A stretch of 47,495 nucleotides of DNA from positions 1 to 47,495 of IMG/VR virus record IMGVR_UViG_3300017714_002601. One strand, 5' to 3'. The position numbers were made by a program, and so were the translations under genes. Below, one piece after another: positions 1 through 47,495 of this stretch (the first letter of the stretch is position 1; each line of letters begins with the position of its first letter). The notes beneath the pieces were generated by a model. That model was not told the origin of the DNA. It saw only the letters and a program-made list of their open reading frames with translations, and ran no database searches. Source of the stretch: a virus.

Positions 1-557
1 AGAACTGCATCTTTTGGATCATCTACAATGTCAATGTGATAGTATTTAAAAAATTGTTTGAAACTTTCATCATAATCATAATCAAAACATACAGATAGCA
101 AATTCCTTCCAAGAGATTTTTTTGTCGCCAATATTGTATGTAGCAATCCCATATAATCTGGTTCATACTTATCTACATCTTCTGGCCAATATACATCTTT
201 TAATTTTTTCACGATGTTTTCTGATATACTCGATGATGGATATATCTTTAAATCATATGACTTTGTTAGGAAGTTAACCAAATATATTATATTCTTTTCA
301 ATAGCTTTACCATTTAAACCAAAATCATTTGCAATTACTAAAGATATGATATCAAAAGGTTGGCCTGACGTCATACGTTTTGTATAATCATTGAAAGCTA
401 TGTTATGAGAACGAATTTTAAAATCATCCGCATCTATAAATGTTGTAAATGATAAATGTACTATTTTTTGACGATCAGTCTTTAAATTACTTTGCGAATA
501 AGCATAGTAACATTTTTTATATTCTGGTTCTATGTGGCTATATAAAATGTCAAACAT
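1..557 (-). CDS. Partial conserved phage protein (3' end outside window)
   Basis: An open reading frame of 185 codons starts with ATG at 557 and runs off the left edge without a stop. Its ATG overlaps the TAA of the preceding gene by one base (TAATG), the same coupling used repeatedly in this genome, so the two are co-transcribed and probably translationally coupled. The protein begins MFDILYSHIEPEYKK and is rich in Tyr, Lys, Asp and Ile, with no motif, signal peptide or membrane segment that I recognise. Its place right after a fibre-like gene makes a virion role possible, but this is inference only. Confidence 0.75.
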   Translation of the reverse strand, partial: MFDILYSHIEPEYKKCYYAYSQSNLKTDRQKIVHLSFTTFIDADDFKIRSHNIAFNDYTKRMTSGQPFDIISLVIANDFGLNGKAIEKNIIYLVNFLTKSYDLKIYPSSSISENIVKKLKDVYWPEDVDKYEPDYMGLLHTILATKKSLGRNLLSVCFDYDYDESFKQFFKYYHIDIVDDPKDAV

Positions 558-1357
558 TAATTTCTTAGTAACATTTGATCAAAGGTCCCTGCGTTTCCTG
601 TAGCTGGTTTATATTTTACTCTAATCCATCTTACAGCGGTGTTAAATTGATAAGGTTCAATTTTTGGATCAGCTGAAGCTGGAGTAAATTGTGTTTGTGT
701 AGCCCCCATACCTTGGATTGGAATTACAAACCAATCATCGTCATCAGTACTAGCAGTATCATCTAAGTTTCCTTCGATGGCTACGTTACCATTAAAGTTT
801 GTAGTGTATATTGCTATTGTGTGAGCTCTTGATGTAAGGTTCTGTTCTGATGCACCTGATAAGTTATTGCTGTAATACCAAGTATTTTTAAGTGTGAAAG
901 AACTTGCTACTTTTGTTGGTCTTGATGTTGGGAAACTATCGCCTTTGATTTCTACTACTCCTACTGCATCACCGGCCCTATCTGTATAGACTAGTTTTTT
1001 TGCACCTGACGAATCTTGTACGTATGCTGAAAAGTGATACAAGCCCGGTGCTAAATTATATAATTCGTTCACTAATACAGTCGTGTTGCATTTACCTCTA
1101 GTAGCATCGCTGATTGTTAATTGCTTTGCTAATACAGTTTCGTTGGTCTCTATATCTGTCATATTGAAAAAAGCCTGTTGACTTGTTAAGTCGTAGGGCT
1201 TATTATCAGAATCAACTAGATTAAAATTTATCTTGTTATCTGTACCAGAATATAGTAGTATTGTTTTATCGTACATTGGCATATTACTATTTAACGAAGT
1301 TGGTACCGCTAGTGTGTAAGTTTTATCGAAGATATATACTGTATATGAACTGGACAT
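557..1357 (-). CDS. Putative virion or fibre structural protein
   Basis: 266 aa from the ATG at 1357. A longer reading from a TTG at 1426 is possible, but the ATG is preferred because a late-type promoter element (ATAAATA, 1363-1369) ends 5 nt before it. The first half (about residues 10-130) is beta-rich with alternating polar residues and resembles the N-terminal domains of phage baseplate or fibre adaptors, with stretches such as NKINFNLVDSDNKPYDLT and LAPGLYHFSAYV. The second half contains an acidic cluster (TASTDDDDW) and a beta-rich C-terminus. No enzyme motif is visible. Late promoter and composition suggest a structural role; the exact one is unknown. Confidence 0.6.
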   Translation of the reverse strand: MSSSYTVYIFDKTYTLAVPTSLNSNMPMYDKTILLYSGTDNKINFNLVDSDNKPYDLTSQQAFFNMTDIETNETVLAKQLTISDATRGKCNTTVLVNELYNLAPGLYHFSAYVQDSSGAKKLVYTDRAGDAVGVVEIKGDSFPTSRPTKVASSFTLKNTWYYSNNLSGASEQNLTSRAHTIAIYTTNFNGNVAIEGNLDDTASTDDDDWFVIPIQGMGATQTQFTPASADPKIEPYQFNTAVRWIRVKYKPATGNAGTFDQMLLRN

Positions 1358-1362
1358 ATTAA

Positions 1363-1369
1363 TATTTAT
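1363..1369 (-). promoter_or_regulatory. T4-type late promoter element, 5 nt from start codon
   Basis: Minus-strand ATAAATA followed by TTAAT and then the ATG at 1357. If it acts as a T4 late -10 element, transcription would begin at or next to the start codon, giving a leaderless mRNA. Confidence 0.55.
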
Positions 1370-1739
1370 GGAATACGCAGAGCTACAAGAAAAATTTCCC
1401 TTTTTAAGCTGTATTAGGCACAGCAATAATGAATATGTGGGTATATTGTTAAATCAAGACCAATATGTCACATCAATCTATGTATATGACAACATTAAAG
1501 ATCATAATCAAAAACAATCATTCTTAGAACTTGGTGAAGTTTGGTGGTGGGAGTCTAATAGAACTATTCCTATTAACATATTTCTAAACAGAGAATTTGG
1601 AGAATTCAGGCCTTACATCAAGACGTTCACAACCAAAGATACTGAAGTAGTTTTTGGACCTGCTACCAGTTTGAACAACGTTTTCAAAAAACGTATTATA
1701 AGACGTAATATTAGTTTAATAAAGAAAACGGACGATTAA
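1368..1739 (+). CDS. Conserved hypothetical phage protein
   Basis: 123 aa on the plus strand, divergent from the fibre-like gene with only 10 bp between the two start codons. The N-terminal half carries aromatic-rich segments (ILLNQDQYVTSIYVYDNI, LGEVWWWESNR) and the C-terminus is basic (FKKRIIRRNISLIKK). The Trp run followed by a basic tail would suit a small globular nucleic-acid-binding or structural protein, but I do not recognise the family. No Shine-Dalgarno sequence is seen before the ATG, so its mRNA may have a very short leader. Confidence 0.6.
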   Translation: MEYAELQEKFPFLSCIRHSNNEYVGILLNQDQYVTSIYVYDNIKDHNQKQSFLELGEVWWWESNRTIPINIFLNREFGEFRPYIKTFTTKDTEVVFGPATSLNNVFKKRIIRRNISLIKKTDD

Positions 1740-1789
1740 CCAGCAATATTTTAAACATTAGACGCATTTTAAGGGTCATACAGCGGGGG

Positions 1790-2395
1790 TTAAGTGGTCA
1801 CCTGGGGTGTTAGTACCCCCGCAAAATCGTTGCATAGTAAGTTCATCTGTACAATAATTGCGTGTGCGTAGGCTATTGCGTGTGCCTTCTTAAAGTAGTA
1901 AGATCCGTCATTTGGTTTTATCCAAACTTGGTTTTCCACTTCTGTCCAACTCTTGCCTAGCAAGTTTCTCTTTGCTGGTCTGATTATTGCCAACACCATC
2001 GCTAGTTGTTCTATGCTGGTTGGCTTCATTGTTTGTAGTATCGAACTGTGTTCTCCTACGTGAAACAATTGACTGCTGAATTCTTTGTGCGTGAGTAATT
2101 CCCATATCGGCTCCTGGTCTAAAAGTTCTACTAAATGCTTTTCACTCTTTACATCATTGTAAATTGATACATTTAGAATATCTAGTTTAAAGTAACCTCT
2201 CTCCTCTGCCTCTTTATATTCAATATTAGATATTCCAAGAACTGGATTAACTGGTATATCTGTGCAATATACACCTGTGTTATGTTTTTTCAATCCATTC
2301 TTATCTCTAATACTTGCTGGTATATGTTTCAATAACTCTAACAGTTTATCTCTGTTACCAGTATCTATGTCTATATCTGTTTTAGCTATATTCAT
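1790..2395 (-). CDS. Small protein resembling the central part of bacterial DNA polymerase III alpha
   Basis: 201 aa, ATG at 2395 overlapping the previous stop (ATGA). Read against DnaE, collinear matches appear. NTGVY near residue 40 recalls GVVI; YFKLDILN recalls KFDFLGL, which holds the third catalytic Asp; LFHVGEHSSILQTMKPTSIE followed by QLAMVLAIIRP recalls VFQLES...FEDMIALVALFRPGP; YYFKKAHAIAYAHAI recalls YGFNKSHSAAYALVS. The protein therefore looks like a condensed piece of a C-family polymerase lacking the PHP domain, the PDFDIDF catalytic pair, the beta-binding site and the OB domain, so it should not polymerise DNA alone. It closes the replication operon. A role as clamp- or primer-template-associated factor is inference. 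The alignment was made by eye from memory of E. coli DnaE. Confidence 0.6.
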   Translation of the reverse strand: MNIAKTDIDIDTGNRDKLLELLKHIPASIRDKNGLKKHNTGVYCTDIPVNPVLGISNIEYKEAEERGYFKLDILNVSIYNDVKSEKHLVELLDQEPIWELLTHKEFSSQLFHVGEHSSILQTMKPTSIEQLAMVLAIIRPAKRNLLGKSWTEVENQVWIKPNDGSYYFKKAHAIAYAHAIIVQMNLLCNDFAGVLTPQVTT

Positions 2396-2676
2396 TCTTG
2401 GTTATGCCTATCATCTCTTTGTTGCAATACTTCTTCCACTCTATTTTTAAGAGAACCCATATAGAGTTCTATCATTTTGATACGAGCATCCAAGTCTGCT
2501 ATTTTGCTTAATGCAGATTGTACAACAAGTTTATTGCTATCAAATTTTTCTTTTTCAGATACCTTAACTAACACTTGTAACTTTCCCCATTCGTCTTTTA
2601 GTTCTTGTTTTTGCGTGTCCGACAACGTCATTGCAGTTGCTATAGAATTTATATCTGCTATTTCTGTTTTCTTCAT
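2392..2676 (-). CDS. Small coiled-coil protein of the replication operon
   Basis: 94 aa, ATG at 2676 overlapping the previous TGA by 4 nt (ATGA), and itself overlapping the next gene the same way. The sequence is strongly helical and charged (KQELKDEWGKLQVLVKVSEKE; LDARIKMIELYMGSLKNRVEEVL), suggesting a coiled-coil dimer. No known T4 counterpart could be assigned. The overlaps on both sides imply coupled translation with the zinc-finger protein before it and the Pol III alpha-like protein after it, so these three may work together. Confidence 0.65.
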   Translation of the reverse strand: MKKTEIADINSIATAMTLSDTQKQELKDEWGKLQVLVKVSEKEKFDSNKLVVQSALSKIADLDARIKMIELYMGSLKNRVEEVLQQRDDRHNQE

Positions 2677-3350
2677 AGTCCTGCCGCCTTTGTTACATCC
2701 ATTACAAACTTAACATCATCTGGACTGTCTTGAAATCGTTTAGACCAAGGTCCTGGTGAAATATAATCTTCAATCATTGTCATTTGTTCAGCTGATAGTT
2801 TTTCTAATAAACCTATTCCGCCTTCACTGTTATACAATACCCAAGGACTGATCTTACCCGATCTGATCATATGTATTGCTCGAGGCAAAGACACTTCGTT
2901 GAAGAAAGTAGTCCAATCTGCATTAATATCTTCAGCCCATTTTTGAATTGAAAGTATAGTTCTTTCTGTTGCTGAACTGACACTTTCTCTATGGCTAAAT
3001 TCTTTAATGTATTTTTCATACACTTGATCACTCGACCATCTATCAACTCTTTCTCTATTTTTTAGCAACCATTCAATGTAGTGTTCAACACTAGCAATAT
3101 AAACTCCAGTTACATAATTTGCAAATTTAACAAATGCTGTATAATACTTGCTTTCCATAAAGTCTTCATAATTTCTTTCGTTTTTCATAGTAGTACTACT
3201 GATACGAAAAAAGTGCTGATAACATCTTAAAGCCAATTGCACGTTTGTATCATTCCTGTTGTTCCATCTTCTTTTTGGTTCGCAGAGATGGGCAACTAAT
3301 GTACTTTCATTGGTAAAACTTTTCTTACAAAATTTGCATTCATACGTCAT
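2673..3350 (-). CDS. Conserved protein with N-terminal C2HC zinc finger
   Basis: 225 aa from the ATG at 3350, which overlaps the TAA of the 56-aa gene (TAATG). GTG codons at 3356 and 3359 would add three residues and are less likely. The first 30 residues contain CKFC...HLC spaced like a C2H2/C2HC finger (C-X2-C, about 12 residues, H-X3-C). The rest is a helical domain with many aromatic residues and no catalytic motif I recognise. Placed in an operon of repair and replication genes, it may bind DNA or a protein partner; the function is not known. Confidence 0.65.
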   Translation of the reverse strand: MTYECKFCKKSFTNESTLVAHLCEPKRRWNNRNDTNVQLALRCYQHFFRISSTTMKNERNYEDFMESKYYTAFVKFANYVTGVYIASVEHYIEWLLKNRERVDRWSSDQVYEKYIKEFSHRESVSSATERTILSIQKWAEDINADWTTFFNEVSLPRAIHMIRSGKISPWVLYNSEGGIGLLEKLSAEQMTMIEDYISPGPWSKRFQDSPDDVKFVMDVTKAAGL

Positions 3351-3520
3351 TACCACCACCCCATTATATGAGCATTACCAAGTATAATCATTAAACAAGT
3401 AACAATATGCAATATTACCCAAAATGTTCTAATGATTAAAACTTGCCTGTCATAATCTTTAGTTTTGTCATCCGAAAATGATCCTAATGCGTACTGCCAT
3501 ATTTTTAATAAACTTTTCAT
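3350..3520 (-). CDS. Small single-pass membrane protein
   Basis: 56 aa beginning MKSLLKIWQYALGSF. It is recognised by its position: its ATG overlaps the glycosylase stop (ATGA at 3517-3520) and its TAA overlaps the ATG of the zinc-finger gene. A polar N-terminal half is followed by one hydrophobic segment (about residues 28-50, containing FWVILHIVTCLMIIL) ending MGWW. It probably sits in the inner membrane. A role in superinfection exclusion or membrane anchoring of replication is conceivable but unsupported. Confidence 0.65.
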   Translation of the reverse strand: MKSLLKIWQYALGSFSDDKTKDYDRQVLIIRTFWVILHIVTCLMIILGNAHIMGWW

Positions 3521-3900
3521 AATCTTTCTATATACTTTTTTAATTCTTTATCTTGCACATCATCTGGTATTTCATTCTTATAAAATATCTTATAACTATC
3601 ACTTCCATATTTTCCAATGCCGTGTAAATCACTTGCTTCTACTCCATCCCAAATGAGAAACTGTTCACTCATCTTACGCAATCGTTTTGCTCTCACTGAC
3701 CACATACCCAATGGCTTTAGCATATTTTGTTGTGTCTTTAGATGTCCACGCAGATATGCTTTTGGATTAGGATATCTCTTGAATAGCTTTGGTAATACTT
3801 CTTTAACTTGTTTTCTATATGTGAGATTTAAACACATAACGCCAACCATATGTTGCCATTTACTTTTGACCTGTTGTTGTACCATTAGATGTTCTTTCAT
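3517..3900 (-). CDS. HhH-GPD DNA glycosylase, MBD4-like
   Basis: 127 aa. The whole protein matches the MBD4-type glycosylase domain, which removes T or U from mismatched base pairs. WQHMVGVMCLNLTYRK matches the first helices, LKPLGMWSVRAKRL the next, and LHGIGKYGSDSYKIF (residues 92-106) is the helix-hairpin-helix. The catalytic Asp of the family lies shortly after it; D117 in VQDKELKKY is the candidate. The protein lacks the 4Fe-4S cluster cysteines of EndoIII, as MBD4 does. It sits in a repair and recombination operon with 4-nt overlaps on both sides. It would act on phage or host DNA in the cytoplasm to start base excision repair. The substrate (T:G, U:G or a damaged base) cannot be read. 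Confidence 0.85.
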   Translation of the reverse strand: MKEHLMVQQQVKSKWQHMVGVMCLNLTYRKQVKEVLPKLFKRYPNPKAYLRGHLKTQQNMLKPLGMWSVRAKRLRKMSEQFLIWDGVEASDLHGIGKYGSDSYKIFYKNEIPDDVQDKELKKYIERL

Positions 3901-4373
3901 TTTAATAACTTAATTTCTTTATCTTCTAGTCCGGCATCACGAGCCAATTGTTTAATATCATTTTTATCTAATATGTTTGATAGTAAAGCTATTTCATCAC
4001 TTTTGTAAGTTGGGTATAGTGATTGTAGAAATTCTACTTTTTTAGTTTTTTTACTTTTATTACCTTTTGGTGCTTTGATCCAAGGATGAAACATTTTTTT
4101 ACCTACACCACATAAACAAAGCAACTTCCAGAACATTAAACTATCTGTTTCGTGCTTCTGTAATACTGAAAAGTCTTTATTACAAAATTCATTGACGTTT
4201 TGAATATATGTTTCTTGTAATATTTTACTAGCTTTTATACTACTAGCGAAACGCATAGCTACGTATGGTGAAAACGTTTTTTTAATTTCACTGTCTAAAT
4301 TCTCGTACCAGTCCTTTGCACCAATGTCTATACTATATAACATTTGATTTAGATTAATACTTGGTTTCGTCAT
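3897..4373 (-). CDS. gp62: Clamp-loader small subunit, gp62-like
   Basis: 158 aa, ATG at 4373 overlapping the previous TAA (TAATG). It is helical, with an N-terminal KDWYENLDSEIKKTFSPYVAMRF block, a central LMFWKLLCLCGVGKKMFHPWIK block with a Lys-rich stretch, and a C-terminal DIKQLARDAGLEDKEIKLLK helix. This layout fits the divergent gp62 subunit of marine T4-like phages, which with gp44 loads the gp45 sliding clamp. The partner gp44 gene is not in this window, so the assignment rests on sequence layout and operon context. Confidence 0.6.
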   Translation of the reverse strand: MTKPSINLNQMLYSIDIGAKDWYENLDSEIKKTFSPYVAMRFASSIKASKILQETYIQNVNEFCNKDFSVLQKHETDSLMFWKLLCLCGVGKKMFHPWIKAPKGNKSKKTKKVEFLQSLYPTYKSDEIALLSNILDKNDIKQLARDAGLEDKEIKLLK

Positions 4374-4873
4374 TATAGTAAATTTCCTGCATCAAATTGA
4401 TCTGGTATTTGATTTGTATCTTTTGCAAAAAACACACAAGGTGAATTTGGCTTATCACTTAATGGCACAGCAATTATATGTCCGTGTTTTAGTTTTGGAA
4501 AATACCATTTAACTTCCTGGAACACGTTTATAATTTTTACTTCTTTGGATTGTATCATCTTATGAGTAAGTGGATTAATTGTTAAAACTTCAAAACCCCT
4601 GTCATTTAAACTTGTCAATGGAACCATTTCACATATTCCTAATTCTCGTTCAACAATCAAGACGCTCCAATCAACTGGCATTTGAACTGTATTCTTTCCT
4701 ACTTCCATTATCATACTTGGAGCATTGAATGTTTCCATAAAAATCAATGGAACAAAAAAGAAATCTATGTTCTTTGGATTATTAGTATCAAGCACACAAT
4801 ATTGTACTTCATCTGCTGTTTCTGGAACTTTGTCTAAATTGTATGATGTATTTTCTGTTGTTAATATTTTCAT
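4373..4873 (-). CDS. Conserved hypothetical protein of the uvsW operon
   Basis: 166 aa from the ATG at 4873, which overlaps the uvsW stop (TAATG). The reading frame is open for 30 more codons upstream, but those lie inside uvsW and lack the coupling. The protein appears beta-rich and single-domain, with blocks FFFVPLIFMETFNAPSMIME, VEVKWYFPKLKHGHIIAV-like segments and a C-terminal CVFFAKDTNQIPDQF. No catalytic motif was recognised. Neighbours suggest a part in replication or its regulation; the function is unknown. Confidence 0.65.
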   Translation of the reverse strand: MKILTTENTSYNLDKVPETADEVQYCVLDTNNPKNIDFFFVPLIFMETFNAPSMIMEVGKNTVQMPVDWSVLIVERELGICEMVPLTSLNDRGFEVLTINPLTHKMIQSKEVKIINVFQEVKWYFPKLKHGHIIAVPLSDKPNSPCVFFAKDTNQIPDQFDAGNLL

Positions 4874-6324
4874 TATATTCCTACCTTGCTTACAGTATAC
4901 GGGTATTTGGCGTCTTTGTAAAACTTTTTTCTTGCCGTTAAGTGTCTTTTTGAGTATTTGCAACTAGACGTTATATCCCAAATTTGTACATAATCTTTAT
5001 CTTCTGCTTTTCTAATTCCTCTTCCAATACTTTGAATAACCCTTACAAAACTCTTTCCAGGTTCCACTAATACCAAATTAAATATCCTTGGTAAATTAAT
5101 ACCTACTGCCGCTACTCCATATGTTGCAATAATAACTTTATATTTTTCTGTAGCCACTTCTGAATATTCTTCTTCTCTATCTTCTAGTTTAGTTTTACCC
5201 TGTATAAAAACTGATCCAGGTATTTCTTCTTTTAGTGCTTCGCCAGTTTTGATTCTATCAACCAGTATTAATGTGTTACCACCTGCTCTAATTTCTTCAA
5301 CCAATTTAGCCATAAAAACCATTCTTGGTTTGAAACTTGTAAGATACGTAAGCTCTTCTGGATAAGATCTAAAAGTTTGAAAGTCTTGGGTTTGTATGAT
5401 GTTAACGTGACATTGTGCTAGTACTCCTTTTTCTTGTAGTTCACTTGCTGACAACTGTCCTATCACTTTGCCCAGTGATGCTATCAAGCTTACTTTTTCA
5501 TAATCTTCTTTTGGTATCGTTCCAGTTAGTCCCCATCTCATTGGTACGTGTGCAAATGGTCCTGTTAATAATGTTTTTAGTACATCTGCTTTTGCCATAT
5601 GTACTTCATCTACCATTATGCATACTACATCTTTTATAAACTCTTCTATAGGAAAAGGTGCTTCTTGTTTTTTACTTTTTTTATGTAAAATATTTAAACT
5701 TTGCCAAGTACAAATTGTGTGCTGATGACCAAGCTCTTTCCTATCACCAAAATATACACCAACATCTAGGCCACAAGTAATATAATCTTGTTCTGTTTGT
5801 CCTACTAAACTTTTATTAGGTACTATAACAATAGTTCTACCATACTTTTCACACATCTTAGATAAGGCCGCTGTGATAATTGTTTTACCTGCACCTGTGG
5901 CTATTTCTTGTAAACTTTGTGGATTGCTGATAAACTCATTGATAACTTTTACTTGATAATCTCTCAATACAATTGGCGTTCCTGCGGCCGGATGGTTCTT
6001 TGGCCAATTAATATCAGATAGATAACCTTCATCAATTGATTCAAATTTTAAATCATAATCTTTCCTATCATCTTTAATCTCAATAGTATAATCTTGATCT
6101 TCAATAATAGGTAGTATTTTATCAATCAAATTTAAATATGTTCTTCCACCAATGTCACAAAAACGTATGTTTCCATCCCATCTACCTAATTTGTAAGCAG
6201 GTAAATGATATGCGTATGGTACGAAGTACTTTAATTTGTCAGAAATTTTCCTACGTGTAGACACATCCAAGTTTTCAAACTTGACATTTACTTCGTCCTT
6301 AATGTGTAGTAGTGTTTTATTCAT
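4873..6324 (-). CDS. uvsW: UvsW RNA-DNA and DNA helicase
   Basis: 483 aa, close to the T4 enzyme. It is a superfamily 2 helicase: Walker A ATGAGKT (residues 142-148), Walker B DEVH, motif III GLTGTI and motif VI QSIGRGIRKA are all visible, preceded by a small N-terminal domain (about residues 1-110). UvsW unwinds R-loops and branched DNA, shifts replication from origin-dependent to recombination-dependent initiation, and drives branch migration. It lies 20 nt after uvsY and is coupled to the next gene by a TAATG overlap, so recombination genes form one transcript. Confidence 0.95.
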   Translation of the reverse strand: MNKTLLHIKDEVNVKFENLDVSTRRKISDKLKYFVPYAYHLPAYKLGRWDGNIRFCDIGGRTYLNLIDKILPIIEDQDYTIEIKDDRKDYDLKFESIDEGYLSDINWPKNHPAAGTPIVLRDYQVKVINEFISNPQSLQEIATGAGKTIITAALSKMCEKYGRTIVIVPNKSLVGQTEQDYITCGLDVGVYFGDRKELGHQHTICTWQSLNILHKKSKKQEAPFPIEEFIKDVVCIMVDEVHMAKADVLKTLLTGPFAHVPMRWGLTGTIPKEDYEKVSLIASLGKVIGQLSASELQEKGVLAQCHVNIIQTQDFQTFRSYPEELTYLTSFKPRMVFMAKLVEEIRAGGNTLILVDRIKTGEALKEEIPGSVFIQGKTKLEDREEEYSEVATEKYKVIIATYGVAAVGINLPRIFNLVLVEPGKSFVRVIQSIGRGIRKAEDKDYVQIWDITSSCKYSKRHLTARKKFYKDAKYPYTVSKVGI

Positions 6325-6344
6325 TTCTTATTATACAACTAAGA

Positions 6345-6818
6345 CTATTTTTTTGCAAATAATTCTGCATCATCTAGCCCAGCTACCCTTAATTTTACGA
6401 TGTTATTAATCTGGAATTGTTTGGCATCAATGGCTTTAAGCAAACCTAAGAATTTATTTCTTAACAAGGCAAATTCATTAACTAAATTAGCCATATCAAC
6501 GACATCATCTTCTCCGTCAATATAGTTCCTTACATCATTTGATGTTAAAGCTCTTTGATAATTTTCTAAAAACTTTTTATAATGTTTACTTCTGATTTTT
6601 CTTAGTTGTATATTAAGAAATTCAAGTATTGCTTCAATCTCTTGTAATTGATTAAATCTATGTTCAACTATACCTGGTACTTTAGAAGCATTCTTTTCAA
6701 TGTTTCCGGTTAACCCGCATTCAATTCTTGCTTCATCAAGTTGGTATTCAAAGTGTTCTATACAATCAGGTATCTTACCAAGGTTAGATGTTACCTGTCC
6801 GTACCATTTAGCTGACAT
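6345..6818 (-). CDS. uvsY: UvsY recombination mediator
   Basis: 157 aa, ATG at 6818 overlapping the stop of the acidic gene (TAATG). It is basic and helical: KWYGQVTSNLGKIPDCIEHF at the N-terminus, RKIRSKHYKKFLENYQRAL in the middle, and a C-terminal LLKAIDAKQFQINNIVKLR that matches the UvsY core helix. UvsY helps UvsX displace gp32 from single-stranded DNA. Its location between uvsX and uvsW supports this. It is slightly longer than T4 UvsY (137 aa). Confidence 0.8.
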   Translation of the reverse strand: MSAKWYGQVTSNLGKIPDCIEHFEYQLDEARIECGLTGNIEKNASKVPGIVEHRFNQLQEIEAILEFLNIQLRKIRSKHYKKFLENYQRALTSNDVRNYIDGEDDVVDMANLVNEFALLRNKFLGLLKAIDAKQFQINNIVKLRVAGLDDAELFAKK

Positions 6819-7087
6819 TAATAGTCCTCTTCATTGTACGCAGAACCTTCATTATCATCATCATTATCGTCATACTCTTCTAATTCTTCGTAATGGTCTG
6901 ATATTGCTGTTTCTAAATAGTCGTCACTCCCTTTGAACTCTTCTAGATCTTGTTCTTCGATGCCGTACTCATCTAATAATGTTACGTAGGCTTTCGCGGC
7001 TTCCAATCTATCTTTTTGAGGAATGTATTCTACCACTTTGTTCCAAGCTTCAAGTAGCATCGCTATCTCCGAGTGATTCATCATCAT
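6818..7087 (-). CDS. Acidic small protein between uvsX and uvsY
   Basis: Up to 89 aa. The start is uncertain: ATG triplets at 7087, 7084 and 7081 all follow an AGGAG, and another at 7060 has its own GGAG; all but the last part of the leader lie inside the end of uvsX. The N-terminal half is helical (LLEAWNKVVEYIPQKDRLEAAKAY), while the C-terminal half is extremely acidic (YEELEEYDDNDDDNEG). Such tails often mimic DNA or bind single-stranded DNA-binding proteins. A transcription co-activator like gp33 was considered, but no clear match was seen. Confidence 0.65.
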   Translation of the reverse strand: MMMNHSEIAMLLEAWNKVVEYIPQKDRLEAAKAYVTLLDEYGIEEQDLEEFKGSDDYLETAISDHYEELEEYDDNDDDNEGSAYNEEDY

Positions 7088-8153
7088 TTGCTCCTATGGT
7101 TTCTAGTTTGGTTTTATTTATGTTTACCGAACCTAAGCTTTCTTGGAACTCAGCCATAACTAAATCCAGGTGTTCACCAGTCCATTGTTTCCGGTAGTGC
7201 AAATGCTCTTTTCCGAATCTATCAACATATTTTAATCTATTACCTTGTTTGACAAGTAATTCTTTTTTCTCAAACAATTCAACCAACCCTGAATACGGAT
7301 CCATTCCTTTTTCATATGGAATTTTTACTTGTACTGCTTCGAAAGGTTTGTTAAATCTTGACTTCATTACTTTACAGGCCGATCGTATACCCATAACGTC
7401 TGTTATCTTATTGCCATCTTCATCTTCTTTAAGTTTTAGTTTTCTCATAGCAACTACTACAGAACTTGCATACATAAATCCTTGTCCGCCTGATACTTTA
7501 TCATCTGGGTCAAACATATCTTGTGATGCGTATGTGTGGTTTGTTGCTACTAATCCAATACCTTCACTACCAATTAAGTTTACAGTATTTCTAATAAGTG
7601 CTGTTAGTGATTTGGCTTTTCTACCTAAGTCACCTTTCATCTCACCTTTTTGGAATTGGTCTCTATCAGTTGGTGTCAATAGCATACCTAAACTATCAAT
7701 AATAAACAATATTTTAGGTTTGTCGTCTTTACCTTCATAGTCTTTTTTATAGTTTATAACGAAGTCACTAATAATTTTAGCAACATCATCTACCATTGAA
7801 CAATTGATTCTTAACATCTTTTCAGTTGATGTATCTACACCTAGTGCTTGTAACCAATCTTCGTGTAATGCATTTTCACTATCTATTGCTACACAGAATA
7901 TACCTTGATCTTGTGCATTCTTGATTAAGTTACCTGAAGCGATCAAACTCTTACCTGAACCTGATTCTCCAGCAAACATTGTAACTCTTCCTAGTGGTAC
8001 GCCTTTGTTAAAGTCACCACTGATCAAATAGTTTAATGTATAATTTCCTGTTGATATCCACGTGTCTGGATCTGATTCAAATCCTGTAGATATACCTTGT
8101 ATACTTTTTGTTAGCCCTGATCTAAATTTGCTAACGTCAAACGGTCTTACCAT
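7050..8153 (-). CDS. uvsX: UvsX RecA-like recombinase
   Basis: 367 aa. A Walker A motif GESGSGKS (residues 62-69), an ILFIIDSLGML Walker B segment, an ATNHTY segment and the L2-like region GGQGFMYASS identify the phage RecA homologue that forms filaments on single-stranded DNA and exchanges strands. The C-terminus is acidic (NDDESLGDSD), as in RecA proteins. A Shine-Dalgarno AGGAG lies before the ATG at 8153. It follows gp32 by 57 nt, with a strong hairpin between the two, and forms one recombination module with uvsY and uvsW. Confidence 0.95.
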   Translation of the reverse strand: MVRPFDVSKFRSGLTKSIQGISTGFESDPDTWISTGNYTLNYLISGDFNKGVPLGRVTMFAGESGSGKSLIASGNLIKNAQDQGIFCVAIDSENALHEDWLQALGVDTSTEKMLRINCSMVDDVAKIISDFVINYKKDYEGKDDKPKILFIIDSLGMLLTPTDRDQFQKGEMKGDLGRKAKSLTALIRNTVNLIGSEGIGLVATNHTYASQDMFDPDDKVSGGQGFMYASSVVVAMRKLKLKEDEDGNKITDVMGIRSACKVMKSRFNKPFEAVQVKIPYEKGMDPYSGLVELFEKKELLVKQGNRLKYVDRFGKEHLHYRKQWTGEHLDLVMAEFQESLGSVNINKTKLETIGANDDESLGDSDAT

Positions 8154-8170
8154 AATTTCTCCTATTCGTT

Positions 8171-8203
8171 AATATGGCTGTGGGTTACCCCACAGCACAT
8201 ATT
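8171..8203 (-). other. Intercistronic hairpin between gp32 and uvsX
   Basis: The arms GCTGTGGG (8177-8184) and CCCACAGC (8189-8196) pair perfectly around a 4-nt loop that reads GUAA on the minus strand, a GNRA tetraloop. AATATG and CATATT extend the stem with one bulged base. No U tract follows, so a terminator is unlikely. An mRNA-stabilising or processing element separating gp32 from uvsX expression fits better. Confidence 0.6.
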
Positions 8204-8210
8204 ATATAAA

Positions 8211-9275
8211 TTATTTGTTAGCTTGTCTACTTCTAATCATTGATAAAATATCATCTGCTGATACTTTACTTTGACTTGTTGTAGCTGTCGCTGGTGCTGG
8301 TGCTGTTGCTGTTGCTGTAGCAGGAGCTTCACTTACTGATGCTGTAACTGTTTCTGCAACTTTAACTTCAGCCTGCACAGGTGCTGGTTGTACTACTGCT
8401 TCTGTCTGTACAGGTGCTGGCTGTGTTGTTGCCGTTGCTTGTACAGGTGCACTTACTGGCACTGAAGTAGTTGTAGCTTTAGATCCTGTGTTTAATCCAG
8501 CTGGTTTATAATACTGTCCAAATCTTTCTGGATCATACAATTCACCATCAACTGATGCTTTGAACATCTCTTGAATTACATTTAGTTCTTCTTGAGATGG
8601 TTTCTTAGGCATATAGTCACTTAAATTATGTAAACCATATTGCGTTATTGCACCTTGTTCTGCTTCACTTAATGATCTTGCTTTGAATGACCAAGTGGAT
8701 GTTGAATAATCAGCATAGCCACCTTTTTGTGTTTTAGTCAATTTAAAGTCTCTACCATTTGTAGTGTCAGTTGGAAGATCTTCCATATCAGGATTCATTA
8801 ATGCTGATCTGATAATTTGATAAATTGATGGATTGATTACAAACCTACGAATAGGATTCTCTGGTGTAGTTTCTTCATCTAGTGTTGAGTTAACTACAAA
8901 ACCTTGGAAAATGTAACTTCTTTTTTTCCAATATTTTCTACCCATATCTTCTAGTGCAGGATCTTTAAACCAAGTTCTTACTTCTGCAAGTACCGGACAA
9001 GGTTCGTTGAACATTTCCATACAAGGTACTTGTACTAGAGTTGGCTTTGTATCTGCCGCTCCTTTAATACCTGGAAATGGTAATTTGATCATTGCTCTTT
9101 CTTGCCAAAAGAATGTGTTTGATGTATCGCCGTCAGGTAAGAACCTCATTGTTGAAGTTGTGCCTTCAGGTATATTCCAAAATGGGAAGATTGCGTTATC
9201 TGAAACTGATGCTCTGTTTGAGCTTTTATTTTCTTGTGCCGCCAGTTTCGCACGGATATCTGCTAATGATGCCAT
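8211..9275 (-). CDS. gp32: gp32 single-stranded DNA-binding protein
   Basis: 354 aa, with a strong Shine-Dalgarno AAAGGAGG before the ATG at 9275. The N-terminal region (LADIRAKLAAQE) matches the gp32 cooperativity domain, and the core has an OB-fold layout with FPFWNIPEGTTSTMRFLPDG, FFWQERAMIKLPF, KYWKKRSYIFQGFVV and FGQYYKP. Only two cysteines remain where T4 gp32 has a zinc site (PCMEMFNEPCP), so zinc binding is doubtful. The C-terminal 90 residues are a low-complexity Ala/Thr/Val/Pro repeat, unlike the acidic T4 tail, ending in a short charged helix (SADDILSMIRSRQ). It coats replication intermediates. Confidence 0.9.
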   Translation of the reverse strand: MASLADIRAKLAAQENKSSNRASVSDNAIFPFWNIPEGTTSTMRFLPDGDTSNTFFWQERAMIKLPFPGIKGAADTKPTLVQVPCMEMFNEPCPVLAEVRTWFKDPALEDMGRKYWKKRSYIFQGFVVNSTLDEETTPENPIRRFVINPSIYQIIRSALMNPDMEDLPTDTTNGRDFKLTKTQKGGYADYSTSTWSFKARSLSEAEQGAITQYGLHNLSDYMPKKPSQEELNVIQEMFKASVDGELYDPERFGQYYKPAGLNTGSKATTTSVPVSAPVQATATTQPAPVQTEAVVQPAPVQAEVKVAETVTASVSEAPATATATAPAPATATTSQSKVSADDILSMIRSRQANK

Positions 9276-9282
9276 ATAATTT

Positions 9283-9334
9283 GCCTCCTTTTATTAAGCC
9301 TATGTTTGCCTATATTAGCCTGTGTTGTTTTGCC
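9283..9334 (-). promoter_or_regulatory. gp32 leader with 10-nt periodic AGGC repeats
   Basis: On the minus strand, GGC triplets recur at 9298, 9308 and 9318 with exact 10-nt spacing, in a context like AGGCnnANAT, and the Shine-Dalgarno AAAGGAGGC follows at once. T4 gp32 represses its own translation by binding its leader, so a translational operator is a reasonable inference. Confidence 0.35.
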
Positions 9335-9367
9335 ATAATGTATAAAATGTTTAAACATTATATACAC

Positions 9368-9396
9368 ATTATATTTAGCTTTTATGATAAAGTCAA
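9368..9396 (-). promoter_or_regulatory. Sigma70-type promoter of gp32 operon
   Basis: TTGACT (9391-9396) and TATAAT (9368-9373) are separated by 17 nt on the minus strand. It predicts a leader of about 85 nt before gp32 and early transcription by unmodified host RNA polymerase. Confidence 0.75.
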
Positions 9397-9402
9397 GTGT
9401 TT

Positions 9403-10173
9403 TTATTCGGTAAATTGAATTATTTTATCATTGTATTTGTTATAGCTATTTTCTAATAATTGTAAGTGTTTTTCAGGATCTATTGGACCTGTTGCTGTCA
9501 CTACCCACTTTAATTCGTCTATTTTTTTAGCACCGTGTGGGTATACCAATTCATTGATCACAAATGCATTAGTGTCCATTGGTACATCAACATATAACAA
9601 TGGATTGTTCTCAGATGGTTTATGTTCTTTACAGAAATAAAAACTTGGTGTACGTACATCATTCAATAGCAATCTAAAACCTGATGGTTCATATGGAGAT
9701 AGTTTGCTTGAATCTAGATCTACCGCGGCGTCATTGTGTAATGGAACATCTTTCCTTTGCTGTACAAGTTCTGCGTGGTTGCATTCAATAGGCAGTTGTT
9801 CAATTAATTTTATTATACCTTGTAGCTCTTCTGGTAAATTTGGATTGTTTTTGACTTGTTGTGTGCGTTCTAGTCTATTCGACCAAGACGTTCTTACCTT
9901 TGCCGCATCAATCCAATCTTCAGTCTTTTCAAAACCTTGTCCACGCAAACAAACTATACGCCAAATCATATGAGGATGTTTTTCAACATACTCACCGTGT
10001 TTGTTTTTTTTATCACCATAAAGATTTGTGTGTACATCAGGTGGCCATATGTAGTTCCTGTCAGAGAACACTTGTAATCGTTCCAAGTCCATACTTTCAT
10101 ATGGAATGTCTAATGGCATAAATGCTATGTTCTGATATTTTTCAAACCTTTTATCACTATTGCGGTATGGCAT
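9403..10173 (-). CDS. Possible 2OG-Fe(II) oxygenase of the Asp-hydroxylase type
   Basis: 256 aa. A late promoter (10192-10199) and AAAGGAAA precede the ATG. The C-terminal half contains VPLHNDAAVD (an HxD pair near residue 145), then GFRLLLND, LYVDVPMDTNAFVINELVYPHGAKK with a distal His, and KWVVTATGPID. The order HxD, Arg, distal His fits the double-stranded beta-helix of aspartyl/asparaginyl hydroxylase-like 2OG-Fe(II) enzymes, a class often carried by marine myoviruses. The N-terminal 110 residues are unassigned. The substrate is unknown. The call is tentative because the iron and 2OG ligands were placed by eye. Confidence 0.45.
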   Translation of the reverse strand: MPYRNSDKRFEKYQNIAFMPLDIPYESMDLERLQVFSDRNYIWPPDVHTNLYGDKKNKHGEYVEKHPHMIWRIVCLRGQGFEKTEDWIDAAKVRTSWSNRLERTQQVKNNPNLPEELQGIIKLIEQLPIECNHAELVQQRKDVPLHNDAAVDLDSSKLSPYEPSGFRLLLNDVRTPSFYFCKEHKPSENNPLLYVDVPMDTNAFVINELVYPHGAKKIDELKWVVTATGPIDPEKHLQLLENSYNKYNDKIIQFTE

Positions 10174-10191
10174 TCTTATTTCCTTTTACTA

Positions 10192-10199
10192 TATTTATA
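10192..10199 (-). promoter_or_regulatory. T4-type late promoter TATAAATA
   Basis: An exact TATAAATA lies on the minus strand 18 nt before the ATG at 10173, directly after the btuB stop codon. An AAAGGAAA ribosome-binding site lies between it and the ATG. Confidence 0.7.
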
Positions 10200-12065
10200 T
10201 TAGTATTTAACTTTAAATGTTAGTAAAAAATTTCTACCATCTTGTGCGTATCCATCTGGTCTTTCATAATTCACATCAGTGAGATTGTTTACAGAAAGTA
10301 TCAAGTCTGAACTTTCATTTAGTTCATATTTTGAATGAAAGTTAATTATATCAACTGCTGGCTTTTCAACAGTGGCATAAGTTTGAGAATCTATGTCTAA
10401 ATGTTTTCCAGTATACATCCACTCTAGGGTATTTGTAACTTTATCTTTTTTATAATCAACTGCTGTGAACCAATCCCATTTTGGTCTTCTTGTAACTTGG
10501 TTATTATCACTGTCTTGTGCAATAGTAAATGTTGTGCCTGACCTTACAAAAAAGTTTTCATCTACATAAGTGTTCATTATTAATTCAGCACCGTGCCTGT
10601 TTGAAGTTCCTGTTGCATTCGAATATGTACTATTGCCATACGTGATCATATTGTCCAAGTCTGTGGTAAAGTAAACAAGATCCATATCTGCTTTGTCATT
10701 AATTTGATATGTAAAGCCTATGTCCATTGTTGTTGACTCTTCTGGCTGTAAGTTAGCATTACCATTGTAACCATAGTTGTCTGCCCCGTACAGTTCGTAT
10801 AACGTAGGTGTTTTCACTGCTGTTGAGTAATTACTCTTTAATGTTAAATCATTTGTTAGTTCATATGTAGTACCTAATCTGTAAGTGCTATAATTATTGA
10901 ACATACTTGAATCGTCATTCCTAACACCTGCGGATAAAAGAAGTTTATCATTTACTAGATAGTTTCCGTTAATAAATGTTCCTGTGTTATCTCCTTCTTT
11001 GTCTACAGATGATGTATATGAACCTCTGTTGTTGAATGTACCATCGTATTGTTCATATTCAACACCTGGTGTTATGTCAAACTTATCAAACAAAAAAGTG
11101 TTTGTAAAAAGATAAGTGTTTGTGTTTGAATCATACTCATCAATTTCCGTGCCATTTACATACTCTCTGTCATATTCACTTCTAGAAAAAGTAAAGTTAC
11201 TAAAACCTAATGCATTTTTTATTTTCGTATATACTTGGTATACACTCATTTTATTATTTGCTGTATAATCCGTGTCATCTACTGTTGTGTCTAGATCTGA
11301 ATCGTTATTTCTTTTAATGATCGTAGTTCCAATATCGAAGTTTTCAAATTTACTGTTTGTGTTTACTGTGATGTTTTGAGTATCATAGCCATCTTTTTCA
11401 GCACCCTTTGGGTACACTGATATACCATCTGATTTTGTACCATCTAAAATTACACTAACTGAATGGTTATCAATGTCTTCGTGTATCTTTAATGTTATAC
11501 CTTTTGTATTATTGGATCCTATTGTTGTTGATATAGAATTTTCGTAACTTCCTGTTGTTATGAAATTAATAACTCCACCAACTGCGTTTGGACCAAATAG
11601 TGTTCCTTGTGATCCTTTTACTACTTGTATTCCTGTTATGTGTTTAATGAAATCCTGTCCTAGGTCGTGTAAGCCACCTGTTGTTGAATTGTCTTTGATC
11701 GGTATTCCATTTACAGCAACCATTGTGTGATTAGAATTTGTTCCTCTCATAAAGATTGACGTTTGTTGACCTGTTGATCCAGATTGTACTATTGTTACAC
11801 CCGTTATTCTTTGTATTGCTTGTACTGTGTCAACACTATTTGTATTTTCAATTGTGTACTTGTCTACATAATCAACACTCATTGATTTTGTTGTAAGTTT
11901 GCTAGGATCTCTCAAGAGATAGACAGTAATATTAACTACTAATGATCCATCTTCTTCATAGAAAGATTCTGATTTAAATTCTTTTGTTTCTGTGGCGTGA
12001 ACTTTATTTACGATTGCCCACCAACAAAATAAAACTAATATTGATAATATGATTTTTTTAACCAC
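10200..12065 (-). CDS. btuB: BtuB-like TonB-dependent outer-membrane receptor
   Basis: 621 aa, GTG start at 12065 preceded by AAAGGAG, overlapping the DUF6580-like gene by 31 nt. A signal peptide is clear (hydrophobic LSILVLFCWWAIV, likely cut after VHA at residue 24). The plug domain follows: SVDTVQAIQRITGVTIVQSG, IFMRGTNSNHTMVAVNGIPI, then VVKGSQGTLFGPNAVGGVIN, all hallmark TonB-receptor segments. The rest is a beta-barrel of alternating residues with a TELYGADNYGYNGNANLQPE loop and a C-terminal aromatic strand (LLTFKVKY). The substrate is inferred to be cobalamin because a cobalamin riboswitch heads the operon. TonB, ExbB and ExbD would come from the host. The protein is somewhat long compared with E. 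coli BtuB (about 594 aa mature). Confidence 0.9.
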   Translation of the reverse strand: MVKKIILSILVLFCWWAIVNKVHATETKEFKSESFYEEDGSLVVNITVYLLRDPSKLTTKSMSVDYVDKYTIENTNSVDTVQAIQRITGVTIVQSGSTGQQTSIFMRGTNSNHTMVAVNGIPIKDNSTTGGLHDLGQDFIKHITGIQVVKGSQGTLFGPNAVGGVINFITTGSYENSISTTIGSNNTKGITLKIHEDIDNHSVSVILDGTKSDGISVYPKGAEKDGYDTQNITVNTNSKFENFDIGTTIIKRNNDSDLDTTVDDTDYTANNKMSVYQVYTKIKNALGFSNFTFSRSEYDREYVNGTEIDEYDSNTNTYLFTNTFLFDKFDITPGVEYEQYDGTFNNRGSYTSSVDKEGDNTGTFINGNYLVNDKLLLSAGVRNDDSSMFNNYSTYRLGTTYELTNDLTLKSNYSTAVKTPTLYELYGADNYGYNGNANLQPEESTTMDIGFTYQINDKADMDLVYFTTDLDNMITYGNSTYSNATGTSNRHGAELIMNTYVDENFFVRSGTTFTIAQDSDNNQVTRRPKWDWFTAVDYKKDKVTNTLEWMYTGKHLDIDSQTYATVEKPAVDIINFHSKYELNESSDLILSVNNLTDVNYERPDGYAQDGRNFLLTFKVKY

Positions 12066-12544
12066 GAGTAACTCCTTTTAATTGTTTCATATATTATCTT
12101 AATCAACACAATATAAAATATCGTGCCTATTAATGTATTTTGAAAGAAAGGTATCGCCATCGTGTAACATAAGATTAAACCGTCTAGTGTTTTTGGATAT
12201 AGTGTGCTTGTTAACCATACACCAAAATTTGTTGTTGTAAAGAATATAACAGGTGCAAGTATAGACATTGTTATCAAGTTTAGATATCTACTCACAATTG
12301 TGCATAACATTATAGTTCCATAGATCCAAATCATAAATGAATGTAAACCCAAATAGAGATCCGAGACAAACATTGCCGTTATTGGAACCAACATTGCCAA
12401 GTATATGTCACGAGTCATATATGGCATAAAAATAGCCATAGCCAGTACTGGTGTGAAGTTTGGCGGATGTGGGATTATTCTACTCAGAGCTAGTACCCCA
12501 GAATAGTATAAAAACAATATCAATGTTAACTTTGTTTTATTCAT
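12035..12544 (-). CDS. DUF6580-like membrane protein, putative cobalamin transport component
   Basis: 169 aa, ATG at 12544 right after the riboswitch expression platform. It is strongly hydrophobic with about five or six membrane segments. The N-terminal SRIIPHPPNFTPVLAMAIF, the central VSDLYLGLHSF and the later FGVWLTSTLYPKTLDGLILC with IPFFQNTLIGTIFY fit the DUF6580 family of putative transporters as I know it, which resemble S components of ECF vitamin transporters. It would sit in the inner membrane and pass cobalamin onward from the receptor encoded next. Substrate specificity is inferred from the riboswitch and gene pairing. Confidence 0.75.
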   Translation of the reverse strand: MNKTKLTLILFLYYSGVLALSRIIPHPPNFTPVLAMAIFMPYMTRDIYLAMLVPITAMFVSDLYLGLHSFMIWIYGTIMLCTIVSRYLNLITMSILAPVIFFTTTNFGVWLTSTLYPKTLDGLILCYTMAIPFFQNTLIGTIFYIVLIKIIYETIKRSYSWLKKSYYQY

Positions 12545-12545
12545 A

Positions 12546-12728
12546 TTAACAGTTTCCTTATAGCACGTTGCCGTACCTCGCCACTGTTAATTTTACATTG
12601 TAGAACTAGACTTTCCCAGGCCTTCATTCGACAGCGGACTTGTAGTGGTTGGCACTCCGACTTTACGGTTCCTGGTAGAGCCAGCGAATTTCACACTGAT
12701 TCCCCAACACGGTTCACTACTAATTCTA
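12546..12728 (-). promoter_or_regulatory. Cobalamin riboswitch with RBS-sequestering hairpin
   Basis: Read on the minus strand, the conserved blocks occur in the expected order: GGGGAATCAGTGTGAAATTC (12686-12706), AACCGTAAAGTCGGAGTGCC within 12644-12670, and GAATGAAGGCCTGGGAAAG (12611-12629). A closing helix is possible between 12720-12728 and 12601-12609. Downstream, TTAACAGT (12583-12590) pairs with ACTGTTAA (12546-12553), which abuts the Shine-Dalgarno AAGGA (12555-12559) of the DUF6580-like gene; a GUACG-GCAA-CGUGC hairpin lies in the loop. This looks like translational control: bound cobalamin would shut off uptake genes. Confidence 0.88.
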
Positions 12729-12730
12729 TT

Positions 12731-12758
12731 ATTATACCTGATTTTGCTCTATTGTCAA
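12731..12758 (-). promoter_or_regulatory. Consensus sigma70 promoter of the B12 operon
   Basis: TTGACA (12753-12758) and TATAAT (12731-12736) are both perfect consensus hexamers, separated by 16 nt on the minus strand. The predicted start near 12724 lies at the 5' edge of the riboswitch. It begins right after the stop codon of the 63-aa gene. Confidence 0.85.
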
Positions 12759-12761
12759 GTA

Positions 12762-12953
12762 CTATTTTTTAAATGGATTTAAGTTTTTAATTGCACCAGT
12801 AACTTTTTTCGTTGTTCCTGATACTGCGCCTTTGGCTTTACCAGTTGCTCCTGATACTGCGCCTTTAACTTTATCTGTTGCTTTGCCTACTTTTTCGCCT
12901 ATGTTTAATTTTGGCATTGAAAATTTTGGCATTTTAATCTTTGGTAGTTTCAT
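12762..12953 (-). CDS. Small basic repeat protein with amphipathic 11/12-residue periodicity
   Basis: 63 aa, preceded by AAAAGGAG. The N-terminus has a Lys/Pro/Met repeat (KLPKIKMPKFSMPKL); the rest repeats KVKGAVSGATG, KAKGAVSGTTK and KVTGAIKNLNP. Lys-rich Ala/Val/Gly repeats of about 11 residues are typical of synuclein-, LEA- or apolipoprotein-like amphipathic helices that bind membranes or nucleic acids. It follows the large structural gene by 15 nt and ends where the B12 promoter begins. A packaged DNA-binding protein, a membrane-active peptide or a substrate of a modifying enzyme are all possible. Confidence 0.65.
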   Translation of the reverse strand: MKLPKIKMPKFSMPKLNIGEKVGKATDKVKGAVSGATGKAKGAVSGTTKKVTGAIKNLNPFKK

Positions 12954-12968
12954 ATAACTCCTTTTGGA

Positions 12969-14987
12969 TTATTTGATACCTGCTAAATCTTTAATTCTAA
13001 GTATTACTTTATTTAGATCAGTTGGTGCTACCGATTCACCATCTTGTGGTGTTGGAGCATCCATACCTGATGTTGGTGTTTCTACTTCTTCCGAAGCTGA
13101 CCCATCTAGTTCATCAGCAATTCTGTTTAACCATTCTGCTTCTGAAGGATGTCTATCACCATCTGATACATCTGCGTAACCAATTGAATCTGCATCTGCT
13201 CTTAACATTTTAGCAATTTCTATATCAGACTTGCCAGCATACTCGCCTTGTTCATTTTCAATCTCTTGCATCACTGCATCTCTGTAATCATCATAGTCTT
13301 GCATTTCACCATATTTTTCAGCGTCTGCATCTGCTTGAGTGAAATCTTCTTTTGCCGCTTTTTTCATTGGTTCGGTTTTATTGCCATCTTTATCTAAATC
13401 TAAAAAATCTGGTTTTGGTGCTTCTTCAACTGATTCGTCAGCCCAAGAAAGTTTATCTGCTTTTTTAAGATCTCTGTATTCTTTACCAAACGTTACGTGT
13501 TGATTACCTTTGATACCAGCTACTCCTCTTTCAATGCCTTTTTCTTTTTTAAGAAAATCATTGTAGCTCATTGGCTTTTTATTTGGCATAGCATCTTTGC
13601 CCGTGTAAGACATAACAGTTTTGTAATCTCCCGGCTCTTCGTTAACAATCTGATCTGGATTAAACACACCTAAAATTCTGTTGAAGCTTTCTTGTAAATC
13701 TGCTACTTCTTTCACTTCAGTAACCTCAGTTGATTCTGCGTTTGCAACTGCTTGTGGTTTATCTTTTTTGACTTTATCTAAAATTGCTCTAACAGTTGTG
13801 ATGTCATCTTTCGACATTGGTTGGTCATCTGCTCCAGTTAATTTATCGTGCATTCTTGATAAGAAAACTGAAATTTCATCATCTTTAACTAATTGAGCTA
13901 ACTCACCAATTCTGTGTCTAACAGCATCTGCTGTAGTTCTGTATTTTACAATGTCACTACCATAAGCTTTCTGATTGTCTGATGGTGCGTGAGTTTCAAC
14001 TGGTTCATTTAATTTAGCTTGTACTCTTTTTCTTAAAGAGTCAGTGTCATTAATTTCTTCATCGTGTATTTCTTGTATCATTGGTAACAAGTCTGTAATT
14101 TTGTTTTCAATATTAGTTACAGTAAATTTTTCTTTCATTGAATCTAAAGTACCTTGATCGTATTCTTTTGCTTCAGCTTTTGCATAGCTTTCAACATATG
14201 ATTCATAACCAACACCAGTCATTAACTTCTTGATAGTTTCTCTTAATCTATCTTGGTTGTAATTTAATGATGTTACCACTGAAGATGCTTGTTCTTGTAT
14301 AGCTGGAGAACGTCTAATTATGTTTAGTACTTCTCTAATCTTGCTTAATCTTTCACTAATATTTGTAATACTTTGTCCTACTTCATCAAACGGATTTCCT
14401 CCCGCTTGTACGTGTCTAGTCATTGCTCTAGCACCGTTTAAGTGTATGAATGGATATTTAAATCTTTCACCTTCAGCATTTTCAATATATAATGCTTTGA
14501 TGTTTCTTGATCTAGATCCGGGAATTTCTTCGTTAACTGCTTTTCTGTGCTTGATTAATAGTTTCGCACCTTCTAATTTTTGATTAGAAGTTTTCACAGT
14601 TCCAGCCATTTGGCTATAACTTTCTGTTTTAATATTTTCATCTGACATAGTATTGTTATTTAACCTAAATGCATAATTTTTAGGCTTAATTTCCCTTCCG
14701 AATTCACGTAAATCAAAGTCTAATAAGTTGTCTTTAGCCAAGTTTTTAACTGATTGTACGGTTTTTTCAATATTTTCAATGTTTTCAGGTCCTTTATGCA
14801 TCTTAACTTCTTCATTTTCTGGCGACAAGTTAACCATTAAGTTAGGTTGATTCACATAAAAAAACCTAGCGTCTTCTGGATTTGAGATTTCATTACCATC
14901 AGTGTCGTCAAACATCTGAACGTGATACCCGTGACCTTTAAGTACCCTAAAAATCTTTTCTGCAACTGTGCTATAATTTACTGCCAT
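12969..14987 (-). CDS. Large conserved virion-associated protein
   Basis: 672 aa, helical and charged. It starts MAVNYSTVAEKIFRVLKGHG and is preceded by a late promoter whose element ends 5 nt before the ATG. Segments include RRSPAIQEQASSVVTSLNYN, a conserved VMSYTGKDAMPNKKPMSYND block and FLDLDKDGNKTEPMKKAAKE, which resembles a calcium-binding DxDxN/DGxxE loop. The C-terminal part (from about residue 430) is low-complexity and acidic. I recall similar genes next to gp17 in marine T4-like phages, usually annotated as structural. A role inside the head or in packaging is inference. Confidence 0.65.
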   Translation of the reverse strand: MAVNYSTVAEKIFRVLKGHGYHVQMFDDTDGNEISNPEDARFFYVNQPNLMVNLSPENEEVKMHKGPENIENIEKTVQSVKNLAKDNLLDFDLREFGREIKPKNYAFRLNNNTMSDENIKTESYSQMAGTVKTSNQKLEGAKLLIKHRKAVNEEIPGSRSRNIKALYIENAEGERFKYPFIHLNGARAMTRHVQAGGNPFDEVGQSITNISERLSKIREVLNIIRRSPAIQEQASSVVTSLNYNQDRLRETIKKLMTGVGYESYVESYAKAEAKEYDQGTLDSMKEKFTVTNIENKITDLLPMIQEIHDEEINDTDSLRKRVQAKLNEPVETHAPSDNQKAYGSDIVKYRTTADAVRHRIGELAQLVKDDEISVFLSRMHDKLTGADDQPMSKDDITTVRAILDKVKKDKPQAVANAESTEVTEVKEVADLQESFNRILGVFNPDQIVNEEPGDYKTVMSYTGKDAMPNKKPMSYNDFLKKEKGIERGVAGIKGNQHVTFGKEYRDLKKADKLSWADESVEEAPKPDFLDLDKDGNKTEPMKKAAKEDFTQADADAEKYGEMQDYDDYRDAVMQEIENEQGEYAGKSDIEIAKMLRADADSIGYADVSDGDRHPSEAEWLNRIADELDGSASEEVETPTSGMDAPTPQDGESVAPTDLNKVILRIKDLAGIK

Positions 14988-14992
14988 ACTAG

Positions 14993-14999
14993 TATTTAC
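14993..14999 (-). promoter_or_regulatory. Late promoter element 5 nt from start codon
   Basis: GTAAATA followed by CTAGT and then the ATG at 14987. The spacing predicts a leaderless mRNA for the large structural gene; no Shine-Dalgarno sequence is placed correctly. Confidence 0.5.
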
Positions 15000-15004
15000 C
15001 TGTT

Positions 15005-16609
15005 TTATATTATCATTGGCATCGGAGTAATCGAGCCATCTTCTTCGCCTGTGTCTTCACCTAGGCTTTTTTCAAATATAGGATCATATTTTGTTAGATA
15101 CCCTACTAAACGCATACACAATAAACTAGCTGATACTAGGTCATCATTTTCACCAAGTTTAGCTCCATATGAGTTTCCTCTTGCAACAAACACTTTTAAT
15201 TCTCTAATCAAGTTTCTACTATTAATCTGTAACTTACCATTTTCAACCCAATTCTTAAGTCTCGAACAAGCTGATATTTTTGCTTTGTGTGTTGTGTTGT
15301 AACCTTTACGTTTGTGTGCGTCTCGTCTTTGTTGTCCTGCTCGTCTTGGTTCGTGCATAAACTGACCTGGGAATCTGGATTCATCCATTTCCTCTACTGC
15401 CACTATGGCCGCTTCACCTAAAGTATTATTTTCTATAGTCCAATATATTTCTGGACTGATTGTGCCTTGTTCTTTTAATTGTGTGTCTAGATCTTGTAGT
15501 ATGCTTAATAATGTTCTTGCTTGTCCTTGTACCGTTGTTTTGTTATGTTGCCATTCAGCTACCTGTTTAAATTCAGGTACACTAAACACTTGTATTGCGG
15601 CGTAGTCTCCACCTGTACCTAAACTAGGATCTAGAGCACAAACATAAGTTGTACCTTTCTTAGGTTTTTCATACCAACGTACTTGGCCCGTTTTATATAA
15701 AGGATCTTTACCTGCTAGTGTTACAAGTTTTAATCCATCAATCAATGTTTCATCAAATGCAATAAATTCACAGTCGTGTTCACGCCTAAATCTTTCTTCA
15801 CCGATCCTGGCACGTTCATCTTTGGCCCATTTTTCATCTCTATCTGGGTGTTCACTCCAATGGACACCAATAGCTTTGAAACCATTTATACCTGTACCAT
15901 CTCTACTAGGCTGTCCATACTCATCAACTTTTTTGTTAGCACCTCTCCATAGTCCTGCAAATACGTCATCATCGTTATTCGGTGTTGATGTAATAATACA
16001 TTTACCACCTGTTGACAATGTAGGAGATAAGGAAGTCCAGAACTCACTGGCTTTATTTTGTGGTTCGACAAATGCAAACTCATCCATATACACCAAAGAT
16101 ATGGACATACCCCTACCAGTTGTTTCTGTAGTTGTTTGTGCTATAATTCTCGATCCGTTATCAAAATCCATTGATCCTTTGTTATAACTTGTCACTCCAC
16201 ATCTAATGTAGTCTGGTGTTTCTTCATAAGCAAATCTCACACGTTGCATAATGTCTTGGGCACCTTGATACTTGTGAGCCGCAATCAAAATTAAAACGTC
16301 TGGATTGAACATAGCATACCATAACAAATAGCCTGCCGCACAGGTTGTCTTACCTGTCTGTCTGGCACACATCGCGATTGCAAATCTATTACTGTTGTAT
16401 GTTTCTAACAATCGTTCTTGGTAGTCAAATGGCTTGAACTTCATTCTACCTTTAGTGGGATGTTGTATCCACATATGATTTTTCATAAACCACAGGTATC
16501 CTGACTCTTTGTCAGCACATTTTTTTAAGTCCAATAACTTTTTGTCAGTATATTTGGACTTACTAAATGCTTTTTTTGTTAGATTTCCATCAAGACTCTT
16601 GTGTACCAT
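15005..16609 (-). CDS. gp17: Terminase large subunit gp17
   Basis: 534 aa. The ATPase domain has Walker A ARQTGKTT (residues 82-89), Walker B LVYMDEFAFV (DE at 176-177) and a coupling motif region IITSTPN. The C-terminal RNase H-like nuclease shows ALDPSLGTGGDYAAIQV with its first Asp, TIENNTLGEAAI, and a later GENDDLVSASLL with acidic residues. It packages DNA into the prohead through the gp20 portal and cuts concatemers. It is slightly shorter than T4 gp17 (610 aa). Its promoter is an exact TATAAATACTATT placed directly at the start codon. Confidence 0.95.
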   Translation of the reverse strand: MVHKSLDGNLTKKAFSKSKYTDKKLLDLKKCADKESGYLWFMKNHMWIQHPTKGRMKFKPFDYQERLLETYNSNRFAIAMCARQTGKTTCAAGYLLWYAMFNPDVLILIAAHKYQGAQDIMQRVRFAYEETPDYIRCGVTSYNKGSMDFDNGSRIIAQTTTETTGRGMSISLVYMDEFAFVEPQNKASEFWTSLSPTLSTGGKCIITSTPNNDDDVFAGLWRGANKKVDEYGQPSRDGTGINGFKAIGVHWSEHPDRDEKWAKDERARIGEERFRREHDCEFIAFDETLIDGLKLVTLAGKDPLYKTGQVRWYEKPKKGTTYVCALDPSLGTGGDYAAIQVFSVPEFKQVAEWQHNKTTVQGQARTLLSILQDLDTQLKEQGTISPEIYWTIENNTLGEAAIVAVEEMDESRFPGQFMHEPRRAGQQRRDAHKRKGYNTTHKAKISACSRLKNWVENGKLQINSRNLIRELKVFVARGNSYGAKLGENDDLVSASLLCMRLVGYLTKYDPIFEKSLGEDTGEEDGSITPMPMII

Positions 16610-16614
16610 AATAG

Positions 16615-16622
16615 TATTTATA
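16615..16622 (-). promoter_or_regulatory. Exact T4 late promoter, 5 nt from gp17 start
   Basis: TATAAATACTATT matches the T4 late consensus and runs straight into the gp17 ATG at 16609. The best example here of a predicted leaderless late transcript. Confidence 0.7.
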
Positions 16623-16629
16623 TACGTAT

Positions 16630-16878
16630 TTAATGAAGTTTAAATATTTCGTCTACTGGATTGAATTCCACTTGCTTGTATTTTCCAGAATGTGCTATGA
16701 ATACTTCAGAAATTACAGCATCAACGTTAGTATACCAATGGTTTAAAAATTTATGAGCTTTTCTAAATTCAGGTGGTATGTCATCAAACTGCCACATAAA
16801 GAGTTGCAGGATGTTTTCGTAGTCTGGCATCCAATAATATATTTTAAGTGTTGTTACTCTTTCTGGAAACAGTATCAT
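16630..16878 (-). CDS. Small conserved protein upstream of gp17
   Basis: 82 aa with its own late promoter element (TTAAATA, 16884-16890) 5 nt before the ATG. It is aromatic-rich (KIYYWMPDYENILQLFMWQF, FLNHWYTNVDAVISEVFIAH) and has no signal peptide or clear membrane segment. I recall similar short genes near gp17 in marine T4-like phages but know of no function. It lies between gp17 and the radical-SAM genes, so a substrate or partner role for them is possible but unproven. Confidence 0.6.
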   Translation of the reverse strand: MILFPERVTTLKIYYWMPDYENILQLFMWQFDDIPPEFRKAHKFLNHWYTNVDAVISEVFIAHSGKYKQVEFNPVDEIFKLH

Positions 16879-16883
16879 AAAAA

Positions 16884-16890
16884 TATTTAA
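16884..16890 (-). promoter_or_regulatory. Late promoter element 5 nt from start codon
   Basis: TTAAATA, then TTTTT, then the ATG at 16878. Same fixed spacing as gp17. Confidence 0.5.
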
Positions 16891-16912
16891 AGATACTGAT
16901 ATGTTAGTTAAC

Positions 16913-18085
16913 TTACTCTTTAACTTTAGTCTCGTCTTTTGCTACATTATCAAGTGCGTCTGGCTTGAATTCAGAAATGATCGAATCGTCTCTGATATTA
17001 CATAAAGCTTCCCATTTGTTATTTGTACATTTACGATGGCATAGGTGCATTGGTTGTTTACCGTAAGCATTTTTTGATTTTACTGTCCAGGCAGTAGTCA
17101 TTTCTTCCCAAGCTGAATGTCCAAAAATTTCTTTCATCGAATACTTGTGATAATCATTAAAACCTTTTTCATAATGAGGCCATATCAATGGATCCATATG
17201 TCTGAAGTCATTAAATTTATCCCAGACAGAAGTCCAACAACAAGGCCATATTCTGCCTTTGGCATTTAGATACATCCGTTGTTGTTTGATATACTTACAG
17301 GAAATTTTAGGAACGTCAGTGTCATATCTTACTTGTTGTAATCGTTTTTCAACTTGCTGTTTTACATCTGACCCTAACTGTATTTCACCCGTTGTCATTT
17401 GCTTAAATTTTTCCATTGGTACACCTTCTGGAGTACCATATAAAGATTTACTTGGGTATGGCGTTTTATTATATGCAGTATTGTCATAACGTGTCGCCCA
17501 TATGGGTTCAAATGTAACGAAGCCCATTTTTTTAGCAAGTTCTCTTGCTTCCTCAACCTGATGTTCATTGTGTTTGAATATCAACCATTTCCAGGTTGCC
17601 ATTCCTCCAGCTCCAAGGTATGCTTCAACGTTTGCCATTAATGCGTCCCATTTTACTTTTTTTCTATATATTTCATTAGTATCTTCTAGTCCGTCTATTG
17701 AAAAAAACATCATAGCATTTTGATTTCGTTTACTAATCTCACCCATATTTTTCCAAAAGTCAATTTTCCTTGCACCACCGTTAGTTTCCAATTCTGTATA
17801 TCTAAAATTCTTTGCAGTAAACTCCCAGATGTCTTCCATATGTGGGTGCATTAATGCATCGCCTAGATTTCCCACATACCATACATCCATTTTTTTAGTT
17901 TGTTCTCCAAAATCATCTTTGAGTTTGTAAATCAATTCAGGCTTGATGTGATCCATTTGCATATCTGGTTCTAATATGCTCGTGTTTGGTAAATGCCTCG
18001 AACAATGGGGACATCCTGCGTTACAATAAGTTGTAGGTTCAACTTCTATTTTTCTTACTTTATCTAGAGTTAATATGTTAAACAT
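16913..18085 (-). CDS. Radical-SAM enzyme with SPASM-like C-terminus
   Basis: 390 aa. The CNAGCPHC motif (C21, C25, C28) binds the 4Fe-4S cluster that cleaves S-adenosylmethionine. VGNLGDALMHP, TELETNGGA and FFSIDGLEDTNEIYR match the GGE-like, strand 4 and strand 5 regions of the radical-SAM barrel. The C-terminal part has CKYIKQQRMYLNAKGRIWPCCW and a later HLCHRKC...C, fitting SPASM auxiliary clusters, which typify peptide or protein modifiers. It starts 44 nt after a second radical-SAM gene and has its own late element. The substrate is unknown: a phage or host protein or peptide is the family-based inference. Confidence 0.85.
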   Translation of the reverse strand: MFNILTLDKVRKIEVEPTTYCNAGCPHCSRHLPNTSILEPDMQMDHIKPELIYKLKDDFGEQTKKMDVWYVGNLGDALMHPHMEDIWEFTAKNFRYTELETNGGARKIDFWKNMGEISKRNQNAMMFFSIDGLEDTNEIYRKKVKWDALMANVEAYLGAGGMATWKWLIFKHNEHQVEEARELAKKMGFVTFEPIWATRYDNTAYNKTPYPSKSLYGTPEGVPMEKFKQMTTGEIQLGSDVKQQVEKRLQQVRYDTDVPKISCKYIKQQRMYLNAKGRIWPCCWTSVWDKFNDFRHMDPLIWPHYEKGFNDYHKYSMKEIFGHSAWEEMTTAWTVKSKNAYGKQPMHLCHRKCTNNKWEALCNIRDDSIISEFKPDALDNVAKDETKVKE

Positions 18086-18090
18086 AAATG

Positions 18091-18097
18091 TATTTAA
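18091..18097 (-). promoter_or_regulatory. Late promoter element 5 nt from start codon
   Basis: TTAAATA, then CATTT, then the ATG at 18085 of the SPASM-type radical-SAM gene. Confidence 0.5.
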
Positions 18098-18129
18098 GCA
18101 TTTTTTGTATGTGCTATTTTGTATGTGTA

Positions 18130-19449
18130 TTAGCTTATATGGTTTATAAAAGTAGTAAATGTATTAGTAAAATTTTTATTACGTCTACGGTCGATTTCTT
18201 TTACAAACTTCAGCAAGTCTTTTTTATTGTTATCTATTTGTTCTTTGGTTAAGTTACTTTGTGTGTAGTAGTTTTTTAGTCTAATAATATAGTTCAATTC
18301 ATTGATGTCAGTAAATTTGTTTTCACTTACAAAAGCAAGTACCTTATTAAATTTTGCGTTCCAATACTCTGTTTTTGGTAAGTTACGCACATCCAAGAAT
18401 GGTGGATTGTTTAACAGCGATACTCCGTATGTCAGTTTGTATTTTTCTTTTAACGTGTATAGGTCTTGCAGGAATACATAAAAACGATCAATGCACAATT
18501 GATTAGCAGTGACCATCACGTGTATTGGTATGTCATTCTGTAATACGTATTCACAGTTGTCTAGCCATTCGTTGTATATCAAACCTTCACGTATGTATTC
18601 TGCTTGTTCACCGTGCGTGTCGCAACTGGTGTGTATGAGTACATCTTTGACTTTGTTTTCTTTCACTAGTACTTTTAACTGTATGACAAAATCCTTTAAC
18701 AACTTATTTGATATTGCCAAGTTAGAGTTAATTTCTAATTTTAAATTCGGTGCAGGGTTCTGTTGAATATCATTTAACAATTTTTGTGTGTTATGATTCA
18801 ACAAAGGTTCTCCACCTGTTATTCTCAACACTTTAAGTTCACTTCTTATAGTGGGCCACCATTTCCACCAAGCTTCCACATAAGGATTCGTTTCTCTGTT
18901 TAGATACGGGGTCCTGTCTGTTTCTGCTATCCATTCTAGATTGTTGTAACTGTCTTGTGTGGGATAAGGTCCGTGATTTTTTATCTCGCTCCACCAATCA
19001 CTGCTGAACACAGGACCACAGTACAGACATTTCATATTGCACACATTACCAAAGCTGACTTCAATCTGTTTTGGTATGACGTCATAGTTGTGATCATTGT
19101 TTTTAACTTCATCAAAGTATGGTGCCGCCCAGGTGTTGTTTGCTGACTTTTTAATCCTGTCACTATAATGTTCGCCGGCCGAGTCTTCTACTGCCCAACA
19201 GTAGTGGCACTCACTGGGACGTTTGCCTTCTAGCATCAACCTACGTTGTTCTTTTTTGAACTTCGTGTTGTGTAGTGCTGACGGATTTTCTTTTATTTCT
19301 TCTAAAGGTATCTTGTGTGTTTGTGGGTGGTGACAGCTATGCGTGTGTCCGTTTTGTAAGTGTATCGTTACCTGTTGCCATTTGGCCAAACATAGTGTTG
19401 GTGAAACTGAATTTAGACGTTCCTGTGTTTTCTTAAATTTGTCTGACAT
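18130..19449 (-). CDS. Radical-SAM enzyme with N-terminal twitch-like domain
   Basis: 439 aa. The radical-SAM motif is CNMKCLYC (C137, C141, C144), followed by LRITGGEPLLN (the GGE motif) and LEINSNLAI. Before the barrel lies a region with four cysteines (C20, C39 and the pair C81/C84 in ECHYCW) that fits a twitch domain carrying a second iron-sulfur cluster, with the arrangement WQQVTIHLQNGHTHSCHHP. Twitch radical-SAM proteins of this layout occur in marine phages, without a defined substrate. It shares its transcript direction with the SPASM-type gene, suggesting sequential action on one substrate (inference). Confidence 0.85.
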   Translation of the reverse strand: MSDKFKKTQERLNSVSPTLCLAKWQQVTIHLQNGHTHSCHHPQTHKIPLEEIKENPSALHNTKFKKEQRRLMLEGKRPSECHYCWAVEDSAGEHYSDRIKKSANNTWAAPYFDEVKNNDHNYDVIPKQIEVSFGNVCNMKCLYCGPVFSSDWWSEIKNHGPYPTQDSYNNLEWIAETDRTPYLNRETNPYVEAWWKWWPTIRSELKVLRITGGEPLLNHNTQKLLNDIQQNPAPNLKLEINSNLAISNKLLKDFVIQLKVLVKENKVKDVLIHTSCDTHGEQAEYIREGLIYNEWLDNCEYVLQNDIPIHVMVTANQLCIDRFYVFLQDLYTLKEKYKLTYGVSLLNNPPFLDVRNLPKTEYWNAKFNKVLAFVSENKFTDINELNYIIRLKNYYTQSNLTKEQIDNNKKDLLKFVKEIDRRRNKNFTNTFTTFINHIS

Positions 19450-19458
19450 ACCTAATAG

Positions 19459-19465
19459 TATTTAC
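19459..19465 (-). promoter_or_regulatory. Late promoter element near radical-SAM gene
   Basis: GTAAATACTATT with 9 nt between the element and the ATG at 19449. It overlaps the stop codon of the upstream gene. Confidence 0.45.
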
Positions 19466-20088
19466 TACTGGCCAGTTACTGTACGTTCAAAATCCGTGAA
19501 ACCTTTTTTAATATTATCAGGTGTGAATCTACCAGCGGCATCTTTCACGTTCATAGTTGTTAACACAATTTCAAAGTAATCAACAAGTGCATAAAACTTG
19601 AAAACATCAGCTTCAGTTTTGATCATATTCTCAATATCGGCACCAAATACGTTTGGTGGTGCTGACTGTAATTCTGCTTTTAAATTTTCTGGTGTCTTGA
19701 ATTGGAAAGGTGCTCCTGCTTGTACATCAGGATTCACTGTTTTTATACCTGATATTCCACCTTTTGTTCGAAGTACTTGCAACCAATTCTTTTCACTAAA
19801 ACTTTTTATTAGTCTAAGTTGATCAGCTGGTTCATCTCTTGATAGAAATTTACCTGCGTCTTTTTTGCCGATGCCCATCCTAAACATAGTCCTAGCCATA
19901 CTTTGAAACATAGGATCTCTTACAACATTGACAGTTGTTAAAGCTGGTGTATTGATTTTTGCTAGTTGGATTGCTTTGTTGTATTCAGCGAGAGAATCAG
20001 ATAACGGCCTAGAATATTGTTGAAGCAAGGCTCTGAATATCTGAGTCTCGTTTCTACTTCTAAATTCTGTTATCTCTTCGTATCGCAT
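19465..20088 (-). CDS. Conserved hypothetical protein of the structural module
   Basis: 207 aa, ATG at 20088 overlapping the previous TAA-type stop (TAATG). The protein begins MRYEEITEFRSRNETQIFRAL, is basic in its first half and helical, with a C-terminal DVFKFYALVDYFEIVLTTMNVKD. I see no enzyme motif. The position between gp16/gp4 and gp17 suggests a virion or packaging component. The start MRYEEITE resembles the MRYNELKEA start of the 66-aa gene at 42103, so a processed prohead protein is possible. Confidence 0.6.
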   Translation of the reverse strand: MRYEEITEFRSRNETQIFRALLQQYSRPLSDSLAEYNKAIQLAKINTPALTTVNVVRDPMFQSMARTMFRMGIGKKDAGKFLSRDEPADQLRLIKSFSEKNWLQVLRTKGGISGIKTVNPDVQAGAPFQFKTPENLKAELQSAPPNVFGADIENMIKTEADVFKFYALVDYFEIVLTTMNVKDAAGRFTPDNIKKGFTDFERTVTGQ

Positions 20089-20573
20089 TACTCGGTTTTG
20101 CTAGACTCACTAACAAACTTTCTATATTCTTTTAGTAAAGCTTCAGCTTTTTCGTTGACTGCTTTACCGTCAGTTTGTTTGTCTTCATCAGCTAAACCGT
20201 TGTCACCGTGCTTTGCAGGAACATATTTAAATTTTTTAGACTTCTTTACTGAACTTGTAAAATCGTCTTGTTTAAAATGACCTGGGCCAGTGTTAACGTT
20301 TTCTATTTCTTTTGATTCCATAATTTGTACCTCTGCGTGTAAATCATCCATCCTTAAAGCTTTTTCAACTTCATCAGCTGTTGCTGTTGTACTTACCTCA
20401 ACTGCCGCTCTGTTAAACTCGTGTTGATCAACAACTGCATCTTTAATACCGCCTTGCTTTAAAGAATATTCTATTGACGGAGCAATTGATCTATCATCAT
20501 CTAAATCAAAGTCACCTAAGTCATCAACTATGACTGAATACTTCTGCATATTCGGTTTGATAACTGGTTCCAT
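20088..20573 (-). CDS. Acidic conserved hypothetical protein
   Basis: 161 aa, preceded by AAAGGG about 10 nt before the ATG at 20573. The N-terminus is acidic (VIVDDLGDFDLDDDRSIAPS), followed by a helical centre and a Lys/Glu-rich C-terminus (KAVNEKAEALLKEYRKFVSES). Much of it looks disordered. It sits between two structural-module genes with a TAATG coupling to the next. A virion or assembly role is likely from context; the function is unknown. Confidence 0.6.
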   Translation of the reverse strand: MEPVIKPNMQKYSVIVDDLGDFDLDDDRSIAPSIEYSLKQGGIKDAVVDQHEFNRAAVEVSTTATADEVEKALRMDDLHAEVQIMESKEIENVNTGPGHFKQDDFTSSVKKSKKFKYVPAKHGDNGLADEDKQTDGKAVNEKAEALLKEYRKFVSESSKTE

Positions 20574-20580
20574 AACTCAG

Positions 20581-21240
20581 TTACCCTTTCTTTGGGTGAT
20601 TTGGAAAAGCTATAGTGTTTTTAGTTTGATAAGGTGATACTGCTTTTTTGTCATCCTCTTTAGGTTGACTAGTATCTTTTTCTGCTTTAGGTGTCTTAAC
20701 ACTTAAAGGACCTTCTACTTCAATTTGAGCTCTGTCTGGATTTTTATCTTTGTTGTCTGCTAAAGTCTTTAAGAATTCTGCTTTAAATTCTTCTCCAGCA
20801 AATTTTTTACCATCTTCGCCTTGTTCCTCTTCAGTATACTCTTGTCCCATTTTAGGTTCGTAGTCTTCACCTGTTGCACCTTGTCTCTTTACTTCAGCTT
20901 CATTTTCAGCTTCTAAAGGATCATTAGCACCTTTGACTACAACGTAATCATATGGTATAGCTAACTTATCAGACAAGTTTCTTCTAAATGTTTCTGCTGA
21001 TATTGGCATTCTAACTGTAGCGTCAATAATAACAACTTCAGCATTTCTAATTTTAGTACCAAAATCTAATGGGTGTTCTTGTACAATAGTTTTTACTGGT
21101 TTTGCAACATTAACCACATCATAACGAGCTAATTCAGACTCAATAGTTTCAATCATTTCATCTGTTAAGTCAGTAGCTAACTTAATTCTTATTGGAATTT
21201 CTTTAACTGCTTCAGATAGATATTGTGTAAATGTTTTCAT
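20581..21240 (-). CDS. Putative internal head protein with capsid-targeting start
   Basis: 219 aa from the ATG at 21240. A longer frame to 21282 overlaps gp16 and lacks support. The first ten residues, MKTFTQYLSEA, closely match the capsid-targeting sequence of T4 internal head proteins (MKTYQEFIAEA) and contain a gp21 protease site (L-S-E before A). Residues 15-110 form a compact alpha/beta region (IKLATDLTDEMIETIESELARY; VVIIDATVRMPISAETFRRNL). The C-terminal half is charged and disordered. It is predicted to enter the prohead, be trimmed, and possibly be ejected with the DNA. Confidence 0.65.
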   Translation of the reverse strand: MKTFTQYLSEAVKEIPIRIKLATDLTDEMIETIESELARYDVVNVAKPVKTIVQEHPLDFGTKIRNAEVVIIDATVRMPISAETFRRNLSDKLAIPYDYVVVKGANDPLEAENEAEVKRQGATGEDYEPKMGQEYTEEEQGEDGKKFAGEEFKAEFLKTLADNKDKNPDRAQIEVEGPLSVKTPKAEKDTSQPKEDDKKAVSPYQTKNTIAFPNHPKKG

Positions 21241-21244
21241 ATAA

Positions 21245-21805
21245 TTATTTATCCTCCTTATCGGATTTATCATCGGTTTCATTGACCTTCTGAATCAGTT
21301 GATCTAGTAGCTTATTACGGTCTCCTACTACATATCCTTCACCTTCTAGCACTTCTGCATTGTTTGGATCCTTGGTATCTTGCTGATCTACCCGCTGTTT
21401 TTTAAGCTGTAATTCAATCATTCTAAGCTTTTTATCTGCTTTTGCGTTCTTTGATTCTACTGCATTTTTAAGCATTGTTGCCGCAACTTCAAACATCTTA
21501 CCGGCGTGTCTGGCTTCTGAATTCATACCCAAATCCATTAGTTCCTTGTATGACTTCATAGCTTCATCTGAATATACGTCCATATCGCTGTCGTGTGATT
21601 CTAGATCTTTAACTTGTGGTAATGCTCTATCAATTTTTTCTGCTGTTGATAATGCTTTTTTAATTGTAACTTCTTCAACCACTGTTTGTTCAGTTGTTTC
21701 GTTATTGGGTTGTTGACTATCAGAGCTTGACTGTTCAGCTTTAGTTTCTGCCAAAGCTTCTTCCATACTTGGTAGATCAAATGTGTCTTCTAATTTTTTA
21801 TTCAT
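21245..21805 (-). CDS. gp16: Terminase small subunit gp16
   Basis: 186 aa. The acidic N-terminus (LPSMEEALAETKAE) is followed by a helical region around residues 85-140 (YSDEAMKSYKELMDLGMNSE; HAGKMFEVAATMLKNAVESK; LRMIELQLKKQRVD) that matches the central helical hairpin of T4 gp16, which assembles into a ring and recognises DNA for gp17. It is a little longer than T4 gp16 (164 aa). It lies with gp4 and near gp17, as expected for a packaging module, though the radical-SAM genes separate them here. Confidence 0.75.
   Translation of the reverse strand: MNKKLEDTFDLPSMEEALAETKAEQSSSDSQQPNNETTEQTVVEEVTIKKALSTAEKIDRALPQVKDLESHDSDMDVYSDEAMKSYKELMDLGMNSEARHAGKMFEVAATMLKNAVESKNAKADKKLRMIELQLKKQRVDQQDTKDPNNAEVLEGEGYVVGDRNKLLDQLIQKVNETDDKSDKEDK
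21246..21252 (-). promoter_or_regulatory. Late promoter element 5 nt from start codon
   Basis: ATAAATA, then ATTAT, then the ATG at 21240. GGAGG lies directly upstream of the element, so this gene could also be read from a longer transcript. Confidence 0.45.
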
Positions 21806-21840
21806 AATATATCATAGCACAATTTATCCAGAATAACAAG

Positions 21841-22269
21841 TTATTTTTTAATTGAATAAATTGAGTCCTCGTTAACAACTCTAAATCTGAGTCCTTTTCT
21901 TTTTGCCCACTCTCCGGCCGCTTTCCACTTTTCTCTGTTCAGTAGTATTTTTGCTTTATCATTTTGAGTTTTGGCCTTTTCCATCAGTGTTTGTGCTTTG
22001 GGTTTTATTTCTACAAGCTCTCCAATTTTCTGTCCATTTTTATTTTGATAAACCATTATAAAATCAGGAACGTACATTGTGTATTTTCCAGTATACGGAT
22101 TCCTGTATGGTATTCTTACCGGCTCACTTGCCCAACTCAACACACTCGGGTGATTGTCACACATTCTCATAAAAGTCAATTCCCATCCAGACCTATATAT
22201 AGGAGGTCTCTTTCCAGCATACTTCGATGGATTCTTTGGTTTATATGTGCCTCTATGAAACTGTGCCAT
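21841..22269 (-). CDS. gp4: Head completion protein gp4
   Basis: 142 aa. RPPIYRSGWELTFMRMCDNHPSVLSW, then VPDFIMVYQNKNG and LVEIKPKAQT, match the gp4 head-completion family, which has a TnsA/restriction-endonuclease-like fold with E, D and ExK catalytic residues visible here (WELTF, PDFI, VEIKPK). In T4 gp4 completes filled heads before tail joining. A late promoter element ends 5 nt before the ATG. Length is close to T4 gp4 (150 aa). Confidence 0.85.
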   Translation of the reverse strand: MAQFHRGTYKPKNPSKYAGKRPPIYRSGWELTFMRMCDNHPSVLSWASEPVRIPYRNPYTGKYTMYVPDFIMVYQNKNGQKIGELVEIKPKAQTLMEKAKTQNDKAKILLNREKWKAAGEWAKRKGLRFRVVNEDSIYSIKK

Positions 22270-22274
22270 ACAGT

Positions 22275-22281
22275 TATTTAA
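22275..22281 (-). promoter_or_regulatory. Late promoter element 5 nt from start codon
   Basis: TTAAATA, then ACTGT, then the gp4 ATG at 22269. Confidence 0.5.
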
Positions 22282-22292
22282 CCCAGGGTTAC

Positions 22293-22730
22293 TTAAACAA
22301 TAATGTTACGTGATACGTAATCAGGTGTATCCTGTGCAACCTTAACACCAATTTGGCTTGTTGCTGGTCTGTAATTGTTTAATAATGCTACGCCTAGTTG
22401 ACTAAATCTTAATTCAACTTTGCCCTCTTCTAAATTTATTTCTTCAAATAAATCTTTATAATTTGTATTAAATTTTTTCATAGCATCTGTTGTTAGTAAT
22501 GCATACGCCGTAGCCAAATTTTCATTTTTTGTGTGTTGTGAGAATATACCTTTGATCAGTTCGAACTGTTGTCCATTAATGAACTCTGGTCTACCACCAA
22601 CACTTTCTAACACGGCTTGTGAGACGTCTTGCTGTCCTGCACCTATCTTTGATGTAATCTTACCAAATTGTTTCACAATTGTTTTGATTGCACCTAAACT
22701 TTCTACTGCTGATGTACTATCTACTGCCAT
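22293..22730 (-). CDS. Conserved tail-module protein, possibly a tail completion protein
   Basis: 145 aa from the ATG at 22730, two bases after the stop of the preceding gene; an extension from a TTG at 22742 is less likely. The sequence has two helical blocks (AIKTIVKQFGKITSKIGAGQ; LATAYALLTTDAMKKFNTNY) and a C-terminal FSQLGVALLNNYRPATSQIG. It lies between gp19/tail-tube-like genes and gp4, where tail completion proteins such as gp3 or the head-tail joining proteins would be expected. I could not match it to T4 gp3 by eye, so the role stays open. Confidence 0.55.
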   Translation of the reverse strand: MAVDSTSAVESLGAIKTIVKQFGKITSKIGAGQQDVSQAVLESVGGRPEFINGQQFELIKGIFSQHTKNENLATAYALLTTDAMKKFNTNYKDLFEEINLEEGKVELRFSQLGVALLNNYRPATSQIGVKVAQDTPDYVSRNIIV

Positions 22731-22732
22731 AA

Positions 22733-23980
22733 CTACGTCCAAATACTATTCTTGTTAGCCGCCTCGGCTATCTTTTTATTTTTAATTGCTTGTTCATAAG
22801 TTCTAATTTTATCAATATATTCTTTTTTAGATTTTTTCGTGTTACTGCTTGGACCATTTTTGATAGCTTTATGCATTTCAGTAGTTAACCCAGCGGCAGT
22901 TAATACTTCTGTCGATGCTTTAGATTCTGATTCCGTATCAGTTGATGTGTTTCCTCCATCATATGATGTTTTTTCTTTGTGTGGATTAGATTCTAAAGAA
23001 AATTTGCTCGTAACTGATTTCTGTAAGTCGCTTGACTCTGTTTCTTTGTTGGCTTCTTCTATAGCTGATTTCCAATAATCACCAGCTGAGTTGTTGACCG
23101 CTGATCCATTACTATTTGCGTTCCAACCTTGTTCGTTATCTTGTGTTACAATAACTGAGTTTATTCCGTCTGGCGGAGGTGGTAAAGTGTCTTTTGCCAA
23201 TGGGCCATTTGGTCTAACCCAGTCTTCATATTTTCCACTAGTTTTTTTAAAGGCACCGTCGACGTTACTTGGTAAACTTGTATCCTTGACAGCTACCTCA
23301 TCAAACAATAAATTCTCATATTGGAATCCCATTGATAAGTTTGTTACAGCACTTGATGAATAATCAAACTGATCCATATCCATTCTAGATAGTCTAGGAT
23401 GTATCATTTTAGCTCTGCTGTATAGTGTTCCAGCCAACTGGTAAAGGTCAATGCTTTTGATTAATCTATGAGTATGATTTGGTTGTGATCTCATACCAAA
23501 ATTATGATTTTGTTTAAATTGGCTTTCATTTGTTAAAACTGATTCTTGGTAGTTATCTCTTGTTCCATTTCTTTCTGTTGTGCTTCCTAATGTGTACAAT
23601 CTAGCATTCTGAAATTCAAATTCATATAACATCTTTATAAACTTTAGACCCAGGCCATCAACTGTGTCATACATTCTCAAACTCACAGGATCATAATCAA
23701 TTTTTCTATTGACGACTCTTTTCCTGTTGTATTGATTGATCACATCTTGTTGGATTTGAAATTTTGGTCCTTCAACAGTATGGCATAAAAAATGCAATCT
23801 GTCTCTGAATGCTTTAAGAAAATTATATTTTGGTACTAAGAAATCATCATTTACCAAAGGGTAAAGATTAAAAACTACGAAAAACTGATCTGCACGTCTC
23901 GTTTGTTGAGAGGTGCCGCTCTGGTATAAATGAGCGGCACGATTCGCCGGATGTAGTGCTATATCCTGTTCAGTTGCCAT
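22733..23980 (-). CDS. Baseplate or tail-tube-associated structural protein (gp54/gp48-like candidate)
   Basis: 415 aa, preceded by AAAGGA. The N-terminal 220 residues look like a tail-tube fold: ADQFFVVFNLYPLVNDDFLV, LHFLCHTVEGPKFQIQQDVI, VVNRKIDYDPVSLRMYDTVD and LIKSIDLYQLAGTLYSRAKM. The pattern of a tube protein with PxVxFRM-like strand resembles baseplate tube initiators (gp54/gp48). The remainder is low-complexity, with a polyproline stretch (TLPPPPDG) and a Lys-rich C-terminus. It directly follows gp19, which supports a tail role. A virion protein is nearly certain; the specific T4 equivalent is not. Confidence 0.55.
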   Translation of the reverse strand: MATEQDIALHPANRAAHLYQSGTSQQTRRADQFFVVFNLYPLVNDDFLVPKYNFLKAFRDRLHFLCHTVEGPKFQIQQDVINQYNRKRVVNRKIDYDPVSLRMYDTVDGLGLKFIKMLYEFEFQNARLYTLGSTTERNGTRDNYQESVLTNESQFKQNHNFGMRSQPNHTHRLIKSIDLYQLAGTLYSRAKMIHPRLSRMDMDQFDYSSSAVTNLSMGFQYENLLFDEVAVKDTSLPSNVDGAFKKTSGKYEDWVRPNGPLAKDTLPPPPDGINSVIVTQDNEQGWNANSNGSAVNNSAGDYWKSAIEEANKETESSDLQKSVTSKFSLESNPHKEKTSYDGGNTSTDTESESKASTEVLTAAGLTTEMHKAIKNGPSSNTKKSKKEYIDKIRTYEQAIKNKKIAEAANKNSIWT

Positions 23981-24005
23981 TTCACAAATCCTTTATGATC
24001 AAGGA

Positions 24006-24602
24006 TTAACCTAAATCACCAATTGTAGGCCCGTTACTTGTGAATGGGAATATTGTGTCTCCTGGTGCTGTGTGTATAGCATTATCATACTTAACAGTCA
24101 AGATAACTTGTACTGGTTCTGATACTGCGTAATCACCGTCCGAATAATCTACGTTTTGCAAGAAACAACCTTCTAAATCCCACTGCTCTAGTTCAGTATT
24201 ACTCGTACCATCTAGTATTTCTAGTTTAGCTCCGAATTTATATCTTGAACCTGCTACAGCAGAAGTTTGTTCAAAGTGATTCATTTGTTTCTGTACCTGA
24301 CCACCAACTAGTTTTGAAATGTTATTGTTGATATCATCCCTCATAGTAATGTTGATAGCTTCCCAAGTGTGTTTACCTTGCATATACATAACTGAGTTAT
24401 ATGAATGCACTGGCACTTCTTCGTGTGAAACTTTTGGTCTAGTAATGTTCATCACTTGTTGTGTAAGTTGCAATGGAGATTGTCCAACTGATCCAAAGCC
24501 TGTGAATCTTACTCTAAATCTGTATTTTAATTTAGGTTGTAAAATACCGCCACGCCCTGTTGATCCGTCTATCGGTACACCGAATTTTGATAGTGTTGCC
24601 AT
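24006..24602 (-). CDS. gp19: Tail tube protein gp19
   Basis: 198 aa, preceded by AGGAGC, with a late promoter element GTAAATA at 24627-24633. YRFRVRFTGFGSV, NITRPKVSHEEVPVHSYNSV, HTWEAINITMRDDINN, LEQWDLEGCFLQNVDYSDGD and VSEPVQVILTVKYDNA match the gp19 family, which stacks as hexameric rings to form the inner tail tube. Length is close to T4 gp19 (163 aa) plus a short C-terminal extension. It lies just after gp18, separated by a terminator-like hairpin. Confidence 0.95.
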   Translation of the reverse strand: MATLSKFGVPIDGSTGRGGILQPKLKYRFRVRFTGFGSVGQSPLQLTQQVMNITRPKVSHEEVPVHSYNSVMYMQGKHTWEAINITMRDDINNNISKLVGGQVQKQMNHFEQTSAVAGSRYKFGAKLEILDGTSNTELEQWDLEGCFLQNVDYSDGDYAVSEPVQVILTVKYDNAIHTAPGDTIFPFTSNGPTIGDLG

Positions 24603-24626
24603 TTTATAATGCTCCTTATATAATAA

Positions 24627-24633
24627 TATTTAC
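24627..24633 (-). promoter_or_regulatory. Late promoter element for gp19
   Basis: GTAAATATT with 24 nt to the ATG, and the Shine-Dalgarno AAGGAGC in between. This is the classic T4 layout with a leader. Confidence 0.5.
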
Positions 24634-24676
24634 AACTTTATTAAATTATTGCCTAGGCAAAAAATTTATTAAAGGT

Positions 24677-24711
24677 AGTTTAAAGGGATAGCTTTCACTA
24701 TCCCTTAAACT
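24677..24711 (-). terminator. Terminator after the tail sheath gene
   Basis: AGTTTAAGGGATAG and CTATCCCTTTAAACT form a stem with a six-base loop (24692-24697) starting 3 nt after the gp18 stop. A T-rich stretch (TTTAATAAATTTTTT) follows on the minus strand after a few bases. Confidence 0.7.
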
Positions 24712-24713
24712 GA

Positions 24714-27700
24714 TTAACTTGTTAAACTTTCACCAGTGTTTTTGATACGTAATGGTATGTAGATAAACTCAACAGCCTTAATAGGTTGTATCGCAATATC
24801 AATCCATAATTCATTTTTATCAATTCTAGTGTCAGTGTTATTTGTTTCATCACAAACTACCAAGAAGTCAAACAAGGCTCTTTTTGCCGTTAAGTCTTCT
24901 AGGAATCTGTTAAACGTATCTGTTACTTGATCTCTAGTAATTCTATCATTTGGTTCAAATAAGAACGGTTTAGCAATTAAGTCTAATTGGTATCTTAGGT
25001 ACACAATTAATCTTGCTACGTTGATTCTATCTAAAGCTGAAGCTGTTGGTGCCAATGTTTTTTGCCCAAATACAACTAAACCTCTGTTTGGAATAAACGC
25101 AATCGGATTAACTTTGTTTGCGTACATAGTATCTCTTTGACCTTCTGATAAAGTTACAGATTGGAATTCACCTTCGTCAGTAATGTAACCAACTGAATTT
25201 GAGTTGCCTACTAAACCTCTAGTGAAGCCTGCTGGTGCAAACCAAGGAAATGCAACTTGATCATTAAATGCAAGAGTTCTCAAAGCAATATGTGATGCTG
25301 GAACTACTACGTTACTACCTGACAAGTCTGTTGAAAAACCTGATGGGTAATAAACTGCCGCATATGGTGAAGCCGATGTTAAACCATCTTCTCCGTTTGA
25401 AGCCGCATTGTTTGAGTTAGTTGCCCAAGCTTGAACTGATGTTCCACTTGGTTTTAGTCTCATTGGTGTGTCAGCTAATACGAAAGCTGTTTCTTTTCTA
25501 TCAGTAGATAGAGCAATCATCTCATCTAACAGCTCTGGATATCCAGGTGCCGCTATAATGTTAAAGAATCTTGACTCTGCTCTGATCTCTTCATTGCCTG
25601 CTAGGGCTGATTGCATAGATTCTACTATTGTATTTCTCTGTGCTGATCTTCCCATATATGGTGATCCATCTGTTCTTAAACCTGATGTTGATACCCATAC
25701 ATTACCGTTATTTGTGTTATTGTAAGTGTAGTTCAATGTGTATTTCTTAACATTGTAACCTGACAATCTTGTGTTGAACAATAACATACCAGCTGGTGCT
25801 GTTGCTGGATCTGGTGCGTCAGAATGGAAACTTGCGTATGCTGTTCCCCAACCCTGTGCATCTTGATCTGCTCCGCCTGGATTACCTACTGCGTCAGCAA
25901 ATGTAACTCCGTCTGCTGTACTTTGATCAGTATTATCAACTAATACCCATTTACTTGTACCTGAGTTATATTTGTAAATTTTTGGATATGAATCTAATTC
26001 ATCTGAGTCAATCCAAATGTCGCCGTTAGCTAAAGCCGTACCGTCTGATTGTTTTGTTGGTTCTGCTGAAACAATTTGTAAGTCTCTTAAACCACCTGCC
26101 GCTGTTGATCCTGATGGAGCAACGTCTTTGCTGTTTGCGTATGCGTGCCATTTCATTGTTCCGCCATCGTTTTCAGCAATATACATATCTGCGTCTTGTG
26201 TTGACTTGTACCAAAGTGTTCCGTCTACAGGAGTACTTGTTGGTGCTGAAGCACTTGCTTCATAACTTGCATCTGACCATAATGATGTTTGGAAGAATGC
26301 AGTAGCGCCTGAACTTGTATTGTTAGTGAAACCTAGATTTTCTGTTCCTGTACCTTTTACATTTCCAGCTGTTGTTCCGTCTTGTATGTAGATTTCATAA
26401 CCGCCTGCTCTTGTTAATTTTAGTCTTTGATCAGTTGCACTTCTGTAATCGATCTCAGCTACAACGTTACCAGTACTTGTTTGAATACTGTTAACTTTTG
26501 CTACGATTTCAGCAAGTGTTACTGCCGAGCCGGCTCCGCCTGCCGCTGTAACATTTACGTCTTGACCATTAAGCTCAAAGTTGACACCTGTTTCTGTTCC
26601 AGTTAAGTCAATCCCTGTTGCTATGTTTGTACCTGTTACTGATGTTTCTGTGCCTGCGTTTCTAACTCTTACATTGTACATAACTTCCGGTGATTTGTCC
26701 GTTGTGTTATGATACTGTTGAATTGATGTTTTACCAAAAGCTGGTGTTGATAGTGTAGTTGTAGAAGCTGAGAAATTACTTTCAATCGCTACTGCAATAT
26801 TACTATCATCATAATCGTCAAACTGTACGAAAACATCGTTCATTGCTAATGCTGATCCTTCAGTGGCTGTTGCCGAGTCATCTCTTGAATACAAGTTAGC
26901 TGACAATGAAGACCATTTAGCTGTTGATGTTGAGTACGATTTAACAGATATATTAGCTCCTTGGCCACCTGGAGTAGTTTTTACCCATACATCACTGTAT
27001 GATCCTGAAACTGCTGTTGTTGGTGCTGTACCTGTGCCTGGTTGAATGTAAACGTTGGCACTTGTTGCTGATTTCCAAGATGGTGAACCTACAACTTCCC
27101 AAGTACCTGCTACTTTTTGGAAAAGTTTTGCTGGTGATACGGAAGCCACAAGTGCGTAATCTAAATCTTGACCATAGCTTGATACAGGTGATTTTTCGCC
27201 TGAGTTTGAAACTCTACTTCCACCTGCGCCTGGTGTGTCTGTTAATACTGTTGGTGTTAGCTTATTCCACGTTGTGGCGTTAGCTGTGAAGATTCCCCAA
27301 TCTGTATTTGTAGTGTCTAACCAATATGTGCCATTTGCCGGGGCTAATTCAGGAGCTGTTGAACTTCCTTCTAGCTCGGCTAAATCCACGTTGGCTCTTA
27401 CTACATAAGCTCGATTTGAGATTCCTAAATATGAATATGTTGATAGCAAACCGTATTCGTTTCTTTCGTCACCATTTAACTGTACTCCAGCTAATGATTG
27501 AAACTTAGGTTCGCCAAAGGTTGTAACCAATTCTCTTTGTGATGTGATCAAGTATGGTTTTCCTGCGTTTGCCGAAGTTGTACCTACTGCTGTATTGCTA
27601 GTACTTGGATCTGTTTTATTTTCAGAAGTCGCAACTACTACTAGTGGTACTGTTCCTTGGCCAGCTGGAGCATACATCGATTCATCAGTAACTGAAACTG

Positions 27701-27728
27701 ATACACCTGGTGATACTAATGTTGGCAT
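24714..27728 (-). CDS. gp18: Tail sheath protein gp18, with long inserted repeat region
   Basis: 1004 aa, far longer than T4 gp18 (659 aa). The N-terminus (VSPGVSVSVTDESMY; KPYLITSQRELVTTFGEPKF) and C-terminus (LRYQLDLIAKPFLFEPND; FNRFLEDLTAKRALFDFLV; QPIKAVEFIYIPLRI) are typical contractile sheath regions. Between them lies a surface insert with several Trp-containing units of similar pattern: NGTYWLDTTNTDWGIFTANA, DVWVKTTPGG, GTLWYKSTQDADMYIAENDG and NGDIWIDSDELDSYPKIYKY followed by NSGTSKWVLV. These units recur in gp15 and the fibre gene. GGGAGG lies before the ATG, with a late promoter further up. Confidence 0.95.
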   Translation of the reverse strand: MPTLVSPGVSVSVTDESMYAPAGQGTVPLVVVATSENKTDPSTSNTAVGTTSANAGKPYLITSQRELVTTFGEPKFQSLAGVQLNGDERNEYGLLSTYSYLGISNRAYVVRANVDLAELEGSSTAPELAPANGTYWLDTTNTDWGIFTANATTWNKLTPTVLTDTPGAGGSRVSNSGEKSPVSSYGQDLDYALVASVSPAKLFQKVAGTWEVVGSPSWKSATSANVYIQPGTGTAPTTAVSGSYSDVWVKTTPGGQGANISVKSYSTSTAKWSSLSANLYSRDDSATATEGSALAMNDVFVQFDDYDDSNIAVAIESNFSASTTTLSTPAFGKTSIQQYHNTTDKSPEVMYNVRVRNAGTETSVTGTNIATGIDLTGTETGVNFELNGQDVNVTAAGGAGSAVTLAEIVAKVNSIQTSTGNVVAEIDYRSATDQRLKLTRAGGYEIYIQDGTTAGNVKGTGTENLGFTNNTSSGATAFFQTSLWSDASYEASASAPTSTPVDGTLWYKSTQDADMYIAENDGGTMKWHAYANSKDVAPSGSTAAGGLRDLQIVSAEPTKQSDGTALANGDIWIDSDELDSYPKIYKYNSGTSKWVLVDNTDQSTADGVTFADAVGNPGGADQDAQGWGTAYASFHSDAPDPATAPAGMLLFNTRLSGYNVKKYTLNYTYNNTNNGNVWVSTSGLRTDGSPYMGRSAQRNTIVESMQSALAGNEEIRAESRFFNIIAAPGYPELLDEMIALSTDRKETAFVLADTPMRLKPSGTSVQAWATNSNNAASNGEDGLTSASPYAAVYYPSGFSTDLSGSNVVVPASHIALRTLAFNDQVAFPWFAPAGFTRGLVGNSNSVGYITDEGEFQSVTLSEGQRDTMYANKVNPIAFIPNRGLVVFGQKTLAPTASALDRINVARLIVYLRYQLDLIAKPFLFEPNDRITRDQVTDTFNRFLEDLTAKRALFDFLVVCDETNNTDTRIDKNELWIDIAIQPIKAVEFIYIPLRIKNTGESLTS

Positions 27729-27795
27729 AATCTTTTTTCCTCCCTGCTTATATTTGTTGTAATAATAATATAAACTAGTCCTATGTTAATGCTTA

Positions 27796-27803
27796 TATTT
27801 ATT
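27796..27803 (-). promoter_or_regulatory. Late promoter of gp18
   Basis: AATAAATATAAG on the minus strand, about 67 nt before the ATG, with GGGAGG at 27739-27744 as ribosome-binding site. Confidence 0.5.
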
Positions 27804-27848
27804 GTATTTCTGGAAAAAGCACCCAATTCAATATCGCCTTTAAAGGTA

Positions 27849-27855
27849 TTAAATA
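27849..27855 (+). promoter_or_regulatory. Late-type promoter element 6 nt from start codon
   Basis: TTAAATA, then CAATAT, then the ATG at 27862 of the HNH gene on the plus strand. Nearly the same close spacing as the minus-strand genes. Confidence 0.45.
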
Positions 27856-27861
27856 CAATAT

Positions 27862-28248
27862 ATGGATAATATAAACGACACCAGCGAATTAAAGCACGTA
27901 AGACCCTTATGCTCTAAATGTAAGCAAAGGCCAAGTGCCTTTAACTATAAAAGAAAAGGAAAAATTTACTATCGTAGTAAGTGTGATCAATGCATTAAAG
28001 AAGGTCTAGGTTTAAAGACTGGGTTTAAAAGCTCTTGGGAAAAAGCCGGATATAGAAAAAAATCTATATGCGAAAAATGTGGCTTTAAATCCAAACATCC
28101 TGCACAGATGGATGTTTATCACATAGATGGTAATTTAAAAAATGCTAGTTGGAATAATTTAAAAACAATATGTGCTAATTGTGGTCGTATAAAAGCAGTA
28201 GAAGAAATAGGTTGGAAACAAGGTAGTTTAATAGCTGATAAGCTGTAA
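27862..28248 (+). CDS. HNH endonuclease-like zinc protein
   Basis: 128 aa. Two zinc pairs are visible early ([10 protein letters not shown] and KCDQC) and two more later ([22 protein letters not shown]...CANCGR). The [19 protein letters not shown] segment is the HNH core, with His-Asp followed by Asn. This layout is common in short phage HNH proteins of marine myoviruses, which act as homing endonucleases or assist packaging. It heads a plus-strand island inserted between gp18 and the dNMP kinase, so a role in mobilising the island is an attractive inference. Confidence 0.8.
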
Positions 28249-28307
28249 TATTGCCGGTTGACAACAACACTAAAACTTCGTATTATCTGTGTCTAACAAA
28301 GGATTTT

Positions 28308-28733
28308 ATGGCAAAAGAAATTACAGGAATGTTAAAATTACAAATTCAAGCAGGCAAGGCCAATCCGGCGCCACCAGTAGGTCCAGCACTAGGTCAAAAA
28401 GGTGTTAACATAATGGACTTCTGCAAACAGTTTAATGACAAAACCAAGGATAAAATGGGTAAAGTTATACCTGTTGTCATCACGGTATACAAAGATAAAA
28501 GCTTTACTTTTGTTACTAAACAACCTCCAACATCATTTTTAATTAGAGAAAAATTAAAGATTAAAAAAGGTGCTAGAACTCCCGGTAGATCAAAGATTGC
28601 AACATTATCTAGGGCTCAAGTAGAAGAAATAGCCAAAGAAAAGATGGAAGATCTTAATGCACACGACCTTGAACAAGCTGTTAAAATTGTAAGCGGACAA
28701 GCACGTTCTATGGGTATAGACGTTAAATTATAG
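28308..28733 (+). CDS. rplK: Ribosomal protein uL11 homologue
   Basis: 141 aa from the ATG at 28308, preceded by AAAGGA; the frame is open from a TTG at 28251 but the ATG gives the normal uL11 length. The N-terminal domain shows [20 protein letters not shown] and [12 protein letters not shown], including the proline-rich loop contacted by thiostrepton. The C-terminal RNA-binding domain shows [47 protein letters not shown] and [10 protein letters not shown]. All conserved blocks are present, so it is complete and probably functional. uL11 forms the GTPase-associated centre and is needed for RelA activation on stalled ribosomes. Replacing host uL11 could tune translation or dampen the stringent response (inference). 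Confidence 0.95.
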
Positions 28734-28750
28734 AGTATAGCTCGTAGTAA

Positions 28751-28758
28751 TATAAATA
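28751..28758 (+). promoter_or_regulatory. Exact T4 late promoter TATAAATA
   Basis: TATAAATA 40 nt before the ATG at 28799, with AAAGGAGC as ribosome-binding site. It should drive the tandem paralogue pair late in infection. Confidence 0.7.
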
Positions 28759-28798
28759 CATACATTAATATATATATATTACAAAGGAGCATATTACT

Positions 28799-29074
28799 AT
28801 GATGATATCTTGGAAAACAGACGGTTCTGCAGGCGCAGTTGATACAGTTAGAAATTGGTTAGAAGAAGGTTCAAACCACAGTGACTATATTACTTGGGCT
28901 GAAAGCAACGGTCGATTAAATTACAGCTGGGACATAGTCGGTGACGATATTGTTATCACTGAAGAGTGGAATATTGATAGAGCGGCTTACGATGCACTAG
29001 CAATTGACCATAAAGCTAACGGTGAAGACTTACCTGTAACAGAAACTAACGATCACTTGACTTTTAACGAATAA
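28799..29074 (+). CDS. Small acidic protein, first of a tandem paralogue pair
   Basis: 91 aa, preceded by AAAGGAGC and a late promoter. It begins MMISWKTDGSAGA and contains WAESNGRLNY and DDIVITEEWNIDRAAYDALAI. The protein is acidic with no signal peptide or membrane segment. The gene right after it encodes a close relative (same start, same VITEEWNIDR core), so the two arose by tandem duplication. I do not recognise the family. A late, abundant structural or decoration protein would fit the promoter and ribosome-binding site. Confidence 0.7.
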   Translation: MMISWKTDGSAGAVDTVRNWLEEGSNHSDYITWAESNGRLNYSWDIVGDDIVITEEWNIDRAAYDALAIDHKANGEDLPVTETNDHLTFNE

Positions 29075-29092
29075 TTATTAGGAAAATAACTT

Positions 29093-29383
29093 ATGATGAT
29101 ATCTTGGAAAACTGATGGATCAGCAGGAGCTAGTGATTTAATATCAGGCAGGGTTAATGCTGGTACAAGTTCACAGTATTACGAAGACAAATACGGTATG
29201 ACGTATGCCGAATGGGCCGCTGATAATGGTAGAGTCAATTTCAAAGCAGAAATGGTTGCCGATGATTTTGTTATCACCGAAGAGTGGAACATCGACAGAG
29301 AAGAATATGATGCATTAGACATTGAACCAGTCTCATCAGCAGAATTACCTATGGTAGAAACTACCGAGCACTTGTCGTTTTAA
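29093..29383 (+). CDS. Small acidic protein, second of a tandem paralogue pair
   Basis: 96 aa, 18 nt after its paralogue and preceded by TAGGAAAA. It shares MMISWKTDGSAGA, WAADNGRVNF and VITEEWNIDREEYDAL with the first copy and differs by a short insertion (SQYYEDKYGMTYAEW) and a divergent middle. I estimate roughly 45 percent identity by eye. The strong conservation of both ends with a variable centre suggests the two keep the same fold with different binding surfaces. Function unknown. It ends the plus-strand island, converging on the dNMP kinase gene. Confidence 0.7.
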   Translation: MMISWKTDGSAGASDLISGRVNAGTSSQYYEDKYGMTYAEWAADNGRVNFKAEMVADDFVITEEWNIDREEYDALDIEPVSSAELPMVETTEHLSF

Positions 29384-29392
29384 TTAGGAATA

Positions 29393-30025
29393 TTATTTTT
29401 TATTCTTGATTTTAGCGACAATGTCGCTTACGTTGGTTTTAAGATCTTCTAAAGATCCGGAATTCTCTACTACAAAATCTACTCGTGTATTGACCCAATC
29501 CCATTCACTTTGATGTACACCCATTTCAGATAAACTATGCTGTGCGAACTGATCGCCTGCCGCGGCTTCTTTGGCTGTGTCATACCAATGTGGCTCGTCA
29601 CCTCTTTTTACTCGTACCACATAACCACCAAGTGTTTTAATTAAACCTACTTCATTTCTAAATCTACAATCACTGACCACCGTTTGTTTTCTGCCAGTAG
29701 CCATATATCTATTTTCTAGACTATGAAGCCATATGTTGTGATTAAATTGATCTCTTAGAATTTCTGTACCAATGTATTGCAAAGCCCATCGTGGTGTAAA
29801 ACCTTTGTCTTCTAATTTACTTGACCACCATTGATCCTTTGCTTCTCTAAACATTCTACTTTGTTCTGTGTCGCCTTCTAACATTTCTCTTGGCCAATTA
29901 AAAATACTCGACACGGCATCTTTCAATGGTGCCGCAAAGGAGTCTCTTGTAAAGCCACTGTCTACAAAATGTCTTGCTACTGAATCTTTTCCTGAACCTA
30001 TAAAACCTACTAATCCAACTATCAT
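29393..30025 (-). CDS. gp1: Deoxynucleoside monophosphate kinase, T4 gp1-like
   Basis: 210 aa. The P-loop GFIGSGKDS (residues 7-15) opens the protein, followed by DSFAAPLKDAVSSIFNWPRE, the WALQYIGTEILRDQFNHNIW lid/substrate region and VVSDCRFRNEVGLIKTLGG. This is the layout of T4 gp1, which phosphorylates dTMP, dGMP and hydroxymethyl-dCMP to the diphosphates. It supplies nucleotides for phage DNA synthesis in the cytoplasm. The gene is 8 nt from the next gene upstream, suggesting co-transcription. Confidence 0.9.
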   Translation of the reverse strand: MIVGLVGFIGSGKDSVARHFVDSGFTRDSFAAPLKDAVSSIFNWPREMLEGDTEQSRMFREAKDQWWSSKLEDKGFTPRWALQYIGTEILRDQFNHNIWLHSLENRYMATGRKQTVVSDCRFRNEVGLIKTLGGYVVRVKRGDEPHWYDTAKEAAAGDQFAQHSLSEMGVHQSEWDWVNTRVDFVVENSGSLEDLKTNVSDIVAKIKNKK

Positions 30026-30033
30026 ATCATATA

Positions 30034-30888
30034 CTAACTTGTTTCATCCAAATAGTCAACTTTTTTAATTTCATTAATTCCAATTAATTTTTCATAATTT
30101 ATGTCTGTTGTCATTCTTCCAACTGGTAGCCAACCTATTGCTAATTTAGGGTCGCCCCAATCCATACCAATTTTTTTACCTATACTATTAGTTGTAAACC
30201 ATTCTTCTATTTGTTTTGTTTTTTGTTTGAACGTTTCGAAACCAGTGTTTGGTCCTAACCAAATATATGCACTACCACTAATTTTGTTTAGTGGAATGAT
30301 ATGGTCATCGTGTGCGTGTTCGTCTTGGTTGTTAAACATCTCAAAAATATGCCTACCTATTTGACAATAGTTCACGTAACATTCTCCATACTTTCTTGAT
30401 ATGGTAAAATGTTCCAACGCTGATTCTGGCATATCAAAAAACTTTTTATTATGAAAATCTAAATAAACTTGTCCTATTGCATTGTTGTCTTGCCTTGGAC
30501 TTTGCAGAATTTCTAAGCCGTGCAAGTGATTATTTAAATCACCAAATGCTTCTCCATCTATTTCAGAAACGTGTGAATCTACAAAGTGCGTGTGTACATA
30601 ATTTACATCATCTGCATAGGTGTCATAATTAATTTTTCTATCTATAAATGTATCAGATTGTGAATTGTTGATTGCGTCAATGGTAGTATTAATTTTATCA
30701 AGTTGTTCTTTTATTTCAGTTTGCTGATCTGAAAAATTATATACCTTGTATGGATGTCTTAAAGAACTATTATGTATTGCATCAACTAAACTATCTTCAA
30801 ACAATTTAACATAAGAATGGCCATAGGTTTTAAAATCTAATTCTACGTTTTTTGAACCCGTAAGATGTACTCTAAAATTAATACTCAT
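30034..30888 (-). CDS. Conserved hypothetical protein, His- and Asp-rich
   Basis: 284 aa with several His/Asp clusters (YVHTHFVDSHVSEID, LNNHLHGLEIL, DEHAHDDHIIPL) and Cys in ECYVNYCQIGRHIF. These could bind metal, but no order typical of a known metalloenzyme was recognised. The N-terminus (INFRVHLTGSKNVELDFKTY) looks beta-rich. No signal peptide or membrane segment. It lies between the dNMP kinase and gp13 in the same orientation. Cargo enzyme or virion protein are both possible; I cannot decide. Confidence 0.6.
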   Translation of the reverse strand: MSINFRVHLTGSKNVELDFKTYGHSYVKLFEDSLVDAIHNSSLRHPYKVYNFSDQQTEIKEQLDKINTTIDAINNSQSDTFIDRKINYDTYADDVNYVHTHFVDSHVSEIDGEAFGDLNNHLHGLEILQSPRQDNNAIGQVYLDFHNKKFFDMPESALEHFTISRKYGECYVNYCQIGRHIFEMFNNQDEHAHDDHIIPLNKISGSAYIWLGPNTGFETFKQKTKQIEEWFTTNSIGKKIGMDWGDPKLAIGWLPVGRMTTDINYEKLIGINEIKKVDYLDETS

Positions 30889-30914
30889 AACTTATTATAA
30901 CAGATTTTTTTTAA

Positions 30915-31661
30915 TTAGCCAATGACAAATGTTAATGGATCTTCACCTGAACCGTACAATTCAATATCTCTTTCAAGTTTTTCAATTGACGCTTGGGCTT
31001 CTGCTTTTAGATCAGCACCATTTAACGTGACATTTCCTTGAGCACCTGGTAAACTTGAATATTTAGATCTTGCTTCACCCAACATCATCTTGCATTGTGC
31101 TAATGAATAATCTCTTATCCAAGGTCTTGCATATCTATCTGTAATCAATGTTTCAACAGGTTTTTCCATAAAGCATTGTACCAATACGTTTTCTTGTGCT
31201 CTTGGTCTACGCATCAATGTTAACTTGTTGTTGTTTTGGTTGTACTTAAAATTTAAATGTCCACCAAATAATCTTCTAACAACTTCTTGGTATTGTGCAA
31301 ATGCATCCCAAGTTAGCAAACCACCAATTCTACCACCTTGTAGAAAGTAAAGATTAGTGTATGCTAATTCAAAAGGATCCATATCTACTGAATTATTTGA
31401 TCCAGATATTGATCTACGATACAATTGTTTCACTTCAATTACTTCTTCTGATAGTGTATATTCATTAACATCAGCCTGTACTTCTAGGAAAATAAATGCT
31501 TCTTCTGTGGAATTATCGCTTTTTGCTCTAAATTTATCTACAGCTAAATCAATACCCTGTTCGTAGTGCTTGGGATCAAGCTCTACATCAACCATACCGT
31601 CACCTAGTATAGTTTTAATATCAGTTATCAATTCCTGTCGTTTTGATTGCTCTTTTGCCAT
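30915..31661 (-). CDS. gp13: Neck protein gp13
   Basis: 248 aa. The N-terminus KRQELITDIKTILGDGMVDV followed by LDPKHYEQGIDLAVDKFR, then AFIFLEVQADVNEYTLSEEV and EVKQLYRRSI, matches the neck protein gp13 of marine T4-like phages, which sits between portal vertex and tail and joins with gp14. The WIRDYSLAQCKMMLGEARSK segment in the C-terminal half is also typical. It is divergent from gp14, with late elements facing both ways in the 66-bp gap; the minus-strand one lies 8 nt from the ATG. Confidence 0.8.
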   Translation of the reverse strand: MAKEQSKRQELITDIKTILGDGMVDVELDPKHYEQGIDLAVDKFRAKSDNSTEEAFIFLEVQADVNEYTLSEEVIEVKQLYRRSISGSNNSVDMDPFELAYTNLYFLQGGRIGGLLTWDAFAQYQEVVRRLFGGHLNFKYNQNNNKLTLMRRPRAQENVLVQCFMEKPVETLITDRYARPWIRDYSLAQCKMMLGEARSKYSSLPGAQGNVTLNGADLKAEAQASIEKLERDIELYGSGEDPLTFVIG

Positions 31662-31669
31662 TGTATAAC

Positions 31670-31676
31670 TATTTAG
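31670..31676 (-). promoter_or_regulatory. Late promoter element of gp13
   Basis: CTAAATA with 8 nt to the ATG at 31661 and no ribosome-binding site, so a very short leader is predicted. Confidence 0.45.
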
Positions 31677-31691
31677 TAAGATTATTAAATC

Positions 31692-31699
31692 AATAAATA
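31692..31699 (+). promoter_or_regulatory. Late promoter element of gp14
   Basis: AATAAATACTAG on the plus strand, 28 nt before the ATG at 31728, with an AAGG ribosome-binding site. Divergent to the gp13 element. Confidence 0.5.
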
Positions 31700-31727
31700 C
31701 TAGATAAAGGACTTATAAGGACTTATT

Positions 31728-32972
31728 ATGCCAAGACTGAGCTTATGGAAACCAGATAAAGGGAATGATTACAGATTTGCTGATCGTGTTGTAAGAGAAC
31801 ACTTTTTAGTAGGTGGTACAGGTATATTTGTACACAAACTATTAGGTACTCACGCACAGACAGATAGTGTATCTTCTGATCAACCAACAAATACAAATGT
31901 AAGTCCTACTAATGTACAAGATTTATTATTCTTAGAAAACAGGGATAGAAATTATGACCCTGACGTATATGATTTACGTGGAGTGTATTCCGTTCAAGAT
32001 CAAGATTTTGATTTAACACAATTTGGCCTATTCCAAACCAATGATACTATCTATCTAACGTTCCATATAAATGATATGATGGATAGATTTGGTAGAAAAA
32101 TTATGCCAGGTGATGTTTTTGAATTGCCACACCAACGTGATGATTTAAGACTTGATTGTGCAACAATGACGTTGACATCACAACCAAGTAAAAAGTTTCG
32201 CAAAGGCGAGACAATAACTGGTGGAACATCAGGAGCAACTGCCACCGTTATTGCTTACAACCACGATGCAAAAACTGTTAGAGTAACAGTCGGCGCAGAC
32301 TTCCAAACAGGAGAAGTTGTTACTGGAGATAAGAGTTCTGCTAGTGCAACAACATCTTCTTATTCACCAAAAGAAGATATGGCGATAAACAAATTTTATG
32401 TGGTTGAAGACGCCGCTAGAGGTCAAGAAGGTTACGATCCAGGTTGGTGGCCACATATCTGGAGATGTAAGGCAGTTGCTATGCAAGACGCACAAGAGTT
32501 TAGAGATATCCTTGGTAGCGGTAAAGACGCAGGTGATCTTAAAAATATTATATCAACTTATCAAGATGAACTTAATATTAATGAAGCCGTTGTCAACGAA
32601 GCTACTAGAAATGTTCCAACCAAAGGGTCAGATGTAGGTCACTTATATGTAAATGAAAAAGACACACACAAAATTAATCCAAAATCACAAAGTGGAAAAC
32701 CAGGATTAGGATTGACAATAGCACATACTGGAACATCATTTCCTCCTTCGATTACAGAAGGACAATATGTGTTGCGTGTTGATTATGCACCAAACAGATT
32801 ATTTAGAAAAGAAGGAAATAGATACATCAAAGTCAGCGATGACTTCAGAGGTTCATATGTGTCAAGCAATCAACAACTTGATTCGTTTATCAATAATGAT
32901 AAAGCAGGAAAAGGTTCAAACAATAAAGAAAGAGAATATCTAAGTAAGGTTGTAAAACCTAAAACAGATTAA
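31728..32972 (+). CDS. gp14: Neck protein gp14
   Basis: 414 aa. The N-terminus has MPRLSLWKPDKGNDYRFADR, then a block LFLENRDRNYDPDVYDLRGV and IYLTFHINDMMDRFGRKIMP followed by GDVFELPHQRDD, which align with the gp14 family (MRGVE and GDLIYFP blocks of the T4 protein). Residues 150-210 form a Gly/Thr-rich insert (KGETITGGTSGATATVIAY) that may be a separate beta domain absent from T4 gp14 (256 aa). With gp13 it forms the neck that closes the filled head for tail joining. Confidence 0.75.
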   Translation: MPRLSLWKPDKGNDYRFADRVVREHFLVGGTGIFVHKLLGTHAQTDSVSSDQPTNTNVSPTNVQDLLFLENRDRNYDPDVYDLRGVYSVQDQDFDLTQFGLFQTNDTIYLTFHINDMMDRFGRKIMPGDVFELPHQRDDLRLDCATMTLTSQPSKKFRKGETITGGTSGATATVIAYNHDAKTVRVTVGADFQTGEVVTGDKSSASATTSSYSPKEDMAINKFYVVEDAARGQEGYDPGWWPHIWRCKAVAMQDAQEFRDILGSGKDAGDLKNIISTYQDELNINEAVVNEATRNVPTKGSDVGHLYVNEKDTHKINPKSQSGKPGLGLTIAHTGTSFPPSITEGQYVLRVDYAPNRLFRKEGNRYIKVSDDFRGSYVSSNQQLDSFINNDKAGKGSNNKEREYLSKVVKPKTD

Positions 32973-32982
32973 AGGATAAAAG

Positions 32983-34362
32983 ATGCAATATTGGTATGAT
33001 CAGCAAATAAGAAGATACATTTTACAATTTATAAGATTGTTTGATGATTTTTCTATCAAGACTGGAAAGAAAAATAATAGTGATAGTAATTCCTATATAA
33101 GAGTACCAGTGAGATATGCAGATATGTCAAGAATGGTAGCTCATATTCTAAGACATAATTCAGAAAACGTAATGAACTCTTGTCCATTTATGAGTGCATA
33201 TATTACTAACTTACAAATAGCAAGAGACAGATTACAAGAGCCAAGATTGGTTGATAAAGTACAAGTTGCGGAAAGAAAATATGATACTTCATCAAAAGAT
33301 TACACAGCTGAAATTGGTAACACATATACCGTAGAAAGATTTATGCCTGTACCATACAATTTAAATATGGCAGTAGATATATGGTGTTCAAACACAGATC
33401 AAAAACTACAACTTATGGAACAAGTATTAGTATTATTCAATCCAGCAATAGAATTGCAGGCAAATGATAATCCATTAGACTGGACTAATATCACTAACGT
33501 AGAATTAATTGATATCGTATGGAGTTCAAAAGCAGTACCTCAAGGAACAGATACACAATTAGATGTTGCTACACTAACATTTAGTTTACCTATATGGTTA
33601 AATCCGCCTGCTAAAGTTAAAAAGCAATCTATCATTAAACAAATTATCGCTAGAGTAAACAGCACAGATTCAATTGATGATTTAGATTACGATCCAAGAT
33701 TTATTAATTTCTTTGAAAACTTCGAAGGGCAAATTAGAACAAATGTTGTCACTCCTGAGAATGCACAAATATCAATCGTAGGAAACAATGTTTCATTATT
33801 AGGTGCGTACGGTAAGAATGACAATGAAAGTTGGAAAGAATTTCTAGAAATTTATGGTCAGTTACAAGCAGGAATTTCAAGATTAATTTTAAGACAATCC
33901 GGTGAACCAACTGATTCATCAGAAGACATATATGGTACTATTGCGTTTCATCCAACTGAACCTAATAAATTAATTTTTACAATTGACACTTCAACGTTAC
34001 CGAATAACACAGAAGCGGCAGTTGATAAAATTATTGATCCTGAAACAGCTTTTCCACTACCAACTGCAAATGGTACTTTGCCAGCTGTAGTAAACGGACA
34101 AAGATATCTATTAGTTAATCCTATTCCAAAAGGCACAGTAGCCTGGGGTTCAACATTTGAAGCAAGTGAAAACGACATTATTCAATATGATGGTAGCCAA
34201 TCAAAATGGACTATTAGTTTAAATGCATCAGATACAGAAGTAGTCAAATATGTAACAAACACTAACACAGGATCACAATATAAATGGACAGGAGCCCAGT
34301 GGATTGACAGTTATCTAGGTCAATATAAAAATGGTTTTTGGAAATTAGAACTTGCACCATAG
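32983..34362 (+). CDS. gp15: Tail sheath stabiliser and terminator gp15
   Basis: 459 aa, 10 nt after gp14 and preceded by AAAGGA. The first 230 residues match T4 gp15: QIRRYILQFIRLFDDFSIKT, YIRVPVRYADMSRMVAHIL, NLNMAVDIWCSNTDQKLQLM and VATLTFSLPIWLNPPAKVKK. Gp15 caps the tail tube and sheath and binds the neck. The C-terminal half is an extension absent from T4 (272 aa) and ends in two Trp-containing units (IIQYDGSQSKWTISLNASDT; GSQYKWTGAQWI) like those in gp18. This shared module may decorate the tail surface. Confidence 0.85.
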   Translation: MQYWYDQQIRRYILQFIRLFDDFSIKTGKKNNSDSNSYIRVPVRYADMSRMVAHILRHNSENVMNSCPFMSAYITNLQIARDRLQEPRLVDKVQVAERKYDTSSKDYTAEIGNTYTVERFMPVPYNLNMAVDIWCSNTDQKLQLMEQVLVLFNPAIELQANDNPLDWTNITNVELIDIVWSSKAVPQGTDTQLDVATLTFSLPIWLNPPAKVKKQSIIKQIIARVNSTDSIDDLDYDPRFINFFENFEGQIRTNVVTPENAQISIVGNNVSLLGAYGKNDNESWKEFLEIYGQLQAGISRLILRQSGEPTDSSEDIYGTIAFHPTEPNKLIFTIDTSTLPNNTEAAVDKIIDPETAFPLPTANGTLPAVVNGQRYLLVNPIPKGTVAWGSTFEASENDIIQYDGSQSKWTISLNASDTEVVKYVTNTNTGSQYKWTGAQWIDSYLGQYKNGFWKLELAP

Positions 34363-34407
34363 GCCCAATTCTCTTATAATAAGCAATAATACTAAAGAGA
34401 AATTATT

Positions 34408-34824
34408 ATGTATAAAGCGGTAGGAACTACATTCGTAGCAAAAAACACAAAAAGAATGTTACTAAACCTAAGAAGTAAAAGGGTTTCATATCCCAACACT
34501 TGGAGTTTCTGGGGTGGTAAAATTGAAAAAGGCGAACAACCAATTGATGCCTTACGTAGAGAGCTAACTGAAGAAATGGGTTTCGTTCCTCCTATGGAAA
34601 AGTTAAATCCTCTTGACACGTTTAAATCACCCGACAACGGATTTATATACTATACATACGTTATTATTACTCCGAAAGAATTCATTCCTTCACTAAATGA
34701 CGAAAGTTCTGGTTATGCGTGGGTAGACATAGGCAAATGGCCTAAACCCCTACACAGCGGCGCTAAAATTACGTTAAACAGCAAGAAAAACATCGCGAAG
34801 ATTAAAAAGCTTTGTTTGCCGTAA
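34408..34824 (+). CDS. Nudix hydrolase
   Basis: 138 aa. The Nudix box is complete at residues 37-59: GKIEKGEQPIDALRREL followed by TEEMGF, fitting G-X5-E-X7-REUXEEXGU, which coordinates the metal for hydrolysis of a nucleoside diphosphate linked to another group. The short WGG before the box and the length fit MutT-like or NADH pyrophosphatase-like housecleaning enzymes. It lies 45 nt after gp15 on the plus strand, in a cargo-like position. The substrate (oxidised dNTP, NAD or ADP-ribose, RNA cap) cannot be read. Confidence 0.9.
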   Translation: MYKAVGTTFVAKNTKRMLLNLRSKRVSYPNTWSFWGGKIEKGEQPIDALRRELTEEMGFVPPMEKLNPLDTFKSPDNGFIYYTYVIITPKEFIPSLNDESSGYAWVDIGKWPKPLHSGAKITLNSKKNIAKIKKLCLP

Positions 34825-34834
34825 TGCATAATGC

Positions 34835-34841
34835 CTAAATA
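34835..34841 (+). promoter_or_regulatory. Late promoter element upstream of 34861 gene
   Basis: CTAAATAGTAATAC, 19 nt before the ATG, with a TTGGAG ribosome-binding site between them. Confidence 0.45.
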
Positions 34842-34860
34842 GTAATACTATTGGAGCAAT

Positions 34861-35529
34861 ATGAGTAACATTTATCAAATACATCAAGCCCGTATGATCG
34901 GTGATTTAAAACACTTTCGAAAGAAAAGAGCTGTCAACAAAACTCTTGCAAACTATCTTTCTGACTACGGAATCACAAAGAAAGATTTCTATGAGTATAT
35001 GGACGGTGTTGATAAAGATGAACAACGAGCCTTGCACAAAATATTAGTAGACGCTTATAATTTTTATAGCCAACATACTGCTGACACAGATTTACAATTA
35101 AGATATGATATAGAAGATGTATATTACACAATAACTAGTAACTTGAGAACACTCGATCAACGTTATAAATTTCCCAGTATATTAACCAAATACAGGCAAG
35201 GAATAAATCCTGTAAGAGCTTTGTATTTTGAAATAGCAGAATGCCGTATTAACTTTGATCTAAAAAATTCAAGCCACAGGTTCGTGTATGACATATTCTT
35301 GCAAGAACATTTTTTCCCACAATTGAGACTTGATATTGAATATGATATTATCAGTTTACAGAAATTAGAACAGAGATACATTGATATAAAAACAAACTAT
35401 CCGTTTTTCACATATCCTATTAGTTATTATCACGTACAAGAGATGTTAAAAGACTTTAAAAAATGGGCTGACGTTTATAAAGATTTCAATGAAAATATAA
35501 TACAAGAATTAAAAAGAAAGTATGACTAG
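34861..35529 (+). CDS. Conserved hypothetical helical protein
   Basis: 222 aa, preceded by TTGGAGC. The sequence is mostly helical and rich in Tyr, Phe and Lys (LANYLSDYGITKKDFYEYMD; FFPQLRLDIEYDIISLQKLE). No catalytic motif, signal peptide or membrane segment is seen. Its end overlaps the end of the minus-strand fibre gene by 4 nt (convergent). The late element points to a virion or assembly role, but the family was not recognised. Confidence 0.6.
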   Translation: MSNIYQIHQARMIGDLKHFRKKRAVNKTLANYLSDYGITKKDFYEYMDGVDKDEQRALHKILVDAYNFYSQHTADTDLQLRYDIEDVYYTITSNLRTLDQRYKFPSILTKYRQGINPVRALYFEIAECRINFDLKNSSHRFVYDIFLQEHFFPQLRLDIEYDIISLQKLEQRYIDIKTNYPFFTYPISYYHVQEMLKDFKKWADVYKDFNENIIQELKRKYD

Positions 35530-37970
35530 ATTAATACGTTAATCAATCTTACTAGGTTTTCAGTATCGTCATCTTCAAGTGCCTTACCAATCACGAATAC
35601 ACAATTAGTTACACCTGGGTGTGCTTCTCCAACACCTGGAGTATCACTGGTTACAATTAGATCACCTTTTGCTACTGGTCCCATTACACTTACAGGAACT
35701 TTACCTCTCAATGCAACTGGTACTGTTGTACCTTTTTCTTCGCTGTTCATTAAGTATGCTGGATTACTAGAAACAACGCCTGCAACCTTGTGATCCATTT
35801 TTGTGGTTGATTGTGTTACTTCAGCTGAGCCACCGTGTACAACAACAGTACCTGCATCATATTCTTTGTCTGATGTATAAAGCTCTGCCAAGTCAGCATA
35901 TTGAGCCGTTGTTGCTGTTAAGTATGCTGTGCCGGCCTGCATATTTGCGTTTGCCGTAACTGTAATATCTGTAGCAGTACCATCACTTGTTGTAGTTGCC
36001 GCTATAAATCTATCACTTGTTTCATCCCAGAACCAAGCCGCATTATTTTCACTTGATCCTCTTTGTACCATAATACCTGCATCAGTGGTGTTGTTTGCTG
36101 GCTGTGATGAATGTTTGTTTAAAATAATAATTGGATCTTCAACTTCTAATGTTTGCACATCAACTGTTGTTGTGTCACCATTAACAGTTAAGTTACCTGT
36201 AATAACCACGTTACCTGAATATGTTCCATCTTTAAATGCACCTGTTTGTGTTGCTGTAACACCACCAGTAATATTAATACTACCTGATCCAAATACCTGA
36301 GCAGTATTTAAATCTAGATCTCCACCAAGTTGTGGAGTAGCATCTTCAACTACATTTACGATACCATCTTCATAGTTGTCATCAGCTATTTCCCATTTGC
36401 TTGATGTACTGTTGTATTTTAAAATTTTGTTATTAGCAAGTCCTGATGTGTCAACGTCATTCATTTCAGCAATGGTGTTTTCCGTTGCTACTTGATCATC
36501 AACATATTGTTTAGTTGCCGCATCCGTGTTCGCCGCCGGTGCACCTAAATTAGAAATTTTAAATGTTTTGGCGTCTAAGGCTCCACCTAATTCTGGAGTA
36601 GTATCTTCTATTACATTTTGCATAATACTACCATTAACAATAACTTCTGTTAATTGTATGTAACTTGTTGCTGTTCCACTTGTTTGTGCTGGATTTGTTT
36701 CTAATGAAATAGTATTAGCACTTGCAAAAAATTCAATTGCATAAGTGTGAGTGCCTGCACCAACAGTTTCAAACACATCAAAATTTGAATTGATTGTTTG
36801 TACTGTGGTTGCTGTTACTGAATACTTTTCTTCTGCCAATACAGCTGGCGTTCCTGATGTTCTTTTTAATTGAGCATAAAAATCACAATTACCTGAACCG
36901 GTAATTTTGTATCTTGAATGTGCTTCAATTCTAACTTTAGTTGAGCCTACAACCACTATATTATCTGATAAACCACTTGCCGATCCTGCCGCTAATGATG
37001 TACCATTAATTGTACTGTTGGTTGTATGAGTGGCCGTCTGCCAATTAGCAACTGAATAGCCTACTGTAGTTGGTACAAACTGTGAACCGTTCCATTGTAA
37101 AATATTGTTTGTTGCTATACCACTTGTATTGACATCTGATAATGCATTAATACTTGCCGCGGCAATACGAGCGTCAGCTCTTGCATCTGTGAAATAAAGT
37201 TTTGTTGCGTGTTCTGTTAAGTTTGCTGTAGAAAAATTAGCAATACTTGAAACTTGTCCTGTGAATGACGCCGGCGATGCTGACACGTCTACTATCACTG
37301 TGCCGTCACCTTTTCTAACATTACCTGTGTGTATTCCTGTTGAGTTACCTGTTAGTGTTGCTTGTATCGTTGCGTCACTACCATTTGTACCTGCATCTAA
37401 AATTTTTGTTGTCGTGTTACTTGCATAAACATCACCGATTAAATTTCCTGTCACGTTACCTGTTGTATTTCCTACTAGGTTACCTGTCACGTTACCATTA
37501 ACTGCTCCTGTTAATGCACCTGTGAATGTTGTTGCTGTTACTGAGCCAGAACCTAAATTAACTGTTCCTGTGGCTGTTAAATCTGTAAATTTACCTGTGG
37601 AGTGTGATGAGGCACCTATTGTTACACCATCAATCGTACCTGCATTGATATCAACTGTTGATATTGTACCTAATGCAAAGTTTTCAAATGTAGCATTATT
37701 AAAATCTACTTTTGACGTACCTTTTCCTAGAAATGACCAAGTACCATTTCCACTTGCTTCGGTGTATTTTATACTTGATATGATCGATCCAGCTTCTTCT
37801 ATCTCAATACCGCTTGTTGATGGCAATGATGAATTACCCTTGTTAAGTGTTAGTAAACTATCACCTATTGACAAGTCCGTAGAGCTGATCGTCGCTGTGT
37901 TACCAGCAAACGTAACCTCTGGTGCGAAGTGAATAGTACCCGATGATCGTCTTGTTGTCTTGGCCGCCAT
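35526..37970 (-). CDS. Tail fibre-like structural protein
   Basis: 814 aa, with a late element 22 nt upstream and AGGAGAA as ribosome-binding site. The first 250 residues are beta-repeat rich, including a short Gly/Asn/Thr repeat (GNVTGNLVGNTTGNVTGNLI) typical of trimeric fibres. The centre has repeated units such as NDVDTSGLANNKILKYNSTS with a following SSKWEI, and NILQWNGSQFVP. The C-terminal 110 residues (YADLAELYTSDKEYDAGTVV; VAGVVSSNPAYLMNS; VPVSVMGPVAKGDLIVTS) match a C-terminal domain common in marine T4-like fibres and reminiscent of self-cleaving peptidase G2-type chaperone domains. Host recognition or tail decoration is the likely role. Confidence 0.8.
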   Translation of the reverse strand: MAAKTTRRSSGTIHFAPEVTFAGNTATISSTDLSIGDSLLTLNKGNSSLPSTSGIEIEEAGSIISSIKYTEASGNGTWSFLGKGTSKVDFNNATFENFALGTISTVDINAGTIDGVTIGASSHSTGKFTDLTATGTVNLGSGSVTATTFTGALTGAVNGNVTGNLVGNTTGNVTGNLIGDVYASNTTTKILDAGTNGSDATIQATLTGNSTGIHTGNVRKGDGTVIVDVSASPASFTGQVSSIANFSTANLTEHATKLYFTDARADARIAAASINALSDVNTSGIATNNILQWNGSQFVPTTVGYSVANWQTATHTTNSTINGTSLAAGSASGLSDNIVVVGSTKVRIEAHSRYKITGSGNCDFYAQLKRTSGTPAVLAEEKYSVTATTVQTINSNFDVFETVGAGTHTYAIEFFASANTISLETNPAQTSGTATSYIQLTEVIVNGSIMQNVIEDTTPELGGALDAKTFKISNLGAPAANTDAATKQYVDDQVATENTIAEMNDVDTSGLANNKILKYNSTSSKWEIADDNYEDGIVNVVEDATPQLGGDLDLNTAQVFGSGSINITGGVTATQTGAFKDGTYSGNVVITGNLTVNGDTTTVDVQTLEVEDPIIILNKHSSQPANNTTDAGIMVQRGSSENNAAWFWDETSDRFIAATTTSDGTATDITVTANANMQAGTAYLTATTAQYADLAELYTSDKEYDAGTVVVHGGSAEVTQSTTKMDHKVAGVVSSNPAYLMNSEEKGTTVPVALRGKVPVSVMGPVAKGDLIVTSDTPGVGEAHPGVTNCVFVIGKALEDDDTENLVRLINVLI

Positions 37971-37992
37971 ATATGTTATGTTCTCCTACAAA

Positions 37993-37999
37993 TATTTAG
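37993..37999 (-). promoter_or_regulatory. Late promoter element of the fibre gene
   Basis: CTAAATA, 22 nt before the ATG at 37970, with AGGAGAA in between: the usual leader-carrying layout. Confidence 0.5.
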
Positions 38000-38044
38000 C
38001 CATTTTGTTAAAAGGATTGTTAATGTGCTGATTTGCTGTAATGC

Positions 38045-38074
38045 AAAACGCCCGGCATAAAACCGGGCGTTTTT
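38045..38074. terminator. Bidirectional terminator after gp23
   Basis: CGCCCGG (38049-38055) and CCGGGCG (38063-38069) form a 7-bp GC-rich stem with a 7-nt loop. On the plus strand it is followed by TTTTT, and on the minus strand by TTTT, so it can stop transcription both ways. It lies about 35 nt after the gp23 stop. Confidence 0.85.
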
Positions 38075-38109
38075 AGAAATGTTGTTCTTACTGAACAATA
38101 AATTATCGA

Positions 38110-39279
38110 TTATAGGAACGATAAGTTACCGTGAGTAATAGCAATTTTCGACAAGTAATCACCTGCGTTACCAAGAGATGAAGCTGTGTTGTCTAATTGT
38201 ACGTAACCGTATCTAGACATAAAGCTTACTACTGGTTCGAACGTAGTTGGATCAATTACAACGCCTGATGACATTAATGGGATGTACGGACAATAAAACG
38301 CCGCGGCATCTACTTCACCTGGACCTTTGTAACCAACTAGTGCTGGTGTTGAATCTGGAGCGTATGAGTTAACATATACTCTCATTGCACCGTTTAAAGT
38401 ACCAACCATTTTAGTATTAGTTGGAGCTTCAAAAGTACCTTCAGTTGTTCTTGCGAAAGCTGAAGTTGTCGCTGATTGAAGAACTGTTAAAGCTACTGGT
38501 GATAATACAACCCAGTTACCTGCGCCTCTTCTTGTTCTTTGAGCGATTCTATTAGCTTCTCTGTTAATCATAGTGGCAAATGCCGCGTGTTCGTCACCGA
38601 CGAATGTTGCAGTACCTGTAGCCGCTGACTGGTCGTATGTACCACCAGTTGATGCTAATGATTCTAGAGAGAATAAAATCTCTTGATCAATCTCTGCTGT
38701 TATTTCTTGTGCAAGAGCGGCCATAATTTCCGCTTCAACATCTAAACCGTGCATCGCGTTAGCGTCTTGTGACGATTCGAATGTCCATCTTGCTGAAAGT
38801 TTTCTTGTTCTTGCTTCTACTGTTTGTTTTAAGATTTGGATTGATAATTTATTACCACCTCTACCTTCTAACGAACTTGTAGCCGCCGCAGTATCAGTTG
38901 TAGTACCTTCTTCACCCGAATAACCTCTTGCTATTTGGAATGGAGATAGTGCTTCTGAACCGGCTGTTACACCTTGATCTGTTTCTGCGTATCTTACTCT
39001 TAATGTGTGGATTTGCCCAACCGGACCAGTCATTGGTTGTACACCGATGATCTCGTTCGCGATTACAGTAGGCATAACCCGTCTAATTACTGGTAATACC
39101 ACTTTGTTTAGTGCGGCAACGTTGCCGGCACCTGTTGCACCTGCTGAAGCGGCCTCTGCCAAATATTTCTGTGTATTTTCTAACACAGCAGACATAGTGT
39201 CTTTCTTTTGGCCTTGTAGACCTTCCAGTAGAGCTGTTTTAGTGTTGTCCCAATTTTCAGTTATCATTTTATCTGACAT
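38110..39279 (-). CDS. gp23: Major capsid protein gp23
   Basis: 389 aa, preceded by AAGGAG. The N-terminal 42 residues are the cleaved delta region; the gp21 protease site lies in KYLAEAASAG, cutting after E42 (L-A-E before A). The HK97-like core follows: VLPVIRRVMPTVIANEIIGV, GPVGQIHTLRVRYAETDQG, LSARWTFESSQDANAMHGLD and WVVLSPVALTVLQ, ending in MSRYGYVQLDNTASSLGNAG. It forms the capsid shell. It lies 6 nt after gp22 in the usual order gp21-gp22-gp23 and ends in a strong terminator. It is shorter than T4 gp23 (521 aa), as is common in marine relatives. Confidence 0.95.
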   Translation of the reverse strand: MSDKMITENWDNTKTALLEGLQGQKKDTMSAVLENTQKYLAEAASAGATGAGNVAALNKVVLPVIRRVMPTVIANEIIGVQPMTGPVGQIHTLRVRYAETDQGVTAGSEALSPFQIARGYSGEEGTTTDTAAATSSLEGRGGNKLSIQILKQTVEARTRKLSARWTFESSQDANAMHGLDVEAEIMAALAQEITAEIDQEILFSLESLASTGGTYDQSAATGTATFVGDEHAAFATMINREANRIAQRTRRGAGNWVVLSPVALTVLQSATTSAFARTTEGTFEAPTNTKMVGTLNGAMRVYVNSYAPDSTPALVGYKGPGEVDAAAFYCPYIPLMSSGVVIDPTTFEPVVSFMSRYGYVQLDNTASSLGNAGDYLSKIAITHGNLSFL

Positions 39280-39285
39280 AATAGT

Positions 39286-40377
39286 TTAACTCCTTAACCC
39301 TGCTAGTCGTTTAATATTAACGATATCGTTGTTTGTTTTGTCTGAGCCTTGCTCAGTTTCTCTATCACCTGTGTGCTCTGTGATAATAATTTTATCATCA
39401 TTTGCCACTGGCGCCGCTGTTTCGTTTAATACAGCTGGTAGATACTTCTCAAATTGCTTTTTTAAATTTGCAGTTTGAACTGATTCTAATAGCTCAGTCA
39501 TTACCTGACGTTTGTCTTTTGCTAATGGACCGACTAATTCGGTTAAAGTTTTTTCTCTAGCAACTTTATCTTCTGCTATTCTAACTTTAGTTTCCATAGT
39601 TTTAACTTGGTCATCTTTTGTTGAAAGGGCCGCCTCTGCTTTCGCAGTTGCTTCTTTCTCATTTGTAAGTTGTGACTGCAACTTACGAATTTCACCACCT
39701 TCTGAAAGGTATGAACTCATATATTCACCTGCAAATGATTCAAACACTTTTCTACCAAAGTCATTTTCTTTAGCGACTTTAATATCTTCTTTAAGTGCTT
39801 TCATTTCATTTTTAAGTGTCGAAGTAACCGTTTTCTCAACAATGTCTGATGCTCTTTTTACGAAAGCCGCTTTAGTATCTTCAATAATTTTCTTACCTTC
39901 TGATACTAATTTAACTTTTGTTTCAACAACATCTTTTTTGTCTTGGCTAAATTCAGTTAATTCATTGGAGAGTTGTCTGACTACAAACTCTTCCAAGTTT
40001 GTAAATTGACCTTTAAGTGCACCTCTATCTTCTTGTAACTCTTTTACTTCTTTTACAAGAACGCTAGAAACGAATTTTTCCAACATTTTTGAATGTTCTG
40101 CTAAACTATTTTTCACTGCTACTCTTTCAGCAACTACTTTAGCTTTATCTTCAGCAAATTCTGAAACTTCTTTTTTCATTACTTCACCGATCATTTTGTC
40201 CATAGCTTCCACTATGTTAGCTTTGTCATTCGCATAACGTTGAGCAAACTCTTCTCTTAATTCTGCAGAGATGTCCTCTCGCGCCTCAGACAGCTTGTTC
40301 TCCCAAGCTTCTTGAACTTTTGATTTAACGTCTTCAGATAAACCATCAGTTCCAAAGATTTCTGTAATATCTGCCAT
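39286..40377 (-). CDS. gp22: Prohead core scaffold gp22
   Basis: 363 aa. It is almost wholly charged coiled coil with many Lys/Glu pairs (EDVKSKVQEAWENKLSEARE; VVAERVAVKNSLAEHSKMLE; KEMKALKEDIKVAK-type segments), as expected for the scaffold around which gp23 assembles and which gp21 later degrades. The C-terminal tail (DIVNIKRLAGLRS) is a short conserved motif that may contact the capsid protein. It sits between gp21 and gp23. It is longer than T4 gp22 (269 aa). Confidence 0.85.
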   Translation of the reverse strand: MADITEIFGTDGLSEDVKSKVQEAWENKLSEAREDISAELREEFAQRYANDKANIVEAMDKMIGEVMKKEVSEFAEDKAKVVAERVAVKNSLAEHSKMLEKFVSSVLVKEVKELQEDRGALKGQFTNLEEFVVRQLSNELTEFSQDKKDVVETKVKLVSEGKKIIEDTKAAFVKRASDIVEKTVTSTLKNEMKALKEDIKVAKENDFGRKVFESFAGEYMSSYLSEGGEIRKLQSQLTNEKEATAKAEAALSTKDDQVKTMETKVRIAEDKVAREKTLTELVGPLAKDKRQVMTELLESVQTANLKKQFEKYLPAVLNETAAPVANDDKIIITEHTGDRETEQGSDKTNNDIVNIKRLAGLRS

Positions 40378-40387
40378 CTGATTCTCC

Positions 40388-41023
40388 TTATTTCTTGTTT
40401 AGCTCTTCTATTAGTTTAGTTATAGAATCAGCCAAATGTCTTTGTGCTCTAGGATCGTGCAAAGCCGCATTTCCTAAACCAAAAAGTTTCTGACCACCAC
40501 GCATATTCCATAAGCCTTCATAAATGGCTTTTGGATAGGCATCCGGAGCTGACGGTTGGGCAACAATATCTACTGTAATGATTTCAAAACCTTGAACTTC
40601 ACCACTCTCGTTAACGTTACCTGATCCTCTAGAACTAACTCCTAATTTAACACCACTTTCAGATAATGTAGTTATTATCTTTCCCATTGGTGTCGGCATT
40701 ATTTTAAGTTTACCTAGGCCATTTGGACCATCCATCCACATATCAGTAATCATATGACTAACTCTGTCTAAGTTTACTGTTAAATTGTCTGGGTGATCCG
40801 CTTCACCTAAAACACTATATCCTGAATTTAATCTCTCTTTGATATTACCTACCGCATTAGAGATCTCAGAAATTGGATAAACTCTTTGATTCTGGTTTTT
40901 AACTCCACCTTGAATGAAAACACCCTTCATATGAAGATCTTTTTTTGCACCATCTTTACCTTCGTGCAATACTTCGATTTGTGCTTGATCAAATGTCAAT
41001 GCTTCGTTTAATAATTGAACCAT
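40388..41023 (-). CDS. gp21: Prohead maturation protease gp21
   Basis: 211 aa. The herpesvirus-assemblin-like catalytic residues are visible: His in GEADHPDN (H77) and Ser in LGVSSRGSG (S130 or S131). The HMKGVFIQGGVKNQNQRVYP and FEIITVDIVAQPSAP segments are also family hallmarks. Gp21 cuts after Glu in L/I-X-E sites, and such sites occur here in gp23 (LAE/A) and in the putative internal head protein at 20581 (LSE/A). Its activity turns the prohead into the expandable capsid. Confidence 0.95.
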   Translation of the reverse strand: MVQLLNEALTFDQAQIEVLHEGKDGAKKDLHMKGVFIQGGVKNQNQRVYPISEISNAVGNIKERLNSGYSVLGEADHPDNLTVNLDRVSHMITDMWMDGPNGLGKLKIMPTPMGKIITTLSESGVKLGVSSRGSGNVNESGEVQGFEIITVDIVAQPSAPDAYPKAIYEGLWNMRGGQKLFGLGNAALHDPRAQRHLADSITKLIEELNKK

Positions 41024-41049
41024 AAATCTATCTCCTTAACACTCAGCAA

Positions 41050-41949
41050 TTACTTGCTGGCTACTGGTGACTTCGCAGATGAATCTGAACCATCTGTGTT
41101 GTCAGCCTTTGGTGCTTCCTTCATATCACCTGTGTTACTAGAACCCATATCTTTAGGTGCTGGTGCAGAACCGCCTTTTTCGTCCGATGATGTTGATGCA
41201 ACTGGTGTTGCTCCCATATCTTTCATATTAGGTGATGCTACTGGTGATTTAGTGTTATCTGAACCGTCTGGCATAGCTACGTTACCTACTGCTTTCAACT
41301 CTGCTTCAACAACTGGTGTTTCAACTTCTTGTGTTGACTCATCAGCTTCCATATCTGCAGGCATCTCAACTTCAGCTTCTTCTTCGCCTTCGCCTTCACC
41401 GTTCATAATATCATCAAATTTAGCTTTAAGATCTTCTAATGCTGATTCTAAATCTTCTACTCTGTCTTCAACTTCCTCGTGATCGTGATTGTCTGACTCA
41501 CCGTCTTCGTCACCATCATCTTCGTTAGTTTCTTCGTAGTCAATTTCTTCAGCATCTGATTCAGCTTTTGCTTTTAACTCATCTTTAAGATCAGCTTCTG
41601 CATCACCTGTTTCAGATCCTACTGCTTCTGTAGTTTCTTCTTTTGAATCTTCTTCTTTTGCTTCAGTTGTAGCTTCTTCTTTAGCGTCTTCTTCTTTTGC
41701 TTCAGTTGTAGCTTCTTCTTTAGCGTCTTCGTCTTTAGATTCTTCAGTTACTTCTGTTGCTTCAGTTGATTCAGTTGCTTCGTCTTTAGTTTCTTCCGCT
41801 ACTGTTTCGTCTTGTGCATTAACAAGTTCTTCGTGAATTCCTCTAGCTTTTTCAACGATGACATCGTGCAGTAAAGTTTCTGCCTTGTCTTGCTCGCCGT
41901 TTACTAGATATTCAAGGACTTGTTCTAGTTTTGAACTCATTTCTGACAT
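41050..41949 (-). CDS. Acidic prohead core protein (gp67/gp68 position)
   Basis: 299 aa, preceded by AAGGAGATAT. The first 45 residues are helical (SKLEQVLEYLVNGEQDKAET followed by LLHDVIVEKARGI) and likely fold; the rest is a very acidic low-complexity tail (EEATTEAKEED units, then NEDDGDEDGESD). It includes an exact 39-bp tandem duplication. The centre has a coiled coil (VEDRVEDLESALEDLKAKFD). In T4 the acidic core proteins gp67 and gp68 lie here, beside gp21, and are degraded after assembly. The assignment rests on gene order and composition, not on sequence similarity. Confidence 0.65.
   Translation of the reverse strand: MSEMSSKLEQVLEYLVNGEQDKAETLLHDVIVEKARGIHEELVNAQDETVAEETKDEATESTEATEVTEESKDEDAKEEATTEAKEEDAKEEATTEAKEEDSKEETTEAVGSETGDAEADLKDELKAKAESDAEEIDYEETNEDDGDEDGESDNHDHEEVEDRVEDLESALEDLKAKFDDIMNGEGEGEEEAEVEMPADMEADESTQEVETPVVEAELKAVGNVAMPDGSDNTKSPVASPNMKDMGATPVASTSSDEKGGSAPAPKDMGSSNTGDMKEAPKADNTDGSDSSAKSPVASK
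41648..41725 (-). repeat. Perfect 39-bp tandem duplication inside the core-protein gene
   Basis: Two identical 39-nt copies (41648-41686 and 41687-41725) encode two EEATTEAKEEDAK-type units (the second flanked by a diverged third). The exact identity indicates recent expansion, and the unit keeps the reading frame (13 codons). Confidence 0.85.
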
Positions 41950-42049
41950 ATCGATATCTCCTTGTATAGTATATTCGCGACTATAATAATAGTTATATCT
42001 TTTATTTACAAGTTTCTGTGCAGATCACCGGGTTTTCAGGTGGAAAAAG

Positions 42050-42100
42050 ACGTTTTTTGAATCACAACGTGAAAAAACGTACTATAATAAAGATCTTTAT
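42050..42100. other. Intergenic inverted repeats between core protein and 66-aa gene
   Basis: ACGTTTTTT (42050-42058) and AAAAAACGT (42072-42080) are perfect inverted arms around a 13-nt loop. Next to them ATAAAGATCTTTAT (42087-42100) is a 14-bp palindrome. They fill the 153-nt gene gap 41950-42102. A terminator after the 66-aa gene is possible (a U tract lies within the stem arm); a binding site is the alternative. Confidence 0.4.
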
Positions 42101-42102
42101 CT

Positions 42103-42303
42103 TTACATTGCCGGCGGTTGGCCGTACATTGTTGCAACAAATTCAGCATTTTCTTCTTGGTCTTGACGTCTAATTTCTCTTACTTTTCTGAGCTTGTTTA
42201 GATGTCTCAACGTCAATCTAGTTTTCCTTGCTTGTCCGACACCCGCTTTGTGGTAATCATCTTGGTCAGGAAAATATGCTTCTTTAAGTTCGTTGTATCT
42301 CAT
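42103..42303 (-). CDS. Small basic protein with prohead-type N-terminus
   Basis: 66 aa starting MRYNELKEAYFPDQDDYHKA. The LKE before A is a consensus gp21 cleavage site, and its position matches the capsid-targeting peptides of internal head proteins. The rest is basic and helical (RKTRLTLRHLNKLRKVREIR), suited to binding DNA or the acidic core protein encoded next. It may be a minor core or internal protein (inference). A late element lies 8 nt before the ATG. Confidence 0.65.
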   Translation of the reverse strand: MRYNELKEAYFPDQDDYHKAGVGQARKTRLTLRHLNKLRKVREIRRQDQEENAEFVATMYGQPPAM

Positions 42304-42311
42304 TATAAACT

Positions 42312-42324
42312 TATTTAGTAAATA
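42312..42324. promoter_or_regulatory. Palindromic back-to-back late promoters
   Basis: TATTTAGTAAATA is a perfect inverted repeat about one central base. It reads CTAAATA on the minus strand (8 nt from the ATG at 42303) and GTAAATA on the plus strand (10 nt from the ATG at 42335), giving two divergent late elements that share one centre. Confidence 0.5.
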
Positions 42325-42334
42325 ACTTTGTATT

Positions 42335-42541
42335 ATGAAAGATCAAATTGTAACCGTAGCAGAACTATTTCAGAACGAACTTGATGCAATAAACAATTAT
42401 ATTGTGTTGATAGAAAACAAAAAGAAAATTACTGCTTTCGAAAAGAAAGAATTAAAAAAATTAAAAGTAGTCGCAAATTATCTTGTTGAGCGACTGCAAG
42501 GCGACGTATATATAAGTCAAGATAATTTAACTATACACTAA
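42335..42541 (+). CDS. Small helical hypothetical protein
   Basis: 68 aa on the plus strand. It is a charged helical protein (VAELFQNELDAINNYIVLIE; KKKITAFEKKELKKLKVVAN), probably a coiled coil, with no membrane segment. It starts from the divergent late promoter shared with the 66-aa gene. It interrupts the minus-strand head module together with the next small gene. Function unknown. Confidence 0.55.
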   Translation: MKDQIVTVAELFQNELDAINNYIVLIENKKKITAFEKKELKKLKVVANYLVERLQGDVYISQDNLTIH

Positions 42542-42559
42542 ACTCAGTTTCCAAACAAT

Positions 42560-42566
42560 TTAAATA
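42560..42566 (+). promoter_or_regulatory. Late promoter element 5 nt from start codon
   Basis: TTAAATA, then TTTGT, then the ATG at 42572 on the plus strand. The fixed 5-nt spacing thus also occurs on this strand. Confidence 0.5.
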
Positions 42567-42571
42567 TTTGT

Positions 42572-42715
42572 ATGAAACGATTCTTTAAATGGCACAAAGA
42601 TATAACGAAATCTATGATGAAGGAGTGCGGTATCTCCTGGTATAGTGCCTGCTGGATAGCATTCATTAAAGGATTAGTTTTTGGATTCGCGATTTATTAT
42701 ATTATTAAACTATAA
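42572..42715 (+). CDS. 47-aa single-pass membrane protein
   Basis: A short gene, MKRFFKWHKDITKSMMKECG at the start, then a hydrophobic segment (WIAFIKGLVFGFAIYYII) and a terminal KL. It has its own late element, placed 5 nt before the ATG, which supports it as a real gene. It ends 5 nt before the convergent bL33-like gene. It would sit in the inner membrane with a basic cytoplasmic N-terminus. A holin-like or lysis-accessory role is possible but unproven. Confidence 0.6.
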   Translation: MKRFFKWHKDITKSMMKECGISWYSACWIAFIKGLVFGFAIYYIIKL

Positions 42716-42719
42716 AAGA

Positions 42720-42923
42720 TTATTTTGAGTGTGGTGGAAGTTTCTTTTCCACCCACCAAATATGTTTTCTGGTAACTGGATCGTATTTTCTTACTCTCAA
42801 TTTCTGTGTTCTTTTTTCACCCTTGGTCGGCTTCATCGCATAATAATAGTATGCGTGATCTTTCATTTTAGAATCTTCAGGAACAAGTCGTACTTTTAAA
42901 TATGGTTTTTTTGAACTTGCCAT
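42720..42923 (-). CDS. Ribosomal protein bL33-like protein
   Basis: 67 aa, 3 nt after the gp20 stop and co-transcribed with it. The C-terminal block TQKLRVRKYDPVTRKHIWWV with following EKKL aligns with the bL33 signature ([20 protein letters not shown]), and the N-terminal YLKVRLVPEDS with HAYYYYAMK aligns with IKLVSS...HFYTTTKNKR. The Cys pairs of zinc-type bL33 are absent, as in E. coli bL33. bL33 lies near the ribosomal E site. The phage protein has a short insertion and longer ends. It may join host ribosomes, or be a bL33-derived virion protein given its place in the head module. Confidence 0.7.
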   Translation of the reverse strand: MASSKKPYLKVRLVPEDSKMKDHAYYYYAMKPTKGEKRTQKLRVRKYDPVTRKHIWWVEKKLPPHSK

Positions 42924-42926
42924 AAA

Positions 42927-44678
42927 CTAGGCAGTACCACCATCGCCACCTTCATTGCCTTCTGGTGATTGACCTTGGCCTCCTGATATAGGAGATTGGT
43001 CACCTGTGTTAATTTCAGGTTCTGGCATATCTCCACCAGCACCAAAGTTAGATGGAATCGGAGAAGCACCAACTGAACCTAGGCCTTCTGGTGACTCACC
43101 AGTATCGGCTGGCATCATATTTTTATTTTCTTCTGCCCAAAGTCTTTGGTTGTCGTGTACTTCCTCTTCACTTAACTTCAAGAAACGTTTCATTGCAAAA
43201 CGATTTGAAATGTATGGTATCTGTTGTATCTGTGAGAATATGTTGACTAGTTGTGTGTCTAATTCGATCTGTCTGTATTTTCCAAAGTTTTGTGGTTCAT
43301 TGAATTGTAGTTCAAAACCACCCGAGTCAATTTCTATACCTCTGTGTTTTAAGAACATTTTAAATTCTCTGTCTAAACCTGGTTGCATAAAACTCTGTAT
43401 TCTTTTACAGAACTTCGTAAATCTAAACTCTTGTATGTAGGCTGTGCCTACTCTACCATCAGTGAATGCTGTGTTTTGATCTCCTGGTGTACTAGGCATA
43501 TAAGCACTTGGTACTCTTAGACCTTTCATCAGCTTGTCATTAAAGTATTTTAGATCATCTATTTCACCTAGCTGTGTTCCACCTGGTAATGTTTCAACTT
43601 TAGAACCTCTGCCCTCTGCCGTCTGAGCGAAGAAATAATCTTCAATCATTGATAGCGGATTATATGTTGCGTCCATTATGTTTTGCCCACCACCTGTTTG
43701 GTTAGGAATTCTTCTTTGGTGTATTTCGTTTTTAACTCTTTCAATAAAGCCCATAGCTTTTGATGTTGGCATATTTCCTACGTCAATATAGAACACTCTT
43801 CTTTCAGGTGCTCTTTGAACTCTGTAAATGATGATTGCGTCTTCTAGTAATTCTTTTTGTTTGTATGTTTTAAAGATTGGTTCTAGTACTGATGAACCAA
43901 ATGGCCAAAATCTATCCATACCCTCTGTCATACTTAAATGTATCACGTGTGATGCATCAATAGGATGTATAGTTGCGTCTCTTTGAAATCTCGATCCGCC
44001 ACCGCCCATTGCTCCACCTGAATTTCCACGTGGTTGGTTCATACCTCTTGAGCCACCTACATTACCATATTGCATCGGCATTGTAACTCCTATACCGGCA
44101 CCTGCTTGAAATTTTGAATATGAGTCTGAAGTTAAATTTAAATTTTTAATATTTAGATCTAAATTTTTAATAAAGTATGCTTCAGGTTTTTTACCTTTAC
44201 CTTCGTTAACAACAATTCTATCTACATATCCCGGGTCAACCCAAAACCATTTGTAAGTTTGTGGATCTCTGACAAACATTTGATCTCCATACTTGATAGT
44301 GTTTCGTACCATCTTGAAGCATCTTTTGTTCCACTCATTGATTTTAGTCCATTGCTGTAGTGCCTGTGTTAGCAACTGCGTTTCTGTATCAGTTGGCTCT
44401 TCTTTGTAATGAATATTAAAAGGTGATTTAGTTGTTTCGTCATTTTGACTACAGAATTCTGCAATAGTATCTAGTGCTGAGTTAATTTCCGTATCTAAAT
44501 CCATCATATCATATTGATAATAACGTTCAATACGATTTGGTTGGCCTGCGTATACTTCTGGTAACCAAGTGTTATAACGATTGTGTGACGCACCACTAGT
44601 ACCCGAAGGAGTAGATCCCACAGGAGACTTTGTTCCTAGTTCAGTGCTATAATCTTTGAAGTATTTTCGCCAGCTCAT
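42927..44678 (-). CDS. gp20: Portal protein gp20
   Basis: 583 aa. Typical portal segments are present: YYQYDMMDLDTEINSALDTI, MVRNTIKYGDQMFVRD, DASHVIHLSMTEGMDRFWPF, EDAIIIYRVQRAPERRVFYI, GNMPTSKAMGFIERVKNEIH and FRFTKFCKRIQSFMQPGLDR. The protein forms the dodecameric channel for DNA packaging by gp17 and initiates prohead assembly. A Gly-rich insert lies at about residues 205-235, and a Pro/Gly/Glu-rich disordered tail of about 60 residues ends the protein. Both a sigma70-type and a late promoter lie upstream. Confidence 0.95.
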   Translation of the reverse strand: MSWRKYFKDYSTELGTKSPVGSTPSGTSGASHNRYNTWLPEVYAGQPNRIERYYQYDMMDLDTEINSALDTIAEFCSQNDETTKSPFNIHYKEEPTDTETQLLTQALQQWTKINEWNKRCFKMVRNTIKYGDQMFVRDPQTYKWFWVDPGYVDRIVVNEGKGKKPEAYFIKNLDLNIKNLNLTSDSYSKFQAGAGIGVTMPMQYGNVGGSRGMNQPRGNSGGAMGGGGSRFQRDATIHPIDASHVIHLSMTEGMDRFWPFGSSVLEPIFKTYKQKELLEDAIIIYRVQRAPERRVFYIDVGNMPTSKAMGFIERVKNEIHQRRIPNQTGGGQNIMDATYNPLSMIEDYFFAQTAEGRGSKVETLPGGTQLGEIDDLKYFNDKLMKGLRVPSAYMPSTPGDQNTAFTDGRVGTAYIQEFRFTKFCKRIQSFMQPGLDREFKMFLKHRGIEIDSGGFELQFNEPQNFGKYRQIELDTQLVNIFSQIQQIPYISNRFAMKRFLKLSEEEVHDNQRLWAEENKNMMPADTGESPEGLGSVGASPIPSNFGAGGDMPEPEINTGDQSPISGGQGQSPEGNEGGDGGTA

Positions 44679-44705
44679 AAAATTTTATTTTCCATCTATA
44701 TAAAG

Positions 44706-44739
44706 TATTTATTTTATATTGTTTTAATGACGTTGTCAA
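44706..44739 (-). promoter_or_regulatory. Overlapping sigma70-type and late promoters before gp20
   Basis: TTGACA (44734-44739) and TAAAAT (44711-44716) are 17 nt apart on the minus strand, and the late element AATAAATAC (44706-44713) overlaps the -10. The gp20 ATG at 44678 is about 28 nt downstream of the late element. Confidence 0.55.
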
Positions 44740-44771
44740 GAACTATTATTATTGGCTAAAAAGTGGGTAAA

Positions 44772-47495
44772 TTATGGTATTTGATAGGCACCATCAGTTT
44801 GCATAGCTCTTAAGGCATCTCTTTGTTCTTTTGTGTAATTCAATCCTTTGTTCGCCAACGCCGAATGTGCTCTTGATTCTTCCAATTGTGCTGTTAAAGT
44901 TTTGTTGATCTCGATCAAATTCTTAACAGTCGGACTCTGATTTTCAGCATAAGCGTCTAGGTCGCCATACATTGGCATAATTTTGATGTTTGATTTTGCC
45001 TTGGCACCCATCATATTAGTGTCATCTGTAACACCATCCATATGATCTTGGAAATCTTTTTTATTGTTGGCGTTCTTCTCTTTTAAAATCTTATCTTCAT
45101 ATTGGAAACCTTTGAAGTCTACACCGTATTTTCCCAGTCTCTTGTTTAACATCTGCTCTTTTTTAAAGTTGTTGTCAGCAAATCCTTTATCTATTAATTT
45201 AAGCTCATTGCCAAATATGGTTGTGGTGTTGAAAACGTAATCATATAGTTTTTTCAAATTAGCGTCATAATCTTCTTGTGTTTTTGATCCTTTTACTTCT
45301 AATTTCAACCTATCCATTTTTGCAAGTTCATTTTTACTATCACCGCCTGGTATCAATGCCGCTAGTGCTCTGTTTAGTACAGCGCCAATGGCATTCGTTG
45401 CCGCACCTGTCAATTTGGTTGACATTTCTGCCATACCATTAGCACCACCACTGAATAAGTTTTTAAGGAAGGTAATGCCTTTGGCTATTGACGATATAAA
45501 TGAATTAACTATTCCAAACAGATCCTTTTTCATAAATTCAGCAAAGCCTTCTAACATCTTAACCACTTGCATCACTCCCCATTCAAACGCCCTAACTGTC
45601 TCTGGTGTCAAGAATGCAATTTGTAATTTTTGGAATGCAGTTCTTACTCTTGCCATTGCAAGTGCCAATTGAGTTTGTGCCACACCAAGCTGGTCTGCTT
45701 TGACTTCACTCATTGTTGACATTAGTTGCTTGAATGAGTTGTCATCAATAGTTTCATTCATATTAGCAAGTTTGATTACAAACTTCGCCATCGGATCACC
45801 ACTGATCTCTAAGGCTCTTAAGAACTGTCTTTGATTGGCATCAACTTCTCCAATTGATGATCTAAAATGATCTAATGCACCAACTACATCTCCATCATTG
45901 CTCGCCGCGTGGGCCAAACCTTGTAGTGAGTCTAATAGTATTGGTGATACACCTGCTAACTGTTGACCAAATTCTGTGAACTGTAAACCACCTCTACCAA
46001 TACCTTCACTCAATGCTGTTGTAAGTTGACCTCCTAGGTCATCTCCGAGTGCCGCCAATCCTGCGAAAGCAACTTGTGAACTCTCCATTGCACCTGCTCT
46101 CAATTGACTTGGTAACATCTGCAACGCATTTCTAAATGCTTCCATTGAAGTCGCCTGCATCACCATCTGTCTGATAACATCATTAGACGTGTTAGTTAAT
46201 TTTGTAAATGCCTGTGTCGTTTGTAAAACTTTTACAGTTTGGTTTGCGAGGAACATTGATTGTCCTTCAACATTTAGTCCTAGTTTCAAGAACTGTTCAG
46301 ACATTTCACCTACTGCCTGAGCCATTTCATTGTTACTCAAACCCAAGAAGCCCTGTGACTTCAGAAGGTCTTGTGTATTTGAAACTGCATCAGTGATTGT
46401 CTTAGTACCAAACTCACCAAATGCTGTTGCAAACTGACTTGTCAGTTCTACGAATTCATCTATACTCAAAGAAGCATCTGTGGCTTGGGCTCCGAGTACT
46501 GCTATACCATTTGCTAGTTTACCTGATGGATCTACAAAATTAAAACCTTGTCTGAATAAACTGTTTTCCAGTCTTCCCATTTTCATTAAAAATGCGGTTA
46601 CATTTTTAACGGCTGTGAACAAACCAAATAACCCAGCTGTGACTGGATTTAACATCTTACCAAATTTACCAAACTTGGAAACAACGCCTCCTAATATACT
46701 TCCCGAACCTCCTCCAAGTTTACCCAATAAACCTTTTTGTGCTTTGGAAGATGTTTGAATTGCTTTTTTTACATTTTTAACTGCATCTGTAGTTTTGTCT
46801 TGTGCGTCTACTTCTTTCTTGGACTGTTGCTTGGCGTTCGCACCAAGTATTGAGTCAACTATTTTTTGTAGCTCTTTCCTTGAGTCTTTGGCATCTGTTG
46901 TTGCTCGTACACCTATAGCACTAGTCACTCTGATTAGATTTTTTACTGTTGAGTCCATAGCAAACTCAGGTGTCTCTAGAGATTTATCTGAGTCTTGCTT
47001 GTTTTCTTGTTTAGGAGCAACGCCTTGTTGTCCAGCATTTTGTTTTCCAACAAATTCTTGAATAAGTTTTTCAACAGCTTTTTTTGTTTCAGTACCGTCT
47101 GCTTGTTTTGGAGCAACGCCTTGTTGTCCAGTTATCTTGTTTACTAAATTTTCAATAGCTTTAGTTTGAGAATCATCTTGTTTAGGTGCGACACCTTGTT
47201 GTCCAATACCTTGTTCTCCGACAAATTCTTGAAGAAGTGTTTCAATAGATTTCCTTCGAGAATCATCTTGTTTAGGAGCGACTCCATCTTGTTTAACTAC
47301 AACTTCAGGACTCATTTGTTGAGAAGTAATAGCTTCTCTAATTTTAGTAAGTGCGGCAATAGTACCTTTGTAACTAGAAATTAAGTTAGTTGAAACACTG
47401 AGAGTACTTTTATTAGTAACAGCAATTTGTTTTCCTACATCTTTTACTGCTTGTAATGTTAGCTTCTCTGTAGCTAATTGAGTTTTTTGGTGTAA
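44772..47495 (-). CDS. Tape-measure-like tail protein (5' end outside window)
   Basis: The frame stays open to the right edge, 60 codons beyond the first in-frame ATG at 47315. That ATG has no ribosome-binding site, so the true start lies outside the window. At least 908 aa are visible. The N-terminal part has four GVAPKQ repeats separated by helical spacers such as ETLLQEFVG. Then come a Gly-rich stretch, two hydrophobic segments (VTAGLFGLFTAVKNVTAFLM; FGIVNSFISSIAKGITFL) and long helices (FVELTSQFATAFGEFGTKTI; QTQLALAMARVRTAFQKLQI). This resembles tape-measure proteins, but another large tail or internal protein is possible. It precedes gp20 in the same direction. Confidence 0.55.
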   Translation of the reverse strand, partial: LHQKTQLATEKLTLQAVKDVGKQIAVTNKSTLSVSTNLISSYKGTIAALTKIREAITSQQMSPEVVVKQDGVAPKQDDSRRKSIETLLQEFVGEQGIGQQGVAPKQDDSQTKAIENLVNKITGQQGVAPKQADGTETKKAVEKLIQEFVGKQNAGQQGVAPKQENKQDSDKSLETPEFAMDSTVKNLIRVTSAIGVRATTDAKDSRKELQKIVDSILGANAKQQSKKEVDAQDKTTDAVKNVKKAIQTSSKAQKGLLGKLGGGSGSILGGVVSKFGKFGKMLNPVTAGLFGLFTAVKNVTAFLMKMGRLENSLFRQGFNFVDPSGKLANGIAVLGAQATDASLSIDEFVELTSQFATAFGEFGTKTITDAVSNTQDLLKSQGFLGLSNNEMAQAVGEMSEQFLKLGLNVEGQSMFLANQTVKVLQTTQAFTKLTNTSNDVIRQMVMQATSMEAFRNALQMLPSQLRAGAMESSQVAFAGLAALGDDLGGQLTTALSEGIGRGGLQFTEFGQQLAGVSPILLDSLQGLAHAASNDGDVVGALDHFRSSIGEVDANQRQFLRALEISGDPMAKFVIKLANMNETIDDNSFKQLMSTMSEVKADQLGVAQTQLALAMARVRTAFQKLQIAFLTPETVRAFEWGVMQVVKMLEGFAEFMKKDLFGIVNSFISSIAKGITFLKNLFSGGANGMAEMSTKLTGAATNAIGAVLNRALAALIPGGDSKNELAKMDRLKLEVKGSKTQEDYDANLKKLYDYVFNTTTIFGNELKLIDKGFADNNFKKEQMLNKRLGKYGVDFKGFQYEDKILKEKNANNKKDFQDHMDGVTDDTNMMGAKAKSNIKIMPMYGDLDAYAENQSPTVKNLIEINKTLTAQLEESRAHSALANKGLNYTKEQRDALRAMQTDGAYQIP
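47007..47285 (-). repeat. Four GVAPKQ repeats in the tape-measure-like gene
   Basis: GVAPKQ occurs four times at spacings of 30, 25 and 32 residues, mostly preceded by GQQ and followed by acidic residues, with a helical linker between copies (IETLLQEFVG, IENLVNKITG, VEKLIQEFVG). The DNA copies are diverged. Confidence 0.8.

Follow-up and report, generated by a model that had tools for sequence, protein, structure and literature searches.

A predicted vitamin B12 uptake operon under a SAR11-type cobalamin riboswitch in a large-genome marine myovirus

Introduction

Why would a phage carry genes for taking up vitamin B12, together with an RNA that could sense it? The question is raised by IMG/VR virus record IMGVR_UViG_3300017714_002601, a 47.5-kb stretch of DNA (47,495 nt) that was analysed over its full length and is called the window here. 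On its minus strand, from 12758 to 10200, lie in order a promoter, a riboswitch, a 61-nt RNA domain, a gene for a DUF6580 membrane protein and one for a TonB-dependent receptor (Table 1). Metabolite-sensing or candidate RNAs have precedents in T4-like marine phages: the glutamine riboswitch of Melnitz and Mosig (PMC9004378) and the manA/wcaG motifs of cyanophages (PMC2864571). The window switch differs from these in being of a cobalamin class and in having uptake genes as its target, and a riboswitch scan of pelagimyophages found none (PMC7029224). B12-linked genes are also familiar in marine phages, as cobS and cobT auxiliary genes (PMC9599517, PMC9301287), but those belong to biosynthesis, whereas the window operon would serve sensing and uptake, and a search for CobS in the contigs tested gave no match. 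In a literature search that covered few subscription journals, neither a phage cobalamin riboswitch nor a phage operon for B12 uptake was found to be reported.

It is probable, in our estimate, that the window represents a large-genome marine myovirus with a B12-uptake operon under its own cobalamin riboswitch, working much as proposed below. The operon is best read as a regulated B12-import module common to phage and SAR11 (Pelagibacterales), which suggests that the phage tunes the B12 supply of its host during infection. If so, vitamin supply would be a regulated target of infection in SAR11-type marine bacteria, some of the most abundant of the surface ocean; the DUF6580 family would acquire a testable function; and AdoCbl-II riboswitches would gain a conserved regulatory domain left out of the Rfam model.

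Operon layout and genomic context

The operon is embedded among genes of T4-superfamily myoviruses: by comparison with PHROGs, its surroundings include terminase, sheath, tubes, portal, head protein, head protease, UvsX, a gp32-like SSB and a helicase. The window terminase is closest (~55% identical) to its counterpart in PA5oct-type jumbo phages of 285 kb. Among relatives with the B12 operon, a 242-kb sister contig is nearest; it has the same operon and a receptor 88% identical. The original prediction, of a T4-like phage, thus holds at the level of the superfamily and needs narrowing to its large-genome members. It also described a consensus sigma70 promoter and two overlapping genes. The promoter is indeed perfect, and L013, L014 and L016 retain it at the corresponding site, as TTGAC(A/T) and TATA(A/C)T; the two ORFs overlap by 31 nt.

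Table 1. Features of the operon, with positions in the window and the evidence for each.
Feature	Position	Strand	Evidence
Sigma70-type promoter, TTGACA-16-TATAAT	12731..12758	-	consensus bases 12/12
AdoCbl-II cobalamin riboswitch aptamer	12642..12720	-	RF01689, 84 bits, E 8.4e-20
Conserved 61-nt 3' domain	12580..12640	-	model R1, 89.6 bits
Extended P13 hairpin, with L13 at 12618-12615	12633-12599	-	pairing counts
Competing helix, CCGCUGU:ACAGUGG	12637-12631 : 12587-12581	-	pairing counts
Putative start-codon sequestor, AUUAACAGU (12591-12583) with ACUGUUAAU (12553-12545)	12545..12591	-	minimum-free-energy fold, duplex energy
DUF6580 membrane protein, 169 aa	12035..12544	-	PF20221, 137 bits, E 8e-40
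BtuB-like TonB-dependent receptor, 621 aa, GTG start	10200..12065	-	Pfam Plug + barrel, TIGR01779, PDB BtuB, tree

Immediately upstream of the promoter is a 63-aa lysine-rich ORF (12762-12953, minus strand) with repeats like KVKGAVSGATGKAKGAVSG; its counterpart in contig L020 has 100 aa and more repeats. Next to this is a phage head gene (12969-14987), absent from the 197 SAR11 genomes searched, a result that is uninformative as to host. Two adjoining radical SAM proteins are encoded in the structural region (16913-18085 and 18130-19449, minus strand), the first with a weak SPASM match. On the plus strand, the phage has a gene for ribosomal protein L11 (28251-28733), with both Pfam L11 domains (E 4e-30 and 6e-27), and two adjoining small ORFs (28799-29074 and 29093-29383) with near-identical starts (MMISWKTDGSAGA), apparently a tandem duplication and without a Pfam match.

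The leader RNA

A cmscan search over the whole window gave a single gathering-level match (cut-off 36.5 bits), to RF01689 at full length (model positions 1-81). It falls in the 5' leader of the DUF6580 and receptor genes and ends 98 nt before the former, so the cobalamin riboswitch proposed there was recovered by Infernal with a score far above the cut-off. The L5 loop of the aptamer reads ACCA (12676-12673). The ligand is presumably a cobalamin. A marine relative of the AdoCbl-II class prefers methyl- or aquocobalamin over adenosylcobalamin.

The 61 nt that follow are strongly conserved, and are common to phages and SAR11. They are covered by no Rfam family: matches there were at chance level only, and a known RNA family was rejected as an identity for the domain. 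The R1 score in Table 1 is from a model built on sequences that include the window. In an 18-sequence alignment the whole fold is 95.6% paired, with 15 doubly changed pairs, compared to at most 44% paired in a slid control. In 43 sequences, at least three of the four positions of loops L5 and L13 are complementary, with three main covarying types (UCCU/AGGA, NCCA/UGGN and UCUC/GAGA), which argues for selection on a kissing loop between them; none of 5000 permutations did as well, a count made optimistic by the relatedness of the sequences. Across 40 sequences the extended P13 hairpin reaches 97.9% pairing, with changes that are mostly one-sided, and the competing helix is 94% paired, with weak covariation; in the 40-row alignment (A6), one row (L153) is two bases short from trimming, with no material effect on the counts. 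The free-energy z-score for the whole leader (-0.5) is unremarkable, and covariation is the informative test.

The tail of the domain could also pair with the start site of DUF6580, where ACUGUUAAU directly precedes the AUG at 12544. Such pairing is locus-specific in the SAR11 relatives, to which this comparison applies since the phage start regions are too alike: the value for a tail with its own start region is -8.45 kcal/mol, versus -7.05 for permuted combinations, with 0 of 2000 permutations as good.

These elements suggest how the switch might work. Host RNA polymerase would transcribe the operon from the consensus promoter. At low cobalamin, the tail of the 61-nt domain would pair within that domain, as the competing helix, leaving the start codon free; DUF6580 would be made and, by way of the overlapping frames, extra BtuB-type outer-membrane receptor as well. 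When cobalamin is plentiful, the bound aptamer would hold L13 by its L5 loop, the extended P13 hairpin would take the UGU that the competing helix requires, and the released tail would cover the start codon. Ligand should favor the hidden start: with P13 held by the kissing loop, that same UGU would be occupied. The switch would thus spare expression when cobalamin is present.

The OFF direction is probable by analogy with known btuB switches. The contrary, an ON switch, or one sensing another corrinoid, would tie expression to B12 being present rather than lacking. This fits the folds computed in silico, in which most elements, the window included, favor the sequestor even without ligand, so that ligand could open the start. 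Known btuB switches repress on ligand, however (literature cited in PMC2211319), and the kissing loop can coexist with P13 and the sequestor: when L13 was constrained to be unpaired, two SAR11 elements (L106 and L154) shifted to the sequestered state, in a calculation that covers folding outside of transcription. An ON switch or another ligand is therefore unlikely, if still the most serious of the alternatives considered here, and repression by cobalamin is the direction assumed below. The E. coli btuB switch has, to our knowledge, no such 3' domain.

The receptor

The second gene was predicted to encode a BtuB-like TonB receptor, and the domain searches agree. Plug (PF07715, E 3e-17) and beta-barrel (PF00593, E 6e-34) are both above their cut-offs; the best NCBIfam model is TIGR01779, the vitamin B12 receptor, followed by E. 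coli BtuB, with haem and siderophore models ranking lower; and in a PDB search E. coli BtuB is best (3e-26), followed by the colicin I receptor (3e-13). Because the TIGR01779 score of 218 bits is far below the equivalog cut-off of 599.7, the protein is filed as BtuB-like, not BtuB. By reading, its N-terminus appears to consist of a signal peptide followed by a TonB-box-like SLVVNITV.

In a tree of 55 receptors, 14 from phages and three from SAR11 (L047, L076 and L090, each behind an AdoCbl-II switch) form one clade with support 100, within which two phage receptors (L119 and L125) adjoin the SAR11 ones and the other twelve make up a clade of their own; deeper joins are unsafe owing to long branches elsewhere. 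In these comparisons the window receptor sides with BtuB and with the SAR11 receptors under riboswitch control, rather than with receptors for siderophores or sugars; its cargo is probably B12.

The arrangement resembles bacterial cobalamin-riboswitch btuB operons (E. coli btuB; OM43 btuB, PMC9004378; and SAR11, SAR116 and other loci) in having the switch before a BtuB-like TonB receptor. SAR11 loci share more, namely the AdoCbl-II aptamer, the 61-nt domain after it and DUF6580. The operon differs from the bacterial ones in belonging to a phage, and in that DUF6580 precedes and overlaps the receptor.

A phage might also encode a TonB-receptor variant in order to replace or mask the receptor used by competitors, in which case B12 control would be left over from the gene that was captured. 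TonB receptors often serve phages as receptors, and two phages have the switch and receptor without DUF6580. Like the window, the SAR11 phage Skadi has an annotated TonB-dependent receptor gene; it is discussed in relation to adsorption, with no riboswitch or B12 link mentioned in the accessible part of that paper (PMC10504331). Yet one phage (L020) has the switch before DUF6580 alone, without receptor, which makes a superinfection block less likely; other phages have DUF6580 by itself; and retention of a covarying switch and an inner-membrane gene would not be expected. We consider receptor replacement improbable, and B12 import the better account of the receptor.

The DUF6580 protein

The first gene, described in the original prediction as encoding a DUF6580-like membrane protein, matches PF20221 over residues 7-159 at a score well above the cut-off of 27 bits. 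Eighty bacterial loci were found via the DUF6580 motifs CYTMAIPF and [GS]R[LI]IPHPPN, conservation of which is thus partly due to selection of the loci. In 43 of these a TonB receptor is encoded within 4 kb, and 38 of the 43 also have a B12-box or AdoCbl-II motif nearby. All 12 loci checked with Rfam, picked for carrying the motif, have a gathering-level cobalamin riboswitch. The usual order in bacteria is switch-receptor-DUF6580, as opposed to switch-DUF6580-receptor in phages.

Built from 87 sequences, an AlphaFold2 model has high confidence (pLDDT 91.8). The top five Foldseek matches to it are described as S-components or vitamin transporters, including thiamin-type ThiT, at values not significant alone (TM at most 0.63, E at least 0.67). 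A single DUF6580 protein had no match in the PDB, and the family profile against the whole PDB had one, weak (E 0.23), to a 182-residue chain of 6FNP. This entry is ECF-CbrT, a vitamin B12 transporter, according to the paper on the structure, and the residue numbering A182C (PMC12075633) fits that chain being CbrT itself. Gene linkage, fold and CbrT match are each weak alone; all point to a B12 role, and DUF6580 is proposed to be an inner-membrane B12 transporter with an S-component-like fold, as modeled.

The known B12 S-components BtuM (PMC6072759) and CbrT (PMC5997447) are likewise small membrane proteins with the S-component fold, which in DUF6580 is predicted, and BtuM was itself predicted from a btuB neighbourhood (PMC6072759), as DUF6580 is here. 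Sequence similarity to them is not significant, the CbrT profile match included, and the essential cysteine of BtuM has as its candidate counterpart C126, kept in 82 of 87 sequences and replaced by Ala in five. No paper found in the literature search names DUF6580; its B12 role, and the 3' domain of SAR11-type AdoCbl-II switches, may be new.

Distribution in SAR11 and other phages

Among 197 SAR11-family genomes, model R1 finds the 3' domain in 42 and RF01689 is above cut-off in 41, with 40 having both; among the coordinates listed, the domain begins at the base following the aptamer. R1 found nothing in 640 other genomes (398 Pseudomonadota, 121 of the SAR116 order and 121 of the SAR86 order), under strict filters that lose weak matches. 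Within what was sampled, the domain is restricted to SAR11 and phages, and the RNA type and receptor were probably exchanged between the two.

An exact pattern for the domain occurs in 15 other viral contigs, several of them near-identical, so that independent phages are fewer. By context, 12 have the order switch-DUF6580-receptor (two of these, L122 and L124, end inside DUF6580), one has switch and DUF6580 only (L020/L118), and two have switch and receptor only (L119 and L125). The module adjoins the head-gene neighbour in the window lineage, whereas L117 and L122-L124 have it behind a helicase-like gene and in L125 a ThyX-like gene is close by. Its several positions in phage genomes imply more than one move. 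A ligand-sensing B12-uptake operon in a phage, as first proposed for this locus, is thus supported by its recurrence as well as by the riboswitch score and the BtuB-like receptor.

The presence of the same three elements in bacterial relatives could mean that the operon is passenger DNA, captured from a host and without function in infection. Against this, the order of elements in phages differs from the usual bacterial one, the module or parts of it occupy several genome positions, twelve phage receptors form their own clade, and the frames and RNA pairings are intact. Passenger status seems very improbable, and a functional import module is assumed in what follows.

Other phages have DUF6580, with or without the receptor, and no detected riboswitch; none was found in phages L019, L025 and L027 even at a relaxed threshold, and these lineages apparently do without a switch. 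At the same genome position in relatives of the window phage, L020 has switch plus DUF6580 and L019 has DUF6580 only, without detectable riboswitch; in these two, parts of the operon were lost or never gained. In L025, L027, L028, L029 and L033, DUF6580 and a BtuB-like receptor are encoded together (around 3600-10800) with no riboswitch detected, mostly adjoining a fatty acid desaturase; L027 also encodes a SufB-like protein. A desaturase gene under a cobalamin riboswitch has been noted in marine metagenomes (PMC2211319).

A broader claim would be that DUF6580 is a widespread, unrecognised family of inner-membrane B12 transporters with the S-component fold, and that large marine phages have it, along with a receptor for B12, under the control of a SAR11-type riboswitch with an undescribed 61-nt domain, so measuring and adjusting the vitamin in their hosts. 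This seems to us evenly poised between right and wrong.

Possible benefit to the phage

We infer both the benefit to the phage and the identity of its host. On the simplest reading, the imported B12 would go to B12-using enzymes of the host, above all methionine synthase, and so support them during infection. The original prediction had pointed instead to phage cobS-type genes and a B12-dependent class II ribonucleotide reductase. This link failed: the 242-kb sister contig, which may be incomplete, encodes class Ia NrdA and NrdB, and has no CobS match and no B12-binding domain, so that B12 import on behalf of a class II reductase or cobS is not supported in this lineage.

Near the receptor, two other phage groups encode a radical SAM protein that gives a weak match for B12 binding, so B12 use may differ among phages. 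One is the set with desaturase neighbours described above, in which four of five contigs have a radical SAM protein nearby, with the weak match in the two tested. The other is L119, in which the protein is encoded upstream of the riboswitch-receptor unit and DUF6580 is not beside it. In L125, also without DUF6580 beside the unit, ThyX-like and PstS-like genes (by reading) lie downstream.
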